DNA of 64,000 nt from Pyrenophora tritici-repentis (lineage: Eukaryota; Ascomycota; Dothideomycetes; Pleosporales; Pleosporaceae): contig NC_089395.1 in assembly GCF_003171515.1 (NCBI RefSeq), positions 2,604,001 to 2,668,000 of the forward strand. The letters are read 5' to 3'. Shown here in pieces: positions 1-64,000 of this stretch. A program made the position numbers and the translations under genes. Every line of letters starts with the position of its first letter. Positions within the stretch are counted from its first letter, which is position 1. Below the pieces are notes generated by a model that was given only the letters and a program-made list of their open reading frames with translations, searched no databases and had not been told where the DNA came from.

Positions 1-1124
1 CCCTTGCTACCTCACTTCTCGTGCTAGTATCCATACCCTTTCTCATCGTCGTTGATCACAAATCCGGCGCAGGTTACGCCGCACTCCCCACTACTGAGCG
101 ACCTCGACGTGATTCTAATCTACTTACAAGGACAAAGACTAGTAGCAGCAAATATAAATCATCTGTCATTCCAGAGCAGGAAATCAGTAAGCCCCCTTTC
201 ATCATCCGTCTCTACCCTTTACACCTGCCAACCACCTCTAGCACCGTCCGAAGAGCACGATGGTCCCTCTACCGAAACATCATCCCTTATATCGTCTCTT
301 CCCGGCGATATAATCGACAATGACGACGCGACCAGCAAGAAGTCAGCTCACAGTTGCACAGATATAACCGGGCTGGCCTTGCTCAATAAGGCAGAATTTT
401 GGCAAATTTGGGTGCTTATGGGCCTTTTGACTGGCATTGGTCTTATGACTATCAAGTACGTATGGTTGAGACGTTCACACTAGCCATATCTAATTTCTGC
501 AGCAATATTGGACACGATGTTCAGGCTCTCTGGAAACACTTTGATGAAGATATCGACGGCGACTTTGTTGCTCATCGTCAGTTGCTGCATGTGTCCATCA
601 TCTCTGTATGCTCGTTTCTTGGACGCCTGTCTTCTGGCATTGGTTCCGATCTTATCGTGAAGCGACTTCGCCATTCACGTTTTTGGTGTGCGGCCATCTC
701 GGCGGCCATCTTTGCGTTGGCCCAACTAGCCGCCATTCGCGTCGAAGATCCACATTACTTATGGGTTGTGTCTGGACTCTGCGGACTCGGCTATGGCGTA
801 CTATTTGGTGTCTGCCCATCGCTCGTCGTCGATGCATTCGGTTCAGATGGGTTTGCCGTCAACTGGGGATTTATGACAATCGCTCCTGTTGTTAGCGGTA
901 ACATCTTCAACCTGTTCTATGGCGCTGTGTACGACTCCAACTCGGTGGTTGAAGCCGACGGCCAGCGCGCTTGCGAGTTGGGACTCAAGTGCTATCGGAC
1001 AGCGTACTATGTTACTCTTGCCTCCAGCATTTTGGGTATCTTTGCGTGTTTCTGGGGTATCTACGGTGAACATGTAAGGAAGAGGCGGGAATTGGAAGAA
1101 CACGATGCGCATAGGGACGCTTGA
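1..1124 (+). CDS. MFS transporter, C-terminal part (Mch1/nodulin-like type)
   Basis: Membrane transporter of the major facilitator superfamily; the 5' part lies outside the window. Three exons can be read: 1-186, 242-455 and 503-1124, with GT-AG introns of 55 and 47 nt that keep one frame. Visible features in order are a membrane segment at the left edge, a hydrophilic Ser/Thr-rich central loop, and about six further membrane segments. One carries the MFS-type motif GRLSSGIGSD, and another the glycine-rich stretch GLCGLGYGVLFG. The pattern recalls yeast Mch1 and the nodulin-like branch, whose substrates are poorly defined, so no substrate is assigned. A MITE begins 125 bp after the stop. The family call is firm; the subfamily is an inference. 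Confidence 0.8.
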
Positions 1125-1248
1125 TCCCCAAGACGTACACCCCTGTGGCGAGATAGACTGGTTCTTATAGAGTTATGAAAGCAGATGCAAGGCTCTCCTG
1201 AGCAAAAGTGGCTGCCACTGGGGTGCATCTTTTTATTACAAGCACTCG

Positions 1249-1380
1249 CACCTAGGTGACATAAGATACCTGACAGCGACAGTGTGGGTGAACCCCAGTA
1301 TACTATTACTATTGGGCATATTTGGAGGATACAAGGACTTTTGTATACTAGGATGTCAAGTATATCATATCACCTAGGTG
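1249..1380. mobile_element. MITE copy 1
   Basis: A 132-bp element bounded by CACCTAGGTG at both ends. The inverted ends continue inward for about 26 bp as a degenerate match (GAYATRADATACYTGAC). No coding capacity. Target duplication is not clear because the terminal 10-mer is itself a palindrome. It lies 125 bp after the transporter stop codon. Confidence 0.7.
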
Positions 1381-1747
1381 CTCTACAACAAAACTGCATT
1401 GGGAAAATCTGCTGCTAAGCATCGACATCACTTATATTGTGGTAGAGGGATAGTCTCAATAGTCAGAAGAGAGGCTGCCGACCCGCAATCGGTAGAGAGT
1501 AGAGAACAAGAAGGTATCCGAGTGACAATCGGTAGTATTAAGAATAGTGTGCGATCAGATGATAAGATGTCGAGCTTCTCCTCGCGGAGTTGCCCTAAAA
1601 TACTCAACCCTAGCGCCGATTACCTAACGCCGAACACGTGACAAGCTACTACACCACAATATACCATCATCACCCAGGTGCTCGTAAGATTTGGGAGTTG
1701 TGCTTATCACGTGTTCTTTTGTTTCCCGGGTTCGAGTTGAGTAGTTA

Positions 1748-1857
1748 CACTGGGTGTTGTAAAATACTTGACTGTGGGTAAGCACCTCATAGTCGTGTTT
1801 GGCGGCTATAGTGGCCTTGATGCATTAGTATGTTAAGTATTTTATGACACCTAGGTG
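1748..1857. mobile_element. MITE copy 2
   Basis: A 110-bp element. The left end CACTGGGTGTTGTAAAATAC and the right end, reversed, CACCTAGGTGTCATAAAATAC form inverted repeats. The core GGCTATAGTGGCC..GCATTAGTATG is shared with the copies at 11120 and 45374, confirming one family. Confidence 0.75.
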
Positions 1858-2305
1858 GCTATGCTTACCAAGGTACGCATGAACAATCATCGGATATAGC
1901 CGTTCAGAATAAGTAGCGTGAGCGCGCATGATCTATCGAATACAAAGCGAGCGGATTGTTCAATATATTTTTCTGGTACAATACTACAAATAAAGAACCC
2001 TTTTGGTGGTTTCCATGGATCATATAGTGCACTCGTCCAACCGAGATGGGGCGATGTCGCGTCGTGCGAGCTTTAGCTCCACGCGACCCCACTAGATAAG
2101 CTGCCCCATGGGTCCCTGCATAAGCGGCTGTGCGGGTGGCGAGGGCTGACGACCTCACGTCCAGGCATCAAGCCTCCTACTTCTATCACGCTCTTTATCA
2201 CATTAAATTCTTTTGTCCTTCTGTCCTTTCTTCTTTCTACTTTTGAAAAACTTCGCTTCAAACGGATTACCCTTTCAATAACGTAGAGAATTAGGTATCG
2301 CAGAT

Positions 2306-3673
2306 ATGCCTGCGCCACTGGCCAAAGGTGTGTACAAATAGCTTCTCCATATTCATGTGCTACTGCAGTGTTCGGGTCGATCTTACGATCTGTTTTCGCA
2401 TCCCATCCCTTTCTGTTCCTTATATTTTCTGTTTTCCTTTGCCAACCTGCTTGCAGGCACCGGCTCGCCGTATACCACGCCACATCGCAATGCTCCCAAC
2501 GCGCACCATCCTAACCACCCCTTGACATCAGGCCTCATAATCGCCGCGTCCGTCATCGTTGCTGCCGGTATCGCCATCTACGAATCTCCCCAGGTGCGAG
2601 CATGGGCGGACCAGACCCGTCGCAAGATCGCTGTCGCTCTGCATTCACTCGGTGACGACATTCAGCCCCGCCGACCGAGCGAGTCGTCGGATGACTTTGA
2701 AGAGAGAAAGCGGAGAAGGGATGAGCTGATTAAGAGGAATAGGAATGAGCTAATAAGGCGTGCGAGGGAAGAAGGTATCGCGGTTGATCTGGACGAGCTG
2801 GCTAGGATTGGCACCGAGAACGCTGAGGCGGCTGAGAAAAGGTCGAGGGCTGATCGGACGAAGAGCTTCGACGATCTTCTTGACAACGACGGCACTCTCA
2901 AGAACAACACTACTTCAACTGGCACCGAGACACAAAAGGGCGACGTCAGGAAGCGTGGAGCCGCTGGCTTCGCTGCTGGCGCCGTCGCCGCTGCTGCCAT
3001 GGCAAACCCCTTCTCCGACGACCAAACTCTCCTCGACAACGACGACCAAGACGACGCCCCCTCACCCAAACCATTTACCTACTCTGAACCCAGCGCCTGT
3101 GAAAGTACCGCCACTATTCAACACGTCGTCCCGTCTACTCCCCCCACCGCTACCCTCGTCGACCTAACACCCTCGCCCGAGACGCCCTGCCCCGCCCGCG
3201 CCTCACCCGAAGAAACCGAACAAGCCGCCCAATCCTTCTACTCCTTCACATCCTCGCATGCCTCCCTCCCACCCCTTATCCCCGCTGCCGATGTCACCGC
3301 CGCAGAAGAAGTACAGGAAGATGAAGAACCAGAACACGTCTCCACAGGCACCCTCACCCCGCGCTCCGAGCGCTCCACAACAATGGCCGCCATCTCCCCC
3401 ACCTCTTCCCAAGCCCCATCATCACCTCACGCCCCCTCCTCCGTCGTTGACATGTTCAGCATGCAAAACGACACCGACCACGACGCTCGTTCAGAAATCT
3501 TCTCCGAAGGCGGTTTCACGGATGCGTTTTCCGAGGGCGGCTTCAGCGAGTTCGAGGATGAGAGAAGGGGTGTTATGACACCGAACTCTTGGACCGATGT
3601 TGGCAGCGATGATGGGAGTGAGTGGGGTGGTGCTGCTGGTGGTAATGGACATGTTAGTCAGGTGCATCAGTAG
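2306..3673 (+). CDS. Single-pass membrane protein, acidic/disordered, unknown
   Basis: I do not recognise a function. The best model starts at ATG 2306 with a 22-nt first exon, a GT-AG intron 2328-2456, and a second exon 2457-3673 (about 412 aa). This start gives MPAPLAK joined to the frame ahead of the membrane segment. The alternative, an unspliced start near 2357, would add an implausible hydrophobic leader. Residues about 30-50 form one membrane helix. They are followed by a highly charged Arg/Glu helix region, a short Ala-rich stretch and a long Pro/Ser/Thr/Asp-rich tail. The end carries two close copies of SEGGF(T/S). The tail is probably disordered. A MITE follows 40 bp after the stop. 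Confidence 0.65.
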
Positions 3674-3713
3674 GTTTGTGAGGTAGATGTGTATGGGGGT
3701 TGTTATGTGGGCA

Positions 3714-3829
3714 CACCTAGGTGTCGATAAAATACTTGACATACGAGTGTACAAAGCCCACTGTAGTCGCTGTGCTGCGCCTATTAGGTGTCTACCCACA
3801 CTGTCAAGTATTTTATGAACACCCCGGTG
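3714..3829. mobile_element. MITE copy 3
   Basis: A 116-bp element: CACCTAGGTG at the left, CACCCCGGTG at the right. Both continue inward as inverted copies of ATAAAATACTTGACA. It lies 40 bp after the stop at 3673. Confidence 0.8.
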
Positions 3830-4085
3830 GGGGTCTTGTTGTCGTAAGATGATTGAGATGGAGAGCGTTGGTTTTTTTTTCTCACCTAGGATTCAATTTG
3901 TGGGGCATGGTGTTATACGGTCGTTTGGGTGTTTTCCTTTTCCTTTGCCTTGTTTTTTTCTTTCAGCTTCTTCATCTTAGTAGATAGAAGAGAGAGGAGG
4001 GAAAGAAGTAAACACGTTGGATAGGCTTTATATGTTCTTATCCACTCAACATCTTTCATATATAACAACGTTATTGTTAAGAATA

Positions 4086-4309
4086 TGTTAGGTTCAGTCC
4101 AGGTCGGCGAGGTGAGGTTCGTGGAGTAAGCCCGAGCAGAAGGACCGACGCGGAATGATGATCTGTCATGTACGTCCTAAGATCATCATAACAACAAGTA
4201 GATAGAACAATAGCTCTTAGTGAAGTTCAATCCAATACAGGGTTACCTTTCGTACCTCTACTCGGTCGCCTATGGTAGTCATACCACCAGAGGAGACCTT
4301 GTTCTAACA
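4086..4309. mobile_element. Candidate solo LTR
   Basis: A 224-bp segment bounded by TGTTAG and CTAACA (6-bp perfect inverted ends of TG..CA type). No matching 5-bp target duplication was seen, so this is weak: it could be an old solo LTR or chance. Confidence 0.3.
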
Positions 4310-5453
4310 GTTATCAAGATTATTTCAATCCAATGTCTGAAGAACTTGCAACGCTGTGTGCTAGTATAATCCTCTACTAAATACGTAAAACTAGAATTAT
4401 AATACATAACTATCCCATACGTTTTATGGCATCTGGGTTTACGTGTGTTTAGTGGGTACCAGGTGAGGGTTTATTGGTATGGCGTTGTATTGGAGGTTTT
4501 ACGATATCTAGATGTGCTTTGTTGCGCGTGTATGAATGAGGTAGTGGTATGGTTTGCATGGTGTGTGGTTCTGTGAGGAGGTTTGTGTGTGGGAAAACTT
4601 GGTGGGTTGGATTGAGGTTGGAAGATAGTGTCTGAGAGGTGGAAGGGCTGGATGCTGGACGTTGTGCCCAGGTACTTTGTGTGGTTTGATTTGGTGACTC
4701 ATGTTTTGAGGTTGAGGTATATACTGCGCTGCAATTTGGGTACCTGGGTTGGTGTGCACGTGCTGAGGAGATTGAGGAATTTTTATTTCCCGTTCTTTTG
4801 TTAGACAGGTGTAGTTTGAGAGTGTGTGTTTGGTTGGAGGGACAGTGGGGAGATGTGTTGTGCAGTGGTTGAGCTTTTGTCATAGTATATGGGGTTGCGG
4901 GTGTGGTGCGGTTTGAAATGCAAGTGTGAATGCAAGAGTTGATGAATTCCGACGATGATTATGTGTGTGGGGTTTGAGTTGAGCGTGAATCAAACAGTTA
5001 GTGGAACTCACACATCACACATCACGAGGAGCATTGAAAAGAGCGAGTTTACAAAGAATGATACAATTGCAGACTGCATTAACTGGGGTATCGGGTGTAA
5101 GCAGTGAAAAAGAGAAAAGTCAACGCAAAACACCTGAAAACCAAAAAAGAACCCCCCAAAATCCCAATCTTGGATCATCCGCCAGCAATACTGTTGAGAG
5201 ATGAGAATACCAAGTGTGCAGTCAAAGAAAGGTATTGAATATAAGCCAGTCTCACACATGCCTCCGTGTAGCCGTGTGGCGCGTTCAAAAACGGCACTGC
5301 CGTTCTGATCGCCCAAGGAAGGAAACGAAGCAGGGGAAAAACTTTTCTGTACCCAAAGAAGAAACCAGCACAACAGATCCGAAGCTTGGAAAATCAAATA
5401 GTAAGTGTTCCCCAATGCAACCTGCATTCACCACAGGGATATGAGCGTCGAAA

Positions 5454-7006
5454 TCAGTGGCCTCGATTTGTAGACGGTGCAGCCAAGTCCAAGTAAGCCA
5501 AGGGCCCATCAATCTCTTCGTCAAGTTGAAACAGCGTCTTCCTGTGCCCACAAGCCGAGCAGCAGCCCGAAACAGCCGGAGCCGACTCTGTAGGATCAGG
5601 CGTGTAATCCGGATGGTACGGGTTGTTGTTGCGCTTAGCCACCGGAGTGACATCAGTTCTCACCATGATGCCATTGTTTTTTGTTATGCGAACCGTCTTC
5701 CTACGCTTTACCTTGGGAGGTTCAATAGCATTGTTCAGCTCTTGATCCGAAAGTTTGCGCTTGTTGCCGCCGTACGTGGTGAGGAAACAGGCTGTGCGAT
5801 ACAGCCGTGGGTCATACTTCCACATGCGTGACTTCGAGTCGAAAACCCATGGTCCGGGACTGTCGATGCTGTGGACGATTCGCGCGTCTGGGACAAGGTG
5901 GAGTCGGAAACCGTCCCAGGGCATGACATGGGTGATTAGAGATCTGGGGATGAAGTCGCACGCAAGCCATTCGTATGCGTGACCTTTGGCTGCAATAGTG
6001 TCCCAGCGCCGAATCTTGGGGAGAACCAGCTTCATATCTGAATTGCGGATCTCGGTAATGGAGAGCCACATGTCTGTGCCTGACGACTCCCACTGTTTTG
6101 AGGTGATGGCGGAGCGGTCTTGGGGAAAGGCATTTTTGCGGATCCAAACGGGAATGGTGACGTTGTGAATCTTTGTGGCTTCGTGGATGTCATTGATGAG
6201 GAGTGTCGTGGGATATACGGTAGTGACTTTCACTGTCGTAGCCATTTGTGCTCGCACGGTCGCGGCCATCAAACCATTGGTTTCTATCCGGGCCACTGAT
6301 GCACGCATAACGATCCGCTGGCTATCGTCATAATGAAATCCTGCTCTGCGTACAGCGTGATCTAAATAGTATTAGTAATCTTGTCTATATGCACACTTGA
6401 AGAAACTTGCCGATATCGTCAAAGGCGGAGATGTAGGACGATGATTTGATCTTCTTGTTCCAAATCAACTGGCGTTCGATGCGTTCCCTTTTCAAATCAT
6501 GGGCCAGGGAGAATGATCCAATAGACTGGAAGGCATTATCTGCAGTGATCTTCAGGTCTGGAAACTCGCGGTGCTTCGGGTGGGTGTCTCTGTTCACGAA
6601 GCAACAGGCAGTCTGCGAAGTCTCATAATAAGTGCGGTAGAAGCCGGATGGAAGCCTGTTGCTGTGGGCACGGATACGTTCTTCTTCCTCATTGACGGTT
6701 CTGTGATGTTTAGTTCAAGATGTTTGACTTGTATAAGGTCGCTGACATGCTGATAGGCTCCAGAAGCATCGACGTAATCTCTCTGGTCTGATTTTTCTTC
6801 AGGGCTGGTAATACGTTCTCGACAGTGTCTGGCCAGACCTCGTCGATGTCACCTTTGGCAGATATTCTGAGCTTGAGTATACGACCAAGCGTGGTGATTG
6901 GAGCCGCAGGAGGGTTGGTAGGTTCGGTCTCGTGATCTGTGCTACCGCTTGAGTCGCCTACCAATAAAGATGACGGCGTCGACGCCTCAGAGATGGGTGT
7001 ATCCAT
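5454..7006 (-). CDS. DUF7587-domain protein
   Basis: Fungal protein of unknown role. Three exons on the minus strand: 7006-6747, 6700-6412/6411 and 6361-5454. Intron 6701-6746 uses an unusual GTCAGC donor. Intron 6362-6410 appears to be GC-AG (GCAAGT donor, branch-like ACTAATAC), since only this donor joins the frames. The N-terminus is Ser/Thr/Pro-rich. Exon 2 holds the domain core, with GFYRTYYE and later SSYISAFDDI, continuing across the splice into AVRRAGF. The C-terminal part has a basic KVKRRKTVR stretch and a CCSACGH motif that might bind metal. I place it in DUF7587 by motif memory only. The start is taken at MDTPISEAS; an upstream in-frame Met at 7069 is possible. Confidence 0.7.
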
Positions 7007-7812
7007 GGTAAGTCCAGAGAAGATATGTGAAGATGAGAGTGATAATGATGAAGCAATAAAGAGATGCACGAGGTGCTACTTGAGTATCCTTGTTTGAGGT
7101 TGATTCAAATTGCTGATGTCTTCAGAAGTGGTGGGAGCAGATGGGAAGTTGGCTTATATGCCCATGTCTTGAGATCATGGACAGCCGAAGGTGAGAGAGC
7201 CCAGGTTGGAGCGTCCTGACGTAGTAAAGGTGGCCGATACGATCATCCCGAAGATGAACCATTACAGGTAAGTCTAAAGTTCTGACTTTGCTTACAATTC
7301 TGTCACGTCGATGACTTTACCAATCGAACTGGGGGAACCTTGGGGATCATGGCTGTGAAGTAAGGGTAGGATCGAGAGCCTGGTGTTTCGGGACGAATGT
7401 TTCTGATAAACTCAACGTCTAAGTTGAATCTGTTGTACTCCATGATTTTGATCATAGATCCTACTATCAGTACGATATAGTATTCCAGTCAGCAGTATGG
7501 CGGCGGGGCATTGAGTAATGCGACTGAGGTTTGACCGCATACATGACGCATTCGACGAAAATGGCTGAATCCACAAAGCCATCATTATTTTATCGAACAT
7601 TACTACAATCCAGAATGGAGTTTGCATTGTGGTCAAGAACTTGGTGTCGGCCCAAGCAGGTCTGAGGTCATACCGCCGCCAAGCCCAGCGCGCGTTTGAT
7701 TGGCAGTCGCAGCTCGCGTCTCAGCGAACTGTCACTTGCGACACGCAACACTTGACCGTTCCACTACCGCATTCCTAGATTTCACGATTCGAGTACGTTC
7801 GTTGTAGCTGCA
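7007..7812. other. Divergent intergenic region
   Basis: An 0.8-kb region between the DUF7587 gene (minus) and SEC5 (plus); presumably holds both promoters. No gene, repeat or RNA recognised. Confidence 0.5.
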
Positions 7813-10800
7813 ATGAGCGCGTCTATAGAGACGGAGATTCTGAACAAGTACAATCTCTCGACGCTGTACCCCGCAGCATGGCCTGAGGAGAAGGACGCCG
7901 CCGACGAGGAGGATGAATTCGACCAACCAGCCCCCAAAGCCACACCCCAAGCAATCCGCCGGTCACGTTCACGATATTCTATTCTAGAGCCCAGTGCCAG
8001 GTTTTCACGGCAGATTCCGGGCGCTGAACGATCGAAAGATGGCGTGGAGACGCTGGTACAAAAGGACGAACAGGACCCGTTGGGCATGTACCCGAGTGTA
8101 GTGCAGGTGCTGCGGGCGAAGAACATCCAGGTCGAAGATGACATCAAGTTGCGTATGTTTCGGTGATATAGCAATACATTAGAGGCCTATCTAATAGGCC
8201 GCAGGCAACCGCTTCCTCTTGAGCTCTACTACCTTTTCGCCCTCGCTATTTCTCTCACAAGTCCACAATGAAGCATCTACAGACTCACTGCTCGCCGGTC
8301 TTGACTTTCTTTCCCGGTCTATTGAGCAAAAGTCAGCATCGCTCAAGATCCTTGTAGAATCAAACTTCGATCGCTTCGTAGGCGCAAAGGCTACAATCGA
8401 CCGCGTGTATAATGAGATGCGCGATCAAGGAAAAGAACATCTAGAGCCGCCCAGTGGCCCACAACATACTAGAGGAGCAAGCCGTTCGAGCTTTTCAGGC
8501 CGAAAGACCAGCGCAAACACATCCTTGGCACCGGGCGCCGATGCTGCGCCAGTTGAGAAGAAGAAAAACGCGCTGGTCAAGGAAAGCGAATATGGTGTAC
8601 ATGGCATTAAGGTTCCACTCACTGAAGTCGCCGTCAAGGCAGAGGAGGTGTGGGGACCGGCGCTGAATGGCCGTGAAAGGGAAGAGACGCTCAAGTCCAT
8701 ACTGGAGTCTGTGGACCACCATCGAGGGCTGTTCGAGGTGGGGTCGGCCATGCAGGATGCGATACGGCGAAAAGACCACGAAACAATCACCGAAGAGTAC
8801 AAGCGCGCGAGAAAGTACGCGGACGAAGCCCGCTATATAGTAGAAAAGGCCACTTCCGCTCGGATACCACTTACTGACGCTGAGATACACCAAGTTATTG
8901 TGACGGCGAGGATGTGGTCGGACGTGGAGCGACAGGTTGAGCATTTCAAGCGCGACTCTTGGAAGCGCCTGACCGCCGCACACTTTACGAACATCCAGAC
9001 AAGCGAAGAAACCAAGTCGGACGAGTATTTGAGCATCATCTCCATCATGCTTGAGTTGGGTGTAGAAGATAACCCCATCTGGGTTTGGCTGCTTTCGCGC
9101 TATGAGCATCTCAAGTTCCGCCTCAACACTACATGCCAGCGATCAGTGGTTGAGATTGAGATTCTCCGCCGCCATTTGGCTAATGGCGAAAAGCCTAGTC
9201 TGCGATTGCTGCAAAAGTATCTCCGTTCAGTCCCTACTAGCAGCAACATTACTGCAGAACCATCGAAGCTGGACAACCCCAAGGTCATTGAATTCTGGGA
9301 ACACGTGTATGCTTCAATGAATACCCTACTTTCGAACAAAGGTGGACTACTGGCCGAACTTGTGGAATATTGGGAAATTGCGCAGTCGTTCCTCTCTGGA
9401 CGTGCGCAAAGGAATCTTCCTACTGGCTACCAAGGCCAGTCATCTGTCCATCATAGACTCACTGCCGAGAACAAGGAAGAGCTTGAAAGAGGTTTAACGG
9501 AGCTCATCACCATCCTACGAGAACATCTCTTCTCCTTCTTCTCTGATCCGCCTATTGAGGATGTATCACTGCTCTTTTCGCCACTCCCAATGTCTCCCAC
9601 GCCGACAACACCAAGAACACCACTCAGCGCTCTCATGAGTCCTTCATCGGCGTCTAGGTCTCGTTTTGACCCAGCCAAAGTACCACCACCATCACCCAGT
9701 CGAGGCGAGGCCTGGGAGAAGTATGCTTTCTGGCCTCCTCACTCCAATGCGCTTTCTGGGTCACACTATCTCTCTAAGACGCTGGTTTTGATTGGCACAG
9801 CAGCCAATGAACTTGCATCGTTACAGATTCCCGAGAATGGGAGCGGTGGCCGTCTTGATGAAGCTCTACGTTTGTTGCTTGGTGGTGTGCGTGAACGCTG
9901 CGCACAGGCTGTATGTGCAGCCTGGAACACTGATGCTGAGAAGCTCAAGGTTCTTGAAGACTGGACAAGAAATGCGGATCGCAAAGATACTACGAACCTA
10001 CCACAACGCTTCCTCGCAGTGCAGAGTTTCCTGCTCAACAATCTGCAGAAGATATTATATGTTGAGTCGTCGAGCAAGACCAGAGTGGATGTAGTCGTAC
10101 CGCCGAGCAATAAGCTGCTCCAAATGGTGAGAAGTCAATTCGTCACGAGCTTCTACCGCACACTGAGCGGAATGGTCGAATGTGCAGAGCGAGGAAGAAA
10201 AGCCCTAGGCGAAGAATTCGAAATCAAAGGCGACGACTTAACCATTGACGGACAAGAAGACCAATTCGAAAATGATTGGGGACGAGTCGACTCCAACAAA
10301 AAGGCAAGTTCTATCATCCCCATAACCTCACCATCTACTAACAACCCCCAGTCCAACCGCCTCCTCCTCACCCTAGCCAACATGACAGCCTTCCAATCAG
10401 AAATAACCCCCCAACTCCTCTCCCTCTTCGAAACCCTCTTCAGCGTCCAACTCAGCGACGAAACAAACCGCATCCGCGACGTCCTCTCGCAACTTGACCT
10501 CCAACTCTTCCGCTCCTACACCAAACCACACGCCACAAAAATCCACGCCACAATCGAATCCGGCATCTTCAGCCCCTCGTGGGCTCCCGAACCTAGCTCA
10601 GGTTCCAAATCCGTAGCCGACCGCGACCCAAGCCCCTACGTCTTCTCCGTGCTCCTCGACCTCGTAATCGTGCACACGGAATCAAGCACCACGTCCGCGC
10701 CGCTCACCCCCCGCATCCTGCGCTCGTTGTTCGAAGCCACAACCGCGTCTCTCATATCGACATTTCAGTCGGACAATCTACCCACCATCTCGCTGCCGCA

Positions 10801-11083
10801 GCTCATGCAAGCGACGCTGGATGTCGAGTTCATGGCGCAGACGCTTGCGAGTTATACCACGGAGAAGGCGAGTCAGATCCAGACGGATATCTATCAGGTG
10901 TTGGATCAGAAGACGGATAATGCGGCGAGGGTGCGGTTGCAGGAGGAATTGGGTAGTTTGAGGGTTGTGCTGAAGAGGTTGAGGGAGGGGACCAAGGTGC
11001 AGTTTGCGTGTTTTAGGAGGGTTAAGAGGGGCACTTTGGCCGGTGGTGCGGCTGCGGGGGAGGAGGAGAGGGGGAGAAGGTAG
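7813..11083 (+). CDS. SEC5: Exocyst complex component Sec5
   Basis: Subunit of the octameric exocyst, which tethers secretory vesicles to the plasma membrane at growth sites. Exon 1 is 7813-8152, a 52-nt GT-AG intron follows, and the rest is 8205-11083. The join reads DDIKLRNRFLLSSTTFSPS, the conserved start of the Sec5 helical region. Later landmarks are SSTTFSPSLFLSQVHNEAS, SNFDRFVGAKATID and a long all-helical C-terminus. A second intron, 10304-10351, is probable. It is 48 nt, GC-AG, with a TACTAAC branch site just before the acceptor, and contains no stop, so it hides in the open frame. Splicing it removes 16 Ser/Pro-rich residues. Length is about 1,056-1,072 aa, normal for fungal Sec5. 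A MITE starts 36 bp after the stop. Confidence 0.9.
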
Positions 11084-11616
11084 GTTTTATGTAGATGAGG
11101 AGGGGGATGATGGGGGACGCACCTAGGTATCATAAAATACTTTACATAGGCGTGTCTGGCTACTACAGTGGCCTTTTTGCACTAGTATGTCAAGTATTTT
11201 ATGACACCCCGGTGGATGGATAATTTTGTTTGTAGCTTGTTTTTCTGTGCGCTGTGTTGTGTTGGTGAATATCAATTGAATACTACTGCTACTGCACCTA
11301 CTGTTCTTGATTCGCTTTCCACGCCATGCACCACTTTTTGTTCTTGTCAGGCTGAGAGTGTAAAAGTCCTATATATTACACAACAGAAAAAAACATCGTC
11401 TAAAACTATTCGATCTACGCAAAATGCTTCTCATCATACCCCCCTACACACCCACACACGTACACGCAATGAATAAAACGCCACTGATGCATCCCTCTAT
11501 GCCTATTTGTATCCCAATCATACGAAAAAATAACCGATAACCAATATCTTTACAAACATTTCATACACATTTCAAAACAGTAAAAAAAACCAAAGCATCC
11601 ACCCCTACGACGATTT
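11084..11616. other. Convergent intergenic region
   Basis: 3' flanks of SEC5 and the carrier gene. It contains MITE copy 4 at 11120-11214; otherwise nothing recognised. Confidence 0.5.
11120..11214. mobile_element. MITE copy 4
   Basis: The shortest complete copy (95 bp). Ends are CACCTAGGTATCATAAAATA and, reversed, CACCGGGGTGTCATAAAATA. The core ACTACAGTGGCC..GCACTAGTATG matches copies 2 and 5. It starts 36 bp after the SEC5 stop. Confidence 0.8.
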
Positions 11617-12958
11617 TCACACATCCTCTCCTGTCCGTGAGAGTGGATGTTGTTCAAAATACCGCAAGAGCGTCTGATATAAGACGAGCATAGTACCAGA
11701 TTGAACGCTCGTCCAGACAGCGCGGGGCCCCACACCTCTAAACCAACCGGCTATTCCCTCAGTTTTGTATATAATCTTGAGACCGGTTATCACAGACGAT
11801 GTATCCAAGGTAGCGGCATTGTGAGCTTTTAGCGTTGTAGAAGGCGAGGACGTGGAAATGGGTCTGATTTGTGTTGATTTTGATTTCGGCTTCTGTGATG
11901 TTGCGTGTTTCGACGACGACGATGTGAGGTTCGTTTTCGGTGCTGTCGGCGCACTACTACTCGGCGACGGGCCGTTGTGTTGGGTTTGGATGCGAGTTTT
12001 TACTACGTCGAGGGGGGTTGTCATTACGCCAGCCATGCCGCCTGCGGTTGCGGCGGTAGCGATTTCAAGGGGAAGGCCGATGTTATTTGAGCCCATGTAG
12101 GATTTTGCCCATGCGCGCTCTTCCTCGTAGAAAGCGAATTGGAGGGCGGAGAAGGGGAGGTCGCGCCAGAGAGTGGCTTTGTAGCCGTGGAAGAGGGCGC
12201 TGTAGCCTTCAGTGCGAGCGATGGTGCGGGCGGCGTCGATGGTAGAGCGGTAGTTGTAGCCTGAGTTGAAGTAGGGATTGTTGTAGCGTCCTTGTAATTG
12301 GAGTCGCGTTTTGAGCACTTCAGATGGAACGTATGCGGGTGCGGCTGCGAGGTCGGCGATGAGACCTGCGAGGGTGGTTAGTGTTTTTCTTGTCTGCGGG
12401 TTGTCGACATGTTTTCGTACCGGCTGAAAAGTATGCGACTGATGGGGTGACGCCCATGTCAATCATGGTGCGCTTGGTCCATTCGTAGGCTCCGAAGAAG
12501 CATACTGTGCCAGTGAACGATCCGAGGAATGCTGGCTGTACTCCTCCGTATAAGCCCTTTCTGAAACCTTCCTGCCGCCATATGGTGTAGTAGGTATTCC
12601 CCATCGAAGTGTACTTTGGTGGCATATGCGGGTCGCCCTGTTGCCGTGTCTTGACAGTGTCCAGTGAATGCATCAGCATGTCTCCTGTTGTACCGCCTAT
12701 ACCTCCTGCCAGCATTGCCTGTATTTGATCAATTGGCGTCTCTCATCGCTCCAGGCTAGGCATCCTCACATGTAGATATGGCGGCCGGGCTGCTTCATGG
12801 TCTACCTCATCCTCGGCCTCGATTGCTCTCCGCTTGGTATCCTCCATGGGTAGTTCGACCACTTTTTGTGTATTTGCGACATTCCTCCGGCTACCATCGG
12901 TGAGATTGCTGGTCGAGTCTCCGTTGGTGAAGAAGTTGGCCACGCGGGCAAGTACCAT
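11617..12958 (-). CDS. Mitochondrial carrier (SLC25 family, Mme1-like)
   Basis: Inner-membrane mitochondrial carrier. Exons on the minus strand: 12958-12770, 12718-12421 and 12365-11617, with GT-AG introns of 51 and 55 nt that preserve frame. The first carrier repeat holds SLDTVKTRQQ, the second PSEVLKTRLQ and the third PLDVVKTRIQ: three PxD/ExxKxR signatures or close variants. About 60 low-complexity Ser/Thr/Lys residues lie after the third signature, before the last membrane pair. The overall pattern, including AGGIGGTTGDMLMHSLDTVK, resembles yeast Mme1 (YMR166C), described as a magnesium exporter; the substrate here is inference. The upstream open frame to 13135 is read as 5' UTR. Confidence 0.85.
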
Positions 12959-13528
12959 GAGCGCTTCAATGGCAACGGCACTGGATAGAGGACGGTGGGG
13001 ATGTGATATGAAAATTTGCACAGAATGAAGAGTGTAGGATACGAGAGTATTATTCAAAGAGTGACGTTGCTCTATGCGGCTGTGCGATGATGATGATGAT
13101 GGTCTGGAAAATTTCGGCCAAGACCGGGACGGCACCAGACCCCTGCAATCAACAGCAATCAGCTATCAGGCACAGGGACCAGATGACGGCCTGAGGCGAG
13201 GAGCCTTGAGCACTCTCCCTAAATTCAGGTACCGTTCCCCCTCAGACACGAACGGCCGCTGTTTATGCCATATTATCCCTAAAATACGCCGTGATTTTCG
13301 TGTAGATCAACAAGCAACTAAAAGTCTCATAAGCTAAACCCCGGTACAGCTTAGCGCCCACTGATCCACGTGAGACCAGCCATCGTGTTTACAATCGCGT
13401 ACCGATAGCTTTTTCCATTGACCACCACGGTATCGCATCGCCATTTTCGTTGACGGCACACCTTTCGCGCTTGCCATTTCCATTATTTTGATCGCAACGT
13501 TTACGCGACTTTACCCATACCCCTCACC
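12959..13528. other. Divergent promoter region
   Basis: A 570-bp region between the carrier (minus) and the SAP-like gene (plus). No distinct site recognised apart from a CACGTG-like CCACGTGAG at 13368. Confidence 0.45.
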
Positions 13529-14720
13529 ATGTCTCAATCGTGGCTCCAAAGGAAGCGCAAAGCTGAATTGATTGACCTTGCGCAAAAGGCCAGACTTCCA
13601 GAGTATGTCCATGATGGCTGGCGCGCACAGGTTGCCATTCTAACGCACGATTTGCAGCGCCGACGGCCTTTTGAAGGATGATTTGGTCGAGATGCTCGTG
13701 AACCACCTCAACTCCAACGAGACGTCTTTTGCCAAACACCCAGATTTTCGCGACTACTACGGTAGGAATGGATCACCCATTAAGCGCGAGCGAGTGTCGC
13801 CTTCAGCTCCTCCGACTGCCATCAAGTCGACGCGCCGCCGGACGCTCATCAAGGAGTCTTCGTATGTTACCTTCAGAACGCGACGCGTTACGCGCCGAAG
13901 CTAACACTGCCGCAGTGAGGAGCGCATGCCAGAACCCAGCAGCGTTGTAGCGCGTACACCAGTAGAGCGCGCGCCAGTGGAGCGAACACCAGTAGAACGC
14001 ACGCCGGTAGAACGCACACCTGTTTCGCGCACTCCGAGAGCCCTTCCTCGCCGTGTCTCCGAGGTCGTTACCCAAGTGGACATTCCTGCATCGCCCGCGC
14101 AACTCGCCGAAGTTGCCGACATGTCTCTCCAGGTGGCCAAGGAAAAGGCTACTGAGTTGTGGGACAGGACCCGCATCGACGAGCTGAAGGAATTCATACG
14201 CGAAAACGCAAGTTCAGTCGCGACCATCCAGACCATCATCCTCCTCATCGAAGCCGTGGGATTACAGTGGAACACACTCGACACCACCGCCATGTTTGCT
14301 ACCCCAGACGTATTGAGCTCGTACTCGGATAGCCCGCACGTCATGGGACCGAACGGGTGGGCATTGCTCACTGCCGGCTGGTGGGCGCCTGCTACTCTCT
14401 GGTCATTGACCAGCTGGGTGCTGCCGCTTGTCTTCTCCTACTTTTTCAACTTGACCCTGCGCACAAACACATCACGCAAGTCATCCGACAGCCAATACCC
14501 CGCTGACCCCCTCATTTTCAACATTACGAGGGCTATATTAGCCTACAGCGCGTATAGGGAGACAGTCAACACTGCCCTGGTTCCAGGCGCATGGGGTCCT
14601 TTTTCGGAGTCTTCTGTCGCACGTGTTGGAAACCACGTACCAGGAGGATACTATGGTTTACAAATCAGTTCCCTAGTTGGTATACTGGTGAGCCTGTACG
14701 ACGCCGCGCTAAAGAAGTAG
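13529..14720 (+). CDS. SAP-like domain membrane protein, unknown role
   Basis: Three exons: 13529-13602, 13658-13861 and 13916-14720, with GT-AG introns of 55 and 54 nt. The N-terminal 40 residues fit the SAP/HeH helix-loop-helix pattern: RKRKAELIDLAQ, then ADGLLKDDLVEMLVNHL. Such domains bind DNA or chromatin in some inner nuclear membrane proteins. A basic Ser/Pro region follows, then a tandem (R/E)TPVE repeat, an amphipathic stretch and three to four hydrophobic segments in the C-terminal half. A nuclear-envelope location is an inference from the SAP-plus-membrane layout. No enzyme motif is seen. About 360 aa. Confidence 0.75.
13946..14037 (+). repeat. 12-bp coding minisatellite (TPVER)
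   Basis: About six imperfect copies of a 12-bp unit encoding TPVE(R), inside exon 3 of the SAP-like gene. The unit length is a multiple of three, so changes in copy number would not break the frame. Confidence 0.75.
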
Positions 14721-15170
14721 AATTTGTACATGAAATAGGAATCATCGAGATCGATCCTTGTATACTTAAAGGAGTTGGGGATGCGGGGCTTTGGATCTTT
14801 ACGAGTTGACCTTGCTCTGCTCTGGCTGCAGCGGGGAAGCGGCGTTCAAGGCGCACATGTACTGGGCCTCGGCCTTTGAATGCTTACGCTCTTGCCATTC
14901 AATACTGTTATTCCATCATCTGCCTTCTGTACTCACTTAAGTAGTGGCAAACTACAACTCCGATGTGGGTATCTACATCTACTGTGGCCATCTGAAACTT
15001 GCTTGTCACGCCACGTCGCGTGTATTATCGATAAACCTCAAGCGCGAAACATCCACGCTACCTCCCCCTCTAGCTCATCCCACTCCACAACAGCTTCCAT
15101 AGCATTTTCGAAACAACACATCTTCTCCTACAATCAACTTCTTTCAACTTTCTTCCAACAACCAATCAAC
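14721..15170. other. Intergenic
   Basis: 3' flank of the SAP-like gene and promoter of the MYND gene, with pyrimidine-rich stretches from 15060 to 15170 just before the ATG. No gene or repeat recognised. Confidence 0.4.
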
Positions 15171-16133
15171 ATGGCGAACAAATTCATGAAAATGCTGGAA
15201 AGAACAAACATGAGCGAGCGGTCAGGCCGGTATGCTATGCACACACTCTACGAACGAGAGCAGCACTACTAACAGCAGTCATCAAGCACAATAGAAGATC
15301 TTGTAGAGTCCAACGACCAGCTTAGTGGTTGGGATGCTATGCAACTTCGAGGTTGGTCGCAACAGAACCCTACGGTGCCTAGTCGCGATCTCACCGACCC
15401 GCTTGGTCAGGCTTTCCTTAGTGCATTCAAGAAAGAATTCGACGCGCCGAAAAACTACATCGAAACCATGATCAAAGCACTTGGAGGTACTGAGGAAGCA
15501 CGCAAGACTGTTAGAGACGATGTTTACGCAAAGCGCTGGGGACCGACCAAGACGCCCGTCTACAACCTTTTGCTGCCCGCGCTTCACATGCTACCGAACA
15601 ACCAAGAGGAGATTCTAGACATTGCTCGCTACCTTGTGAATGATCTCAAGGTACCAGTCGAAGGCAAGGATGCCCTCGGCTGCACCGCTCTCTTCTGGGC
15701 CATATCCACAAAACCCTATGTCCAGCCGGAGTTTGCGCAAATACTATTCGACGCCGGGGCTTCTGTCAACACGAGGAGTCGCTTCGGCAACACTGCCGCA
15801 GCTGAGATCAGTCAAGCAGAAGTCCATGGAGATACCACCAAGAACGTGCGAATGATGAGGTGGTACATTGAGCACGGCGGCGACGTTGTAACCAAAGATA
15901 CGGATGGCATGAACCCCGAGACTATTGTGGAAATGATGCGTGCAAAGGTACCGGGTATGTACAATGTTATCCAGGCGGGGAGGGGGCCAAGGAATGTAGA
16001 TCAATGTACGAATTGCGGAAGAAGGCCCCCAGGCTCTGTTTGTGGCCGATGCAGGCAGGCCAGGTACTGTTCGACTTTGTGTCAATCTGCGGATTGGAAG
16101 ATGGGACATAAGAAGGTATGCAAGGCTCCTTAA
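15171..16133 (+). CDS. Ankyrin-like/MYND zinc-finger protein
   Basis: A short first exon 15171-15229 (MANKFMKMLERTNM..) joins exon 2 at about 15287 through a 57-nt intron. It has a TACTAAC branch site and a CAAG acceptor, the acceptor that fits the phase. The middle region has ankyrin-type helices (GCTALFWAISTKPYVQPEFAQ and LFDAGASVNTRSRFGNTAA). The C-terminus is a MYND zinc finger with the Cys/His series CTNC, CGRC, YCSTLCQ and HKKVC. MYND fingers mediate protein-protein contacts. The partner and pathway are unknown. About 300 aa. Confidence 0.8.
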
Positions 16134-16861
16134 GGAAAGGGGGATTTAGACTAGGAGATTCGGCGATATCATACATGGTTATGTAGTAATATTTAACCGA
16201 CCTATTCCCCTGCTCTGCCACATGTGAGCTGTCGACATATGTAACCCAGCCTTTGGCTTCGATATCACATTCACATCTTCATTTTAGATATATACCGGAG
16301 AAAATTGTAACTATCTCAGATATCATTCAGAATGAGACTAGATCTCAATGCCGACTCTTCACGCTTCCCAAAGTGTGTACCCCTGCATCTAGCGACACAC
16401 GAAGAGAAGCGAGCCTCCTATATCTTTTTTTTGCATCAAAGGCTTCCTTGGGATATATTAAATGACGCATAAACTCTGTTTCTATGATCCCTCATAGCCG
16501 TTGATGATTGTAGACGCGCAGGCTACTAAAAAAACTATAGAGTTACTACAGGTGTTGGAATAGCACCTTATCGACTTTCTTGTACTGCTGTTACAAAGAA
16601 TGTGTAGTGGAAATTTGCTAATCAGTATCGATGTCACTTCTTTATATGTAGAATGGTCATATATGGAGTGCATATGAAAGGCTTGTATTGGTACTTAATC
16701 ACTTTTGGAACTACCTAGATCCCGTTTCTTATTCATCCAATGTGGAGATACTCTTCGGTTTGCTTTTCAATCCTTGCCGTGAAGGTGCCTGCCGTCTTGC
16801 AGTTACCATGCTAATCAGAATCGCTGGTATCGGCGAAGAAAGCGCGAGTAGCGTCTGAGAG
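16134..16861. other. Intergenic
   Basis: AT-rich 0.7 kb between convergent genes. I see no gene, repeat or RNA. Confidence 0.4.
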
Positions 16862-17516
16862 TTAGCCGGTCACATCATCGTCACCAACTCCCTTTCCATG
16901 CCTGAGAGAAAGGTTCAAACGCTTGTGTTTGCCCTTCTTTGCGCCATCAGACTCATCATCAGTGACCTTGCGCTTCCTACCAGCCTTAGCATCGTCCTTG
17001 CTGTTCTTGTTATCCTGGCTGTTTTGGCCCTCAGTGTCGTTGTGATGATGCGGTTGGGTGGTATCGTCCGCCGATGTGACATATCCAGTTGCACAGTGTA
17101 GATGTAGATTCGCATCGGAAAGATCTTGAAGGATCTTCTCAATGTCCTTGCCGAAAGTCGATAAAGCACTCTTAGTGGTCTGATCAAGACCCTTGGTTGA
17201 CTTAAGGCGCAGCAACTCTAGGTACATCTTTTTCAGGCGATCCTTTGCTTGATCCTCGCAAGTCTGAGCACTGGAGATGGCCTGCTTCGCTTGCGTAAGG
17301 TTGCCGTGGAGATAGGCCAAGAAGTCAACCACCTTGCTCTTGACTATCTTGAGAGAGTCGAATCTAGTGGGGGAGAACTGCATCTATACATGTTAGCATC
17401 TTATTCCATGAACGATTTTCCAAGTGTCTCAAACTTACGAAGGAGTCTTTCCAGATCATGTTGCTGATGTACAGTATGGAGTCGTTGCCTTCCATCGAGC
17501 TGTTGGATGCGGCCAT
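16862..17516 (-). CDS. Small helical nuclear-type protein, unknown
   Basis: Two exons: 17516-17439 (26 codons, MAASNSSMEGNDSI..) and 17383-16862, joined across a 55-nt GTAAGT-AG intron in phase 0. The product is about 199 aa. The N-terminal two thirds is predicted helical, with heptad-like Leu/Ile spacing. The C-terminal third is charged, His/Asn/Asp-rich, and has basic clusters GRKRKV and KKGKHKR that look like nuclear localisation signals. No family recognised. It lies next to another small gene with a similar Met-Ala-(Ala/Thr)-Asn-Ser start, but similarity elsewhere is not evident. Confidence 0.6.
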
Positions 17517-17945
17517 TTTGGAGAATCGTAGTCTTGGATGTTTGGCATGGTGACACTATCAAGTTATCAGGAGTAGTTTTGGAGAGTAACAATGAGGGAG
17601 AGGTTTTGAGGTAGAGCGTAGATATATTCAGTTGACTTAGCGTGGGCACTAGCTCGGACACGTGACAGGCGGCTTCACTGAAATGTTGAAATGTTGAAAT
17701 GTTGAAACGTAACAATAGCGGGGACACAAGCGCCCTCGCATGAAAAACAAGATAGCAGCTGAAAACTCCAGCACTCCAGATAGCTCGCCCAGAGTTCGCG
17801 ATGTAGTATATTTCTACACACGTATAAGTAATCAAATTCACAGGTCATATGTCCTGTCTCCTAATATAAAAGCTAGGACCACGTTCGTTTTGTCACCTCT
17901 TTCCTTTATTTCTTTTGATGATGGTCTAAATTCACTGTTGAATGG
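17517..17945. other. Intergenic with 9-bp triple repeat
   Basis: At 17680-17707 the unit GAAATGTT(G) occurs three times in tandem. Nothing else recognised. Confidence 0.5.
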
Positions 17946-18592
17946 TTAACCAGTGCCCGAAACATCATGTCCTTGTCTGACATACATAGAACCCATCGAA
18001 AACCATACTACTTTATGCAAACTCCCGTACGTATCTCCACCTGAGTTGATCTCGGTATACTCCATGAACTTCCCATGCACATTAAAACTGATGTGCTTCT
18101 TATCCAGCTTTGTGCCCGTGGTTTGAAGCATTGCTTTGATGACGTTGTTCGTGCGGTCAGCCTTGGTTGCACTCTTCGTTAGCATGCAAAGCTTGCTCGA
18201 TAGCATTCAAGATCTCTTCGTTGGTATCCAAAGCTTGCTCGATAGCGTCCATGACCTCCTTGACGGTCTTTTGCCCATCTTTGAGCTTCTCGTTCTCGAC
18301 GGATAGATTGCCCTGTTTCAGCGTCTTCAAGGTGCCCAAAACGAATTCCAAGTTATCCTTAGCTTTCCGCGAAGTTTTAAGGACTTTCTTCGTGGATCGG
18401 GAGACTTGACTCTGTTTCCCATGTGGCTTATCTTCGGATGCATTTGATCCCTTGTCGTTTGTCTCCGGGGCCTCTTTAACCGTGTTAAAGACGTCCTAAT
18501 TCACGAGTCATGGTAAGCTCTAAAATACATGCAAAGCATAGTTTGGATCCACATACGTTAAATGCCTTTGACTGGTCGGAGTTTGTAGCCAT
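17946..18592 (-). CDS. Small coiled-coil protein, unknown, frame broken
   Basis: Exon 1 is 18592-18557 (MATNSDQSKAFN) and exon 2 starts at 18495 after a 61-nt GTATGT-AG intron. The protein is Lys/Glu-rich. It contains a 13-residue tandem duplication (AIEQALDTNEEIL and AIEQALHANEE), visible in the DNA as two copies of GCTCGATAGC..AAGCTTG. The frame then stops at 18157, while a second open frame covers 18206-17946 (KADRTNNVIKAM..GKFMEYTEI..). No intron of usual size joins them. Either there is a one-base shift near 18160-18170 or an unrecognised intron spans the duplication. Function unknown. Confidence 0.45.
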
Positions 18593-18693
18593 TGTGATAT
18601 CGACGGCGAAGGGTAGAGAAAAGGGTTGTACACTTCTGCAGGTGGCTATACGTCTGTTTCATGTGCGTGCGAAGATTTTCACCTCCTCTACAG

Positions 18694-18785
18694 TACCATG
18701 GTACCCATCCTTGGCGTCTCAAACTGAAGAACCATCGATTACCTGATTTTGACGAGAGCTCTACCGAGCTTTTCCACACTTGCCT
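18694..18785 (+). repeat. Dispersed 92-bp repeat, copy A
   Basis: Begins TACCATGGTACCCATCCTTG and ends near CACACTTGCCT, with an internal AACTGAAGAACCATCGATTA and GACGAGAGCTCTACC. The same order of motifs recurs at 28772 and 31081 and in the split copy just downstream. Confidence 0.75.
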
Positions 18786-19007
18786 ACTACGGTACCCAGC
18801 CTTGGCGTACCACACTGAGGAACTATCAATTGTGCAACATGCCTGGGTAATGTATGTATTATAAAATCTGAAGAACTACTGAACTCATCGGGGAGGAGCT
18901 ATATACTTCGGTATGGTCCACACGGTCTTGCGCCAAGCAGGCCACGTGACGTGTGGCAGATTACCTGATTTCGACGAGAGACCTACTAAGCTTTTTCATT
19001 CTTACCT
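18786..19007 (+). repeat. Dispersed repeat, copy B, interrupted
   Basis: The left half (18786-18830: GGTACCCAGCCTTGGCGTAC, ACTGAGGAACTATCA) and right half (18959-19007: ATTACCTGATTTCGACGAGA, CTACTAAGCTTTTTCATTC) together make one copy of the repeat at 18694. They are separated by about 130 unrelated bases. Confidence 0.6.
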
Positions 19008-19096
19008 CAGCGTAACTTTACTTAACCCATGATTGTTCTGCCAAAGAAAGGCGTGTTAAAAGCCTTAGCACGCTGAAGATTCGCGATGTTAGCTCT

Positions 19097-20497
19097 CTAT
19101 AATTCCACTCGAACCGGGGATACAATCTTTCCTTTCAGCACCATCTCCATATCTTGGATCACCATGTCAATTGGCGTCATGTATGCTACTGAATCTTGTT
19201 CGTGGCCGAATAACAACCCTACCCACTTTGCCTCCATAGCGACATCAGTTGGGTCAAGAAGCACTACGCTCCCGGAGTCTCCAGGACGGCATGGCTCTCT
19301 TGCTACGTATCCCCAACGTGGAGTTATGGCCCAGCTATAGCCTGGTTCCTCCGGAGTGACTGCATATTTTCTGGATATTGCGCCTGGAATCTCTGAGGGC
19401 GTACTGTCCGTGAAAGCGTTAAGAATGGAAACGGTGCTGTTGACCTCGCCGAACTCCCATCCGCTTGTTCGCCCCCGAAACGCCACTTGGTACTCTCTTC
19501 GAGTATCCAGGACTACATACTCGTTCGCCGTTGATCCATCTAATAGCCGCGTTTTGGTTGACTTGCCGCCTTTCCTCTCTTGGGGCTTAGGGCGGATGAG
19601 GAGGTTGTTAGGCGCATGGTCCTTATCCAGTTATACTGCTGCCCAGTCCAGCAGCCAATTACCTGTTTTCGTACTTTGGTAATCGATAGGTGCTATGTGT
19701 AGCCTGTGACCTGATGTGGCAAGCGCTGTTCCGACTTGGAGCGTGTGCTTTGCCACAAGATCGATCTCCTCTTCTTTACTTAACAGCGCGGCCTTCAGGT
19801 CGAATACTCGTTTCACGGTATTCTTGAGAGTACTTGTTGCGGTCTCTTCCCTTGTTCCTTCCACCAGCCGGTCCAGATGTGCTTCAAGATGCTCTAAAAG
19901 ATACTCGAAGGCGTCCTTATCAGCTCTCAGACTCTTCTCTGGTTCATGATGATCGTCCTCTGTAGGGCTAGTGAATCTTGGCATTGCTAGCCCTGGGGGT
20001 AGGCTATCTGCGGTGACGCTTCTTCGGTTGTCCATCACTATACTAAGTGTCAGCCTATCAGCTCCAACTCTGATGTTTTCCCAAGACTTACCTGCAATGT
20101 CCGAACACGATGGTATGGCTACATGGTGGTTCGTGATGGCGAGATTCAGTGGCTCTTGCTGTCCTTCGGGAACAAACTTGATGAACCCGCCCAAGGTGGC
20201 ACCACCTTTCAACCCTGCAGGCCCAAATGATGCGCCCATTTCCAAGTCTGGAGCGTGGACAGTCATGTCGATAGCTCCACTTCCTGTCAGTCTCCAATCC
20301 TTGGAGTAGACGACCTCAGTCTGGAAGCGGTTCTTCGAGAGTCTCTCGATCTCGCGGCGACCAACGGTTGCCCAGTATTCGTCATCTGCCTGGCCCGATC
20401 CTATGAGGATCGTTACGGGCCATTGCTCCCTCGTCTCCACGGTGCCGCGATGGAAAAGTCCAACGCTTGTCCATGGTATGCCCTTGCTGCTTTCCAT
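19097..20497 (-). pseudogene. Trypsin-like serine protease with in-frame stop
   Basis: Starts at 20497 (MESSKGIPWTSV). Intron 20038-20091 is GT-AG, 54 nt, with no stop in frame, so it is hidden in the open reading frame. The N-terminal part holds a His motif (LAITNHHVAIPS). The C-terminal part holds GYVAREPCRPGDSGSVVLL, the GDSGS catalytic-serine motif of chymotrypsin-fold proteases. Between them, a TAA at 19631-19633 interrupts the same frame: DWAAV, stop, LDKDHAPNNLLIRP. The parts read as one protein if the stop codon was once a sense codon. An alternative is a 51-nt intron from the GTATAA at the stop to CTAAG, which also keeps frame. A point mutation or sequencing error is equally possible. 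Confidence 0.6.
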
Positions 20498-21277
20498 CTT
20501 CCGCAGGTGTGAACGGTCTGTAGGTACTGTATTCCAGCTACCTAATCCAGATGCTATTTACAGTCGAGATGAAGAGAAGAAGAGGAAAGTGGGCGGCCAT
20601 CCCGCTTTGTTTGGGTTGGCGCGCGGCGCACGGTGCACGGGCTGCTGGGGGAAGGAGTGATAGAAGGAAGGAAGCGACTAGGCCAGCGGCCTAGTCATGT
20701 GACCTAGGGCTCAGCCCGTTACAGCAGGAATGCAACAACATCGTGGTGTATCTCGTTCCACGCCTCAATGATGTCCGACTCGGTCAGTGACTCGTTTATA
20801 ATTCTATAGTCCTGACAAACAAGCAGAATACAAACCGTAGCAAAATCAATGTGATGATTGTTCTGTAATCGCAGGTTTAGTATTTAAGATTTCCAGAAGT
20901 TATTGTGGAGTTGTGATAGGTGTGGAAGGAGAAACTGGAGAATTTTGATGTCACGTAGACAGATGTAGTCTTGAAGACTAGCTAAGATATGCTACCTTAA
21001 ATTACCAAGACATTATCAAAAACACTAATAGCCTTCACCGGACACAGCGCCAGCTTTGATGAACCATGTCCTAGACTATTATGTATATTTAGACTACTAC
21101 AGCTGTTATCAGGGTCAGATGCATCAATAGAAAGTCTCTGGTTATGTCCTTCGCTGTATGAAGCGGCAGTGTATCATTACTCTTATATGGGACTTGAAGC
21201 CTACGGCTGCTTCACACGGGCGTCAGGTACCTGGTCTTCTAGAAAATTCGAGTATACAATCCAAGCCGCCCCTCACT
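20498..21277. other. Intergenic
   Basis: Only a small perfect hairpin is notable: GACTAGGCC at 20676-20684 and GGCCTAGTC at 20688-20696. No gene. Confidence 0.4.
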
Positions 21278-22271
21278 CTAACAGTCCCATTTGTACCCCT
21301 TCGCCTTCGCTGTGTCCCTCAGACCGCGAGCATACTCCTTGACTTCGTTGGCATATCTGTCAGTCAAGCTCGGGTCACTGTAGAGCCGGTCCAATTCCCT
21401 ACTAATCCCCCACCTGGCGATGTAACCGTCCAGTTCATTGAGCATGATGTCCTGGTTCCTGGTACGAGCATGGATCAAGGCCCTGGTGAAGGGCCCGGCG
21501 TCAGAGCCCTTGGGGAATTTGGCCGGGTTGACGCCATCGGCGCAATGGATGAGTGTGTAGGGTATCTTGATCTCCACTCCACATTTCTCGGGGATGCGGG
21601 GTGGCAGTGTGAAGCGATACTTGTCCACCGTGTACGTCGAGCAGGATTTCGAGTTCGGAGGACATGCTCGTGCGGCTGTCTTGATAAGGGAGCGTACTTG
21701 CTGCGGAGTGATAACATGGGGGATTGTAAGGTCGCGCTGGTAGTCCTAATGGGGGATTGTGGTTAGTAGGCGCTTTGGGAGTGGTCAGTGAGCGAGTACG
21801 TACGATGAAGATGGCTTGGAAGGTTCCCTTGATTTGATTGCGGCTGAACCTGTTCTGCAGCTCGGAAATCCAGATGTGGCATGGAAAAAACTGTAATAGT
21901 CAGTACTGCGCATGTATGTAAAGTAGATGTCAAATTCTTACCGTCAGGAGTTCACAGGCCGTTAGTGGGATCGTCAAAGTGGAGATGTCGAAGTAGGCTG
22001 GTGTTGCGACACTGTCGATGGGACAGAACGGCCAGGCTGAGAAGTTGTTCGGCAGCGGCAACTGGAATTTCTTAGTCCAGATGAACTGGTGGGTTGGTGT
22101 CCATTGGGCCAGACCCTGGTGCTTTGATTTACTGATGAGTAGTAGACCGTCCTTGTCTCTCAAGGCGCCATCAGGAAGCTGTTCCGTGGCCTTGTTGCCC
22201 TCGTTGTCTTCGAACATGACGTCGACACCAAGAGTACCTGGGTTGATGGACTCGGAGTGTGAATGGCCCAA
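21278..22271 (-). CDS. Unknown protein, start unresolved
   Basis: Three exons on the minus strand end at the stop at 21278: from about 22271 to 21942, 21890-21804 and 21745-21278. GT-AG introns of 51 and 58 nt keep phase 0. The joins read ACELLT-FFPCHIWIS and QAIFI-DYQRDLTIPH. The reading frame has no ATG near 22271 and meets a stop further upstream, so a 5' exon must exist (a short hydrophobic frame begins MPQLCDLTRLL near 22480) or the gene is truncated. No domain recognised. The sequence has normal codon character, with Pro/Trp-rich WTPTHQFIWTKKFQLP and a charged helical C-terminus. Confidence 0.55.
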
Positions 22272-22664
22272 AGGCTGGGTCGCGAAGGGAGATAAGGGGT
22301 TGTTAATATACTGTGTGGGTTATTCCAGGACCAAAGTAGCGGAGTGATCGGGTTAAGTAATGGTGGGTGCAGGTGCACTGACCAAGCAGACAACCTTCAC
22401 CTGTGAGCAGAGCACGAGAACGCTAAGAAAATGCCAGGTGAGCGGAGCCAATAACCTTGTGAGATCACACAGCTGGGGCATGTGGAGGGAGGGTCACTTG
22501 GCGTTTGGTGCAGAAGATGTTCTAATACAGAACTGGTTTATTCTACCCGGTGGCTGTGCCCGTTAATTCTAGTTCTTGTCTCCATGATAACCGTTGCATT
22601 GAGTAATGAAGATATTGCATTGAGTTTTAGAGCTTATGTTCCTGTTTCCGGGCCTTCGTTTTGT

Positions 22665-23113
22665 CTAGCAGAACCTAGACCGCCTTACAACGTCTGTTTG
22701 TGGTGTGGGTATGTTATTCTGCATATGACGTACTTGCAGATGATAATTACCCAAGAAAAGCGCACTGCGGCACTGTCCATAAATTTACTCGTGACTGGTA
22801 CTACTCTTGCCTCTTTCAACAACCACACAGGTTGGCAAAGGCCTACCTGACGGTCAGCATTGCCAGTGTAGACCTTAAAATACTCTTCTAGTGTAATGTG
22901 TTTTTCTTTTAACTGGAAGAGGCCATATCTCTTAATTATATCGCTGAGAGAGACGTTGGGTGTCTGGCGAAGCCACATTGGGTCCACACGCTTTTGCTTC
23001 TTGGCATCCTTCAGCCCCATCGTGCACTCGGAAGAAATGAGCTTCTCGATGAGAAGCACTGTGATGGGTTGTGAACTATTGTGGCGGGTGACAATCTGTG
23101 ACCTTAAGCGCTG
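22665..23113 (-). pseudogene. Coding fragment of an unknown protein
   Basis: Minus-strand frame LSQRQRLRSQIVTRHNSS..., with no start codon, through VLLIEKLISSECTMGLKDAK, then DIIKRYGLF and ITLEEYFKVYTGNADRQ. A likely GT-AG intron (22773-22846) leads to CRSALFLGNYHLQ and a stop at 22665. The even amino-acid use argues for real coding descent, but there is no start. It looks like a fragment of a decayed gene. Family not recognised. Confidence 0.4.
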
Positions 23114-26100
23114 TCTTTGACTAAGCTACTACAACCTCAGTTTTGCTATCCTCTGTGGCATAAGCGTTGGTGCTGATGTATGTGTGCACTTCCAATTGCA
23201 TGACAGCCTGCGGGCTATTGAAGCTTTACAACAGGACGTGGTGGTAACCTTCTGCATCCTCAAGATCAGACTCCATCTGCTTTGTTTACTCGAATTTATA
23301 CGTACGCCCCTACGGCCCAGCTGCAGAGCCGCCCTTGTGTATATCCATCCTTCGACCCACGATTATGGTATGTCCGATGACGTGGTGTATCATGGCAAAT
23401 GCCTGGCTACCGACGGGTTTCTAGCCAACTCTATCAGCGTCATCATCGCGCCTCGATTGATGAAGACATCGATGTTATTGATGGGCTGCTCTGGATTCAT
23501 CGCTGCGATGCCCTGGAAGGCGGGCTTGAATGGATGGCTCGAAATCTTGTAGAAATTTTGGTCTTCCTAGTGCCTGTCAGTATCTGTGGCTAGTTCTTTT
23601 GGCTCAGCGGGCTTCGTGAACATGAGCAGGGATATATTAGTCAGGAAGTCACTGCTATACCTCCAACCGTAGCTGCACAGCAGCTTGTACCCGTAACTCA
23701 ATACAGGCTGCAAACTTGAATGATTCTCTTAGCCATCAGGCTCAAATATGTCTGCTTCGTGTTTACATTGACATAAATCCATGCATTTTCCCACTGCCAT
23801 CAATTGTACTTGAGTGTATCCCACTGCCAAGCCTTTCCATCAATGTAAATTCTGTCGAAGTAGATGGTTGTCATGCTGTAGGCGACTGGGTTGGACGACC
23901 AATTTCACATCATAACGGATACTGCACCGATGTGCGCGCTGGAGAGGGCGGGTAGACTGATAGAGAAGCAAACAGGGTGATAACAGCCAGGTCACCATTG
24001 CTGTGTATACTGGTCGGTGGAAGGCTTCGTCAGTGGGAGACTTAGTCGGTGGTCGGTATACACAGAAACTTGGATTACGGTCGAGGTAAGGCATTGGGCG
24101 GTGTTGCGGAAGGTGTGAACCGTTTGCATCGAGAGGGTCGAGGCCGTAGTCAACGGCTAAGCAGAGAGTTGAACTTGTCAAGGGTTGTCACGGTTTGGGG
24201 TCTCTCCTGCTCTGCTCCTGTAGTCGCAACTTACCTTTGTAATGGACCGATGCCTATCTGGGACTAGCGCTGTTGACGGTCACCCACCTACATATACAGT
24301 TTGTAGACTCAGACAATACAACCTCAGTTCAATCCTTCAATTCTTCCAGCACCCACTATCCCCCACAAGGGTAAAGGGGTAGTGTCATGCGTACAGATGC
24401 ACCGCGTTCTATACACCTGGCGGAGTTTTCGCGCATTGATCAGGCTCCATCACAGCCGTTCATATGGTTCTAAGACGAGAAGGCTGCACACACATCGGGA
24501 CCGTGCACCCTATCTATGCTTTACAGGGGTGCTGACGCGGCAGCGGGAAGCATTGCACATCATCTGGGCTAGTGACACAACCCAAGCCCCCTCAAAATGA
24601 GTCTGGCTTCATCGTTGAAGGACACACCTAACCGCAACCTCATACCGACTGCTTAGGGGAACAGTGTAGGTATTTGCGCATGCGATATGGTTGCGGCTTG
24701 GCCCTGACCCCCATTCCAGCGCTTCAATTAGAACGACGTGACGCAAACGATAGCAGCAGCGCCCCAGTGTCCTTATCGAAAGCCTTCAGACACTCTGTTG
24801 TCACCAAACGCAATACTATTACGGATGACACAGTCTATTAGCATTGTCCAGTGCCTCGAGCTTGTCCGATCAGACTACCCTACCGCTCACTCACATGTAG
24901 ACTCGACGCGTATGGATGCTACATGCCATGTTGATTCGCTACCCCCAAGCCGCCGCTGACAGAGGTCACACAACTACTACAACAAACGACTTCCAGACCA
25001 CAGATCTACATACTCTTGATCATCACGCCAGGGGGCAGCTCACCCAATTCGATCCTGTCATCACCTCCATGAGACCCACCCCTCGCTCACGAACGGAACT
25101 AGGCACAAGGATGAGCTGCAGCTCACAACTGGCTTATATCTATCTTTGATCGACAGTGACACATCGTTCATAGTACTCTCACCTGTGCGATGGTGACTAT
25201 CATGTGCAGCTAAATCGTATAAACAGATCTAGTCCAGCACCACTCTACAGCCACCGAACACGTTCTAGGATAACCAAGTCCGAAGAACTTATGTTGAAAT
25301 CATCAGCCAGCTCGCAAAGTAACTTAGATACGAACCGTACGCCCTACGTTCATACACAGAATCGAGCTCACAATTAGACCCCGTTATAGCACCACTTTAT
25401 CAACAAGAGCCCGTCATGCAGCCATGGATGAAGAGAATACTCCGTGATTGCTCCTTCTTCTTTATCCGAGTACCTCCAGGAACAAAGTGGCAGTAGTGAA
25501 CAAACCCAGTGTCGCAACGAGGCTAATAACAGCGCTCAGAATAATAGCAGACGCAGGGCTTTCCGTTCCGGGGATTATTATCTATAATTGACTACTTTCC
25601 GGTGGCAGACCTGGTGTAGGAGATCTGATCTAGGCGACCATGCTTGCAGTCACAGAGATAGCACGTATTGCGGACGATGCAGGCTATAGTAGCATCACAG
25701 TGCAACTTCATCCCTGCTTCCGTTTTGCTCTCTACGATTTCACTGTGAATTCATATGGGAAATTACCATGCTTGTACTTTGATATGATAGTCACTGCACG
25801 TCTTCAAGACAAGCTGTTATCGCAGCTGTCTGGCGTACAGTCACAGTTCCAATGGCTCGCTTTCTAAATGTCTGAGGAAGATGTTCAAAGTGAGTTTGCT
25901 ATACCCATGCGCACTTGGATGTTCGTTTGATAGGCATGAGTTGATTGCTCCTGTCGATACTGTTCAACTGCAACACAAATTTGGAATATTCAATCTTAGC
26001 AGTTGTGATTGAGACGGCAACGGCTTTACTCCAGCTTCTTCGTACGACCCTTCTACAACATATGATGCAGAGGTTCAGAGCATTGCATGCCCTGACATGG

Positions 26101-26698
26101 CGATGACTCAGCAGAATTTCCACCAGGGGCAGTTCCTGGAGATAAAACGCCAACTAATCGGTAGGAAACTGAGGCTATAGACCGTGTAAACACACACATC
26201 GGAATATGACTCGCAATTCTGAGGAGAGGCGAACAAGTGACGAGATGAGTGGTAAATCGCATTTACAACGTGTTCACTTGACGTCGGAGCTCGACGTCGG
26301 AGCCACGAGCAGCGCGGTAGTTAGCGGTTTGCGGGGAAGACGGGCATAGCCGATGCAGCGATATTTCGGACCGCAGACTAGAACGTCAAAAATCTCCTGA
26401 TTTTCTGGAAATAAGATTGCTGATTACTATGCCATAGATGTGCCTAGGCAAACGTACGATGTAAGAGAGCAAACAGGCCCGACGGGTGGACATGGATACA
26501 ATTGCCGAGAAGCGGCAACGTGACCTGGCGATTGTGGCTCCGAGATCCTCGGCCCAGCAGTTGTCGCGGCTACCAGCCCCACAAGTCTCATACGTCCATT
26601 AAGAGGACCCTTCTTCGCCTCCACATTTTATTCATCAGCTACAAACTTCACCTTCACCCTCTACCAATCTCAATATACCCATCAATTAACCCTTGAAA
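23114..26698. other. Gene-poor 3.6 kb with relic coding
   Basis: On the minus strand, 23390-23565 reads FYKISSHPFKPAFQGIAAMN followed by a further coding-like 35 residues. 23840-24181 opens a frame including VDYGLDPLDANGSHLP. Both lack starts and are bounded by stops. I see no intact gene, tRNA or transposon end between 24200 and 26690. Confidence 0.4.
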
Positions 26699-28057
26699 AT
26701 GACCGACCGCCTGAAGTCTATCGTGTCGCACATGACACCCGCGACAAGCGGACTCTCGGCAATGTAAGCATCGCCACTACCCGGACCCCTACACTAGCTT
26801 TTGCAAAGGAAGGCGCGATAATGCGGCAGCGCAACAATTGGAAGGAGCAATGGCTGACAGTGAATATATAGCACCACCAAGAATGCCGACGACATCGTCA
26901 TCACCCTCGCTATCCGAACTCCCCTCACCAAGGCCTACAAGGGCGGCTTCAAGGACACGACTCTTGATGGCTTGATGGTCAAGACGCTCAAGCAAGTAGT
27001 CGCAAAGTCAAACCTCGACCCCGCGCTTGTAGAAGACATCTGCGTCGGCAATGTCTCGGATGCAAAGGCCGCCTACTACGTCCGCGCCGCCATGCTCGCG
27101 GCTGGCTTCCCCAACACAACCGCCGGCTCATCGCTGAACCGATTCTGCTCATCCGGACTCAAGGCCGTGCAGGACATCGCCAACCAGATTGCCGTCGGCA
27201 GCATCGAAATTGGATTGGCCATGGGCGCAGAGAGCATGACAGCCGGCGGCGACAGGCTCGAGAGGCCGTTCGTAGCTGAGGTGCTCGAGAACCAGGAGGC
27301 ATGCGACTGCATGCAGCCCATGGGCCAAACCTCAGAAAACGTCGGCAACGACTTCAACATCTCGCGCGAGCGCCAGGACAAGTTCGCCGCTGAGTCATAC
27401 CGAAGGGCCGAGGCTGCGCAAAAGGCTGGCTGGTTCGACGACGAGATCACGCCCATCCCCACCGTCATCAAGGACCCCAAGACCGGCGAGGAGAAGGCCG
27501 TCACACTGACCAAGGACGAGGGTATCCGCTACGGCACCACATTCGAGAGCCTGCAAAAAGTCAAGCCTGCCTTCCTTCCCCACGGCGACAAGTCACATGC
27601 TGGAAACTCCTCGCAACTCACCGACGGTGCCGCCGCAATCCTACTCATGAAGCGTTCCACCGCCGAGAAGCTCGGGCAACCCATCCTCGCAAAGTACGTC
27701 GGCGCAACCGTCGCTGGACTTGCCCCTCGCATCATGGGTATCGGCCCATCCGTCGCCATCCCCAAGCTCCTCCACAAGTTCAACCTCACTATCGACGAGG
27801 TCGACCTGATTGAGATCAACGAGGCCTTCGCATCCATGGCTGTATACTGCATGGAGACACTTAAGATCGACCACCAGAAGCTCAACGTTAGGGGTGGTGC
27901 TATTGCGTTGGGTCACCCGTTGGCTTGCACTGGTGCGAGGCAGATTGTCACAGGTTTGAGCGAGTGCAGGAGGCAAAAGAAGAAGGTTCTTCTTACTAGT
28001 ATGTGCATTGGTACTGGTATGGGTATGGCTGGTTTGTTCGTCAATGAGCAGTTGTAG
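26699..28057 (+). CDS. POT1: Peroxisomal 3-ketoacyl-CoA thiolase
   Basis: Catalyses the last step of fatty-acid beta-oxidation: cleavage of 3-ketoacyl-CoA to acetyl-CoA and a shortened acyl-CoA. Exon 1 is 26699-26763, then a 108-nt GT-AG intron, then exon 2 26872-28057; product about 416 aa, the usual length. The N-terminal RLKSIVSHM fits the peroxisomal targeting signal type 2 (R-L-x5-H-L/A) except for Met in the last place, so import by the Pex7 route is expected. Catalytic motifs are complete: nucleophile Cys in NRFCSSG, NEAFA, His in GHPLACTGAR and the second Cys in CIGTGMG. The start is set by the signal and the splice phase. Confidence 0.93.
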
Positions 28058-28488
28058 ATTGTAGATTAGATTTTGTAATTTAGCCTTGTTACGTTTGTTC
28101 CTGATAATTGCTGCTTCTCCCATCTTCTGTCTGTCCCGTGCTTGTTATGATAAACCTATTGATACCTTCAGCAGAGTTGACTGTGAATTCACTGTATGGG
28201 AGTGACTGACTAATCCGTATCTTGATACTGCTTAGGGACAAGGTAAAGTTTCCACATCTTGTCCCAGGAAAAACTTCTAGTATGCCGGAAGTGATGTCTT
28301 ACAAATCCGAGTGTAAATATCGGTACGGAGCATGAGCTGAGAGAAAGCTAAACTCACTCCTGTTAAGAAGGGTAGATAAAGGGGTTTGGACTGGAGAGAG
28401 ATATCTTGTTCGCCCTAATTGCGAACTGGTAAAAAGGGATAGATCATGATGAACCTCACTAACTACCCGCAAAAAAAAATAACATTAA
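28058..28488. other. Intergenic, includes Pol III terminator
   Basis: 3' flank of the thiolase and the end of the tRNA unit. A run of nine T on the minus strand (28471-28479) follows the tRNA by about ten bases and should stop RNA polymerase III. Confidence 0.6.
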
Positions 28489-28622
28489 TAACTCCCATGA
28501 GATTCGAACTCATAGCCTTCACGTTCCCAGTGCACCCCGACAATACGACTGCCGACAGACAATACCGAACAAGTCGGCAACACTTTAAAAAGCGTGATGC
28601 GCTACCATTGCGCCAGGAAGTT
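28489..28622 (-). tRNA. tRNA with ~62-nt intron, anticodon read as UUU (Lys)
   Basis: The minus strand folds as a tRNA. The acceptor stem AACTTCC pairs with GGGAGTT (one T-G pair). The D arm is GCGC-AATGGTA-GCGC and the anticodon stem TCACG/CGTGA. The T arm is ATGAG-TTCGAAT-CTCAT. The A box (TGGCGCAATGG) and B box (AGTTCGAATCT) are good, and a T9 terminator follows. The anticodon loop starts CTTTTT and is interrupted by about 62 nt before A-CGTGA, the usual intron place. Counting gives anticodon TTT, but position 37 would then be T, which is unusual, so the identity is tentative. Confidence 0.65.
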
Positions 28623-28940
28623 TTATCTGTTTCCATGGAACTTCTTATGCTTTGTTATATCTTATAGTGGTCTTGTTGAATATAAACTAAGAGGAAATGT
28701 GTTGAGGATTTACAGCCCAGTGCTTCATGGAATGGCTTTTGTGTACGCTGAAATTTTGTTTTATTCTATAATACCATGGTACAAATCCTTGGCGTGACAA
28801 TCTGAAGAATAATCGATTACGTCATACTGAACAGATTTTTACCAAGCTTTCTGATACTTGCCTCTGACAGGAAGTGAGCCAGTTGAAAATCTCACGCCCT
28901 CCATAATACCTTTACCCGTTTCTCACCCTAACCCTCCCAT
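28623..28940. other. Intergenic with dispersed repeat copy
   Basis: 5' flank of the tRNA and 3' flank of the next gene, mostly occupied by the repeat copy at 28772-28863. Confidence 0.5.
28772..28863 (+). repeat. Dispersed 92-bp repeat, copy C
   Basis: TACCATGGTACAAATCCTTG, then CTGAAGAATAATCGATTAC, ACCAAGCTTTCTGATACTTG. Same motif order and spacing as the copy at 18694. Confidence 0.7.
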
Positions 28941-29528
28941 CTAGTTCAGCAACATACTCAACACCCCTCCCCCACGCTTCCGATTCCGCCGCCCAAACGC
29001 CGGTGTCCCCAATATCTCCGCACCAGGCCCCAAAGTCTGCTGTGCATACATACCGTTCCAACCAAATTCAGCGTCTTGGACATCCGATGTCATGCGTACG
29101 GCTGAAGTGTTGTGTGGGAACATCTGGCCAGCAGTGCCGAAGATGGGAATGTTGAAATCGCCATCTTTCATAGCTTGGAGCATGGATTGGTAGTCTTCAT
29201 CCGGTCGTGGTATGGCGCAGAAAGAGGGTGCGGGAGGTGCTTGGTGTAGGGGAGGCTGGAAGGGGCTGTGATATGGGTGAGGGGAGGACGGTGAGAAGAG
29301 GTGGGGAAGCCATGGGCCCGGAGAGTCGAATAAGTAATCGTACTCCGGAGATGCTCCTGGGTTCATAGGCATATGCTGCTCATTCTGCACTGGCTGCTCG
29401 AGATTGGCATATGCCTGCTGTGACGAAGTATCCATGTAGTCGCCTTGGGACTGTGGTGTGTTGTATCCTAGATAGTCATCTCGGCTCCCACCTGGTGCAA
29501 CTGGTGTGTTGTAGATTTGGTTGTTCAT
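28941..29528 (-). CDS. Pro/Gln-rich small protein, unknown
   Basis: A single exon of 195 codons from ATG 29528. Rich in Pro, Gln, Tyr, Met and Asn, with YNTPxxxG(G/D) twice near the start (IYNTPVAPGG, GYNTPQSQGD) and a basic FGRRNRKRGGG near the end. It is probably largely disordered; the C-terminal basic patch could be a nuclear signal. No domain or family recognised. The frame is clean with a plausible start, so I accept it as a gene, with moderate confidence because of the low complexity. Confidence 0.55.
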   Translation of the reverse strand: MNNQIYNTPVAPGGSRDDYLGYNTPQSQGDYMDTSSQQAYANLEQPVQNEQHMPMNPGASPEYDYLFDSPGPWLPHLFSPSSPHPYHSPFQPPLHQAPPAPSFCAIPRPDEDYQSMLQAMKDGDFNIPIFGTAGQMFPHNTSAVRMTSDVQDAEFGWNGMYAQQTLGPGAEILGTPAFGRRNRKRGGGVLSMLLN

Positions 29529-30368
29529 TGTTGGTTGATTCGTTTCGGATTGTCAATTTCAGTTGCCTGAGTGGGATTTTACCCTGACTGAATGTCGTAT
29601 GGTCAAGTATAGAGTGGGCAGCAATGCATGTTCCAATTCACTGTCGTTCTACTCATGTGTAAAACAATATCATCTTGCTTTCACGAATCTTGTGGGTGAA
29701 TAGGTCGAAGTGAGAAACGTGGAGCAGGGTGAACTGAGTGAAGTGCGATCGCCTGTCTCCCTGCCCGGGCAAGAATTAACGCCACAGACGTGGATATATT
29801 TCACGGGAACGAGCGAACCTCCGGATGGTAGTCGAAGATGCCTAGATGTTGTGCAAATTTTCGCACGATGCCCGGCCTCCGTTGGAGGAACGCGCATATA
29901 GTGGAGATCCTAAACGGATACACAGCTCGTGCAGGATTCAAACTTAGTCATATTGTGGAATAACTATCTATGTCACGAAAAAACTGTGTTCCAAAAGTCT
30001 TGTGTAGGTAGCGACTCAAGACGCTTGGTCATCGTGTTCAAGAGGAAGGTACTAGAGATAGTGCCAAATTTCTAATACCTTCATGGCAGTGTACCAAAAT
30101 ACGACAACACTTTGTTCTATCATGGTTGAGATCGGTTCATGTTCAATCTGATCGTTTGTGGGCGATGATTCTATTCATTTCTTGTTACGAAATTTCGCTG
30201 ACTGAACCATGGTACTGTGTACACTAGGCCATCGTGAGCCACAAAGTCTCTGTGGGTCATTGTAATTTTCGAAATATATAAATCTGACATTCCGAGCTTT
30301 CCCTCTCGCACTCCTCCAATCTTCAGACACGAAGCCTTCTATTCTGGGCGACATGCTTTCTTCGCAAG
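29529..30368. other. Intergenic
   Basis: An 0.8-kb region between divergent genes. No feature recognised. Confidence 0.4.
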
Positions 30369-31057
30369 ATGAACGCTGAGTATCAACAGAATTTCCTCGC
30401 AGCAGCCTCTCAGCGGAAGAAGCGGACAACATGTAAGTACCCCATACTGCCGGCGAAACCATTGATACTCCTCTAATATTGAAACATTACTGTACGAAAC
30501 CAAACCGAGTCGCCATTTATTCTTCTCCCGGCAGAGATACGCATCCAGATATACAACTACGCGCTTCAGGGAAATAATCATATCCAGGTTTGGAAAACGC
30601 CTGAACATCCAGAATTCTGTCTGCGCCTTTGCATGAGCCGATTAGATTTCCACCAGGGATTCTTGAAGCACTTCGATGGGATGTAGCCTCATTTTTCGAT
30701 CTCCGGTGCTTGAACTTGTGGCGTGTCGATCGCACTTGTCGCCAGATGCGCAGCGAGATCGGGCTGTTGCCATACAAGCTCAACACGTTCCGGGTAACTT
30801 TCCAAACACTCGGCTTCTTTGTCTCCAAGCTTCCACAAGCGATTAAAAAGGTCATCACAAGCATCGTCATCAACATAGACGGACGCTTACTGTCTTCTCA
30901 GAAGGAACAGTTGGAGGAACTTCGAATGTTCACTGCGCTGGAAACTATAATCATCGAATTCGATGGACTTCAGCGATCCATGGAAATAAGAGCGGTCATA
31001 ATCGGGGACTGGATTAAGAATATTACTGGGAAGGATGATGTATTGTCAATCTGGTAG
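30369..31057 (+). pseudogene. 2EXR/F-box-like protein, frame unresolved
   Basis: Starts with MNAEYQQNFLAAASQRKKR at 30369, with a GTAAGT donor at 30433. The next coding part (about 30505-30600) reads SPFILLPAEIRIQIYNYALQG, the typical opening of fungal 2EXR/F-box-like proteins. The last part (30629-31057) holds LWRVDRTCRQMRSEIGLLPY and KLNTFRVTF, the family's second block. The middle and last parts are in different frames: either a roughly 50-nt intron with a poor acceptor or a frameshift lies near 30590-30640. The acceptor of the first intron is also unclear. These families are large and often decayed in filamentous fungi. Confidence 0.5.
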
Positions 31058-31524
31058 AAGAGCCCTTCCATGCTCTACGATACCACGGAATCCATCATTG
31101 GCGTACCAAACTGAAGAAACATCGATGACATGATCTGACGAACGGGGTACCGCAAGGAGCAAGGAAGAGTTTCATCTGTATCTTCATAGTGTCCACATTG
31201 AGAAAATAACATAGACATCCCAGAAGACAGCAAGAGATCACGAGACAAGGGATGTAAGAAATCGGGGTATATTCATTCTCTGTCATAATATCCATTGGAG
31301 GTCAACCCTGCTCAATCGTATCCATAATGTCCACCATTTATTTGTCAAAGATCCACCATCATATGACCAGCCCACTGTCCCATTCTGTAAATCCGTCATC
31401 ACATTTCGTCAAGTCGTTACCAGTTCGTCAAGCAACCAAAGGCAAGACCACAAGGTCATCGGGCCACCAGGACATACCTCCCAAAGGGCATCAAGTCGCA
31501 GCACCCAAATGTCCCAGGCGCAAC
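31058..31524. other. Intergenic with dispersed repeat copy
   Basis: Holds repeat copy D right after the stop at 31057; nothing else recognised. Confidence 0.45.
31081..31140 (+). repeat. Dispersed repeat, copy D (partial)
   Basis: TACCACGGAATCCATCATTG, GCGTACCAAACTGAAGAAAC, ATCGATGACATGATCTGACG. Matches the left two thirds of the repeat at 18694. It starts 23 bp after the preceding stop. Confidence 0.6.
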
Positions 31525-33260
31525 CTAGAAGCCAGCCATACCAGCCATGATCATCTCCTCGCTGGCCCAGCCGATGTTCTGCCTATGAGCCGTGATGCAC
31601 TCAAGGTGGTGATCATACTCAGTCCACACGCTCTCGAAGTGGGTGTATTGTTCCTTGGACCAGCGGATGTTCTCAGCCCAGTCGCTGATGTCGAAAGAGG
31701 CAGGGTTGGTAAGCAGATGCAGCTCACGGAACGGGGCGTGGCGTCGCGCACCGTTGAAGCGGGCGGAGTCGTATGCGGACGCGTACATGTTATCAAGGTC
31801 GGTGTGCTCGGGCGAGGCATAGAGGAAGACGGTATTGTCTTCGATCTTCAGACGATTGCTTGACAGCATGGGAGGCGGGAGACGGACGGGCTGACGAAAG
31901 CTGAACATGCGCGCGGCATCCATGACCTCGGGATCAAAGGTGGTGCTCATGAAGTCAGGGACAGGCTTCTGAGTCGAAGCTCCGTTTCTACGAGGGTGTT
32001 AGCTTGTTTCATAAGACTTGCGGTCGATGAGAGTTTCCAAGACTGCAACAAGAATGTACTTACACAGTGGTCGTCTGCCTGGGAGGCATAACATGCTTTA
32101 GAAAGGCAGTCTTGATGCTGGCACGAGCCTTACGTGCAGCGGCGCGGCCACGAACTGTCGGAGTCGGTGATGGGGTTTCAACCTCGCCAGGTTCCTCTGC
32201 CGACGTGTCGTCATTGGCATCAGATTCGCATTGCACGAACTCGCCGTCGTCGATGGACTGGGGAGTGGGTGGAAGGCGGGAGAGCTTGCGCTTCTTCGCG
32301 GGAGTTGCATAAGGCGAGTCAGTGTCGTTGCTGTCCTGAAATAGTTGTCAGTAATGTAAGAGAAGTGCTGTGAGTAAAACAAGTATGTACCACTTCATCG
32401 ACCTCCGACGGCTCAGTAAAGTTGATCTGCTTGTCCACCAACCTGCCACTCCGCCTCGTGTTGTCGAGCGCCACCTTTGCCATCCCGTCCACTGTACGCT
32501 TCTGAGAGGTACTTGCTAGCAACAGATCCACAAACGGATTGTTTTCTGTACAAGCCTTCACCTTGCTGCGCGTGTTGTTGGTTTTGGTTTTGGGTGGCGA
32601 GAAGTGGTAGTCGTTGCGGCGAGCAAACGCTTCGCTGTCAAGGTGAGCGTCAGTGATGAGCGCGGGTCCACCAAGGTGAGCGACGAGACTGGTGAACTGT
32701 GTGGGGAATAGCCAGGACTCGTGCGGATGTTCGACAGCGTATTGAACACAACGTGCGAGATCGAGCGCATCGTTGCCGCATGGGTGCAGCTTGACGTGGC
32801 GCGCAAGATCCCTGAACTCCATCGGCTCAACCTGTTGATTGCGCTTCACCTTCTTTGGTGTCGGGCTGTTGATGTCTTTGGGGTGTGTAGCGCAGGGTGT
32901 GCGGAAGCCCGTCACCTCAAGATTCCACTCCGGTCGCGGCATCTCTTGCGGAAACTGAGAATGGGTGCTGATAGACCAGTCTTCGAAGCCCGCACGCCGC
33001 ATAGCGTACTGCATCATGACCAAGACGGAGTTTGGGGGAAGTGGTTTTCCTGACGGCAAGATCCTGGCTTCATTGATGATAGCGGCAATGTTCAAAGACT
33101 TTGCACCGTGCGAAACGAAGCGCTCGACAACGTCGATTGACTTGAGCCAATGCGGGAGGTAGGTGAGGATCTCAACGGCAGTCAAGTTGCCCTTAGGAAA
33201 CGCCATGTTCCAGCTTGGACAGCCGGCCCCAAAGGCATTGTTCTTGGGAAGGGCGGCCAT
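31525..33260 (-). CDS. Unknown nuclear-type protein, paralogue of the adjacent + gene
   Basis: Three exons on the minus strand: 33260-32391, 32336-32064 and 31987-31525, with GT-AG introns of 54 and 76 nt that keep frame; about 535 aa. The N-terminal block contains FPKGNLTAVEILTYLPHWLK and VERFVSHGA. The middle is basic (KKVKRNQQ, PAKKRKLSRLPPTP). The C-terminal block contains FRELHLLTNPAS, DWAENIRWSKEQYTHF and IGWASEEM. All three blocks recur in the same order in the gene at 33738-35207. No known domain is seen. The basic patches suggest a nuclear site (inference). The start Met is the first after the intergenic region that fits the paralogue. Confidence 0.75.
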
Positions 33261-33737
33261 GGTGAACGTCCTGATATCAGGTCCGCTCGTGGGTCGCTGT
33301 AACGATATGAGATAGAAAGATAGAGAGAAAGATATATAAGGACGTGAAAGGTTGCGAGTTTCAATTGTTGTCTGAATTCGTTGCAAAAGATTTCAGCTGT
33401 GCGTGAAATGTCTGGTGGAAGACTGGAGAGAGGGGCAGTTGAAGCTTTGGTCGTCCAAATGGGCAAGAGCTCATGGCGCCAAGCCTGTGGTAAAAAAAAT
33501 TGGGGGGGCTGGTCGTGCTGACTTAGCCGTGCGTTGAGAGTCGGCCAGTGGACGCTCGGGCCGGGCGGAGCGGCCATGTTGTTGGTGTTGTGATGTGCTA
33601 GACAAAAGCGCGAAGTGGTGAACTCCAGCAGATTTGCACAACGACTCCCAGCATCGACTTGGGCAACAGTGTAGGCACTCTTCGTTGTCCATCTTCCAGT
33701 CCTGCCATACGTCTTACCCACCGCCTTGTCCACCGCG
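33261..33737. promoter_or_regulatory. Shared divergent promoter of a paralogue pair
   Basis: 477 bp between two head-to-head paralogues. It contains a pyrimidine/purine tract (AGATAGAAAGATAGAGAGAA at about 33310) and an A7-T2-G7 stretch near 33493. Co-regulation is an inference from the arrangement. Confidence 0.4.
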
Positions 33738-35207
33738 ATGACCCAAGCAGCAAACTCGTACGAGCCGATCACCTCGTCCCGTCCCAGTCAGCCGACGACG
33801 GTCACAGAGACCGATGCACCAGGGAGCGCAAGATCGCCAGGCGTAACAAATCAGCGAGATGTCGAATATGCCAACAGCTTTGGACCCAATGCGCCGTCAA
33901 GGTACCTTCTCTTTCCCGCACGCGCGAATGTCACAGTCATCGAACTCCTCACCTACCTACCGAACAGCATACATTGCGCAGACTTCGTGCATCGCTTCTT
34001 CGCCAATGACGGGTCCTTCCCTCTGTTGTGCGCAATCGTAAACCAACAGAGGAATCTATCGAGCGAATGGGGTAAGCATGGCGGCCGACAGTCCATGTAC
34101 GACGCGATTAAGAGGGCTGAAAACAAAAGATGGGGAACCAATTCGCTTGCTACCTTGCATAAGCAGAGGAACAAAACCCAGGACGAGGCGAGTGTCGATG
34201 TTGGAGGATATAAGACGCCTGGACAGCTGTGGAAGAAGCAGAAGGTCGTAAAGAACGTGCCATTCAGAAATCTGGCGTTGGACGTGAAGCAGATTCCACA
34301 AGGCGACGATGCACTCGATCTGACCAGAATGGTTCGATATTATGGGGAGCATCCACTTGAACCGTGGCTGTACCCAGACGATTGTGACGCACTACTCGGT
34401 CTTTTGGGCGGCCCCAGTGCGATACGGCCCGGACACACTGACCGCGAAGCATTCAAGAGACGAACTCAAGTCAAATCTTCACAAGGGCATGATCCGCAGC
34501 CGAATGTTCTGATGGAAGCGCACGAGAGGGATGGAGAACTCAAAAAGAGAAGGGCGGGTAGCTCCGCGAGGACGACAGGACAGAAAAGAAAGCTGCAAGC
34601 AGTGACGCCATCATCACCAGCGTGGTCAACGAGTGAGACTCCAATGCCGAAAACACAGAAGAAGAGGAGAAAAAGAGGAGCAGACAAAGCAGCCGAGATC
34701 AGAGAAGAGGCAAAGTAAGAAGAGTCCAATGGAGAGAAACAAGAGGGTCAGGCGCAAGAATACATAAGGTCCGATGAATATGCCTCGCCCCCAGATGACG
34801 CCATATTGCCACTTCCCGAAGCCTTTACCGAAGCAATGCACCCAGTAAGCGAAGCCTTGAACAATACTTTCCTTCGAGAGGGGCAAGTTGGGGAAGACGA
34901 TCCGTACAGTGCCTATGCCTTTGGAGGACCCCGCCATACACCGCCGTTCCGACGACTTTACCTCATTCAACAACCAGATCCAGCAGGTAACAGTGGGTGG
35001 GCAGAGAACTTGCGGTGGGCGTTTGTACAGAACACTCTTTATCGCGACCCATATCGCCCTGATGCCTGGAATGAGAGTCCGGAGCACATGGAGCAAATCG
35101 TACAGATTAGGAGAGAGCTGTGTTGGATGTCAGAAGAATACCAGGAGCAGTTGGATGAGGACGCAAGTGATTGGGCAGAGGACGCGCTAGGAGCTGAAAA
35201 CACTTGA
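33738..35207 (+). CDS. Unknown nuclear-type protein, paralogue of the adjacent - gene
   Basis: Starts at ATG 33738 (MTQAANSYEP). The N-terminal block contains FPARANVTVIELLTYLPNSI and FVHRFFANDG, matching the minus-strand neighbour. A central block contains FRNLALDVKQIPQGDDALDL (neighbour FRDLARHVKLHPCGNDALDL), followed by very basic runs such as KKRRKRG. The frame meets TAA at 34716-34718, yet it continues open to 35207 and encodes the family's C-terminal block (FRRLYLIQQ, GWAENLRWAFVQNTLY, LCWMSEEYQEQ). A 54-nt GTAAGA..AAG intron (34715-34768) would remove the stop and keep frame; this is my preferred model. A nonsense mutation is the alternative. Confidence 0.7.
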
Positions 35208-35976
35208 GGCGCGTTTGTTTCGTTCCACGGCTATCCCGCATGCGCTGATGTGTGGTGCGCGCGTCTCGTGATGAAGTTCGGCATCCCTGGCAATGGGGTG
35301 AACTGAGTATCCTGGCGCAAAGATCCACTGAGTCTATACATAATCAGTCTATTTAGGGTTTAATTCCAATGATATCGATGGTTGCGTGATGAAAAACGAT
35401 GTTTCTGTGTAGTGAGTGATGATGAGAAGAGGGATTCCACGAACAAACTTCGGGTCGACGTTTCGCGCATGCACGGGCGCTAGTGGCGATCTGTTCCGAA
35501 ACGAGCCAAAACAATCCTCGAACACACATCATACGTCTTCTCCGCAAGGCTTCAAGCAACCTCCCGGTTCTCATACGTTTTGTGGGAGTCGATTCAAACA
35601 ATGTACCAATACTCAAACCCTCTACTTCATGCCCGCTGTCGCGAGGTGTGGGAACTGAAGCTTCCGGCCGCGTCGAGCGTCGCGAATATTTCGAAATGCG
35701 ACTGTGACAGCGGAGAGACGTGGCGCACAAGCAGTACGAGTTCGCAGGCAACAGTAAGGCAAACCAAAATGCTGTTAAAAAGACGTGGTCCCGGCCGTGA
35801 TTTGTTCCGCACAGTCATTCTCTCATCTCAGTATCTTAGACATCAGTTCTTTTCTACCACGAGCCGGACTCATTTAATACACGTCTCGCAACTCATTACT
35901 ACATCATAATCGATAAACGAAAGTCCAACAACAACCAGTAATCTTTAAACACCTTACCAACCGCACAATCCTCAAC
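35208..35976. other. Intergenic
   Basis: No gene accepted. A 132-codon minus-strand frame (35353-35751) has Arg/Ser-rich composition typical of chance frames. The region before 35977 is the promoter and leader of the Met-rich gene. Confidence 0.4.
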
Positions 35977-36401
35977 ATGCGTTCCTCCACCATCATCAGC
36001 GCCATCATCGCTTTCGCCCCCCGCGGCACTTGCAGTATCCTCATCTGCCACCATCACATCAATGGCCCCGATGATGACACCTTCCGCACCCCCCGGTCAC
36101 AATGGCCTGGAACGACGCACCTGCCGCGACTGGCGCATCTATGTCAATGAAGCCTGGAATGTCCATGGAGCCCGGCATGTCCATGGAGCCTGGCATGTCT
36201 ATGGAGTCTGGAATGTCCATGGAGTCCGGAATGATGACGATGAAGGGCGAGAAGACCATGTCCTCAGGCATGATGATGCCCACTGGCGACGCAATGGCAG
36301 CGATGGAAGGCATGGCTGGCATGAACAAGACGAGCAGCGCAGGAAGCTTGGAAGTTGGCAGTGGGATGATGATTATGTTGGCTGTCTTGGGCATGTTGTA
36401 A
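35977..36401 (+). CDS. Met-rich secreted/GPI-type protein, two frame breaks
   Basis: The leader MRSSTIISAIIAFA is a typical signal peptide start. Three successive reading frames are needed: the leader; a Ser/Thr/Met stretch (AVSSSATITSMAPMM); and the repeat-bearing end (MAWNDAPAATGASMSM onward). Each switch lies at a run of six C (36017-36022 and 36089-36094), and each would be cured if the run had five. From 36141 to 36240 an 18-bp repeat encodes PGMSME/SGMSME units. The C-terminus is hydrophobic (MMIMLAVLGML) after a small-residue stretch, as in GPI-anchor signals. Met-rich MxM clusters can bind copper in other proteins; that role is speculation here. Confidence 0.6.
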
Positions 36402-37002
36402 GCGGTCCGAGTTTGCGTGTAATTTTCCTTTTAAGCGGCGTTCAATACTCGTGGGTATCAACCATCTTCACATCGGGAAGGGATAGGGCTAGGTGGCATA
36501 GCTGTTTCCTGCCTCTGTGTCTGTTGCTTGTCTGCCTTGGAGAAGTCTGTCTTTTACAGCGCATCCACTCTACTACCCCTCTTTACGTTTATCACAATCT
36601 GTAAATAAACATAATATGAATCAATCTATGTACATATCTTGAGAAGCTGAGGTGATGAATATGCGTGCATAGCCGCCACGAAACATCCTCGCGACAACGC
36701 CGGGCGCGCTCGGCCGCTAGTAGCACGCTAGTAACCACTCACGTGACTTTCTCCTCGTGCCCAATACACAGGACTCACGCTCACCTGCACGTGTTCGAAA
36801 GTGAGCCTCCTGTGGGGCGCAGGACTAGCTCTCGGTTAATGCCAAAGTAACTGTGCGCCTTTCGAGCATACGCAATTCTTCCCGCCTGTCAGTATGCAGG
36901 GCAACTTGAAGCGACATGACGTCATAGCTAGGTAGTTGTAGGCCATGTGGACCAGCATGTACAGCCGTCCAAACCACCACATTTCCCTAATCATCGTAAA
37001 AA
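36402..37002. other. Intergenic
   Basis: 0.6 kb; 3' flank of the Met-rich gene and promoter of the methyltransferase. Nothing else recognised. Confidence 0.4.
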
Positions 37003-37653
37003 ATGGCGACAAAAGATCAAAGCTCACTCTTGGACCGCGTCATCGCGGCCTCATCAACAGAAGAGTCCCGCAAACTATACGACGAATGGGCCAAAACCTA
37101 CGACTCAGACATGTCGCTACACGACTTCACGGCCCCTCGCCTCGTCACTCAGGCCGTTGCCCGCGGCCTCAAACTCAACTACATCTCTCCCGATAAGCCA
37201 CTTGCAGGTCTCCGGATTGCCGACGCGGGATGCGGAACCGGGTCCGTTGGTATCGAGTTGTCTAAACTTGGGGCTACCGATATTGTTGGGCTGGACATTA
37301 GCGAGGGCATGCTTGCTGTTGCGAAGAATACCGCGGTCTACGATGATCTCAAAACTACCGATCTGACGAAGAGATTGGACGTCGAGGATGGCAAGTTCGA
37401 CGCCTTGACTTGCTGCGGGACGTTTACGCATGGGCATCTGGGGCCGGAACCACTTGAAGAATTTACGAGGGTGGTCAAGGTTGGAGGGGTAGTTGTTGCG
37501 ACGGTTCTGGATAGTTTTTGGGTGGAGAAGGGTTTTGAGAGGGAGGTTGCGAGACTGGAGAAGGAGGAGAAGGTGCAGGTTGTGGAGAAGGATGTCCATG
37601 ACTATCGGAAGGACGCTGGAGGTGGAAGAGTACTGGTATTACGAAAGCTGTAA
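37003..37653 (+). CDS. SAM-dependent methyltransferase (METTL27-like)
   Basis: A single exon of 216 aa. After a helical N-terminus with YDEWAKTYDSDM, the class I methyltransferase core follows. Motif I is LRIADAGCGTGSVGIELSK, the acidic loop is IVGLDISEGMLAVAK, and the post-core motif is FDALTCCGTFTHGHLGPEPL. A strand VVVATVLDSFW and a C-terminal lid complete the fold. The pattern resembles METTL27 (WBSCR27). The substrate is unknown; a small molecule is as likely as a protein. The start is the first ATG, with TCGTAAAA before it. Nothing unusual in the frame. Confidence 0.85.
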   Translation: MATKDQSSLLDRVIAASSTEESRKLYDEWAKTYDSDMSLHDFTAPRLVTQAVARGLKLNYISPDKPLAGLRIADAGCGTGSVGIELSKLGATDIVGLDISEGMLAVAKNTAVYDDLKTTDLTKRLDVEDGKFDALTCCGTFTHGHLGPEPLEEFTRVVKVGGVVVATVLDSFWVEKGFEREVARLEKEEKVQVVEKDVHDYRKDAGGGRVLVLRKL

Positions 37654-38112
37654 AGCTACAGGAGATGAAGTGGGTTGAGTTGAATGATGCTATCTGTAGT
37701 CTCCGATGACAATCCAGAGTTTGGGCTGTCTGGTTAATTTTTTGACCCTGTAGTCAGCCTGCTTCCAGTCGGATCCCTGACGACGGCAAGTAGCCGAACG
37801 CACTAGGTTACTTATTCCGTTCATCTTCAGGTAGCCTTTTGGCTACGAATTCACGCATTTGGACAAGATTCTATGCATCCCCATCGACAGGAGCAAATCA
37901 GTGCGCTCTCAATTATGTAGGAGTTTGGATGTCAACAGTGCATTCGAATGATCAACTTTAACATGTCAAAATTCTTGCTCTCACTGTTGCGCAGCTAGTC
38001 AGTCCCGAGGACGGGAGCAGATGATGTGGTTACAAACTTCGTTTTAGCGCGAGATTAGCTTCTTGGCGGTCCCAGAAGATTACCCACAACTTATTGCATT
38101 ATCGGAATCCTG
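37654..38112. other. Intergenic, left flank of nested transposons
   Basis: No gene. It ends at the TA target site of the Fot1-like element. Confidence 0.5.
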
Positions 38113-39014
38113 TAACGTACCTCACGGCTTCGCCGGTCACTTTTGCCAAGCCCCCACCAAAACTACCTTTCTACGTGATGCCTCAACAACAACACCAGAT
38201 GAACTCTTCTAACGAACGTCAGATACAGCTTGCTCTTCAGGCTCTTAAAGACGACGCGACACTGTCTCAGCGACGCGCTGCAGGTATCTATAATGTCTCT
38301 CAAACAACACTAAGCGATCGACGCGCTAGACGACCCTCACAAGCAGATCGCTAGTCTAAATTAAGGAATTTAGACAAGCTTGAAGAGGAGGTAATTGTGG
38401 AGCATATACTTGAGCTTGTCGCGCGAGGATTTCCTCCCAGGCTCGCGGCTGTGGCTAATATAGCCAATTCCTTACGCGCTGAGCGCAATATAGGCCAGGT
38501 TAGCGTAAACTAGCCTAGTACGTTCATCAAACGCCGCCCTAAGCTTAAAGTAAGGTTTAATCGCAAATACGACTACAAAAGAGCTCTCTGCGAGGATCCT
38601 AAGGTTATATAAGGCTAGTTCGGCCTAGTAGCTAATATTAAAGCTAAGTATGGTATCTAGGATAAAGATACGTTTAACTTCGACGAGGCTAGCTTCGTAG
38701 TAGGCTAGATATTAACTAGAGCCGTTGTTATAGCTTTAGAGAGACGAGGACAGCTAAAGGTAGTGCAGCAAGGCAACAGAGAGTAGACGACAGTTATCTA
38801 GGGCATCAACGCGACAGGGTGGGCTATTCTACCCTTCATTATCTTTAAGGGCCGCCATCACCTCTCTGCCTAGTATAAGGAGGTGTCAGAATATGGGCAT
38901 ATTTTGGGTGGTGGACAAAATCCGGGTGTTCGGAGCTGTGGATTCTTGTCAGATAATAGCACTGTTGAAGATGAGAGCGTACAGACGCTGGGTTAGACTA
39001 CGCTGGCAAATGGG

Positions 39015-39150
39015 TCGGGGTGTGGTTGGGGTTGGGTTAGAAATTTTGCGACCCCAACCCAACCCCAACCCATTTGTCAGCGCCAAGCTTAGGGTTGGGT
39101 TGGGGTTGGGTTGGGGTCGCACGGACCATGGGTTAGGGTTGGGTTATAGT
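39015..39150 (+). repeat. Subterminal telomere-like tract, left
   Basis: Runs of GGGTT, GGGTTA and GGGTTGGGGTT, with TTAGGG present (TTAGGGTTGGGTT). A GCACGGACCATGGGTTAGGG unit matches, inverted, the units at the right end. Confidence 0.8.
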
Positions 39151-39310
39151 AAAAAAATTGCAAGATGTATAATATAGATTTCAATAAAAGAAAAGTTTAT
39201 ATAGTATCACAGTAGATTAACACAGTGTAGCATTAACTAGTTTCATTTATAATATACAGAGGCTTCGCCAGCTAGCATTTAAGCACGTGTATCTAGATAT
39301 ATCTTATAAT

Positions 39311-39883
39311 CTAGAGAAAAGCTAGTAACTCGCGCGCAAAGTAGCGCCTAGCCAATTGAGAATCCTTCTCTTGAATAGTAACCCTCTTTGCGTGAATAGC
39401 ATTGATGTTGCAGTCTATAAAAGTTATTAAATGAAAAATAGTATAGGGTAGATAGACTATACCCTCAAAATAACCAACTAAGAAAGCTTCTGTAGCTTCC
39501 TGAAGAGCTTCGATTGCAGATCGTTGAAAGCGGATATCGGCCTTGTGCACCTGTGCAAATTCGCGCACTACGCGGGAAAAGGGGAGTTTTCGCAAGAGTA
39601 GTTCAAAACCTCTCTGGTATCTCTTGATTTCCCGTAATGCGACAGCTAAGCTAAATTAGAAAATAGCTGTGATAAACGACTGTGATAACCTACTGCCGGC
39701 CTTAAACTTGCGCTTCTTCTTAACAGCTACAGGTGCCTTTCGCGTAGACTTTCCTGCTACTTGACGTCTAGCCTTACTAGCAAGGGCCTTCTGAGCCGGC
39801 TTGCCGCCAGTAACTGTCTTGCCATCAGGACCACCCCGGCCGGCTTTACCGGTGACCTTAGGCCGTGGTTTTGTCCTTGCCAT
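39311..39883 (-). CDS. Histone H3-like protein inside a transposon
   Basis: A complete open gene on the minus strand: exons 39883-39694, 39645-39463 and 39414-39311, with two 48-nt GT-AG introns; 158 aa against 136 for ordinary H3. The N-terminus keeps MARTK. An 18-residue expansion precedes [16 protein letters not shown], which parallels H3 TGGKAPRKQLASKAAR. The histone fold is intact: [60 protein letters not shown] and [20 protein letters not shown]. Loop 1 has canonical length, so this is not of CenH3 type. The C-terminus is replaced by [11 protein letters not shown]. It lies within a hAT element and shares intron sequence with the divergent gene. Conservation of the frame suggests selection or recent capture. 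Confidence 0.9.
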
Positions 39884-40393
39884 TGCGTAGTAGAGTAGAT
39901 GATGAACGTAGGCGACGTATGTGATTAATTACTGTGATAAATGTGGTCGACAATTAAGAAAGTAGTAGGCTGAAAGAGTTAGGTAGCTGGAAAGTTTGGG
40001 CGACGGCAATTTCCCGATTTCCGCACTAGTAAAGGCAGCAGCGCACGGACTGCATGACGTAATTTGCTGTTTCACGATCGCATACAACCATTTCTGTTGC
40101 AAAATCAGTAGCGAGCATATCATACAAACGTGTTAAACTGCTGTGATAAACGCCGAGCTCGCGCATGCGTACAGCCCAAAAATGAAGGAATCATCGATGT
40201 GTTGATCATTTTGGGTAATTTCCGCGTTTTCGCGCTAGCGCAGGCAGCAGCGCACGGACCATTTCTAGGTGAGCATAATGCTGTCTACCCATTTCTCCAG
40301 CCCCTGACGCCCAGTAACTCCCAACACCTAATAACTCTCTTTACTACATTGAAAACACCCCATTTACAACAGCGCATTATCACAGTCCCCGCC
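39884..40393. promoter_or_regulatory. Divergent promoter inside the hAT element
   Basis: 510 bp between the two cargo genes. It carries extra copies of the TTTATCACAG-type motif also seen in the introns (near 39931 and 40140, on the minus strand) and two related blocks containing CGCACGGAC and TTTC(G/C)CGATTTCCGC-type sequence (about 40000-40055 and 40215-40260). Confidence 0.45.
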
Positions 40394-41315
40394 ATGCCTG
40401 TCGCGAAAGAGCAAGTCGGCGACGTACCTGAAGGCCTAGTTCCAGCCATCAAACTTGAACCTCCGCCTGGGTTCGAACAAGATGAGTGGGAGCAGCTTAC
40501 CGATGTAATAATCACAGCCATTTATCACAGCTTATGCTAATATAAGCAGGGATTTGCGTGTGAAGCTGACGAGATTGACGGTATCTTAGATCAAAGAGGT
40601 AGTGGGGGTTCACGAAAAGGCCGACCTATCAATTTGAGCGTCCCCTATACTGGCTCTCTGAGTGGTAGCGCCCGTGCTATTGCTCAACGTGAACGCAAAG
40701 CTCTTTTCGATAAAGAGGAGAAGGTACTTGAAAGCGTTAGAACAGCCGACCGCTCCGCGAAGTACCAACTGAAGAAATCGCTTTTGCAACAGCCTAAGTA
40801 TAAATTAGCAAATAGTGCTAGACAGGCTAAGCTGCTAGAGAAAGAGTGGGATATACTTTCAGAGAAGCGGTTTACCCAGAAAAAGTCTGGTAAGTTATCA
40901 CAGCTGTTTATCATAGACATCTGCTAATAGACTATCCCAAGTGGCGAAGGATATACTAGCAATACCAATTGCTCAGGTTGGGGTTGAAAGAGTTTTCAAT
41001 GTTGCTAAGGATGTTATTGGTAGTCGGAGGCACCGACTATCTGCCCGGACAATACAGCAGATAATGGTTCTTAAGGATACAATATCTCAAGAGGAAGAAC
41101 AGGGTCTAGACTACCTAGTTGCTCAATTAGGGGAGGATGGAGAGCCAATTGACGAGGTTAATGATCTTTTTGAGCTTCCAGCCTCGTTAGAGCATACCTT
41201 CGATATAGATGAGGAGAACCAGACTACAGAAGAAGAGTCGGAGGAAGAGGTCCAGGAGGAGCGTCAATTGCCACCTCGAAAGCGCCAGCGTCCTCAGCGC
41301 TACCGTGATAATTAG
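40394..41315 (+). CDS. Protein with hAT C-terminal dimerisation domain
   Basis: Exons 40394-40504, 40547-40889 and 40942-41315, joined across 42-nt and 52-nt introns in frame; about 275 aa. The N-terminal half is unrelated to known transposase cores: PEGLVPAIKLEPPPGFEQDE, an AT-hook-like SRKGRPINL, then a charged helical stretch. The C-terminal half is a clear hAT family dimerisation domain (AKDILAIPIAQVGVERVFNV, SRRHRLSARTIQQIMVLKD), followed by an acidic tail and KRQRPQRYR. The catalytic domain is absent: an internally deleted transposase or a new fusion. It might help recruit a full transposase or act as a DNA-binding partner (inference). Confidence 0.7.
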
Positions 41316-41409
41316 CTGTGTTAATATATCTCGTTTTATGTATCTACTATATCATCAACGTGTACACATTATCTTAATTAAGTGTTGTTCCGTTAAAGTA
41401 CCCAAAAAA

Positions 41410-41580
41410 TATAACCCAACCCCAACCCAACCCAACCCAACCCAAGCCCAACCCTACCACTTGGTCTGTGCGACCCCAGCCCAGCCCTAACCCATGGTCT
41501 GTGCGACCCCAACCCAACCCTAACCCATGGTCTGTGCGACCCCAACCCAACCCCAACCCAAGACTGGGTATACCCAACCC
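41410..41580 (+). repeat. Subterminal telomere-like tract, right
   Basis: CCCAACCC and CCCTAACCC runs containing three copies of CCATGGTCTGTGCGACCCC-type units (the first degenerate), the inverted counterpart of the left tract. Together they give the element G-rich/C-rich symmetrical ends. Confidence 0.8.
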
Positions 41581-43019
41581 ATTTGCCAGCGTAGGTTAGA
41601 CTAGCGCGACCCGGCATCTGAGAGAGCCAATCGGATCACAGGAAGGCTTGGCACCCCCTAGGTGTGCCCACAACCGTAGACAGAACCAACACACAATCAA
41701 CAATCAATATCATCACCATTATTACCTATTTCATCAGTATTCCAGATGAGAGTGAATATCTGACAATTCTGTGGATCAGTTAAATTAGTCAGCGCGCACA
41801 ATCCACCGCGACCCAACTGATCGAACAGCGTTGGACAAGAACAGAACACGACATCAGACCAGAACAATACAATCGATCCCCATCATATTATTATACTATT
41901 ATCCCCGTCTTTGATAACCCATCACAATCTGACAGGAGGAGGCTCTGCCTTAGGACTAGGTTATTGCAGTCTCTAAGGACGGCTAGACAACAAACGAGCT
42001 TAGTCTACAGTAGTTAAAGCACTTTAATAAGTATACAAAGAAGAGGGTAGTTAGCAGCCACTAACTACTTGTAATTAACGGCTATAAGAGCTACAACTCG
42101 CTTACATTCTAGCGATACTGCAAGGAGAACAAGATTATTACTATCTACATGCCTCCTCACTCGTCGCACGTCCTGCAGCCTCTTAATGTGGGTTGTTTTG
42201 CCCCTTTAAAGAAGGCGTACGGGCGCTAAGCCGAAGATCTTATGCGCAACTAGATTACCTACATTACAAAGCTTGAGTTCCTACTATGCTTTATGCGCGC
42301 CTATAATACAGCAATTACTCCTACTAATATCTAAGGAGGGTTTCGAGGCGCTAGGTTAGTCCTATTTAACCCAGAACGGGTCACAACAGCCCTTGACGTT
42401 CAATTGCGTACTCTATTACTACTACTACCTATTAACAACGAGCCCTAGCAGTCGCAAACCCCAAGCAATACCCTTGAATTAGGGTCGCAATCGACGCTTA
42501 TAAAGGCAAGGATTTAGAGGCATGTAGATAGCTCACCAACGTCTTTAGTGGAGGCCTTTGAGAAGGTCTCGAAGGGGGCAGCGATTATCGCGCATAAGCT
42601 AGTGTTAGCGCAAAAGGAGATCGCAGAGCTTCGAGCGGCGAATAAGGCTGCCACGCGACGTAGGTCGTATAAAAGGAAGCGGATTCAGGCAGAAGGGACC
42701 TTAATAGTTGAGGATAGGGCTCGTCTAGCTACTCTAAAGGAGTCTGGGGCGCGTAGTAATAGGAAGAAGCCAAAGACGCGGGTGAGCGCTAAAGGAGGTG
42801 AGCCAACTTAAAGGCGCTGTAGGCGCTGCAATCAGCCTAGGCATAACGCGCGTACGTGTAAGCAAGCAGTAGAAGTAGACTCTGAATGATATCGCATGTT
42901 GCATTGTCCTATACAGGGCTAAAGTGGGCTGTTCTGCGCCAGAATGGGGTGGTTTTGGTGGGGGCTTGGCAAAAGTGACCGGCCAAGCCGTGTGACCGGC
43001 GAAGCCGTGAGGTACGTTA

Positions 43020-43803
43020 GCATATCATATATAAAGAAGAGACTGATTTCCTATGAGAAACTGTGTAAAGCTAGTAATGCTGAATCGACAATGATGTAAG
43101 GGTTTGACGGATGGGAGCGCAACCTCGGCAGTCACTACGTGCAGACGATGCGGACTACTTCTATATTTGGCGCTGATCGTAGATCATAATCTGTATGCCA
43201 TTTGTCTCAATACGGACTTTGAAGATAGAACACGGTTGATTTTTGGACATCTGCTTGTCCGCGGGGCAGGTTGATTGCAGTTAGGTCATGTGATAGACTA
43301 ATCGCAGCAGCATTCGACTGAAAAGTCTCTCAAATACGACGACGTAGCTTAAAGGGGACCTTTTCTTCCTCACGAAATCCATAGGGTAGCGTGCGCGCGA
43401 AACAGCAAGCAAGATTTCACCCGCCACCTTTGGCTTGGCGCTTCCTGATTGGCTTGGCAGCCACCTAGGTAACTTCCTGGGGCCGCCCGCCCACACGCTA
43501 TTTTGCATCCCTCCTCTACGCAATCATTCCACCAAGAATAGCGCTGTCGCTACTATCTCGTATTCACGGTAATTTTCGTACGCGTGTTTCGTTCCGTGCT
43601 CACTTTCAACCCGGGGCTATACGGCAGCGCCTGTTCGTCATGACATCTTCGAGCTCTGATTTATGACGAAAATTAGCTGTTGTTATTAGAGACAGTGGAA
43701 CGTCAGATAAGTGAGTAATGAATGTAAATTCCGAAGTAGGAGCCCGCATATATACATATTCTCAAAACGAGGATCGCAAAGATATTCCACCGGCCCGTGC
43801 GGT
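43020..43803. other. Intergenic, right flank of nested transposons
   Basis: No gene accepted. A CACCTAGGTA sequence at 43463 recalls a MITE end but has no partner. Confidence 0.4.
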
Positions 43804-44814
43804 CTACTCTCGTCGCCCTGCCGCTTTCGAAGGAGAAGCTTGCATATTTGTATCCTCCCAGAAAGGACGCTCGTCATAAACTCCATGCAGTTCGCGAGCC
43901 CATTTTTTCGTCTTACCCGACCACTGGGGGAACATCGATTCATCGGTTTGACAAAGTTCCTTGGGAACTTCTTCAACGACTTCGGACTCCAGTGCTGGTC
44001 CACTCGCAACAATCGCCAACTGCGGAAACATGAATTTATCGATTTGACCAAGTTCTTTGGGGATTTCGTCCTCAACTCCGTACTTCGGTAGTTCCCATCT
44101 TTTTCCCCACGCTGCCCCCGGGCCTGCTGCAGCCCTCAGCCTGTGCTGCCTGTCTTCAGCCCACCTCTTGCACTGAAGTTGCTGTCGGGCTATGTTATCT
44201 TTCAACGTCCTGCAATATTTAGCATGGCAATTTTTGCTTAGATATGGCAGATATCTGCACGGCGCTTGTTCTACGTACATCATCTTGAGATCATTCGGAC
44301 CTTCATACTCTGTCGTCCAGAAATTTTCGCATTTTTGTCCCTGCCCGGAGCCGCCAGTTTGCGAAAGGCAGAACTGCTTTGGCGTTTCTTCACTTTGATC
44401 TGTCGAAACATCGAGCTCTTCTAGACGCTTTGGTTGGTCTGACATCTTTTGCTGCTTTTGTGGTGTCCTCGAAGAAGCGTCTGGCGCAACAGTGGTATTG
44501 TCGTCGATACCATTACCTTGCGCTGGCACAGTGAGGACAAGGGGTACTTTCCGGGGTCTTCCTCGTCCGCGTTTGATTACCGATCCATCAATAGGGTGCG
44601 CTAAGTTGGTATAAGGGTGGTTGGCCGGCTTTGCGACTTTTGGCACCGATCCCGCTGGTCTGCCATCCTTGCGCGGGCGGCCTCGGGGTCTCTTTTGTGG
44701 AGGTTCCTCAGCTTTTGGTGGTGTAGGGGACATCGCGACGTGTTTATTTATCGCTTTCAAGGTCGCTGGGGCTGTCAATTCGTGAGGAGTGGGAATGGTA
44801 TGTCGAAATTGCAC
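43804..44814 (-). CDS. AT-hook protein, unknown role
   Basis: A single exon of 336 aa from ATG 44814. Two AT-hook motifs with the GRP core, KRPRGRPRKDGR and KRGRGRPRKVPL, lie in the first third, so minor-groove binding to AT-rich DNA is expected. The middle contains a Cys/Tyr-rich patch (APCRYLPYLSKNCHAKYC). Near the C-terminus a pair of similar units occurs (EDEIPKELGQIDKFMFPQ and VEEVPKELCQTDESMFPQ), a 40-residue internal duplication. It is the first of a run of minus-strand genes with low-complexity products. Upstream Met choices exist (MSPTPPKAEEP). No enzyme motif. Confidence 0.7.
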   Translation of the reverse strand: MQFRHTIPTPHELTAPATLKAINKHVAMSPTPPKAEEPPQKRPRGRPRKDGRPAGSVPKVAKPANHPYTNLAHPIDGSVIKRGRGRPRKVPLVLTVPAQGNGIDDNTTVAPDASSRTPQKQQKMSDQPKRLEELDVSTDQSEETPKQFCLSQTGGSGQGQKCENFWTTEYEGPNDLKMMYVEQAPCRYLPYLSKNCHAKYCRTLKDNIARQQLQCKRWAEDRQHRLRAAAGPGAAWGKRWELPKYGVEDEIPKELGQIDKFMFPQLAIVASGPALESEVVEEVPKELCQTDESMFPQWSGKTKKWARELHGVYDERPFWEDTNMQASPSKAAGRRE

Positions 44815-45479
44815 TGAAGAGATGTGCTCGGAAATGGGTGACTTCTGCGGTGAGCTAACATTTGTATAGTCTCTACACTTACTAGCTTACACATTTTTTT
44901 TTACATTTGACTAAGGACTAAAGTTATGCATTGGTACCGTGATTTACGCGGAGCGCTTCTCCGAATCATGTCATCGCTGAGCATTTTGTATTCAAAAAAT
45001 GGTTCGCTTCCTCGCTACCAGGGTCTGCCAAAAGTTCTGCACCAACTAACACGAATCATACTAAAGATGACGATATTACTGACGAAAGAAATATGGTTAT
45101 GCTCTACACTTCAAGCCTGCAGCCTGCACACTAAGCCCTTTCATCTTGTAACACTGTCATCTACCTATCCCCGATCAGAGCTCATATCCAGAGATTCATT
45201 CGCTTGGCACTCACTAGCTCGCCATCTATCCACTCCTTCCACAACGACGAGGCTACTGGACAACACTACCGTAATCACTCCCATTCGTGGCGATGATCTT
45301 AAACACAAGACTATGTCCCCACAGATAGCCCTCTCAAAGCCTCCCCGTCTAGCTGTCATAGCATACTGGACAGTGTGATTAGGCACTTAATAAGCTTTTC
45401 TGGCGACTACAGTGGCCCTTGTACACTAGTACCTCAAGTACATTATGATACCCGGGTACCACAACTCCAGATCGATGGC
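44815..45479. other. Intergenic with degenerate MITE
   Basis: Promoter side of the AT-hook gene and 3' flank of the next gene. MITE copy 5 lies at 45374-45459. Confidence 0.45.
45374..45459. mobile_element. MITE copy 5, degenerate
   Basis: The core GACTACAGTGGCCCTTGTAC..ACTAGTACCTCAAGTA matches copies 2 and 4. The right end is TACCCGGGTA and the left end is eroded. It is 21 bp beyond the stop of the minus-strand gene at 45480. Confidence 0.55.
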
Positions 45480-47675
45480 TCATGCTCCGCACCCGAATAT
45501 ATTCCGGTTATTGGCCTGTACCCACTCATTCCAGCTGGGATCATCGGAGGGCTGATAATGGGGGTATGCTGCAAATTTCCCAAAGCCAGCACTGTCCATG
45601 ACCCATTGCCCGTGCGCCTTTGTAACATCCAAGGGCTGTTGCTGGAGGTTTTCAGATGCGGTAGGTTGAGAAATACAGCCCCCTTCATGGAGTGCGGCGC
45701 CTTCTACGTCACCATCTTGTGGGACCTGTGGAGAAATATCCTCCGGCCCGCTACCCACTGCTGCATGGGACGAGACGCTAGCCTGAGTATCCTCGTCGTT
45801 TTGGGGTAAGTACGTGCCTCGGTTCCCGGTCTCATCATCTACCATGGGTGCAGCTTTTGGGATGTCGTTGACTGTGGATACATCTGGGACGACGGTCTGG
45901 TCATTTATCGTGTTCATCACCGGACTCGATGCTTGGCTTTTTGCCAGATGAGCAGCCAGAACCTCATCCACTGCGGTGACCGAATTTTCACTGCGATCAT
46001 CAACCAGAGAGAGAACCTCGCGAGATGACTCCAAGTTTATGAAGCTACTCGTACCAGCATTTTCATTTACCTGCGAGTTAGCATAGATGTCCTCGCCCAG
46101 CGAGTTTTCTGGTTCATCCTGGACATCCATACCTAACCCAGAGATCTTATTCAGAATGAGCTCGATCACCTTCGTCTGCAAAGAGTTCGGGTACTTCGCT
46201 TGGCTATGCAGATTCATCCATGCGACTTGGCCAGACTTGTCAATTGGCGGATAGTCTTCCAAGAACCTTTTGGCAAGTTCTTCAACAAAGTCACCAAAGA
46301 CATTGTCGTCTTCTGCAATGGTGAGAAACATTGCTGAAGGAATATCACCCTCCAGGTATGCAGTTATCGTAGGGATATCGGCTGCGACAAACGTTATGGG
46401 GTCTTTGCCAAACAACTGTTGAGCGAAACGCATCGCCATGGCCATGTCAAGCTCTTCCCGGGTTGCAGGCGAAGATACTACAATATCGCTTCTGCTAATC
46501 AGTAGCTCCAGACCGAAGTAGTTGCTGCGCTGCACGATCTCATATACATGAGCAGGATGTAAGCGCCAATCCACTCGCTTCTGCGCATCTGATTGTGCAA
46601 AGCGCGCACAGCGGGTCAGCTCCGAGATTATGTTCGCTGGTGGTATTGGCATCTCTCCGAGCAGCTGGGGAACTCTTGTATCGCGTGGGAGGACTGAGCT
46701 CAGTCGCCGGTTCAAGGCCTCCACGTTGCGCACTTCTGGCAATGCGCGATAGTCGACATCTTGAGGTCGACGAACACCATTACAACCCAGTGTGAAAGGA
46801 TTAACCCTCATCGGGACATTTGGTTCGGTAAGGGCGAGCATATTTTGGTATTCCTCGGGTTTCTGGGGGTCGAAACGCTCGGGGTAGTACTCACCCTCTT
46901 CGACTTTGAACAGAGATTCTTGGCCAAGCACTTGGGGCACCTGATTCAAGATGGCCAGATGCCCAGAATTATCTCTCATGGACTCTGAGTTGGGCACTGT
47001 AGGCCCTGACACGGTGCCTTGAGCCAATCCAGAATGCAGGGCTGCAGACATCTCCTCGTAGGTCCATTTCCCGTTCCTCACGTCTGCAAACAACTCCTCG
47101 CCAACCTCAGGCGGCTCTTGCGTTTTCTGTCTCTTATTCGCCTGTCCAATGTTCTCCGATTGCTCCTCATCTACTGGCTTCCGCTTTGTCGATGTCGACG
47201 AGGCAGGAGACGACGTGGGAGTCTGGCGCTGCTGCTGATCCCCCGTTGATGCTACGGAATCACCAACGTGAGTAATCTTCGAGAAACTGAGCATCGGCGG
47301 TGGAGTCGGATTTACAACATGGGATTTATCCTTGGCAACATCGCTCAGAGGCTGAACGTTTCGTCCCTCTTGCGTATGCGCCAGTACCGGAATCTCTGCA
47401 CCGTTGATCCTAGTGCCTTCCTTGAAAGGAGGTAGCCAATCTGGCACGTATGGTCTCTTTGGTTCCGGCTGGTGCAGAGGCAGGTTCGCAGGTACATGAG
47501 TCTGGGGAGGTAGTTGAGACGTGGGATGTAACTGAGGCTGCGGGGGTACTTCTGCCTGAGAAGGTGCTGGAGGTTGGGGAGGCGCCTGCGGCTGATGAGT
47601 TACTTGCTGCTGTTGAGGCACTTTCGGTTGCCCAGATACAGGTGGGTGTCCTCCCGTCTGTTGTGGTACCTGCAC
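45480..47675 (-). CDS. Pro/Gln-rich protein, start unresolved
   Basis: An open frame of about 730 codons. The first 70 residues are almost only Pro and Gln. A serine/lysine section follows with a nuclear-type KRKPVDEEQ and ANKRQKTQ. Then comes a globular-looking region of about 240 residues (from YPERFDPQKPEEYQNMLALT to LILNKISGLGMD) and an acidic, disordered C-terminus ending KFAAYPHYQPSDDPSWNEW. No ATG exists in frame before residue 128; the frame stays open upstream to about 47750. So the N-terminus must come from another exon, most likely the adjacent frame 47740-48432, or the start is further in. No known domain. Confidence 0.6.
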   Translation of the reverse strand: MQVPQQTGGHPPVSGQPKVPQQQQVTHQPQAPPQPPAPSQAEVPPQPQLHPTSQLPPQTHVPANLPLHQPEPKRPYVPDWLPPFKEGTRINGAEIPVLAHTQEGRNVQPLSDVAKDKSHVVNPTPPPMLSFSKITHVGDSVASTGDQQQRQTPTSSPASSTSTKRKPVDEEQSENIGQANKRQKTQEPPEVGEELFADVRNGKWTYEEMSAALHSGLAQGTVSGPTVPNSESMRDNSGHLAILNQVPQVLGQESLFKVEEGEYYPERFDPQKPEEYQNMLALTEPNVPMRVNPFTLGCNGVRRPQDVDYRALPEVRNVEALNRRLSSVLPRDTRVPQLLGEMPIPPANIISELTRCARFAQSDAQKRVDWRLHPAHVYEIVQRSNYFGLELLISRSDIVVSSPATREELDMAMAMRFAQQLFGKDPITFVAADIPTITAYLEGDIPSAMFLTIAEDDNVFGDFVEELAKRFLEDYPPIDKSGQVAWMNLHSQAKYPNSLQTKVIELILNKISGLGMDVQDEPENSLGEDIYANSQVNENAGTSSFINLESSREVLSLVDDRSENSVTAVDEVLAAHLAKSQASSPVMNTINDQTVVPDVSTVNDIPKAAPMVDDETGNRGTYLPQNDEDTQASVSSHAAVGSGPEDISPQVPQDGDVEGAALHEGGCISQPTASENLQQQPLDVTKAHGQWVMDSAGFGKFAAYPHYQPSDDPSWNEWVQANNRNIFGCGA

Positions 47676-47739
47676 GGCTGGTGGCTGGACAACGGGAATA
47701 GGTTGAGTATGGCGAACAGGCGAATTTTCTGGTGCCCTA

Positions 47740-48432
47740 TTACCATTCCCGATCCTCTTGGGTGGGTTCTTTCATGCGAGGCGGCAATGGGAGCAGCAAA
47801 TCTTGTTCAAATGTGAGCCCAGCACGTTTGCGACGCTCGACATAATCTGTCAACCAGATTACATCGTAAATCGAAAGATCGCGCTTTGTTTCCGCGAAAG
47901 GCCTCAACGTCTCAATCATAGTATCCGAGTCCCAGAAGTTGACGAGCAGCTGAATGGAGTCCTCTTCCTTGCACCATCTGACAACCGGCTTCATGTGTTC
48001 CCTCGGGTTGGTCGTTCTGCTCAGCTTAGGTAGCTCTTCTGGCATGAAGTGCGTCAGCGCCTCGTTGAGCTTGTGGACACGCTCCTGGATCAGTAGCCAG
48101 GTGAGGATGGGCATGTCTACGATGGAGTAGTCCACATACCGCAAATCTTCGTGCTCTATTCGTAGAGCAACCATCTTCCGGTTATCAGGATGAGGATCTT
48201 GTGAGTTCCAAACCATGGATGTTCGAATGGAACGTCGCTTTGTAGGATCCGCAACGACCTTTGGCAGTGGCCAGCTCAAGGACAACTCCGGAACAGGGGG
48301 AACGAGGTCCTTCGTAATCGACACGGGTGTGTCCACGGTACTTCTAGGAGCAGAATCAGGTCCCGGGAGCATGTGTTGATTCGCCTGAGATGGGCGTCTT
48401 CGTCGTGTTAGATCGCTCATCTGGTTCGGCAT
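47740..48432 (-). CDS. Unknown protein or 5' part of the neighbour
   Basis: A 230-codon frame. A basic N-terminus (LTRRRRPSQANQ) precedes a folded-looking region: RSIRTSMVWNSQDPHPDNRK, DMPILTWLLIQERVHKLNEA and ERRKRAGLTFEQDLLLPLPP. It lies between two other frames on the same strand. The upstream one (48454-48735) is in the same frame, separated only by one TAG and seven codons. The downstream one is in another frame. The three may be a single gene broken by a nonsense change and an intron or frameshift that I cannot place. Confidence 0.5.
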   Translation of the reverse strand: MPNQMSDLTRRRRPSQANQHMLPGPDSAPRSTVDTPVSITKDLVPPVPELSLSWPLPKVVADPTKRRSIRTSMVWNSQDPHPDNRKMVALRIEHEDLRYVDYSIVDMPILTWLLIQERVHKLNEALTHFMPEELPKLSRTTNPREHMKPVVRWCKEEDSIQLLVNFWDSDTMIETLRPFAETKRDLSIYDVIWLTDYVERRKRAGLTFEQDLLLPLPPRMKEPTQEDREW

Positions 48433-48453
48433 GGCTTGGGCATCAGTTTGGTG

Positions 48454-48735
48454 CTACTGAGACATGTCATTCGCATATGTGGGCTCGTGCAGCTCAACGC
48501 GCTGCCTCTTACCATCTTCATTTTCCCGGTCATGGTTGCCCATGCTAAACTCTTCTAAAGTCCGCTTTCCGGTTCCTTTTGGTGGAGATTGAAGATTGTT
48601 GACGGTATTCAATGATCCGGCACCCTGGACAGGTACATGATTTCTGTCTTGAGCAGACTCAGTCGTCTGGCTTTTCTGTGCTCGCATGATGTTCTTATTT
48701 GAGGGAGTGGCTTCTTGGTGGTTGAAATTGGACAT
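48454..48735 (-). CDS. Short Asn/Gln-rich frame, probable 5' part of the same gene
   Basis: 93 codons from ATG 48735 (MSNFNHQEATPSNKN) with a nuclear-type NEDGKRQRVEL. It ends MSQ then TAG (48454-48456), and the same frame continues HQTDAQAMPNQMSD into the next frame. A CAG-to-TAG change in a Gln pair would explain the stop. Confidence 0.5.
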   Translation of the reverse strand: MSNFNHQEATPSNKNIMRAQKSQTTESAQDRNHVPVQGAGSLNTVNNLQSPPKGTGKRTLEEFSMGNHDRENEDGKRQRVELHEPTYANDMSQ

Positions 48736-50199
48736 TTTCGCGATATTAAGGTGTTTTGATGAATGAATTTGAGAGGAACGCTTATTGCTACCGCAAGTTG
48801 AAATTAAGAGTCGGTGTAATTGTAATAAAAAAGTTCAAAGTACTCCTGGATCCATTTGTTAATTTTCGACTTTATGGTGTCGAAGTGTAAGTAGTTGTAA
48901 GGTAGAGCTTGGTTGGGTGAAGCGTCAGATAGCTTCCAAATATAAAGCGGCTTGCGCTGTACGGTGTCGCGCGCTGTGCCTGGGGTGCAACGTCTTTGTC
49001 TCCTCTTCGATCTTTCACGTAAGTGAGGCGCGGGTATTTGATTTTAGTATGAGTAAATTTGACGCAGGAGATTCAGGATTATTCAGCTAAGGAGTGCGCT
49101 TTGCGTCTGCAGTCCATTGCGAAGAGATCAGAAGTTTTCAAATCGTATAAGTGGCGACTGGTTGGTGGTTCTGAAATTTAGGAGAAAGGACGGCATTGTC
49201 GCGGCTGAAAGAGGTCCATTGAGCGTCGTTCAAACAATGGGCTGAGATCATTGTGAACAAAATGTCTTATTCCCCTCTTCAAGGTTGTACCATTCAGTGT
49301 CACATTCCTTTGTGTCTGCAGCCTGGATATGTGACGAAAACATGTTTTCGCCCTCCCATTAAATGAAGATCAGACCTCTAGAGAATACCACTCATATGGG
49401 CAGTAGTCAGAAAGAGTCCAGATGTAGAGCATATCAAAACATAAGCATGCAGCATTCTACTCCGATTTCCCAATGGCATTACACCCACCTCCAACCATAA
49501 TTTCATATAAGATTCCCGTATCTTCAGCACCCGTAGTGTACTTTGCGGGCTATGAGTTCTCTTCGATCTTGCTACGGATGGTTCCGCTATCTTAACAAAC
49601 ATTGTGCAGGTACAATTTGCTGACCCATGAATGCTGCCATCAATGATCAAAGACGGTAGAGACAATCGATATTGTTTCTGTACAATGTTTCTTTTTTCCT
49701 AGTAGAAACCCTACCCGTCGCCACCCTTGCCTCTTTGTAACAAACTGAACGTCGTATTCTGCTTCTGTGTACAGTTACTGCACCAGATAATGGACTATGC
49801 TGAGTAGCACATATTTTGTTCTGCTCGAGAGTTATCCTTGGGCTCATCAGTGCCGCTCAAGACACGCATAGCATGACATGACTCGCATAACCTAAAGTTT
49901 TTGAGTGACTACCCACAACCAGCATCTTCACATTAAAAATCACAGTCCATGAGAAATTCAATGATGGGATCAATTCAATCCATGTGCCTAGCGATAATTT
50001 GCTGGCTACAAAAAAGCTATAGCTCGAGCTACGACCATATATCAAATCGGGTATCTTCCGACCATGATGGTAATGCTAAGACTCAAGCGCTCGCCTCCTG
50101 TCCTGGAGCGCAACGAAGAGGTAGCCCAAGTCCCCATTCTACAGCATCAGACGCTGCGTCGATGTCCTTGCCAGTCGCTCCAAGACAACACTCCGGAAC
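48736..50199. other. Intergenic
   Basis: 1.5 kb, AT-rich. Several frames of 60-95 codons on the minus strand look like chance. No RNA or repeat recognised. Confidence 0.4.
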
Positions 50200-51639
50200 C
50201 TACTTCTTCTGCTGCTTCTCTTCCTCCTCCTCCTCCTCCTCCTCCTTCTTCTTCCTCTCTGCTGCCTGCTTCCTCCTCTCCCTCTCATACTCCGCGAACC
50301 GAGCCACGTCCTTGGGGAACTCACCATAATAATCCCAATGATCCTTGGCATATGTGACGGCGAGACCGAGCTCAGAGTCCTTGTCGATAGGCATACACTT
50401 GTTGGCGAGCAGACCGGTGAGGTAAGTGTTGCGGTTTGCATAGCCGCCCTCCGGAGGGTTCAGTTTGTACACTTCGAGGATGTGGCGGAAGTTCGCGCTG
50501 GGGTCTCTGCGGAGTTCTTCGCGGCGCCTGTCGTCTTTTTCTTTCTGGAGGACCTTGGCGCGTTCGACGCGGTATTCTGCATCTCTGCGATCTAGTTCGG
50601 CTTTTTTGGCTCTTGCGGCGTCGGCCCAGGCTTTGTCTCTTTGGGCTATCTTGAGGCTCAAGGCTTCGATGTGGGCTTTTTGGGCTTCAGCATCAGCACG
50701 GGCTTTCTCTTCGAGTGCCTTTTTGGCTTTATCAGCTTCTTCTTGCTCGGCTTTCCTGCGTCGCTCGGCTTCGATGCGGATTTTATCGGCTTCAACACGG
50801 GCTTTCTCTACAAGTGCCTCTTGGGCTTTGTCGGCCTCTTCTTGCTCGGCTTTCTTGCGCTGCTCAGCCATTTTTTGTTCAGCCTCGAGCTGCTGCTCAG
50901 CCTGTTTCTGTTCGTCCTCAGAGTTCTTACTATCCTCGAACTTTTGTTCAGCATCGCGTTTTTGTTCAGCCTCCCGTTGCTGTTGAGCCTCGCGTTGCTG
51001 TTGAGCCTCAAGTTTCTCTTTCGCCTCAACCTCATGTTTCTCTTGCAGCCTCGTCTTTGCCATGTTTCCTGCAATGATCTCTTGCACCAGACGGTCGATA
51101 TTGGCACGCACAGCTTCTGTGTCTGGGGGGGCTAGGGTTGATGCTGGCAAATTTCCAGTAGGACCCTGAGTGAAAGCGATGGTGGGCGGGATACGGCACG
51201 CGTCAAGAGGGTTATCGATAGTCCCGAGGGTACATGGACGCTTCTCAGTTGTGCTTGGACTCTCCAGTGCACTCGTCGCTTGGCGCTTCCGGTCGTTGGG
51301 AGTGTTCGAAGGTTGTCCCTTTTGCGCCACGGGCGATGAGACACCTTGCCGGGTTTGGCCTGGGCTACTGCTGGAAGCCTGCACCTGTCCTACAGAAAGC
51401 GAGCCACGTTGCTGCTGATGTTGTTGCTGCAGCTGTTGACGTAGACGTTGACGTCGCTGCTGCTCTTCACGTTGCTGCTGCTGTTGAAAAAGCAACTGGC
51501 GTCGCTGTTGATGTTGTTGCTGCTGTTGACGTAGCTGTTGTATCTGATGTTCCTGCTGCTGTTGATGTGTGTTTTTCTGCACCGCCGAGATAATTGCGGC
51601 TTGAGACTCTCGATCTGGTAGCTGTTGTATGTCAGTCAT
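50200..51639 (-). CDS. Gln-rich coiled-coil protein
   Basis: A single exon of 479 aa from ATG 51639. The N-terminus is almost pure Gln/Arg (QQLRQQQQQHQQRRQLLFQQ). A Ser/Pro part with NDRKRQATSALESPS follows. Residues about 195-380 form a long coiled coil of Ala/Glu/Gln/Lys, with repeats such as KAEQEEADKAQEAL and KAEQEEADKAKKALEEKARA. A small globular block follows (FRHILEVYKLNPPEGGYANR, then TYAKDHWDYYGEFPKDVARF), then a Lys tail with eight or more Glu. It is probably nuclear and structural or regulatory (inference). Repeat-rich DNA makes length changes likely. Confidence 0.65.
   Translation of the reverse strand: MTDIQQLPDRESQAAIISAVQKNTHQQQQEHQIQQLRQQQQQHQQRRQLLFQQQQQREEQQRRQRLRQQLQQQHQQQRGSLSVGQVQASSSSPGQTRQGVSSPVAQKGQPSNTPNDRKRQATSALESPSTTEKRPCTLGTIDNPLDACRIPPTIAFTQGPTGNLPASTLAPPDTEAVRANIDRLVQEIIAGNMAKTRLQEKHEVEAKEKLEAQQQREAQQQREAEQKRDAEQKFEDSKNSEDEQKQAEQQLEAEQKMAEQRKKAEQEEADKAQEALVEKARVEADKIRIEAERRRKAEQEEADKAKKALEEKARADAEAQKAHIEALSLKIAQRDKAWADAARAKKAELDRRDAEYRVERAKVLQKEKDDRRREELRRDPSANFRHILEVYKLNPPEGGYANRNTYLTGLLANKCMPIDKDSELGLAVTYAKDHWDYYGEFPKDVARFAEYERERRKQAAERKKKEEEEEEEEEKQQKK
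50213..50266 (+). repeat. TCC/TTC trinucleotide tract
   Basis: A run of TCC and TTC triplets (TCCTCCTCCTCCTCCTCCTC) encoding the poly-Glu tail of the minus-strand coiled-coil gene. Confidence 0.85.
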
Positions 51640-51776
51640 GTCACTTGCGTGGAGTCGTCCAAGACATTTACATCCTGGCGCGGCGGAGTGGTTTTTAAGA
51701 AAATATCTGCTTCAAACTGGTCAGACGAAGTTCCATTGGAAGGCCAACGGCCACCAGTAAAAATTCTTGGTGGTGG

Positions 51777-52196
51777 TTATATACCATTAAAGCTGTTTTT
51801 CGGGCGAGGAACTGAGTGTGGAGAGGTATATGTGTTCGCATTGTTGGAATACGCTGAGGCAGGAGACATGCTATCGGTTCGCTGTTGCACATTCGGCACC
51901 TGATGCATCTGGTTCTGCCCCAATCCGATCTGTGGCTGTCGCTGTGGGTGTGCTGCGCTCTGGTGCTCTTGCCTGCGCATCATCTGCTGCTGTTGCTGCG
52001 CTAAACCTTGCTGTCGTTGCTGAGAAGCTCCATTGCGATCTTGAGGTAGCGCCTGCTGTTGGGGTGATGTTCCAAACTGTCGCTGTCCCTGTTGAACTGC
52101 GAGTCCCCATTGCTGCTGGTTCTGCTGATTTTGCCGGACTCGCTCTTGAACCGTGTTTTCAGCAATCAGACGTGTCAATGTTTGTTGATCCATCAT
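51777..52196 (-). CDS. Gln-rich short protein
   Basis: 139 codons from ATG 52196 (MMDQQTLTRLIAENTVQERV). About 30% Gln, with Asn, Arg and Met and no Lys until the end. The N-terminal 20 residues could form a helix. The last codons contain a possible splice donor (AATG-GTATAT), so it may be the 5' exon of a longer gene, perhaps continuing toward the coiled-coil gene 138 bp downstream, but no acceptor gave a matching phase. Confidence 0.45.
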   Translation of the reverse strand: MMDQQTLTRLIAENTVQERVRQNQQNQQQWGLAVQQGQRQFGTSPQQQALPQDRNGASQQRQQGLAQQQQQMMRRQEHQSAAHPQRQPQIGLGQNQMHQVPNVQQRTDSMSPASAYSNNANTYTSPHSVPRPKNSFNGI

Positions 52197-53192
52197 GACT
52201 GTTATAAAGCTATCGAACTACTTGTCGTGTTGTCACTCTCGCCCCGGAATTGAGGATACAGTGAATTTGTAGTAACAAATGAACAAAGCTGGACGACAAG
52301 GGCAGGTCGCAAAAGAGGACACCACATGAACGGAGTTTTTCCATGGGAGAGCTAGGAAATAAGTGGGTCTGCTACCAAGCCGGGCAGGGACATTGATGAA
52401 GGTGAGTCTTATTGTACCCAATAAGGACAATAGCACTGTGAGCCTCTCTCACCTGTCTCCCAACTCGCCATTGTAGAACTTGTACTTTATCTTCGCTCAC
52501 GATGTTGGGTGGCTCGCATGTACAGAAGCAAATTCGATGAAGCGAGAGAGCAGGCAATATTCGCGCGTGTCTTCTCGTGGATGTCAGAGTCTGCCAGCGG
52601 CGGCGAGTCTACATGTTCTTAGTCAAGGCGCGCAAGTTCGGCTTACTCTCACTCACGCTCACCTTTACCCTGACATGTAGGCGACTGCAGCAGTTCGACG
52701 TAAGTAGGGACCTAGTTTTTTTTACAAATTCATTGACCCCTCTCAAGTCGCGTGGGAGATCTTCGTTCTATGGTACGGTCAACCAAAACGACCCACTCAA
52801 GATGGCTGGTCCCAATCCCAACGATACGAAACGGTTGCAGCAAAAGATCTACTATTGAGGTCATACACCTACACTCAGCTCACATGGAGCTTTGCCTCGT
52901 TCAGTATGCGCATTCCAAGATTTTCGCCGTATTTTCTGTCCGTCGTGACTAGTCACCAAACACAGCCTCGGGCAATTTCCGGTCTGATGCAACAGAGAAA
53001 GAATAACGGGAATAGGTAAGGGAGGAATGAAGACTATGATAAGAGATACACGATGGTGAGATTATGTATTCGCGGGCCCAAAGTTTGTGAAAGTCAGGAC
53101 GCAACGGTTGTGTCAGAAGAGCATGGGACGAAGTTCTGGTGCACATGGGGGGGAATTTGGAGAGACACATAGTACACAAGCACCACACGCTT
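52197..53192. other. Intergenic
   Basis: 1 kb with no gene, RNA or transposon end recognised. Confidence 0.4.
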
Positions 53193-54212
53193 TTATAGCT
53201 TAATGTCCTTCTTCTGATCCCTGACCTCTTGTGCCATCCTAATCATCGCATACAAGCTTTGTAGCCTTGGCATCTCATATCCTCTTTCTCTTGCAATTCT
53301 CAACGGGTTGCCCAGGATGACCTCAATCTCCATTTTCTTCCCCGCCTCCCAGTCTACTGCCATACTCGGTCGGCTGCCACTAGTATTTTTCTGCGTGGAC
53401 TTGATGATCGCGTCTGGTGTAGCGAACTCCTTTGGCATGGGCTGGCCTAGGATCTTGGGCGCAGTATCCAGGATCTCCTCCATCACGCCTTTGAGATGGC
53501 GCTGAAGCTCTGGGTCGAGAGACATGACGTTATTGGGGAGACACATGGTAAGTACAGATGTCGGGTTCATGGAGGCGTTGATGGCGATCTTGTGCCAGCG
53601 GACCAATTGCAGTTTAGCATGCGAGTAGGCTTCTGCATCCTTGATGCCACCCTCTTTGAGCAGAGCAATGAACGCTTCGTTCTGTTCCGTAATGCGAGCG
53701 TCTGTATCTTTGGCCCCCCCAGTGTCTAGATGCGGTAGGTACGGTCCGCTGTTTATGCGCGTCCACCTGTTGTGCTTGATCTGCCCATGTTCAGGCTGTG
53801 CACATGTTGCTATTGTGACTGCCGAGCATATCGCCGCCTGTGGAAAACGTTTTGTATATGGGTCCTCCACACCGAGGCCGTTCTGGATCAGCACAATGGC
53901 TGTCTTACCGCTCACTAGACCCTCCAGTATGGTCGAGTCATCGCTCACGTCTGGCAACGCCTTGGTGCTCACGACAATGTAATCCCATTCTATCTCGCTC
54001 TTTTTTGCCTCGTCTGGGTTCGCGAAGGTGTTGGCCGGCACAAATGTGTAATCGCCGTACTGGGGAGAGGTGACTTGGAAGCCATTGGCTTTCACCGCTT
54101 TGTAGTTCGAGCGGCAAATTACCGAGACGGAAACACCCGAAACAACAGCAAGGCGGGATGCATAGAATGCTCCGATGGCGCCAGCGCCGACGATGAGGAT
54201 GCTGACAGGCAT
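53193..54212 (-). CDS. Ketopantoate reductase family protein (ApbA/PanE)
   Basis: NADPH-dependent 2-dehydropantoate 2-reductase family; the founding member makes pantoate for coenzyme A. A single exon of 339 aa. The N-terminal Rossmann motif is ILIVGAGAIGAFYASRL. Further landmarks are YIVVSTKALPD, IVLIQNGLG and the C-terminal catalytic-domain stretch LVRWHKIAINASMNPTSVLT, with the conserved Lys and Asn. KNTSGSRPSMAVDWEAGKKM and EIEVILGNPLRIARERG complete the domain. Filamentous fungi have many paralogues with unknown substrates, so pantoate synthesis is not certain. The start MPVSILIVGAG fits the family; the frame runs on to 54320. A transposon end lies only 94 bp upstream. Confidence 0.88.
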   Translation of the reverse strand: MPVSILIVGAGAIGAFYASRLAVVSGVSVSVICRSNYKAVKANGFQVTSPQYGDYTFVPANTFANPDEAKKSEIEWDYIVVSTKALPDVSDDSTILEGLVSGKTAIVLIQNGLGVEDPYTKRFPQAAICSAVTIATCAQPEHGQIKHNRWTRINSGPYLPHLDTGGAKDTDARITEQNEAFIALLKEGGIKDAEAYSHAKLQLVRWHKIAINASMNPTSVLTMCLPNNVMSLDPELQRHLKGVMEEILDTAPKILGQPMPKEFATPDAIIKSTQKNTSGSRPSMAVDWEAGKKMEIEVILGNPLRIARERGYEMPRLQSLYAMIRMAQEVRDQKKDIKL

Positions 54213-54388
54213 TGCGACGATTAGATGATGGCAGAGGGGTGTCCATGTCGGCATGAGGTAGTTACTGAGCTTCATCTTACGTAAGCCACATCTAGTTAGG
54301 TACCTAACGTGTTCCACCACTCAGCGGGCCACACCAGTCAGCGGGCCACCACACCAAACCTGATGCGACACTCCACACAACAATGATA

Positions 54389-56480
54389 ATGCCGCAACAA
54401 CAGCGTCCTATACAGACTTCTCGTAAAGGTAGAGTTCTTCTAGCATCTCGTATGCTTCAAGAAAAACGCGTAATAAGCTAGCGTCAGGCTCCCTCGTTGT
54501 TTGACGCCCCGCGAACGACGCTCTAAGGCCGCCTCTAAGGTATCTAACCTTAAGCTGTTACTAACGCCAAGAAACGGAAGCTCTCTCCTATTAAGGAGCA
54601 GTCTCTTATAGACTAGATCCTAGACCTTGACCGACGAGGTTTTCCACCCTAAGTCATCGACGCACGCCGGATAGCAGACGCTCTTCTCGCCGCGCGTGGC
54701 CAAGATCCACCTCCTCCACCTGTAGGCAAGAACTAGGTGTCGCGCTTTGTCAACAGCCAGTCCTAAGCTACAGACTAAGTAGGACAGGAAGCTCCACAGC
54801 CAGCGCGCTCTCTGTAAGGACCCTGTTACTATCACAGCGTGGTTTAAGCTTATAGAGGAGACGCGCTAGACCTACGGTATCCTAGATACAGACACATACA
54901 GCTTTAATAAGACTAACTTTATAATAGGCGTCGCAGCCACGTCTAAGGTTGTCACCAGCTTAGACATAGTAGGTCGCGCTCCTGCTATACAGCTAGGTAA
55001 CCGCGATTGGGTTACGACTATTGAGTGTATCAACGCGTCTGGCTAGTGTCTTCCGCCCCTCGTGATCCTGTCTAGTAAGCAGCACTGGGCCAGCTAGTAC
55101 TACTACCTCCCTGCAGACTAGGTAGTCGCAGTGTTAGACAACGGCTGGACGACTAATCAGCTTAGTGTTAAGTGGGTAAAGCACTTCAATAGATATACAG
55201 CTCCTCGTACGCATAGAGTCTACCGGCTTCTTATCCTAGATAGCCATAGCAGCCACGCTACGCCTAAGTTTGACTAGTACTGTATAGAGAACAAGATTAT
55301 CACTCTCTGTATGCCAGCCTATACCTCTCACCTACTCTAGCCACTTAATGTGAGCTGCTTCGCGCCGCTGAAGCGAGCATATAGCCATGAGATCTAGGAG
55401 CTGGCTGTGAAGGTCGTCCGAAGATGATCTTGGGTTGGTTCTCGGGGATGGAGTGATGCGATGGACACGAGGTTGTATAGCACGATTGGTAGATCGATGT
55501 AATATACGGGGAGTTGAGAATCAAGTACTAATCCTTAGATTTCGAAGTTGAACACAATGAACCGTAAGGGCTCATTGCCTACTGTTATATAATAAGCGTG
55601 CCCTCCATTGTGGCCTTTCCCTCCATGGAGGTCGCACCCTCCGTGGAGGTCGTGCCCTCCATGGCGGTCATGCCAAGGTTGGAGGGCAGGTCACGTGACT
55701 GCGCGGCACAAGCTTACCCGCTGTGCCCCGCCTTCAACGTTGTCCTGCCGTTGTTGCTTGTCCTCCTCCTTGCAATCGTAACACTGGCTCGCCAAGATGT
55801 CTACTATATTGACAAGATAGACTTCCTTATAACATATACATGGATCTGGCCAGCAGTACTCACACAGGCGAACATAAAGGCCGGCTTCCAGGCGACTGGA
55901 CTCGTCCCACACTGTCCAGAGCGTGTCCTATCTGTCGGCCATAGGGCTTATCCCTTGGCTCCTCCTTAGGCAACCAGGCAGCCACCCATTTACCCGCTAG
56001 TACCTTCACGGCCTAGCTGCTTCACTCCCTCTTCCCACTGCGTATATAGACCTCTTTCCAATAGCTCTAATACGACATGATTCTCCCCAACCTTGACGCT
56101 TGACACTATCGTCGCTCACAGTTGTCCGGACGCCGTCTCCACCACAGACAACTACAGACGATAACGTCGCAACGCAGATAGAGACACCACATATAGTAGC
56201 ACAGCTTCAGCAGCAGGTACACTATCTCTAAGAGCAACTGCGCTGGTAATTAAAGAGCCTAACTAGCGTTACTATCCGCTAGCTTACTAAAAGCGCTTAG
56301 CTTACGATGTAGTTAGCAACAATACTCGCAGAGGAGAATAGTAAGCTACGGGCTCTTAATTATCGCCGTAGACAGAGAAAGGACAGGCAGCGTTAGTATA
56401 TAGCCCGTAGGGGAGCTCTATAGGTCTAGCATGGTCAGCAGCTCGCTGCAGAGGCGGATAGAGTAGTTATAGAGAGTGAC
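54389..56480 (+). pseudogene. Fot1-like transposase B
   Basis: Reads MPQQQRPIQTSRKGRVLLAS, an HTH (QEKRVIS..QAPSLFDAPRTTL), DLDRRGFPP, DTDTYSFNKTNF, VLDNGWTTNQLSVKWVKHFN, LLILDSHSSHATPKF and MPAYTSHLLQPLNVSCFAPL. It then resumes after the insertion with IDKIDFL and FQATGLVPHCPERV. Many TAG and TAA stops replace Gln and Trp codons. Beyond doubt a dead pogo/Fot1 transposase. Confidence 0.85.
55407..55783. mobile_element. 377-bp insertion in transposase B
   Basis: The transposase reading GAG CTG GCT-CGC CAA is split here, with CTGGCT on both sides (55401-55406 and 55784-55789). That is a 6-bp duplication. The insert carries an imperfect 15-bp tandem repeat around CCCTCCATGGAGGTC (about 55600-55670). 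No known terminal structure. Confidence 0.5.
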
Positions 56481-56519
56481 TAGGCACAGACAACCCAAGG
56501 ACGTCAGCGCGCACCACTA

Positions 56520-58619
56520 ACGTGTCTGTGCGCGTGATGCCCATAATCGCGTGCCGCACACCCCGCAACATCAACACCAATCCACCCTTACCACTTCAAC
56601 CACCCATAACTCCACAACCATGAGTTGTATCAACGCTGCGATTGAAGCTATTGAATCGCGTGATCCCGGAGATAAATTTACATACTCTGAGGTTGCGCGC
56701 CGCTTTGGTGTTGATCGCTCTACGTTGTCGCGACGCCATCAACAGATCCGGGGCTCAAATGAAGCCAAATCACGTAATCAGCAACTCCTTCACCCACACC
56801 AGGAGCTACAGCTTCTAGAGCACATTGACGAGCTTACTGAGGCTGGCTTACCACCGACGAGGACTATGATCCAGAACTTTGCTAGTGCTATAGCCGGAAG
56901 GGCTACCTCCCAAAGCTGGGTGACGCGCTTCTTTCACCGTCATCCCGACGCGATTATATCACGTTGGTCAACTGGTTTGGACCGCAATCGCCACCGGGCT
57001 GATTCTGTATACAAGTACGAGTCGTACTTTGATCTACTATCTACTAAAATGGCTCAGCACCATATTCGGGCGCAGGATGTATATAATATGGATGAGAAGG
57101 GATTCCTTATTGGAGTGACGGGGAGGAGTAAGAGAGTGTTTAGTAAGCAGAAATATGAGACTGGGGGCTTTAAGAAAGTGATACAGGACGGCAACAGAGA
57201 TTGGATCACTGTTATCGCTGCTATATGTGCTGATGGGAGTACGTTACCGCCCGCGATTATATACGAAGCTACTTCGGGCAACATGTACGCCAGATGGGTT
57301 GATGATATCGCAATTGACGATCCAGTCTACGTTACCTCAAGTCCCTCAGGGTGGACCAATGATCAGGTAGGCCTGGCATGGCTCGAACAGGTGTTTGATC
57401 GCCATACGAAGGAGAAGGCCGGCAATCACACACGCTTACTCATCCTTGACGGCCATGGGAGTCACGTTACTATGGAGTTTATTGACTATGCGATCGCCCA
57501 CAATATTATGTTACTCATACTACCCCCCATAGTACCCATACGCTGCAGCCACTCGATGTGGTAATGTTCAAACCTCTGGCAGCCGCGTACTCACTCAGCT
57601 TGCAGCACTACCTCCAGGCGAGCCACGGTCTCTTAGCTGTGAGGAAGGATGACTTCTACCGTCTTTTCAAGCCTGCCTGGGACTCCTCTTTCATTAAGAA
57701 GCACGCGTTGAAGGCATTTAAAGCCACTGGGATAGCTCCTATAGATCCCGAAGTAGTACTTAAAAAGTTCCGAAAGTCAACACTAACAGCACCGCCGCCA
57801 CTAGTGAACGTGAGTAGAGCTACTATCACGAACCTCATTAATCAGGCCTACGATCCGAGCTCTATTGCGGCCAACAACCTCTCAGAAATACTCCTCTGCC
57901 TCCAGGCTGCCAAAGAGATCGCCGAGTACGAGAAGGACGCACTGCGCGCGGCGCTACACGTTCACCAGAAGCCCCGCAATCGGCACGAACCTCCCCTAGA
58001 TCTACAGCAGCGAAAAGCGTTCCATTCAGGGGCAGTTTGGTGGTCGCCGTGCAAGCTTCGAGAGGCCCGCTTCAGGCAGCTAGTGAAGGAGAAGGAGAAG
58101 GAGAAAGAGCTACTTGATAAGATAGAGTTGAAAGAGGCAAAGGAGAACAACAGGATCTATCAACTTAAGATCAAAGAGGCAGCGCGGGCGGCGCGTGAGG
58201 AGGCAAAGAAGGTGCGGGATGAAGCCAAGGCTGTAAAGGCTGCCGAACTTGACGCCAAACGACGCGATCGCGACGCTGCAAAGGCTATACAACAACCCCA
58301 ATCGGGCAAGCGTAAGGCTTCAAAGCCCGCTGCAAAGCAACAGCCAAAAAAACGACGCGTGGGTGGTGCTGGCGGTGGCACTCTGGCTGAGGTGGCTGCA
58401 CCGGCTCCCCCACCAACAACCACCCGACGCGGCCGGGCCGTCAATACTCCGGCAAAATATAGATAGACAAAGTTGTAGAGCTACGTCTATAGATCAATAC
58501 ACCGGAAAATCTCGCGATAATAGTTATTGTACGTGGCTGCACAGCCTCAACTTTGCCGTCGTCGCGATATTGGTGGGGTGTGCGGCACGCGATTATGGGC
58601 ATCACGCGCACAGACACGT
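56520..58619 (+). mobile_element. Fot1-like transposon C, copy 1 (little damaged)
   Basis: 2,100 bp with terminal inverted repeats beginning ACGTGTCTGTGCGCGTGATG at both ends, flanked by TA (56518-56519 and 58620-58621). The inverted repeats extend about 45 bp to CGCACACCCC. RIP-type changes are almost absent. Confidence 0.9.
56620..58466 (+). pseudogene. Fot1-like transposase, one-base frameshift
   Basis: Starts MSCINAAIEAIESRDPGDKF with a Psq/CENP-B-type HTH (YSEVARRFGVDRSTLSRRH). The catalytic Asp regions are YNMDEKGFLIG, LLILDGHGSHVTMEF and, in the next frame, LQPLDV. A charged coiled coil and a basic C-terminus (KRKASKPAAKQQPKKRR) follow. The frame breaks at a run of six C (57523-57528). 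The inverted sister copy has seven at this place and reads through LPPHSTHTLQPLDVVMFKPL. So one lost C inactivates an otherwise intact gene of about 615 codons. Confidence 0.9.
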
Positions 58620-58621
58620 TA
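58594..58621. repeat. 28-bp spacer of a 4.2-kb inverted repeat
   Basis: The left arm ends ..GGCACGCGAT at 58593 and the right arm begins ATCGCGTGCC at 58622. The spacer is the terminal 26 bp of copy 1 plus TA. In the nearest 95 bp the arms differ at one base. Confidence 0.9.
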
Positions 58622-60696
58622 ATCGCGTGCCGCACACCCCACCAATATCGCGACGACGGCAAAGTTGAGGCTGCGCAGCCACGTACAATAACTATTATCG
58701 CGAGATTTTCCGGTGTATTGATCTATAGACGTAGCTCTACAACTTTGTCTATCTATATTTTGCCGGAGTATTGACGGCCCGGCCGCGTCGGGTGGTTGTT
58801 GGTGGGGGAGCCGGTGCAGCCACCTCAGCCAGAGTGCCACCGCCAGCACCACCCACGCGTCGTTTTTTTGGCTGTTGCTTTGCAGCGGGCTTTGAAGCCT
58901 TACGCTTGCCCGACTAGGGTTGTTGTATAGCCTTTGCAGCGTCGCGATCGCGTCGTTTGGCGTCAAGTTCGGCAGCCTTTACAGCCTTGGCTTCATCCCG
59001 CACCTTCTTTGCCTCCTCACGCGCCGCCCGCGCTGCCTCTTTGATCTTAAGTTGATAGATCCTGTTGTTCTCCTTTGCCTCTTTCAACTCTATCTTATCA
59101 AGTAGCTCTTTCTCCTTCTCCTTCTCCTTCACTAGCTGCCTAAAGCGGGCCTCTCGAAGCTTGCACGGCGACCACTAAACTGCCCCTGAATAGAACGCTT
59201 TTCGCTGCTGTAGATCTAGGGGAGGTTCGTGCCGATTGCGGGGCTTCTGGTGAACGTGTAGCGCCGCGCGCAGTGCGTCCTTCTCGTACTCGGCGATCTC
59301 TTTGGCAGCCTGGAGGCGGAGGAGTATTTCTGAGAGGTTGTTGGCCGCAATAGAGCTCGGATCGTAGGCCTGATTAATGAGGTTCGTGATAGTAGCTCTA
59401 CTCACGTTCACTAGTGGCGGCGGTGCTGTTAGTGTTGACTTTCGGAACTTTTTAAGTACTACTTCGGGATCTATAGGAGCTATCCCAGTGGCTTTAAATG
59501 CCTTCAACGCGTGCTTCTTAATAAAAGAGGAGTCCTAGGCAGGCTTAAAAAGACGGTAGAAGTCATCCTTCCTCACAGCTAAGAGACCGTGGCTCGCCTG
59601 GAGGTAGTGCTGCAAGCTGAGTGAGTACGCGGCTGCTAGAGGTTTGAACATTACCACATCGAGTGGCTGCAGCGTATGGGTACTATGGGGGGGTAGTACG
59701 AGTAACATAATATTGTGGGCGATCGCGTAGTCAATAAACTCCATAGTAACGTGACTCCCATAGCCGTCAAGGATGAGTAAGCGTGTGTGATTGCCGGCCT
59801 TCTCCTTCGTATGGCGATCAAACACCTGTTCGAGCCATGCCAGGCCTACCTAATCATTGGTCCACCCTGAGGGACTTGAGGTAACGTAGACTAGATCGTC
59901 AATTGCGATATCATCAACCTATCTGGCGTACATGTTGCCCGAAGTAGCTTCGTATATAATCGCGGGCGGTAACGTACTCCTATTAGCACATATAGCAGCG
60001 ATAACAGTGATCCAATCTCTGTTGCCGTCCTGTATCACTTTCTTAAAGCCCCCAGTCTCATATTTCTGCTTACTAAACACTCTCTTACTCCTCCCCGTTA
60101 CTCTAATAAGGAATCCCTTCTTATCTATATTATATACATCCTGCGCCCGAATATAGTGCTGAGCCATTTTAGTAGATAGTAGATCAAAGTACGACTCGTA
60201 CTTGTATACAGAATCAGCCTGGTGGCGATTGCGGTCCAAACCAGTTGACCAACGTGATATAATCGCGTCGGGATGACGGTGAAAGAAGCGCGTCACCTAG
60301 CTTTAGGAGGCAGCCCTTCCGGCTATAGCACTAGCAAAGTTCTAGATTATAGTCCTCGTCGGTGGTAAGCCAGCCTTAGTAAGCTCATTAATGTGCTCTA
60401 GAAGCTGTAGCTCCTAGTGTAGGTAAAGGAGTTGCTGATTACGTGATTTGGCTTCATTTGAGCCCCGGATCTGTTGATGGCGTCGCGACAACGTAGAGCG
60501 ATCAACACCAAAGCGGCGCGCAACCTCAGAGTATGTAAATTTATCTCCGGGATCACGCGATTCAATAGCTTCAATCGCAGCGTTGATACAACTCATAGTT
60601 GTGGAGTTATGGGTGGTTGAAGTGGTAAGGGTGGATTGGTGTTGATGTTGCGGGGTGTGCGGCACGCGATTATGGGCATCACGCGCACAGACACGT
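58622..60696 (-). mobile_element. Fot1-like transposon C, copy 2 (inverted, RIP-damaged)
   Basis: 2,075 bp, an inverted copy of 56520-58619. The right end has the complete terminal repeat, followed by TA (60697-60698). The left end lacks the outer 26 bp, and the break coincides with the internal TA of the terminal repeat (CCCATAATCG). Changes relative to copy 1 are mainly C-to-T or G-to-A at CpA/TpG. Confidence 0.9.
58753..60596 (-). pseudogene. Fot1-like transposase, RIP-damaged sister
   Basis: The same protein as in copy 1, with Gln and Trp codons turned to TAG (after LLYLH; in TII-stop-NF; AS-stop-S-stop-VTRFF). Replacements follow TpG-to-TpA, such as NMDEKGFLIG to NIDKKGFLIR, and the second Asp motif reads LLILDGYGSH. 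The C run is intact (seven). Confidence 0.9.
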
Positions 60697-60698
60697 TA

Positions 60699-62765
60699 CC
60701 GAGGTTGCGCACGCAATGACCCACTTGGCAACATGATAATTATATGGAAATGAGGCTGTAGAGCTACAGCAAATCGTGATGACATTGCGATATCTTAATG
60801 TAGTAATAATGGCTATATGGCAAAGAGTTTCTGCTATTCAGAATATTTTTTGGGCTTCTAAATCAACCGCGTTTTGGTCTTTTACGCTGGGGCAGCTATG
60901 GCAGCACCAGGAGCTTCTACACGAGCTGCACGAGCACCACCAAGTTTCTGACGCTTTGTGGGAGGCTCTTGGGCTTGTGAAGCCTTGCGCTTACCCTTTT
61001 GGGACAATTGTATAGCCTTTTTAGCGTCACGAGCAACCTTCTGGGCCTCCTTTTAAGCTGCCTTAGCGGCTTTCTCCTTCTCCCGCACCTCCTTGAGTCT
61101 CTCTCTTTCAACCCGTCTATCCTGAGCTTATTGAAGCTTGTACAATCGAGCTTGCTGTCGTAGCTGCCTACGCTCAGCTTTTTGGAGCTTCATCTCATCT
61201 TTTTGGCGCCGCTTTTCGATCTCATTAAGGTGGAGCTGGCGTATCTTCTTGGGTCAATAGAAAACAGCACCTCTATGACACTCATCGCTGTTGTTAAGCT
61301 TTAGAGTGTAGCTCTTCTTTTTAATAGTAAGAGACTCCCTTAAGCCCCTATTCTCTGCTTGAAGGATACTGTTTTGAGCTAAGATATGATGGAGACTTCT
61401 GCTTATCTTCTTCACCTCCTTTATAGTCTAATCTTGTACTAAATAACGCAGGAGAGTGTCCATCTTATGCCAATTATCTCCATCAAGTACAGAAGAAGAG
61501 CTCTTATCTAAGCTAGAAGTCTCCTTGTCAAACCTCCCGAGTAGAACGTCTAGGTTGGGTGGCGATATCCTGGTCGCTTTAAAGGAGCTTATGATATTGC
61601 TAGGGGTAAAGGAGGTCTTCCAGGCACTCCAGAATAAGCGGAAGAAGTCTCCTTTCTTAATTAGGCTTAGCCCCTAGCTTATATAGAGGTACGAAGAAAG
61701 CTCAGTTAAGTAAGCAGTTAAGAGAGGCTTAAACATCCCAACATCAAGCGGCTAGACTGTATGAGTAGCGTGAGGGGGAAATACAGCTAACATAATGTTT
61801 TTGTCGTTGCAGTAATTAAAAAAATCCATGGTTACATAGGATCCATGGCCGTCAAGGAGTAGTAGCTAGTATCCTAAGCGAGCTTTCCATCTGGTTTCTC
61901 CTTTAAACACCTCCTTAAGCCAGGCAAGGCCTATATCGTTGTTGGAACAGCTAGAAGAAGATAAGCTGATAAAGATCGAGTGCTTCTTTAGGTCTATTTC
62001 ATCCACCTAGCTTGATTGTAGAGCTCCAGCGTCTAACTAAAAGATAAGACTTAGGGATAGAGCTGTACCATCTGAACAAACACAGGCAAGGACTGTTACC
62101 TACTCTCTAGAACCATCTTGAATAGCAGCTCTAACCCTCTTTTGAGTGAATTGCCTCTTATTAAATACTCTTTTTAACCTCCCGGTTACCCTAAGTAAGA
62201 AGCCCTTCTCATCTATATTAAAGATATGAGTGGGCTCTACGTTGTACTCTTTCATCTTATTATGTAGAAGCTTAAAGTACAAGCTGTACTTAGCCCCTGA
62301 ATTAGCTTAGTGGCGTTTGCGGTCCATCACCGTCTGCCAGGTAGATATGAGATAGGAGGAGTTTCTTTAAAGGAACCGAGTAACCCAGCTTTCTGAAACC
62401 TCTCTACCATGTATAGATGACGCAAAGCTGCGTATCATCTTACGCGTAGGTGGTATACGCTTCTCAGTAAGCGATTTAATATATCGTATGAGTTCTATCT
62501 CATGTTGTGGGTGGAGGGAAAGGTGGGCAATGTGGCGTGGCTAGGTTTGACCCTAGTGCCTTCGAGCGAGCGTACGATGGCTGATCCCAAACTGTTTTGC
62601 GACTTAGCGATAACTAAAAGATGTGCTATCCTCACGCAATTCGATTGCTTCAACCGCTTCTTGAATCGGATCCATATTGGTGGAGTTGTGTCGTGATTTG
62701 TGTAGGTGGTTGTTGTGTTGGGGTAGGTCATTGCGCGACCCGGGTCATTGCGTGCGCAACCTCGG
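60699..62765 (-). mobile_element. Fot1-like transposon D, decayed
   Basis: 2,067 bp with terminal inverted repeats beginning CCGAGGTTGCGCACGCAATG at both ends and TA on each side (60697-60698 and 62766-62767). The left TA is shared with the end of copy 2. Confidence 0.9.
60890..62675 (-). pseudogene. Fot1-like transposase D
   Basis: Starts MDPIQEAVEAIELRE, then FSYR-stop-VAKQFGISHRTLARRH, ESWVTRFL, YFKLLHNKMKEYNVEPTHIF, NIDEKGFLLRVTGRLKRVFN, and further DDE and coiled-coil parts with many stops toward 60900. A dead relative of element C. Confidence 0.85.
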
Positions 62766-62935
62766 TAACGTGTACAAAGTGCCATATCTAAGGACATATA
62801 AGGACTTAATGTAAATAGTAATAGACTAGCTATCTACAGAATACAATACCATAATCTTATATTGTTGTGGAGCTATCACGTGGAGAGTCGCGTTGAGTTT
62901 GGTGGGGTGGCCAGCTTACTGATCTGGTCAGCTTA

Positions 62936-64000
62936 CCGTGTCCGTGCGCGCAATGCGCGGATTCGCGTAATGCGCCGCCCAACAACACCATCTCAAATCC
63001 AAAAATGAGGCTATAGATCACCACACAAAAGCTATTATCGCGAGATTTCACAGAGTAGTAGTATTTTAATGCCCCTGATTACTTTGCGCTACTTATATTT
63101 GCTCGGCAATCTGATGTTCCGGCCGCAGCGGCTCACTTTTGGTGGTGGGGCTGGTGCAGCTCCTGAGGCCTCTTCAACAGCTGCAGCATCCGCAACACGT
63201 TTTTGACGCTTATTGCGATTACTAGAGCTTGTTGAAGCCTTACGCTTACCGTTTTGGGACTGTTGGATAGCTTTTTTGGAGTCACGATCGGCCTTTTTGC
63301 GGGCGCGTTCAGCCTCCTTCTCGGCCTTCTCCTTCATCCTCCTCTCCCTGGCTGCCTCTCGTTCGGCACGCTTCTCCTGAGCTAATCGAAGCTTGTATAA
63401 CCTTGCCTAGTCTCTTAACTCTTTCATCCCAGCTTTTTAGAGTGCCTCCTGATCTCTCTATTGTTCTATTTGGATCCTACGCTCCTTGGCCTCCCAGATC
63501 TTCCTTGGCGACCAGAAAATAGCTCCCCTATGATAGTTATCCTTGTTTTTTTTAGAGTTTCAAGGGGTAGCTTTTTTGCTGGTGAGCCCTTCTACTCAAC
63601 CTATCCAGGAGACCCCTTACCTCCTTGTGAAGGAGCGTATTTTGGGTGGCGAGATAATAGATGGTTCTCCGGAGTCTTTTCACCTCCCTACTCCTCCTTT
63701 CACCCTTGGCTACTTTGACGACTATTGAATAGATCCTGCGCTAATCTAACCCGTCGATAGGCTCCGTTAACTCCTCGTCCTCATCTACTACCTTAGGGGT
63801 AGTACAGGTGAATCTTTTGAGTACACGAGCTAGATTGGGTGGCTAGATGCCGGTGGCGGTAAAGGCCTTTTTAATGAGCTCAGGCCTAAAAGTAGATATC
63901 CAGGCGGGCCAGAAAAGGTAGAAGAAGTCTCCTTTTCTCATTTTGGAGAAGCCCTAGGTGGTGTAGGTAAAGGTAATTAGCTTATTTGTATAGGCAGCTG
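62936..64000 (-). mobile_element. Fot1-like transposon E, partial at window edge
   Basis: The left end CCGTGTCCGTGCGCGCAATG after TA (62934-62935) resembles the terminal repeat of C. A minus-strand transposase C-terminus ends at 63089 (KRKASTSSSNRNKRQKRV, PAPPPKVSRCGRNIRLPSKY). Upstream parts with stops run to the window end. Confidence 0.8.
63089..64000 (-). pseudogene. Fot1-like transposase E, partial
   Basis: The C-terminal coiled coil (MKEKAEKEAERARKKADRDS) and basic tail are open. Further upstream frames are interrupted by TAG. The N-terminus lies beyond the window. Confidence 0.8.

Follow-up and report, generated by a model that had tools for sequence, protein, structure and literature searches.

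An intact histone H3-like gene in a hAT transposon of Pyrenophora tritici-repentis, possibly from an older Pleosporales H3 lineage without K9

Why a DNA transposon should carry a complete histone gene, and whether that histone is used or simply carried along, is the question raised by a 2595-bp hAT element at positions 38999-41593 of the 64,000-nucleotide stretch of Pyrenophora tritici-repentis DNA analysed here (the window). The feature is the short form of the H3L hAT transposon of this species and is already in print. In the passages of Manning et al. 2013 (PMC3538342) that concern it, the element is named 'H3L' and described in a form of about 5.6 kb and a short chimeric form; recombination at GACTAT gives an in-frame chimera, and 26 near-identical H3L genes are counted. 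The window element and the other copies in the genome agree with this description in species, TIRs, H3L gene, hAT dimerisation domain and a long form with transposase and central ORF, and the TIR-bounded H3-like gene, the central gene and the GACTAT chimera were all recovered. An earlier note on this stretch had mentioned transduplicated H3 sequences in Pyrenophora transposons, and this was correct.

The perfect 17-bp terminal inverted repeats (TIRs) are exact matches of one 17-mer on opposite strands of the 64-kb window (Table 1); when up to three mismatches are allowed, 3 matches are found in the window against 0.15 expected. The 8-bp target-site duplication of a hAT element, GGTTAGAC, lies on either flank, and identical 8-bp flanks are present in 21 of the 31 TIR-bounded stretches of the window's assembly. 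As an empty-site query, both flanks were joined without the element into 400 bases (40 of 250 candidates scored). Of the 48 listed genome matches, 45 cross the joined flanks, most with 97-100% identity over about 216 bases. The insertion in the window is therefore real and precise, and the TIRs and duplication reported in the earlier note were confirmed. Just inside both element ends, telomere-like GGGTTGGG/GGGTTAGGG repeats occur, mutually inverted. These subterminal repeats are the site of length differences in two short copies (L024, L029).

Table 1. Features of the H3L element and its insertion site (window positions; a dot denotes no strand)
Feature	Position	Strand	Remarks
LTR-like repeat of about 216 bp, insertion target	38947..38998 (left part), 41602-41765 (right part)	.	
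Target-site duplication, left	38991..38998	.	GGTTAGAC
Terminal inverted repeat, left	38999..39015	+	exact 17-mer
Telomere-like subterminal repeats, left	39018..39150	.	GGGTT(A/G)GG-rich
H3L gene, 158 aa	39311..39883	-	exons 39883-39694, 39645-39463, 39414-39311; spliced frame open
H3L intron 2, 48 nt	39415..39462	-	without TTATCACAG motif
H3L intron 1, 48 nt	39646..39693	-	two TTATCACAG sites 13 bp apart (39667-39688)
TTATCACAG sites between the two genes	39932..40385		39932-39940 (-), 40141-40149 (-), 40377-40385 (+)
Chimeric gene, 274-275 aa	40394..41315	+	central-gene N-terminus and hAT dimerisation C-terminus; introns about 40505-40549 and 40890-40941, both with TTATCACAG
TTATCACAG sites in chimeric-gene introns	40522-40530, 40895-40903		
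GACTAT, short-form deletion junction	40930..40935	.	long-form element positions 1932-1937 = 5210-5215; site named also in passages of PMC3538342
Subterminal repeats, right	41404..41561	.	CCCAACCC-rich; inverted relative to the left ones
Terminal inverted repeat, right	41577..41593	-	exact 17-mer
Target-site duplication, right	41594..41601	.	GGTTAGAC

Two 'histone H3' cluster representatives of P. tritici-repentis in the sequence database, both of 158 aa, fit the splice model of H3L with one residue differing in each, and the window protein matches P. tritici-repentis protein entries at 99%. An H3-type histone fold is recognised on sequence: the Pfam Histone family (PF00125) is matched at E = 9.4e-32 and the best PDB matches are H3. 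The single-chain structure model is poor (mean pLDDT 53), and the fold call rests on sequence. Loop 1 is as long as in canonical H3, whereas in this genome's CenH3-like protein it is longer by three residues. A CenH3 identity for H3L was rejected, as loop 1 is not longer and a supported branch separates H3L from this genome's CenH3-like protein. The canonical H3 tail ARTKQTARKSTGGK is not retained; K9-S10 are lost and 13 residues have been inserted. The earlier note's description of the gene was borne out: the H3-like gene is intact and lies within a hAT element (open three-exon frame, PF00125, PF05699, TIRs), it has two 48-nt introns (open spliced frame, database proteins of the same length), and its product has a longer tail and a new C-terminus and is not a CenH3.

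The window copy belongs to the short, non-autonomous form, which has no complete transposase. The long elements measure 5840-5882 bp. In addition to H3L they contain a second (central) gene, whose four exons encode about 354 aa, and a third gene, for an 848-aa transposase with the hAT dimerisation domain. In the short form the DNA that separates long-form positions 1937 and 5210 is missing, with the six-base overlap GACTAT at the junction, and this deletion fuses the N-terminus of the central protein in frame to the C-terminus of the transposase. The hAT C-terminal dimerisation domain (PF05699) is found in the chimera at E=1.6e-7 and in the long-form transposase at E=2.4e-20. In the database model of the chimeric gene (P0128), intron 1 ends three bases later than in our model. 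Lacking a full transposase, the window copy therefore needs one from elsewhere, and it would be mobilised by the transposase of a long copy.

The central protein (L030) is without a recognised domain; its C-terminus is acidic, and FEGF(S/P) is found near the end in five of eight aligned proteins (two of the remaining three are cut short). Its first member had no Pfam match above the cut-off, another member matched Elongin A in Pfam at E = 0.0032, and the PDB sequence search returned none below E = 0.8. The structure model has a mean pLDDT of 65, its tail is not resolved, and Foldseek gave none below E = 3.7. A function as histone chaperone was considered and found unsupported by Pfam, PDB and Foldseek, the acidic C-terminus being the sole hint.

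The family survey covered all 31 TIR-bounded stretches of the window's assembly, in which the exact TIR occurs 31 times per orientation; a PF00125 search of the same assembly gave 41 matches. The stretches hold 33 H3L copies, in contrast to the 26 in the passages of Manning et al. 2013 (PMC3538342). There are 11 in long elements and 22 in short ones; of the latter, 15 belong to simple elements, two inverted pairs account for four, and three belong to elements that carry insertions. The frame is open in 30 of the 33. Nineteen copies, the window's among them, are identical, and 11 have one substitution, which is synonymous in eight and missense in three. A one-base deletion is found in two more, of which one is additionally split by an insertion, and the H3L of one long copy (L018) has 21 differences and has lost its start codon. 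Among the 11 long elements the H3L frame is open in nine and the longer first transposase exon in five, a comparison uncorrected for the difference in length. The genome search for TIR and H3 frame proposed in the earlier note recovered these 33 copies, and the dN/dS analysis proposed with it was uninformative because the copies are too alike.

This uniformity permits a reading in which H3L is passive cargo: an H3 was captured a single time and has since been carried passively, with a recent burst accounting for its intact state and its unneeded tail left to drift. As 19 of the 33 copies are identical and all but three of the rest are one substitution away, a recent burst alone explains the intact frames; the 22 short copies, all with H3L, share one common deletion and so provide no independent tests of upkeep. 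Drift is also suggested in the passages of Manning et al. (PMC3538342). Passive cargo is a real possibility, though less likely than not.

The H3-type genes found outside the elements in this genome are the canonical H3 beside H4 and one CenH3-like gene. No H3L lies outside these elements among the copies listed in this genome, and H3L as a separate host gene of this genome was rejected, since every listed copy is inside elements. Two of the stretches (L040 on C7 and L047 on C18) each contain two short elements, inverted, about 750 bp apart and with the same flanks; the C7 locus may thus have been assembled twice, the second time as the pair on C18. On C2, C4, C5, C6 and C8, seven 134-bp stretches (e.g. 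G000:C5:244071-244204) are bounded by TIR forms with one or two mismatches, mostly TACGCTGGTAAATGGGT. They probably represent a MITE that arose from the H3L hAT or was mobilised by it, and for two of them an H3L element is no more than about 1.2 kb away.

The long copy L018 (G000:C1:7525620-7531700) has a RIP pattern. Compared to L030 it has 284 substitutions, of which 230 are C-to-T or G-to-A, and 182 of these 230 are at CpA/TpG. The other ten long copies are off the majority at 3-52 alignment columns, the larger cases mostly reflecting insertions and deletions. At least one complete element with H3L has thus been RIP-mutated, and H3L therefore gives no full protection. This copy contradicts the strong form of the idea that its own histone lets the element evade RIP.

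Relatives of H3L were sought by protein search, from which rows were picked by eye. Among the best 120 of 7917 matches, H3L-like proteins were found in P. teres, Paraphoma chrysanthemicola (a partial protein), Alternaria alternata and Massariosphaeria phaeospora. In a tree built on the histone-fold columns of 17 rows, the window H3L and these four relatives (five species, four genera) are separated from the other rows by a branch supported at 98/96; the end branches are long, above all that of Alternaria. C110N and L130Y are common to all five proteins, and Y41 has become F or W. When the five H3L proteins were used in a profile search, no new H3L relative appeared among the best 120 of 7990 matches, which were mostly long proteins of 180-290 aa with canonical H3 domains, and further relatives may exist beyond these matches. 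The branch and the shared residues support the placement of H3L in an older, fast-evolving Pleosporales lineage of H3 variants, as opposed to a fresh random capture.

Two consecutive locus tags of P. teres 0-1 belong to the H3L protein (CFE70_001393) and to a homologue of the central protein (CFE70_001394), and the longest contig is 5,608,903 bases for both. Judged in P. teres by locus tags and longest contig, this supports a location of H3L beside the element's second gene in both Pyrenophora species seen. The pair would then predate the split of the two species, or have moved between them. The branch of the relatives and the P. teres gene pair thus point to a recent burst of an older gene lineage. 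The central protein has homologues in four other named species; those of Bipolaris sorokiniana, Exserohilum turcica and Parastagonospora nodorum are 38-46% identical to it.

It is conceivable, if somewhat doubtful, that H3L was once an ordinary, non-mobile minor H3 variant of the Pleosporales, taken up by a hAT in a Pyrenophora ancestor and elsewhere still a host gene. Such an origin would suit the relatives in Alternaria (16 member sequences, 9 contigs), Paraphoma and Massariosphaeria, which are without a shown transposon context, and the central-gene homologues of Bipolaris, Exserohilum and Parastagonospora, which have no H3L partner among the best 120 of 7917 matches. However, the confinement of the listed H3L copies of this genome to elements speaks against it, and the fast divergence resembles mobile DNA more than a host H3.

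How the protein has diverged can be read from its comparison to the canonical H3 of the same genome. H3L is identical to it at 62 of 92 fold positions and at 21 of 44 aligned tail positions, and at 56 of the 83 residues shared among the 136 aligned the codons differ. The dN is 0.43, NG86 gave no dS because the synonymous sites are saturated, and fourfold sites are different in 30 of 38 cases. Set against a neutral expectation of 51% fourfold differences, this yields P = 4e-4 by our own rough arithmetic, which assumes equal synonymous change on both branches and is weakened because third-position GC differs strongly between the two genes (0.46 vs 0.81). Sites at which canonical H3 and CenH3 agree are preferentially retained in four of the five H3L proteins (Fisher p 0.0001-0.0004; for Massariosphaeria p = 0.1). 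Of the residues which we take to be DNA or H3-H3 contacts, R49, R53, K64, R69, R72, R83, K115-T118, D123, L126 and R129 are kept in all five proteins and S86, C110 and L130 are changed in all five; R63 is replaced by L in two (P. teres, Alternaria) and H113 by Y in one (P0054, P. teres). K56 and K79 vary.

Passive cargo fits poorly with a histone fold kept over a deeper divergence in which synonymous sites are saturated, with the preferential retention, in four of five lineages, of positions common to H3 and CenH3, and with the common C-terminal features that the H3L group has of its own. The preferred explanation, to which we give an even chance, is that H3L is a used, nucleosome-competent H3 variant kept by the element. 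In favour of a used protein are the old divergence with a kept fold, the relatives in other genera and the ESTs for H3L in the passages of Manning et al. (PMC3538342), where it is also considered that aberrant nucleosomes could alter chromatin. An alternative is that the transcripts matter and not the protein, many H3-like RNAs interfering with host H3 or titrating its regulators. With codons differing at most shared residues, little RNA identity is left for small-RNA cross-talk, and this alternative is considered very improbable.

The tail was numbered back from the TGGK block common to the five H3L proteins, which was equated with T11-K14. On this numbering both K9 (T, L, A, A, P) and S10 (V, V, T, R, A) are replaced in all five, and TGGK, including K14, is kept in all five. 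The canonical ARKS is the site used by H3K9 methyltransferases. In the pairwise alignment with canonical H3, K9 falls on V in the window protein and a lysine is adjacent (RPKVT), so that a methylatable neighbour is possible. In the five-row alignment, 10 of the 16 positions of the tail stretch 11-26 are invariant. Most tail positions outside it vary, as passive cargo would have it, and the loss of K9 can be explained by relaxed evolution of an unused tail; the conservation of 11-26 is not explained in this way. It was hypothesised that H3L is acetylatable at K14 and not methylatable at K9.

Most probably the H3L protein is made and able to enter nucleosomes with H4, as the kept fold and the retention of most of the presumed contact residues suggest. 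Nucleosomes with H3L would be poor substrates for H3K9 methylation, K9-S10 being gone and K14 and the neighbouring lysines kept. That such K9-poor nucleosomes favour expression of the element's copies is a further and rather unlikely step. Still less probable is the full scenario, that of a hAT lineage with its own anti-silencing H3 without K9-S10, kept across genera together with the acidic-tailed second protein as a possible deposition factor, whose new copies would resist H3K9 methylation. The rival explanations overlap, and the degrees of confidence need not sum to one. The interpretation in the earlier note, a mobile element that supplies its own nucleosome component, is thus partly supported: the intact H3 gene in a hAT and its distinction from CenH3 stand, and the strong form of RIP escape does not. 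If the H3L lineage is truly old, constrained and K9-less, it would represent a transposon-encoded histone acting on host silencing, and the view of H3L in P. tritici-repentis as merely a recent capture would be revised.

The intron of the canonical H3 gene interrupts it between Q19 and L20, and those of H3L lie at T45 and D106. The motif TTATCACAG (reverse CTGTGATAA) recurs in the element's introns and between its genes, also throughout the long form (L030/L022). A sense-strand TTATCACAG-like site is present in six of seven element introns, vs a mean of 0.07 introns in shuffles. With at most one mismatch, 21 matches are found in L022 vs 1.8 expected, and seven of the eight exact matches in the window are inside the element. 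All seven pairs that lie on one strand within 40 bp have a spacing of exactly 13 bp; of 106 such paired sites in the genome, all but one (105) are in the 31 TIR-bounded stretches. As the motif is found in element introns and its pairs are almost confined to the element, H3L intron 1 looks gained inside the element. CTGTGATAA contains a GATA-type core, and TTATCACAG is perhaps a transposase or host-factor site. At G000:C2:4952392-4954085, a 99% alike transposase piece and a motif pair occur outside TIR-bounded elements, with no H3L listed there.

With respect to earlier work, the altered histone seems to be of greater age and wider distribution than had been assumed, with K9 absent. The passages of Manning et al. 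(PMC3538342) that concern H3L contain neither the RIP-mutated copy nor the intron motif, and neither the occurrence of relatives in other genera nor their common loss of K9. For the relatives, the K9 loss and the intron motif, no publication was found in searches of the open-licence literature; in PMC4994206 the terms for an H3 element occur in the reference list only. The closest parallel is found in Dhillon et al. 2019 (PMC6710886), whose passages on H3 describe H3-carrying hAT elements in Pseudocercospora fijiensis and relatives. There, too, a hAT amplifies an H3-derived sequence and makes 8-bp duplications. Unlike H3L, however, the Pseudocercospora copies are intron-less and RIP-inactivated bar the original, and the elements measure about 9.5 kb (PMC6710886). 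The authors found no similarity between the hAT sequences and call the P. tritici-repentis event recent and independent (PMC6710886); the relatives, the P. teres gene pair and the tree suggest an H3L gene lineage older than the burst. CenH3 (CENP-A) resembles H3L in being a divergent H3 with a variable tail, but H3L is without the longer loop 1, and in the tree a supported branch stands between it and the CenH3-like protein of this genome. In the Pack-type capture by plant MULEs, cellular sequence is placed between the TIRs of a DNA transposon. The H3L element likewise has cellular sequence between its TIRs. Unlike in Pack-MULEs, which are mentioned in passages of Dhillon et al. 2019 (PMC6710886), the sequence in question is a complete gene with its own introns, and it is present also in the transposase-bearing long form.
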